Below are positions 1 to 9,082 of a DNA stretch of 9,082 nt, one piece after another. The stretch is from Candidatus Tectimicrobiota bacterium (GTDB lineage Bacteria; JACPSX01). Each line of letters opens with the position of its first letter. The first letter of the stretch is position 1. The position numbers and the translations under genes were made by a program. Where the stretch lies: assembly GCA_016193065.1 (NCBI GenBank), contig JACPSX010000056.1:1-9082 (forward strand), read 5' to 3'. A model generated the notes under the pieces. That model had not been told where the DNA came from. It saw only the letters and a program-made list of their open reading frames with translations, and did no database searches.

Positions 1-1310
1 CGCTGATACCTCATCCCCCGGGTTATGATTCCTATCCGTTTATAAACCCGAGTGGCTGGGAGATAGTCATCCCGGTGGCCAATGCGGGGCCCGATCAGAC
101 GGTGAATGAGGGGATCCTGGTGACGCTCGATGGAACAGGAAGTACCGGTCAAAACTTAACCTTCAGTTGGACCCAGCTTGCTGGCCCCGTTGTAACTCTG
201 AGTGGTGCCAACACCCCCACACCCAGTTTCACACCGCTGTTGCCGGGCGGATTCGGCAGCCAGGTGCTCACGTTCCAACTGACAGTAACCAGTGGCGACC
301 TAGCGAGCTCAGATACTGTTGACATCACAGTCAAGAACGTGAATCACGGACCGGTGGCCCTGGCTGGCGCGGATCAGACCGTCAACGAGGGGAGTTTGGT
401 TACGCTTGACGGAAGTGCCAGCTACGACCCGGATAGTGACCCCATCACGTACCAGTGGGTGCAGACCGGGGGGGATCCGGTGACGCTCAATGGCCCGACG
501 ACAGCGACTCCGACATTCACGGCTCCAATCCTCTCAGGTGGCGTGGGTGGATCGAGCACCCTGACGTTCGCCTTGACGGTCTCGGATGATGCTCTCTCAA
601 GCCCTGCCGATGAGGTGCAGGTGGTCGTGGAGCAAGTAAACCACGCGCCGGTGGCAAACGCGGGGGCACCTCAGACCGTACATAGTGGCAGTCTCGTCAC
701 CCTGGACGGCACTGGCAGCTACGACCCGGATAGTGACCCCATCACCTACCAGTGGGTGCAGACCGGGGGGGATCCGGTTGTCACGCTCACGGGCGCTACA
801 ACCCCCACTCCGAGCTTCGTGGCCCCTCCAGTATCGGGGACCACCTCGCTTATCTTCGAATTAACGGTCAGCGACACCTTGTTCAGCAGCACGGCAGCTG
901 TGTCCATTACCGTAAAGAATGGTCCGCCCGTCTGTGGGGTGGCAAGCGCAGTTCCGAGCCTCCTGTGGCCACCGAATCACGGCCTGGTGCCGGTCAGCAT
1001 ATCCGGGGTCACCGATCCGGACGATAGTGGTGTTGCGATCAGCATTGTGGGGGTAACGCAGGACGAGCCCGTGAACGGTTTGGGCGATGGTGACACGAGT
1101 CCGGACGCTGTGATCAAAGGGGACAAGGTCCTCCTGCGGGCAGAGCGCTCTGGGACTGGAAACGGGCGGGTCTACGAGGTCCGCTTTACCGCCGATGACG
1201 GCCAGGGAGGGGCGTGTTCGGGAGCCGTTAGCGTGAAGGTCCCTCACAGTAATAAGCGTGGAGTGGTCACCATTGACGATGGGCAGCTCTACGACTCGAC
1301 CCAGCCGTAA
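1..1310 (+). CDS. PKD/REJ-like repeat protein with C-terminal LWPPN module (5' end outside window)
   Basis: This is the C-terminal 435 codons of a large, probably secreted or surface protein. The frame (first full codon at base 3) is open to the window edge, so the GTG at 75 is an internal valine and not a start. The first residues (LIPHPPGYDSYPFINPSG) belong to an upstream domain. Three PKD/REJ-like beta-sandwich repeats follow, each opening with A-N/L-A-G-x-x-Q-T-V and carrying VTLDG and a late LTVS/LTVT strand: about 75-340, 350-640 and 650-920. Repeats 2 and 3 contain the typical SYDPDSDPITYQW core. From about 927 to 1250 lies a module marked by LWPPNH, DEPVNGLGDGDTSPD and LRAERSGTGNGRVYEV. 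The same module ends the 3346-6384 protein. The polypeptide stops 20-odd residues later without the lysine-rich tail seen in that paralogue. PKD folds usually serve extracellular binding or spacing; no catalytic motif is visible. The fold call is firm, the function unknown. Confidence 0.9.
   Translation, partial: LIPHPPGYDSYPFINPSGWEIVIPVANAGPDQTVNEGILVTLDGTGSTGQNLTFSWTQLAGPVVTLSGANTPTPSFTPLLPGGFGSQVLTFQLTVTSGDLASSDTVDITVKNVNHGPVALAGADQTVNEGSLVTLDGSASYDPDSDPITYQWVQTGGDPVTLNGPTTATPTFTAPILSGGVGGSSTLTFALTVSDDALSSPADEVQVVVEQVNHAPVANAGAPQTVHSGSLVTLDGTGSYDPDSDPITYQWVQTGGDPVVTLTGATTPTPSFVAPPVSGTTSLIFELTVSDTLFSSTAAVSITVKNGPPVCGVASAVPSLLWPPNHGLVPVSISGVTDPDDSGVAISIVGVTQDEPVNGLGDGDTSPDAVIKGDKVLLRAERSGTGNGRVYEVRFTADDGQGGACSGAVSVKVPHSNKRGVVTIDDGQLYDSTQP
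419..481 (+). repeat. 63-base direct repeat, copy 1 (in PKD repeat 2)
   Basis: Bases 419-481 match 716-778 at 62 of 63 positions; the only difference is G at 449 versus C at 746. The repeat encodes SYDPDSDPITYQWVQTGGDP and contains a run of seven G. The identity is far above that of the flanking PKD sequence, so it suggests recent duplication or gene conversion between neighbouring repeats. Confidence 0.95.
716..778 (+). repeat. 63-base direct repeat, copy 2 (in PKD repeat 3)
   Basis: This is the partner of 419-481, lying 297 bases (99 codons) downstream, so both copies are read in the same frame. Just after the repeat this copy carries one extra codon (DPVVTL versus DPVTL). Confidence 0.95.
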
Positions 1311-1404
1311 ATCGGCACTGGAGGCTTATTGGGGACCGGGCACTTGGTTTGGCAAATGGGTCCTTCGGGTTCTTTGGGCTGGGGTGAAGGGAGTCTGTTG
1401 GTGA

Positions 1405-1524
1405 GGGAGTGTTGGCCACGGACGTGGCTATACCGTCACGCTCCAGTGCACCGACGCTTCTGGATGTAGATCGATGAAGACCAAAACGGTGACAGTCCCA
1501 CGCAAGAAGCCGAAAAGCAAGTAG
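1405..1524 (+). pseudogene. Remnant: C-terminal tail of a second LWPPN-module protein
   Basis: In the frame of base 1405 the sequence reads through GHGRGYTVTLQCTDASG and then MKTKTVTVPRKKPKSK to a TAG at 1522-1524. This matches the end of the 3346-6384 protein (GRGRVYTITIRCADASG, then TKTTTVTVPHKKPKKEKKR). The DNA of the last 45 or so bases before the stop is also clearly similar. A TGA at 1402-1404 lies directly upstream, and I could not find the rest of the module (LWPPN, NEPV) between 1311 and 1404. It is therefore a truncated tail with no start codon or ribosome site. It lies in a different frame from the upstream gene and is not its continuation, although a frameshift or deletion between two once-joined modules is possible. 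Confidence 0.7.
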
Positions 1525-1599
1525 CAAGGAGCTAGGAGCAAGGGATTCTGTTGTAGCCAAGAAATCAAGATGAACTGCATCGAATTGCCTCTGGCGTAA

Positions 1600-1780
1600 G
1601 TAGACCAACGGACGGAGAAGGTCGACCGTTGGGTCAACAGTGAGCAGAAGCATCGCTGGGTAGCCCACGACGCTGCTGGACGTCAAGCCTCGGCTGCGGC
1701 GCCTGCACGGCTATCAATTTCTGCCGCCGCTCCGCCCTGCCCTGGTCAAGGATCAGAAGGAGCCGCAAGAGGTTGCGTAA
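1600..1780 (+). pseudogene. Decayed transposase C-terminus (IS256/mutator-like), frameshifted
   Basis: From 1600 one frame reads DQRTEKVDRWVNSEQKHRWVA (to about 1665). A +1 shift then gives TLLDVKPRLRRLHGYQFLP and PLRPALVKD, ending in TAA at 1778-1780. Joined, the order is R-W, then R-W-V-A, then L-L-D-V-x-P-R-L-R-R-x-x-G-Y-x-x-L-P-x-L. This resembles what I recall of the C-terminal end of IS256-type transposases. Neither frame has a start, and a stop (1597-1599) precedes the fragment. No terminal inverted repeats or target duplications were identified. The resemblance is from memory of family patterns, so the family name is tentative. The fact that two adjacent frames complement each other is the better evidence for a broken gene. 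Confidence 0.45.
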
Positions 1781-2131
1781 GACCATGCGAACACCCTTCT
1801 CAATTTCAACGAGAAATGGGATCGACTCGAATTCTTGGTGCCCTAAGAAACCGTTGACAGAGCAAAAGACAGAGTGCTAAAAGAAGGCCAGATCTAGAAA
1901 CTTCTCATCCAATCGGGACACGCTAAAAGCGAGGGATCCCTCAAGGATTCTGGGCGTGCACCCCATAAGCAAAAGGGGGCCTTTAATGACGCTCTGCCGT
2001 CGATCAGCCCTTTTGCTCTCGCCTCAAAAGGCGGTATTCCCCGTCTTCGCGTCTTTAACGAACTCCGAATCGGAGCCAAATTCCGAGGCTGGGTTAGGGT
2101 GTACGCCTGGGGTTAAACCCCCATTGTTGTT
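1781..2131. other. Non-coding gap, no gene supported
   Basis: No reading frame here has both a ribosome site and recognisable protein content. The first part (about 1850-1960) is visibly richer in A+T than the flanking genes. Small symmetric elements are present. AGCAAAAGGG (1968-1977) faces CCCTTTTGCT (2008-2017). CTCCGA-A-TCGGAG (2063-2075) overlaps a second possible stem, TCGGA (2070-2074) with TCCGA (2082-2086). GGGGTT-A-AACCCC sits near 2110-2122. None is followed by a T-run, so none reads as a classic terminator. The stretch is best described as eroded intergenic or mobile-element-derived DNA. Confidence 0.5.
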
Positions 2132-2163
2132 CTCCTCTGATTCCCTAAGGGGGAAAGAAGGAG
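2132..2163 (+). repeat. Intergenic hairpin, candidate member of the palindromic repeat family
   Basis: CTCCT (2132-2136) pairs with AGGAG (2159-2163), and TTCCC (2141-2145) pairs with GGGAA (2151-2155), with a TAAGG loop. The layout of a pyrimidine-rich arm, short loop and purine-rich arm is the same as that of the in-gene palindromes near 3777-3800 and 4230-4250. It lies about 80 bases before the start at 2245. Without a T-run it is not a convincing terminator. Confidence 0.5.
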
Positions 2164-2230
2164 GTGGTGATCGTTGATTGAATTGAGATCTTTTCAAGGT
2201 TCGACTTGATCCTGTCCGCAATGGATTTGG

Positions 2231-2237
2231 GGAGGAG
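2231..2237 (+). promoter_or_regulatory. Strong ribosome binding site deciding the start at 2245
   Basis: GGAGGAGG-type sequence sits about 7 bases before ATG 2245. Upstream in-frame start-like codons lack such a site, and the signal peptide begins at 2245. No clear promoter was found between 2164 and 2230. Confidence 0.85.
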
Positions 2238-2244
2238 GGGTACC

Positions 2245-2844
2245 ATGAAAAAGCTAGCGGTGTTGTCGGCGCTGGTAGTGTTCCTGGGTGTTCTTGCCTT
2301 AGCGGGGAGCGGGGTGTCTGCGCGCGGCGGTCCAAAGGGTGGGTGCGCCACGATTCAGGATGGAACCATTACGGACAGTGATGGAAACCCTCTGGTGCTG
2401 GGGTTCGACCAGTTCGGATACAACTACCAGGCCCACGAGTTTAACGGCACATACGACAGCGTGGACCGCGTCCTCGACGGCAAGTACTATGGTGCTACTG
2501 GAGACTATGTGGATGACCAACTGTGGATGAAGTGGTCCGATGACTGGCTTTCCAATAAGGACTGCAATGGGGATGGAAAGCTTGATAGAGGTGCGGCAGG
2601 CACCAGCCAAGGATGGCTCACCAATCACGTGGAAGGGGACTATGACTCCAATGGCGATGGCCTTCAAGATGCCCACTACACCTATTTCGTAAAGGTTGGC
2701 TGGGTCGGGCCGGGGGGCCCCCTCTGGGGTCAGTACACAGTTATCCAGGAGGTGTACAACGACCCGGTCGGTGGCTATCACGGCCTGCTCTCCAAGATCG
2801 CGGCGCCCGGCCTTGGCTTGAACGAGCACTGGACCCAGCAATAG
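2245..2844 (+). CDS. Small secreted protein of unknown family with two calcium-loop-like motifs
   Basis: The product is 199 residues. Residues 1-26 form a classic signal peptide: MKK, a hydrophobic stretch AVLSALVVFLGVLALA, and a VSA cleavage site before RGG. The mature part is rich in Asp, Gly and aromatic residues (GFDQFGYNYQAHEFNG, MKWSDDWLSNKDCNGDG). Two Asp/Asn loops look like EF-hand, dockerin or thrombospondin-type-3 calcium loops: DCNGDGKLD at 106-114 and DSNGDGLQD at 134-142. Only two cysteines remain after cleavage, C34 and C107, which could form one disulfide. There is no membrane anchor or sorting motif, so it is probably released or periplasmic. The start is set by the strong ribosome site at 2231-2237. 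I do not recognise a named family and propose no function beyond an exported, probably calcium-binding protein. It stands alone, with about 500 non-coding bases after it. Confidence 0.85.
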   Translation: MKKLAVLSALVVFLGVLALAGSGVSARGGPKGGCATIQDGTITDSDGNPLVLGFDQFGYNYQAHEFNGTYDSVDRVLDGKYYGATGDYVDDQLWMKWSDDWLSNKDCNGDGKLDRGAAGTSQGWLTNHVEGDYDSNGDGLQDAHYTYFVKVGWVGPGGPLWGQYTVIQEVYNDPVGGYHGLLSKIAAPGLGLNEHWTQQ

Positions 2845-3085
2845 CAGAGAGCGAGGGTCTCCAAACAAAGTAAGGCTACAAGGCCGGATGGTCGCGTGAC
2901 GGGAACGGCGCCAACTTCCCCCGATTTCCGGGTTGTCCCATCGCTCTGGGGAACTGTGGGCCGGGGTGACCTGGCGCTGTGGGAAGTCTCCTACGGGATT
3001 GCCCGGAGCGGAGAAGGGGCGATCCATAGGAAAAAAGTCCCCTGCCGTTCCCTGCGCGGCGGGAGGTGTGTAAACACTCGACTTG

Positions 3086-3094
3086 TGCTATACT
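3086..3094 (+). promoter_or_regulatory. Candidate extended -10 promoter for the 3346 gene
   Basis: TGCTATACT contains TG-n-TATACT, an extended -10 element one base away from TATAAT. No good -35 lies 16-18 bases upstream, which is tolerated in extended -10 promoters. It is the best promoter-like site before the propeller gene, but it is unproven. Confidence 0.4.
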
Positions 3095-3330
3095 GCGCTG
3101 CACAAACGTGGCAGTTGATAAACAGCAAGGCTGTGCGCTTGTCCTGAAATCGCCAACGATTCGGGGGCGGGTATCCGTGGTTTTTTGGCGGTATCCGGGA
3201 ACCATTGGACTCGCTTCCCGCCTTAAAGCTTCTTCAGGCCCGAATTCATCGGAAGAATCGGTCCAGGCAGGGATGCGTGGGGTTGTGTCCAGGGCGGATT
3301 GGTCTGCTTGGAGGCGGTGAAACGTGCAGA

Positions 3331-3337
3331 GAGGAGG
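3331..3337 (+). promoter_or_regulatory. Ribosome binding site deciding the start at 3346
   Basis: GAGGAGG lies 8 bases before ATG 3346. The frame is open further upstream to an ATG at 3205, but that codon has no ribosome site and would put 47 non-signal residues before the signal peptide, so 3346 is preferred. Confidence 0.85.
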
Positions 3338-3345
3338 ATCATAGA

Positions 3346-6300
3346 ATGAAACGGCGGGAGCTGGGACAATCACTGGCGGCGATCTCGATCCTGTTCTTGG
3401 TGATTCTTCCTGTCCTGGCGGACGCTGGGACTATTTCCGCGGCGGCAAACCCCGCTCCCGGGGTTTCCCGCGTGGCTTACAACAAGTTGCCCCTGATCTT
3501 TGAAGCGAACCGGGGGCAGACGGATGCTCAGGTAAAGTTTCTTTCCCGAGGCCACGGTTATACCTTGTTCTTGACTTCCACGGAGGCGGTGCTGGCTTTA
3601 CGCAAGCCTCAGGCCGCTGCCCAGAAACTCGATTCCACTCTTTCTCCCTCTCCTCGTGTGAAGGGCTCTCTCCCACTGGCTTCCCCGAGGGCGGAGGATC
3701 GTGCCTTGTCTACTCCCCCGAGCCCGGAGGGTTCTCTTAAATCCCTTCCGACGGCTGAAGGGGATTCTCCTTTGTCCCCTCCCCCCACCGCGGGGGAGGG
3801 TCAGGGTGGGGGGGCCGTCCTGCGCATGAAGCTTGTGGGCGCCAATCCTGATCCCCGGGTAGTGGGGCGGGAGGAGCTTCCCGGCAAGAGCAACTACTTT
3901 ATCGGCAACGATCCGAAGAAATGGCGCACCAACGTCAGCACCTATGCCCGGATCGAGTATCGAGACGTCTATCCCGGAGTGAATCTGGTCTACTACGGAA
4001 ACCAGGGGCAACTGGAGTACGACTTTATCGTCGCCCCGGGCGCTGATCCCGCCGCCATTCGGCTCTCGATCGGGGGTGCGGACAAACAGGAGATCGACGA
4101 TCAGGGTCATCTCGTTCTGCACGCCGCAGGCGGACAGATCCGCCTCCACAAGCCCCTTGTCTATCAAGAAGTCGACGGCGTCAGAAAGTTCATCCCCGGC
4201 CGCTACGTGCTCATCCCTTCATCTTTATCCCTTCTCCCTTCGGGAGAGGGTCAGAGCAAGGGTACGATTCGGATCGGCTTTGAAGTGGCCGCCTACGATG
4301 CGAGCAAGCCTCTCGTCATCGATCCGGTGCTGAGCTACTCCACCTATTTGGGCGGCACCGGCGCGGATTTCGGCAACGGCATCGCCGTGGATTCCTCCGG
4401 AAATATGTATGTGACGGGCTATACTGCGTCGGCCAACTTTCCTACAGCAAATCCTGTCCCGCCTGGACTCAATGCTGGCGGCTACGATGCCTTCGTAACG
4501 AAGTTGAGCGCCACTGGTGCGCTTGTTTACTCCACGTACCTGGGCGGCAGCGGAGACGATCGGGCGAACGGCATTGCCGTGGACGGTGTCGGCAACGCGT
4601 ACGTGGTCGGCTCAACGAACCCGCTAGACCATCTCTATTCAAACGACTTCCCCACGAAGGAGGCCTTACAGGCCCAGTTCGGTGGCCATACGGATGCCTT
4701 CGTGACAAAACTGAACGCTTCCGGTGGGCTTGTTTACTCCACCTACCTGGGCGGCCTTGATTACGACGGGGGGTTCGGCATTGCCGTGGACGCCGCTGGG
4801 AATGTGTACATTACCGGTGACACATGGTCCGACACCTTTCCTACAACGCCGGGCGCCTTCCAACCTGCACTCAGCGGACCCGCGCAAATTGACGCCTTCG
4901 TGGCCAAGTTGAATGCCGCCGGTTCCGGGCTGGTCTATTCCACCTACCTGGGCGGAAACGGCGGCGTACCCGGCTATGGCATTGCCGTCCATGGCTATGG
5001 CATTGCCGTCGACGCTTCCGGGAATGCCTACGTGACGGGAGATGTTAACAACGGATGGGAACCCGATCGCACCAAGCTGCATTTTCCCACGGTCAATGCC
5101 TTTCAGGCTACCTACGGCGGTGGCTCATTCGATGCTTTCGTAACGAAGCTGAATGCCTCCGGTTCTGCTCTGGTCTACTCGACCTATCTGGGTGGCAGCG
5201 GCCAGGAGCATGGTTATGGCATTGCTGTGGACGGCGCCGGCGCCGCCTACGTGGCGGGTTGGACTCTATCGAGCGACTTCCCGACGAGGGCGGGTTCTTT
5301 TCAGACCGTGTACGGCGGTTCCACGGATGCCTTCGTAACGAAGCTGAGCGCCACGGGTGGGCTTGTTTACTCGTCTTACCTGGGCGGTAGTTTCTATGAC
5401 GAAGGCTTCGGCATCGCCGTAGACGCTTCCGGCAATGCCTACGTGACGGGTTGGACCGGGCAGACATTTACAACGAACAACTTTCCTACGGTGAATCCTT
5501 TCCAGACTGCGATGAGCGGGTTCACTGACGCATTCGTAGCCAAGTTAAATGACGCCGGCTCGGCCCTGGTTTATTCCACCTATCTGGGCGGCAGCGGCGG
5601 CGAAACGGGCTTTGGCATCGCCGTGGATGCTTCCGGCAACGCTTACGTGACGGGCTCCACCGGTTCGAGCAACTTCCCGACGACGTCTGGTCCGTTTGGG
5701 CCCGGAGGTGGAGATGACGCCTTCATAGCGAAAATCACCGCTGCCGTTCCCAACCGGGATCCGGTAGCCGACGCAGGTCCGGATCAGACCGTGGAAGGGA
5801 CCAGTCCCTCGGGGGCTAGGGTGACCCTGGACAGCTCCGGATCAAGCGATCCCGATGGTGATGTACTCACTTACACGTGGATTGAGTCTGGCAATATGAT
5901 CGGTTCCGGTAAAACCATAGCGGTTACTCTATCCATGGGGACCCATGTCATTACTCTCACCGTGGATGACGGCAAGGACGGGACAGCTTCAGACACCGTG
6001 ACCGTGAAGGTACAGGACACGACTGCTCCCCTCATCTCCTCCGTCTCGGCCAGTCCGAGTGTTCTCTGGCCCCCGAACCGCCGGATGGTTCCGGTGACCG
6101 TGGCTGTTTCCGTCTCCGACATTTGTGATGGTGCGCCCAGATGCCGGATCGTGTCTGTGACCAGCAACGAGCCGGTAAGCGGACTCGGCCGGCGCGACAG
6201 GACCCCCGACTGGGAGATCACCGGAGACCTTACGATGAACCTTAGAGCGGAGCGTTCCGCAAAGGGGAGAGGGCGTGTCTACACGATTACGATCCGGTGC

Positions 6301-6384
6301 GCCGACGCCTCGGGAAATAGCTCGACGAAGACCACCACAGTGACAGTTCCGCACAAGAAACCGAAAAAGGAGAAGAAACGGTAA
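3346..6384 (+). CDS. Exported seven-bladed SBBP beta-propeller protein with PKD and LWPPN modules
   Basis: The product is 1012 residues. Residues 1-27 are a signal peptide (MKRRELG, then a hydrophobic AAISILFLVILPVLA). Residues 45-325 form an N-terminal DUF7948-like domain: LPLIFEANRGQTDAQVKFLS, GKSNYFIGNDPKKW, YPGVNLVYYGNQGQLEYDF and the closing ASKPLVIDPVLSYSTYLGG. Seven SBBP repeats follow, each with YS(T/S)YLGG, GIAVD.(S/A)GN.YVTG and DAF(V/I).K. Their YSTYLGG motifs fall near 331, 395, 464, 531, 611, 675 and 743, enough for one complete seven-bladed propeller. Residues 803-890 are a PKD domain (PVADAGPDQTVEG to VTVKVQD). Residues 900-1002 are the LWPPN module (LWPPNRRMVPV, SNEPVSGLG, LRAERS). 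The last ten residues are almost all basic (KKPKKEKKR). The N-terminal domain is interrupted by two low-complexity insertions that coincide with palindromic DNA repeats (residues about 93-156 and 291-306). The role is probably surface adhesion or matrix structure; no enzyme motif is seen. Domain calls are strong; the function is inferred. Confidence 0.95.
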   Translation: MKRRELGQSLAAISILFLVILPVLADAGTISAAANPAPGVSRVAYNKLPLIFEANRGQTDAQVKFLSRGHGYTLFLTSTEAVLALRKPQAAAQKLDSTLSPSPRVKGSLPLASPRAEDRALSTPPSPEGSLKSLPTAEGDSPLSPPPTAGEGQGGGAVLRMKLVGANPDPRVVGREELPGKSNYFIGNDPKKWRTNVSTYARIEYRDVYPGVNLVYYGNQGQLEYDFIVAPGADPAAIRLSIGGADKQEIDDQGHLVLHAAGGQIRLHKPLVYQEVDGVRKFIPGRYVLIPSSLSLLPSGEGQSKGTIRIGFEVAAYDASKPLVIDPVLSYSTYLGGTGADFGNGIAVDSSGNMYVTGYTASANFPTANPVPPGLNAGGYDAFVTKLSATGALVYSTYLGGSGDDRANGIAVDGVGNAYVVGSTNPLDHLYSNDFPTKEALQAQFGGHTDAFVTKLNASGGLVYSTYLGGLDYDGGFGIAVDAAGNVYITGDTWSDTFPTTPGAFQPALSGPAQIDAFVAKLNAAGSGLVYSTYLGGNGGVPGYGIAVHGYGIAVDASGNAYVTGDVNNGWEPDRTKLHFPTVNAFQATYGGGSFDAFVTKLNASGSALVYSTYLGGSGQEHGYGIAVDGAGAAYVAGWTLSSDFPTRAGSFQTVYGGSTDAFVTKLSATGGLVYSSYLGGSFYDEGFGIAVDASGNAYVTGWTGQTFTTNNFPTVNPFQTAMSGFTDAFVAKLNDAGSALVYSTYLGGSGGETGFGIAVDASGNAYVTGSTGSSNFPTTSGPFGPGGGDDAFIAKITAAVPNRDPVADAGPDQTVEGTSPSGARVTLDSSGSSDPDGDVLTYTWIESGNMIGSGKTIAVTLSMGTHVITLTVDDGKDGTASDTVTVKVQDTTAPLISSVSASPSVLWPPNRRMVPVTVAVSVSDICDGAPRCRIVSVTSNEPVSGLGRRDRTPDWEITGDLTMNLRAERSAKGRGRVYTITIRCADASGNSSTKTTTVTVPHKKPKKEKKR
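3622..3813 (+). repeat. In-gene GC-rich repeat cluster (about five degenerate units)
   Basis: Inside the DUF7948-like domain, conserved sequence stops after LALRKPQAAA and resumes at AVLRMKLVGANP. The 64 residues between are Pro/Ser/Gly/Glu-rich, in roughly 11-13-residue units: SPSPRVKGS, ASPRAEDRALS, PPSPEGSLKS, LPTAEGDSPLS and PPPTAGEGQGGG. At DNA level each unit has a C/T-rich half followed by a G/A-rich half. The last unit is a near-perfect palindrome: CCCTCCCCC (3777-3785) and GGGGGAGGG (3792-3800) with a six-base loop, followed by TCAGGGTGGGGG. The array is a multiple of three with no stop, so the gene remains intact. Confidence 0.8.
4216..4263 (+). repeat. Second in-gene palindromic repeat copy
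   Basis: A CCCTTCTCC arm, a TTC-type loop and a GGGAGAGGG arm (4229-4250; nine pairs, one G-T wobble) are followed by TCAGAGCAAGGG. They encode PSSLSLLPSGEGQSKG between GRYVLI and TIRIGFEVAAYD, where members of the family would be expected to have a short turn. The GEGQ reading is shared with the palindrome at 3777-3800, so these two copies are translated in the same frame. Confidence 0.8.
4972..5010 (+). repeat. 21-base tandem duplication in propeller blade 4
   Basis: GGCTATGGCATTGCCGTC occurs at 4972-4989 and again at 4993-5010, a period of 21 bases. It duplicates YGIAVHG in frame, giving GYGIAVHGYGIAVDASGN, whereas each other blade has a single GIAVD strand. It is a recent slippage-type event that lengthens one blade by seven residues. 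Confidence 0.95.
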
Positions 6385-6593
6385 GATAAGGATTACGGGC
6401 CCCCTGGAGCAATTCCCAGTCCAAGGGGAAAAAGCCGAGGTGGTATTCGGGCTTGACAGGAGCGGGAAAATGTTAATAATTGCGCCTAGTTCCGTGTCTA
6501 GCCCAACGGCACTATCCGCTCCCTTCCGGAATATCCCGGCGCTGAGTCGTGGACTTGGTGTCTTTGCCTTGTATACTCTCTCGGTGAGCCGCC
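6385..6593. other. Intergenic region between propeller and ATPase genes
   Basis: This 209-base gap carries a weak hairpin (CCCCCTGGA 6400-6408 with TCCAAGGGG 6420-6428, one mismatch). The hairpin is followed by A residues and not T, so it is not a standard terminator. The gap also carries the promoter at 6453-6480. A second -10-like TATACT (6572-6577) lies close to the start codon but lacks a partner -35. Confidence 0.6.
6453..6480 (+). promoter_or_regulatory. Sigma-70-like promoter for the ATPase/TPR operon
   Basis: A perfect -35 TTGACA (6453-6458) is separated by 16 bases from AATAAT (6475-6480), five of six matches to TATAAT, in locally A+T-rich DNA. Transcription would begin near 6487, leaving a leader of about 105 bases before ATG 6594. 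It is the best-matching promoter in the window. Confidence 0.7.
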
Positions 6594-8219
6594 ATGTATA
6601 AAGCGTTCTTTGGGTTCAAGGAGCAGCCGTTCAATATCTCTCCCGATCCCCGCTTCTTGTTCTTGAGCCGGACCCATGAGGATGCTTTCAATCAGGTCGT
6701 TTATGGGATCCGGCAGAGGCTGGGGTTTATCCGGGTAGTGGGGGAAGTGGGCACGGGGAAGACGATCCTTTGCCGACACCTCTTGAGCAAGCTGGCGGAC
6801 GAAGCAGCCACAGCGTACATCTTCAACCCTTTCCTGTCACAAATTGAGCTGCTGCGCGCCATCAACCAGGATTTCGGCCTCCCGGTGGCAGGAGGCGAGT
6901 CGGAGAAACAGCTCGTTGAAGACTTGAACGGGTTCCTGATGGCCAGGCAGGCCGCGGGGCGCAATGCGGTCCTGATCCTCGATGAAGCCCAGAACCTGGA
7001 AGACAAAGTGCTCGAGCAGATCCGCCTGCTCTCCAACCTGGAGACCGAGCGGGAAAAGCTCTTGCAGATCGTCCTGGTGGGCCAGCCGGAGCTGGAGGCC
7101 AAGCTGGAGAAAGTCCACCTGCGCCAGCTCGATCAGAGGATCGCCATAAGGGTTCATCTACAAACCCTCAACCTCGAAGAGACCGAGCGGTATATTGCCC
7201 ATCGTCTTTCCATCGCGGGCGGGCGGGGAAACTTCCAGTTTCTCCCGGAAGCTTTCAGGGAAATTTTCCGGCATACCCAGGGAGTACCACGCAAGATCAA
7301 TCTCCTTTGCGACCGGATTCTTCTGTTAAGTCTGGTGAGAGAGACCCGCAGCATTGACGCGAGGGCGGTGGAAGCTTCGGCAAAGGATCTGGGATGGAGG
7401 CAGCCCTCACTTTCCGGAGTTCAGTTTCCCCGCTTCCGGACACCGGCAGTGCTGCGCTGGGGCCGGGCGGCCGCAGTTTTGATTTTTCTGGTGGGTGCAG
7501 CGGTTCTCGGCCATGAAATTGCGGGGAAAATGGATTTTCTCGGCAAGGCTGTCGGGAAACTGCGTGGGGAAGCGGTTACCGCAACCGTCTCGGCAAAGGC
7601 CGCGACGCCGGGGAAAGCCGAGGTAGCCGATGCGGACAGGGAGTGGCGGCTGCAGCGCCTCTGGTCCATCCGGGAGCAGCTCAGACTTGCTGTGCTTAAG
7701 GGAGGACAGCATCTCTCGACTGCGGAGCTGGCGGATCAATATCGGATGAAAAGCATGACAGTAACGCTGACGGACTCACCACCCCAAGCGATTGCTGAAC
7801 CCGTCCTCATGCAGGGTTGGGCCCAGGGGACGGATCGGCCCGAGTTATGGGTGGTGTCCAGGGCTTCAGGAGCAATGCTGGAAGTTTACGATGGACAGAC
7901 CAAAGAACTGAAGATAGAAGAGCCCCACCTGGTTCCCGGCAAACCCGTTACCCTGTTCTTGTTCTATGAGTCCAGGCCGGGCGAAGATCGAATCCTGGTG
8001 GCGGGAGATTCCGGGCCGGAGATCGAATGGCTGCAGAGACAACTGAAAGAACTTGGTTACTACCGAGGGGCCATCAATGGGCTCTTCGATGAGGAAACCC
8101 GGGCCGCAGTGAAGCAGGTCCAGAGCCAGCACGGGCTCGACAGCGACGGGATCGCAGGTCCACAAACCCAGATCCTGTTAACCCATCTGGCGGGACGGCC
8201 GGAGAAATCGAAGGGCTGA
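6594..8219 (+). CDS. GspA/ExeA-like AAA+ ATPase with transmembrane helix and peptidoglycan-binding domain
   Basis: The product is 541 residues. It opens with the typical YKAFFGFKEQPFNISPDPRFLF of ExeA-type ATPases. Residues 50-57 are Walker A (GEVGTGKT), 125-133 are Walker B (AVLILDEAQ), and 161-167 (LVGQPEL) lie at the sensor-1 position; VPRKINLLCDR (231-241) marks the lid. Residues about 285-306 are one transmembrane helix (RWGRAAAVLIFLVGAAVLG). After a linker, residues about 350-460 occupy the place of the degenerate C39-like domain of GspA, with no catalytic Cys-His pair seen. Residues 473-534 form a PG_binding_1 domain (EIEWLQRQLKELGYYRGAING, then DGIAGPQTQ). The layout is a cytoplasmic ATPase with a periplasmic peptidoglycan-binding tail. 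GspA works with GspB to place the type II secretin through the cell wall, and a similar role is likely here. The start ATG 6594 is preceded only by a weak GGTGAG. It is co-transcribed with the next gene. The distinction from related pilus or exosortase ATPases rests on the peptidoglycan-binding tail. Confidence 0.92.
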   Translation: MYKAFFGFKEQPFNISPDPRFLFLSRTHEDAFNQVVYGIRQRLGFIRVVGEVGTGKTILCRHLLSKLADEAATAYIFNPFLSQIELLRAINQDFGLPVAGGESEKQLVEDLNGFLMARQAAGRNAVLILDEAQNLEDKVLEQIRLLSNLETEREKLLQIVLVGQPELEAKLEKVHLRQLDQRIAIRVHLQTLNLEETERYIAHRLSIAGGRGNFQFLPEAFREIFRHTQGVPRKINLLCDRILLLSLVRETRSIDARAVEASAKDLGWRQPSLSGVQFPRFRTPAVLRWGRAAAVLIFLVGAAVLGHEIAGKMDFLGKAVGKLRGEAVTATVSAKAATPGKAEVADADREWRLQRLWSIREQLRLAVLKGGQHLSTAELADQYRMKSMTVTLTDSPPQAIAEPVLMQGWAQGTDRPELWVVSRASGAMLEVYDGQTKELKIEEPHLVPGKPVTLFLFYESRPGEDRILVAGDSGPEIEWLQRQLKELGYYRGAINGLFDEETRAAVKQVQSQHGLDSDGIAGPQTQILLTHLAGRPEKSKG

Positions 8220-8227
8220 AGGGCAGG
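8220..8227 (+). promoter_or_regulatory. Ribosome binding site of the TPR gene
   Basis: AGGGCAGG starts one base after the ATPase stop codon and lies about 10 bases before ATG 8238. This supports a two-gene operon with an 18-base gap. Confidence 0.65.
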
Positions 8228-8237
8228 AACTGTTCTC

Positions 8238-9082
8238 ATGAGCATCATCCACGAGGCGCTAAAAAAGCTGGAGCGGCAGGGCACCCAACCGGACCCGTTC
8301 TTGCCGGCCTTGAGAGATTCCTCAAATCAAGCCGGTGATGTGCGGCGCGGGTGGAATGGGAGAACGTGGATGCTGGCTGTCCTGCTCCTGCTGAGCTTTA
8401 TCGGCGGTGGCCTGTGGGCGACACTGAAGCCTGAACAATCCCCGTTGCCGGGCGAGGCTATGACGGCATCCTCACCTGTGGTCCCTCCGCCGCAGGCGGT
8501 ATCCCCCCTCACCCCGCCCCTCTCCACGCCCAAAGGGCACCCGGGGTACCCGGGGGAGAGGGTAAGTGAGGAGGATGCGCTCCTTCCCTCCAGAGAGAAG
8601 GTAGGCGAGGGGGCGTTGCCCTCTCGCTCCAGAGAGAGGGTAGGGGAAAGGGAGTTGTCCTCTCCCTCCACGGAGAGGGGAGAAAAAATGGTTTCCCCCT
8701 CCGGGGAGAAAGTGGAGTCAGGGACTTCTGCCTCGGCCGGGAGGACTCCGGGAACCGGGGGACAAAAAGCAAAGGCAAGAGGAGGGAGCGGAGGGATCGT
8801 GTCTGAAGCGCCGCAGCGGGTCCACGTCCCCACGGTTGCCTTTTCGAGTCCACCCAAGTTGAAAATTCCCGTGTTGCCGAAGAAGGAGGAGGGGAACGTT
8901 CCGGAGCCCGGGAATGCGGAGGAATATTTTCGCCGGGGCGTTCAGCTCTGGAAGGAAAAGAACGTTCCCGAGGCGGCAAAAGCCTTCGAAAAAACTCTGG
9001 AGCTCAACCCGAAGCTCGCCGAAGCCGCCAACAACCTGGGGAACCTCTACTTTGAGCAGAACCTGTTCGAGAAAGCCATTGA
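8238..9082 (+). CDS. Membrane-anchored TPR protein, GspB-like N-terminus (3' end outside window)
   Basis: The frame is open from ATG 8238 to the window edge, giving 281 codons with no stop, so the gene is incomplete. Residues 1-12, MSIIHEALKKLE, are a characteristic cytoplasmic start of proteins partnered with GspA/ExeA-type ATPases. Residues about 43-62 form one transmembrane helix (WMLAVLLLLSFIGGGLWA). Residues about 89-165 are a low-complexity Pro/Ser/Glu/Arg-rich linker made of repeats (see 8503-8727). Residues about 225 to the end begin TPR repeats: AEEYFRRGVQLWKEKNVPEA, then AFEKTLELNPKLAEAANNLG and NLYFEQNLFEKAI. The layout suggests an inner-membrane protein whose TPR part is periplasmic, acting as the partner or adaptor of the ATPase encoded 18 bases upstream. 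It differs from textbook GspB in carrying TPRs. Function is inferred from the N-terminal motif and context. Confidence 0.85.
   Translation, partial: MSIIHEALKKLERQGTQPDPFLPALRDSSNQAGDVRRGWNGRTWMLAVLLLLSFIGGGLWATLKPEQSPLPGEAMTASSPVVPPPQAVSPLTPPLSTPKGHPGYPGERVSEEDALLPSREKVGEGALPSRSRERVGERELSSPSTERGEKMVSPSGEKVESGTSASAGRTPGTGGQKAKARGGSGGIVSEAPQRVHVPTVAFSSPPKLKIPVLPKKEEGNVPEPGNAEEYFRRGVQLWKEKNVPEAAKAFEKTLELNPKLAEAANNLGNLYFEQNLFEKAI
8503..8727 (+). repeat. In-gene palindromic repeat plus 39-base tandem array
   Basis: The first unit (8503-8572) has CCCCTCACCCC and CCCTCTCC on the left and GGGGGAGAGGGTAAGTGAGG on the right, around a 20-30-base centre. Three 39-base units follow exactly: 8577-8615, 8616-8654 and 8655-8693, then a shortened one from 8694. 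Each reads C/T-rich, CTCCA or similar, then GAGAGGGTAGGG-like. Translation gives 13-residue units ALLPSREKVGEGA, LPSRSRERVGERE and LSSPSTERGEKMV, then SPSGEKVESG. The frame differs from that used in the propeller gene: GAG-AGG-GTA here, GGA-GAG-GGT there. Confidence 0.85.

Follow-up and report, generated by a model that had tools for sequence, protein, structure and literature searches.

The E. coli repeat known as BoxC, as the PIT element or as the TM_ECO intrastrand-triplex motif has been reported in 262 proteobacterial genomes and is always intergenic in E. coli (Holder et al. 2015, PMC4666352). Its published pattern is CCCTCNCCC-N3-6-GGGNGAGGG-N3-GGGNGAGGG, and folding as a triplex in solution has been demonstrated for the E. 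coli sequence only (PMC4666352). It has so far been regarded as an intergenic oddity to which neither a mover nor a role had been assigned. In-frame palindromic inserts are already established for the GTAG- and CGTC-tagged REPs, which are also short palindromes, mostly intergenic with an in-frame minority, but which form a hairpin of other sequence, whereas BoxC has three arms (Di Nocera et al. 2013, PMC3733652). The Rickettsia palindromic elements (RPE) are likewise palindromic DNA inserted in frame into unrelated proteins; they differ from BoxC in that they are unrelated in sequence, belong to other bacteria and, in the case of RPE-1, are longer. REPIN/RAYT systems likewise consist of dispersed short hairpins, often in inverted pairs, but a RAYT gene flanked by BoxC was not found here.

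The window analysed is a stretch of 9,082 nucleotides from the draft genome of a Candidatus Tectimicrobiota bacterium (G000; 2.9 Mb, 294 contigs, 86% complete). An earlier note on this DNA had proposed that one palindromic repeat, made of two arms, a loop and a tail, had entered two unrelated genes in frame at 3622-3813, 4216-4263 and 8503-8727. A literature search on the arms identified the repeat as BoxC/PIT/TM_ECO (PMC4666352). The note had not recognised this known family, nor that the tail is, judged from its sequence, the third, reverse-Hoogsteen strand of a class II intrastrand triplex motif. Arms, spacing, loop sizes and subtypes are the same as in E. coli; the differences are that BoxC also lies within genes here and that a long-loop subtype is present. 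No GTAG or CGTC tag was seen at the ends of the aligned copies, and an Rfam search of the window returned no match. The rickettsial precedent that the note invoked is established, and BoxC shows the same behaviour, namely one DNA repeat found in unrelated proteins, with the frame kept, and missing from homologues.

Copies in the window were detected with a covariance model (R1) trained on six copies from elsewhere in the same genome, with no window sequence included; one of the six training sequences carried one extra G, which left the window copies unaffected. R1 matched the window at 3777-3812 (38.5 bits, E 1e-8), 4230-4262 (28.9 bits) and 8619-8652 (28.5 bits), and on the minus strand at 8506-8562 (35.8 bits; 8506-8537 with filters off, 26.7), with weaker units at 8582-8611 (15.6 bits) and 8659-8678 (about 10 bits). 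A 21-mer pattern with at most three mismatches gave 3 matches in the window vs 0.01 expected. All three proposed locations were confirmed by R1, with two amendments: only 3777-3812 is recognisable within 3622-3813, and 8503-8727, BoxC-like as claimed, is not one copy but an array of a long-loop copy and about four units. The copies are read in two different frames (GEGQ and GERV), exactly as the note had stated. The hairpin energy of the short copies was unexceptional against shuffles.

The TM_ECO pattern, with one substitution allowed, matched 24 times in the fetched stretches of G000 and not once in the reversed control. The copy at 3777-3812 fits it with one substitution, whereas in the rest of the window copies the sequence has decayed or the loop is long; nine of nine base triads are intact at 3777-3812, five of nine at 4230-4262, and between 5 and 8 of 9 in the in-gene window copies other than 3777-3812. 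Among 98 aligned copies, the third-arm triads were of an allowed type (G*G.C, A*A.T, T*A.T) in 748 of 827 cases against 706 +/- 4 in shuffles, a figure that is optimistic and indicative since the shuffle control ignores kinship among copies. Two triad positions switch jointly between T.A*A and C.G*G, and 3777-3812 has such a switch in all three arms. In the alignment, changes in the hairpin stem are accompanied by matching changes in the third arm, as expected of a class II intrastrand triplex, and this covariation of three strands supports the triplex model independently, from sequence.

The first host gene (3346..6384, plus strand) encodes a secreted protein of 1012 aa with a DUF7948 domain (Pfam PF25778, E 2e-65), an SBBP beta-propeller (E 1e-58) and a PKD domain, and it carries two inserts on the plus strand. 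The first occupies 3625..3813 (189 nt, 63 codons) and contains the BoxC copy at 3777..3812; the rest of it, 3625-3776, is inserted sequence of a composition similar to BoxC, too decayed to be proven a copy. It was delimited by alignment with a homologue in G044 found by tblastn, in which the DNA matching residues 14-93 and 157-337 is contiguous, with zero bases between, and the gap corresponds to window 3625-3813; G044 has no BoxC match in its genome. The second insert (4216..4263; 48 nt, 16 codons) contains an older copy at 4230..4262. Here the segment between two anchors, compared on the basis of a single conserved stretch, measures 31-33 aa in most of 79 relatives and 47 aa in the window gene. 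The possibility raised in the earlier note, that orthologues would all carry the same residues, does not hold for the relatives aligned, which lack them.

An AlphaFold model of the DUF7948 domain, built from 44 sequences (mean pLDDT 80.8; mostly above 90 outside the two regions named next), placed both segments in regions of lower confidence. The pLDDT was mostly 41-66 over residues 61-130, which include insert 1 (residues 66-128), and insert 2 (263-278) falls within a turn of reduced confidence (263-280) between the predicted strands E257-262 and E281-286 of a beta hairpin. Alignment and model together give good support to reading both segments as insertions into predicted loops, with the qualification that the relatives compared are not very close ones.

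The second host gene (8238..9080, plus strand), which ends at the window end, encodes a membrane helix, a linker and a TPR domain (E 1.5e-10). It is preceded by an ATPase gene (6594-8219) with AAA_22 and PG_binding_1 domains; we take the two proteins to be MshN-like and ExeA/MshM-like, respectively. The linker contains a BoxC copy with a long loop and two tails, one on each side (8503..8566; DNA fold -18.1 kcal/mol, z -2.7), followed on the plus strand by about four decayed BoxC-like units arrayed in a single frame (8582..8706). The unit cores lie at 8588, 8627, 8666 and 8699, that is, at spacings of 39, 39 and 33 nt, all multiples of three, which suggests that the array grew by in-frame tandem duplication. 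The 27-nt loop of 8503-8566 is identical in an intergenic copy on another contig (L091:1620-1677) and recurs with small changes in L066 and L116. This identity between a copy in the TPR gene and an intergenic one is direct evidence for copying as DNA. In L255, a relative in which the gene order is the same, the low-complexity linker is of the Ala/Pro/Lys type and has no BoxC, which does not make it a true empty site; a protein search for orthologues of the TPR gene returned generic TPR matches only, and a search of viral contigs found nothing.

The distribution of BoxC in the rest of the genome was then considered. A 22-mer pattern matched 69 times genome-wide against 9 in the reversed control, and R1 at E <= 0.001 gave 98 matches in the fetched G000 stretches, which merged into 79 places. 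This abundance of about 80 copies, mostly intergenic, removes the doubt, voiced in the earlier note, that no further copies might exist. The places comprised 64 intergenic, 11 touching a gene end and 4 well inside genes, in stretches that are 81% coding, so genes are strongly avoided and copies survive in linkers. These counts rest on gene calls from a home-made hexamer caller, which missed the cut-off TPR gene; its two places were added by hand, giving about 6 internal places of the 79, in four genes (TPR array included). The hosts are the DUF7948/SBBP gene (two sites), the MshN-like TPR gene, a TonB-like gene (L081) and a gene for an RDD membrane protein (L095), and in the last three the copy is in a low-complexity linker that joins a folded domain to a membrane or metal-binding part. 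Three long open frames spanning BoxC (L082, L088, L080) were rejected as hosts, having no Pfam match and a weak or negative coding signal.

In-gene copies were more numerous in a second genome, G029, which has 114 BoxC matches. In 40 fetched stretches (90% coding), 54 places were found, divided into 10 in-gene, 12 at gene ends and 32 intergenic. The in-gene hosts include a NirB nitrite reductase, a DASS symporter, an FMN_bind-ApbE protein, an NHL protein, an RHS protein and a cyclic beta-1,2-glucan synthase-like GH94 protein with two copies. When the symporter, the GH94 protein and NirB were aligned to solved structures (VcINDY for the symporter), the BoxC segment lay either in an alignment gap or between the domains that aligned. 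A UDG insert (L315) was discarded as an in-gene case since it precedes the conserved domain and may lie upstream of the true start. In E. coli, the best BoxC match overlapped no annotated feature in any of 20 records sampled across the ranking. The rule that BoxC is always intergenic holds for E. coli and not for G000 and G029.

The DUF7948 loop was further examined in 82 DUF7948 loci (442 kb), where only two places beyond the window scored well for BoxC, both at the site-2 loop. One of them (L155, in G041) is a clean 36-nt BoxC insert, and a tandem paralogue in the same genome (L171) is empty at this site with closely aligned flanks, which indicates that the L155 insertion was independent. 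The other (L177), from a groundwater deltaproteobacterial MAG (G060), has a near-consensus BoxC after YVL, where the contig ends. G041 and G060 have two BoxC matches each, and the second in G060 is in an N6-methylase (HsdM) gene. It occupies the C-terminal coiled-coil linker of this type I restriction enzyme (L287:1501-1534); the gene was rejected as a clean empty/filled pair, as the linker of a homologue with 60% identity is about as long but unrelated. Entry into the same DUF7948 beta-hairpin turn at least twice, possibly three times, raises the idea that BoxC prefers certain targets, which we consider improbable at present. Such recurrence at one turn, with BoxC otherwise almost absent from G041 and G060, would imply a mover that is active and chooses its targets.

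The same two DUF7948 sites carry other simple-repeat-like DNA (ACTCAAAACTC, CAAAATCTAAAATC, AGTCAGAAGTCAGG and similar) at L178:972-1070, L211:3256-3345, L241:921-1079 and 1464-1619, and L238:3280-3351, and repeats in general may land in both loops. A further G041 paralogue (L160:1513-1596) has AATCCCCCTCAAATCCCCCTTTTGTAAAGGGGGAAAAAGGGGGATTT at site 1, another three-part purine/pyrimidine palindrome. The segment GTCATTGCGAG...AATCTC at site 2 of the G041 paralogues L164, L169 and L173 resembles known REP/RPE sequence; it was rejected as a second repeat family, not being multicopy in G041.

The obtained results make it very probable that BoxC/TM_ECO copies were inserted as DNA into two window genes, in loops or linkers, with the frame kept. 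Spread as DNA rather than as peptide follows from the use of two frames, from the 27-nt loop shared with an intergenic copy and from the empty site in the tandem paralogue (L155/L171), and both this claim and that of in-frame entry into two unrelated hosts, the DUF7948/beta-propeller gene and the TPR gene, were borne out. A copy would be made and pasted by some route, and selection would then remove most insertions into genes. The survivors would be those of a net length divisible by three, read in any of the four to five frames that are free of stops in this G+C-rich element, and placed in a surface loop, a beta-hairpin turn or an interdomain linker. The consensus element has stop codons in only two of six frames and codes for Gly, Pro, Ser, Glu and Arg, which makes it tolerable in loops. 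The short Pro/Ser/Gly/Glu/Arg segments so encoded are probably tolerated, not useful, and some sites, such as that in the TPR gene, may later enlarge by in-frame tandem duplication. The data can be accounted for without giving either the peptide or the in-gene DNA structure a function.

The segments might instead be ordinary low-complexity Pro/Ser/Glu linkers that are alike by composition, as their position where length varies among relatives and the unexceptional hairpin energy of the short copies would allow. This is extremely unlikely, being already contradicted by the dispersed intergenic copies and the shared 27-nt loop, and the excess of pattern matches, the two reading frames and the clean L155/L171 empty site also speak against it. 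It is also very unlikely that in-gene copies keep their DNA structure because it serves a purpose, for instance by adjusting expression or generating variability; the full set of triads at 3777-3812 speaks for it, but the other in-gene window copies have decayed, and in earlier work BoxC was found not to affect transcription (summarised in PMC4666352). A more substantial alternative, still the less probable one, is that the DUF7948 gene already carried the site-2 insert when it was inherited or transferred, and the insertion took place elsewhere than in this genome. L177 is 70% identical to the window gene in the conserved part and has BoxC at the same loop, in the same orientation and frame. 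However, the two copies have junctions that differ by some 15 nt, the copy in L177 is much nearer to consensus, the paralogues in the L177 genome have no BoxC at this loop, and L155 gained a copy of its own.

Insertion of BoxC as DNA leaves the route of movement to be considered. The earlier note pointed to a REP-associated (RAYT/TnpA_REP-type) single-strand transposase, as is thought for REPs. Y1_Tnp genes are present in the window's genome (two) and in all seven BoxC-rich genomes checked, tending to higher numbers there, yet the gene neighbourhoods lend this no support, as no strong or convincing BoxC copy was found beside these two or beside about 50 others in 11 other genomes. The BoxC-free genomes G044, G046 and G057 also have Y1_Tnp, and BoxC lacks the GTAG tag of RAYT-linked REPs; we therefore judge this mover unlikely. 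One RAYT-like Y1 transposase gene of G000 (L032; Y1_Tnp match G000:C67:394-717) has no BoxC nearby. Spread with no transposase, by replication template switching or by repair at triplex-forming DNA, is a tentative possibility. Such triplex motifs have been linked to instability in E. coli (PMC4666352), and the apparent in-frame tandem growth at 8582-8706 would fit this route, but it does not readily account for the many dispersed copies per genome or for an insert of 36 nt that enters a new site cleanly.

The presence of in-frame BoxC in conserved enzymes of several uncultivated lineages implies that BoxC moves, and the filled and empty sites allow its insertion chemistry to be read. BoxC can further be regarded as a widespread source of new protein loops and linkers. 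The literature covered, which was incomplete and is no proof of priority, held no report of in-gene BoxC in several lineages, of recurrence at one loop, of the long-loop subtype or of three-strand covariation. Elsewhere in the window, 2245-2844 encodes a secreted 199-aa protein with no Pfam match, and the neighbouring secreted proteins at 3-1310 and 5755-6380 share a PKD-type C-terminal module, in which a K319L-like PKD comes before a segment that contains an LWPPN motif.
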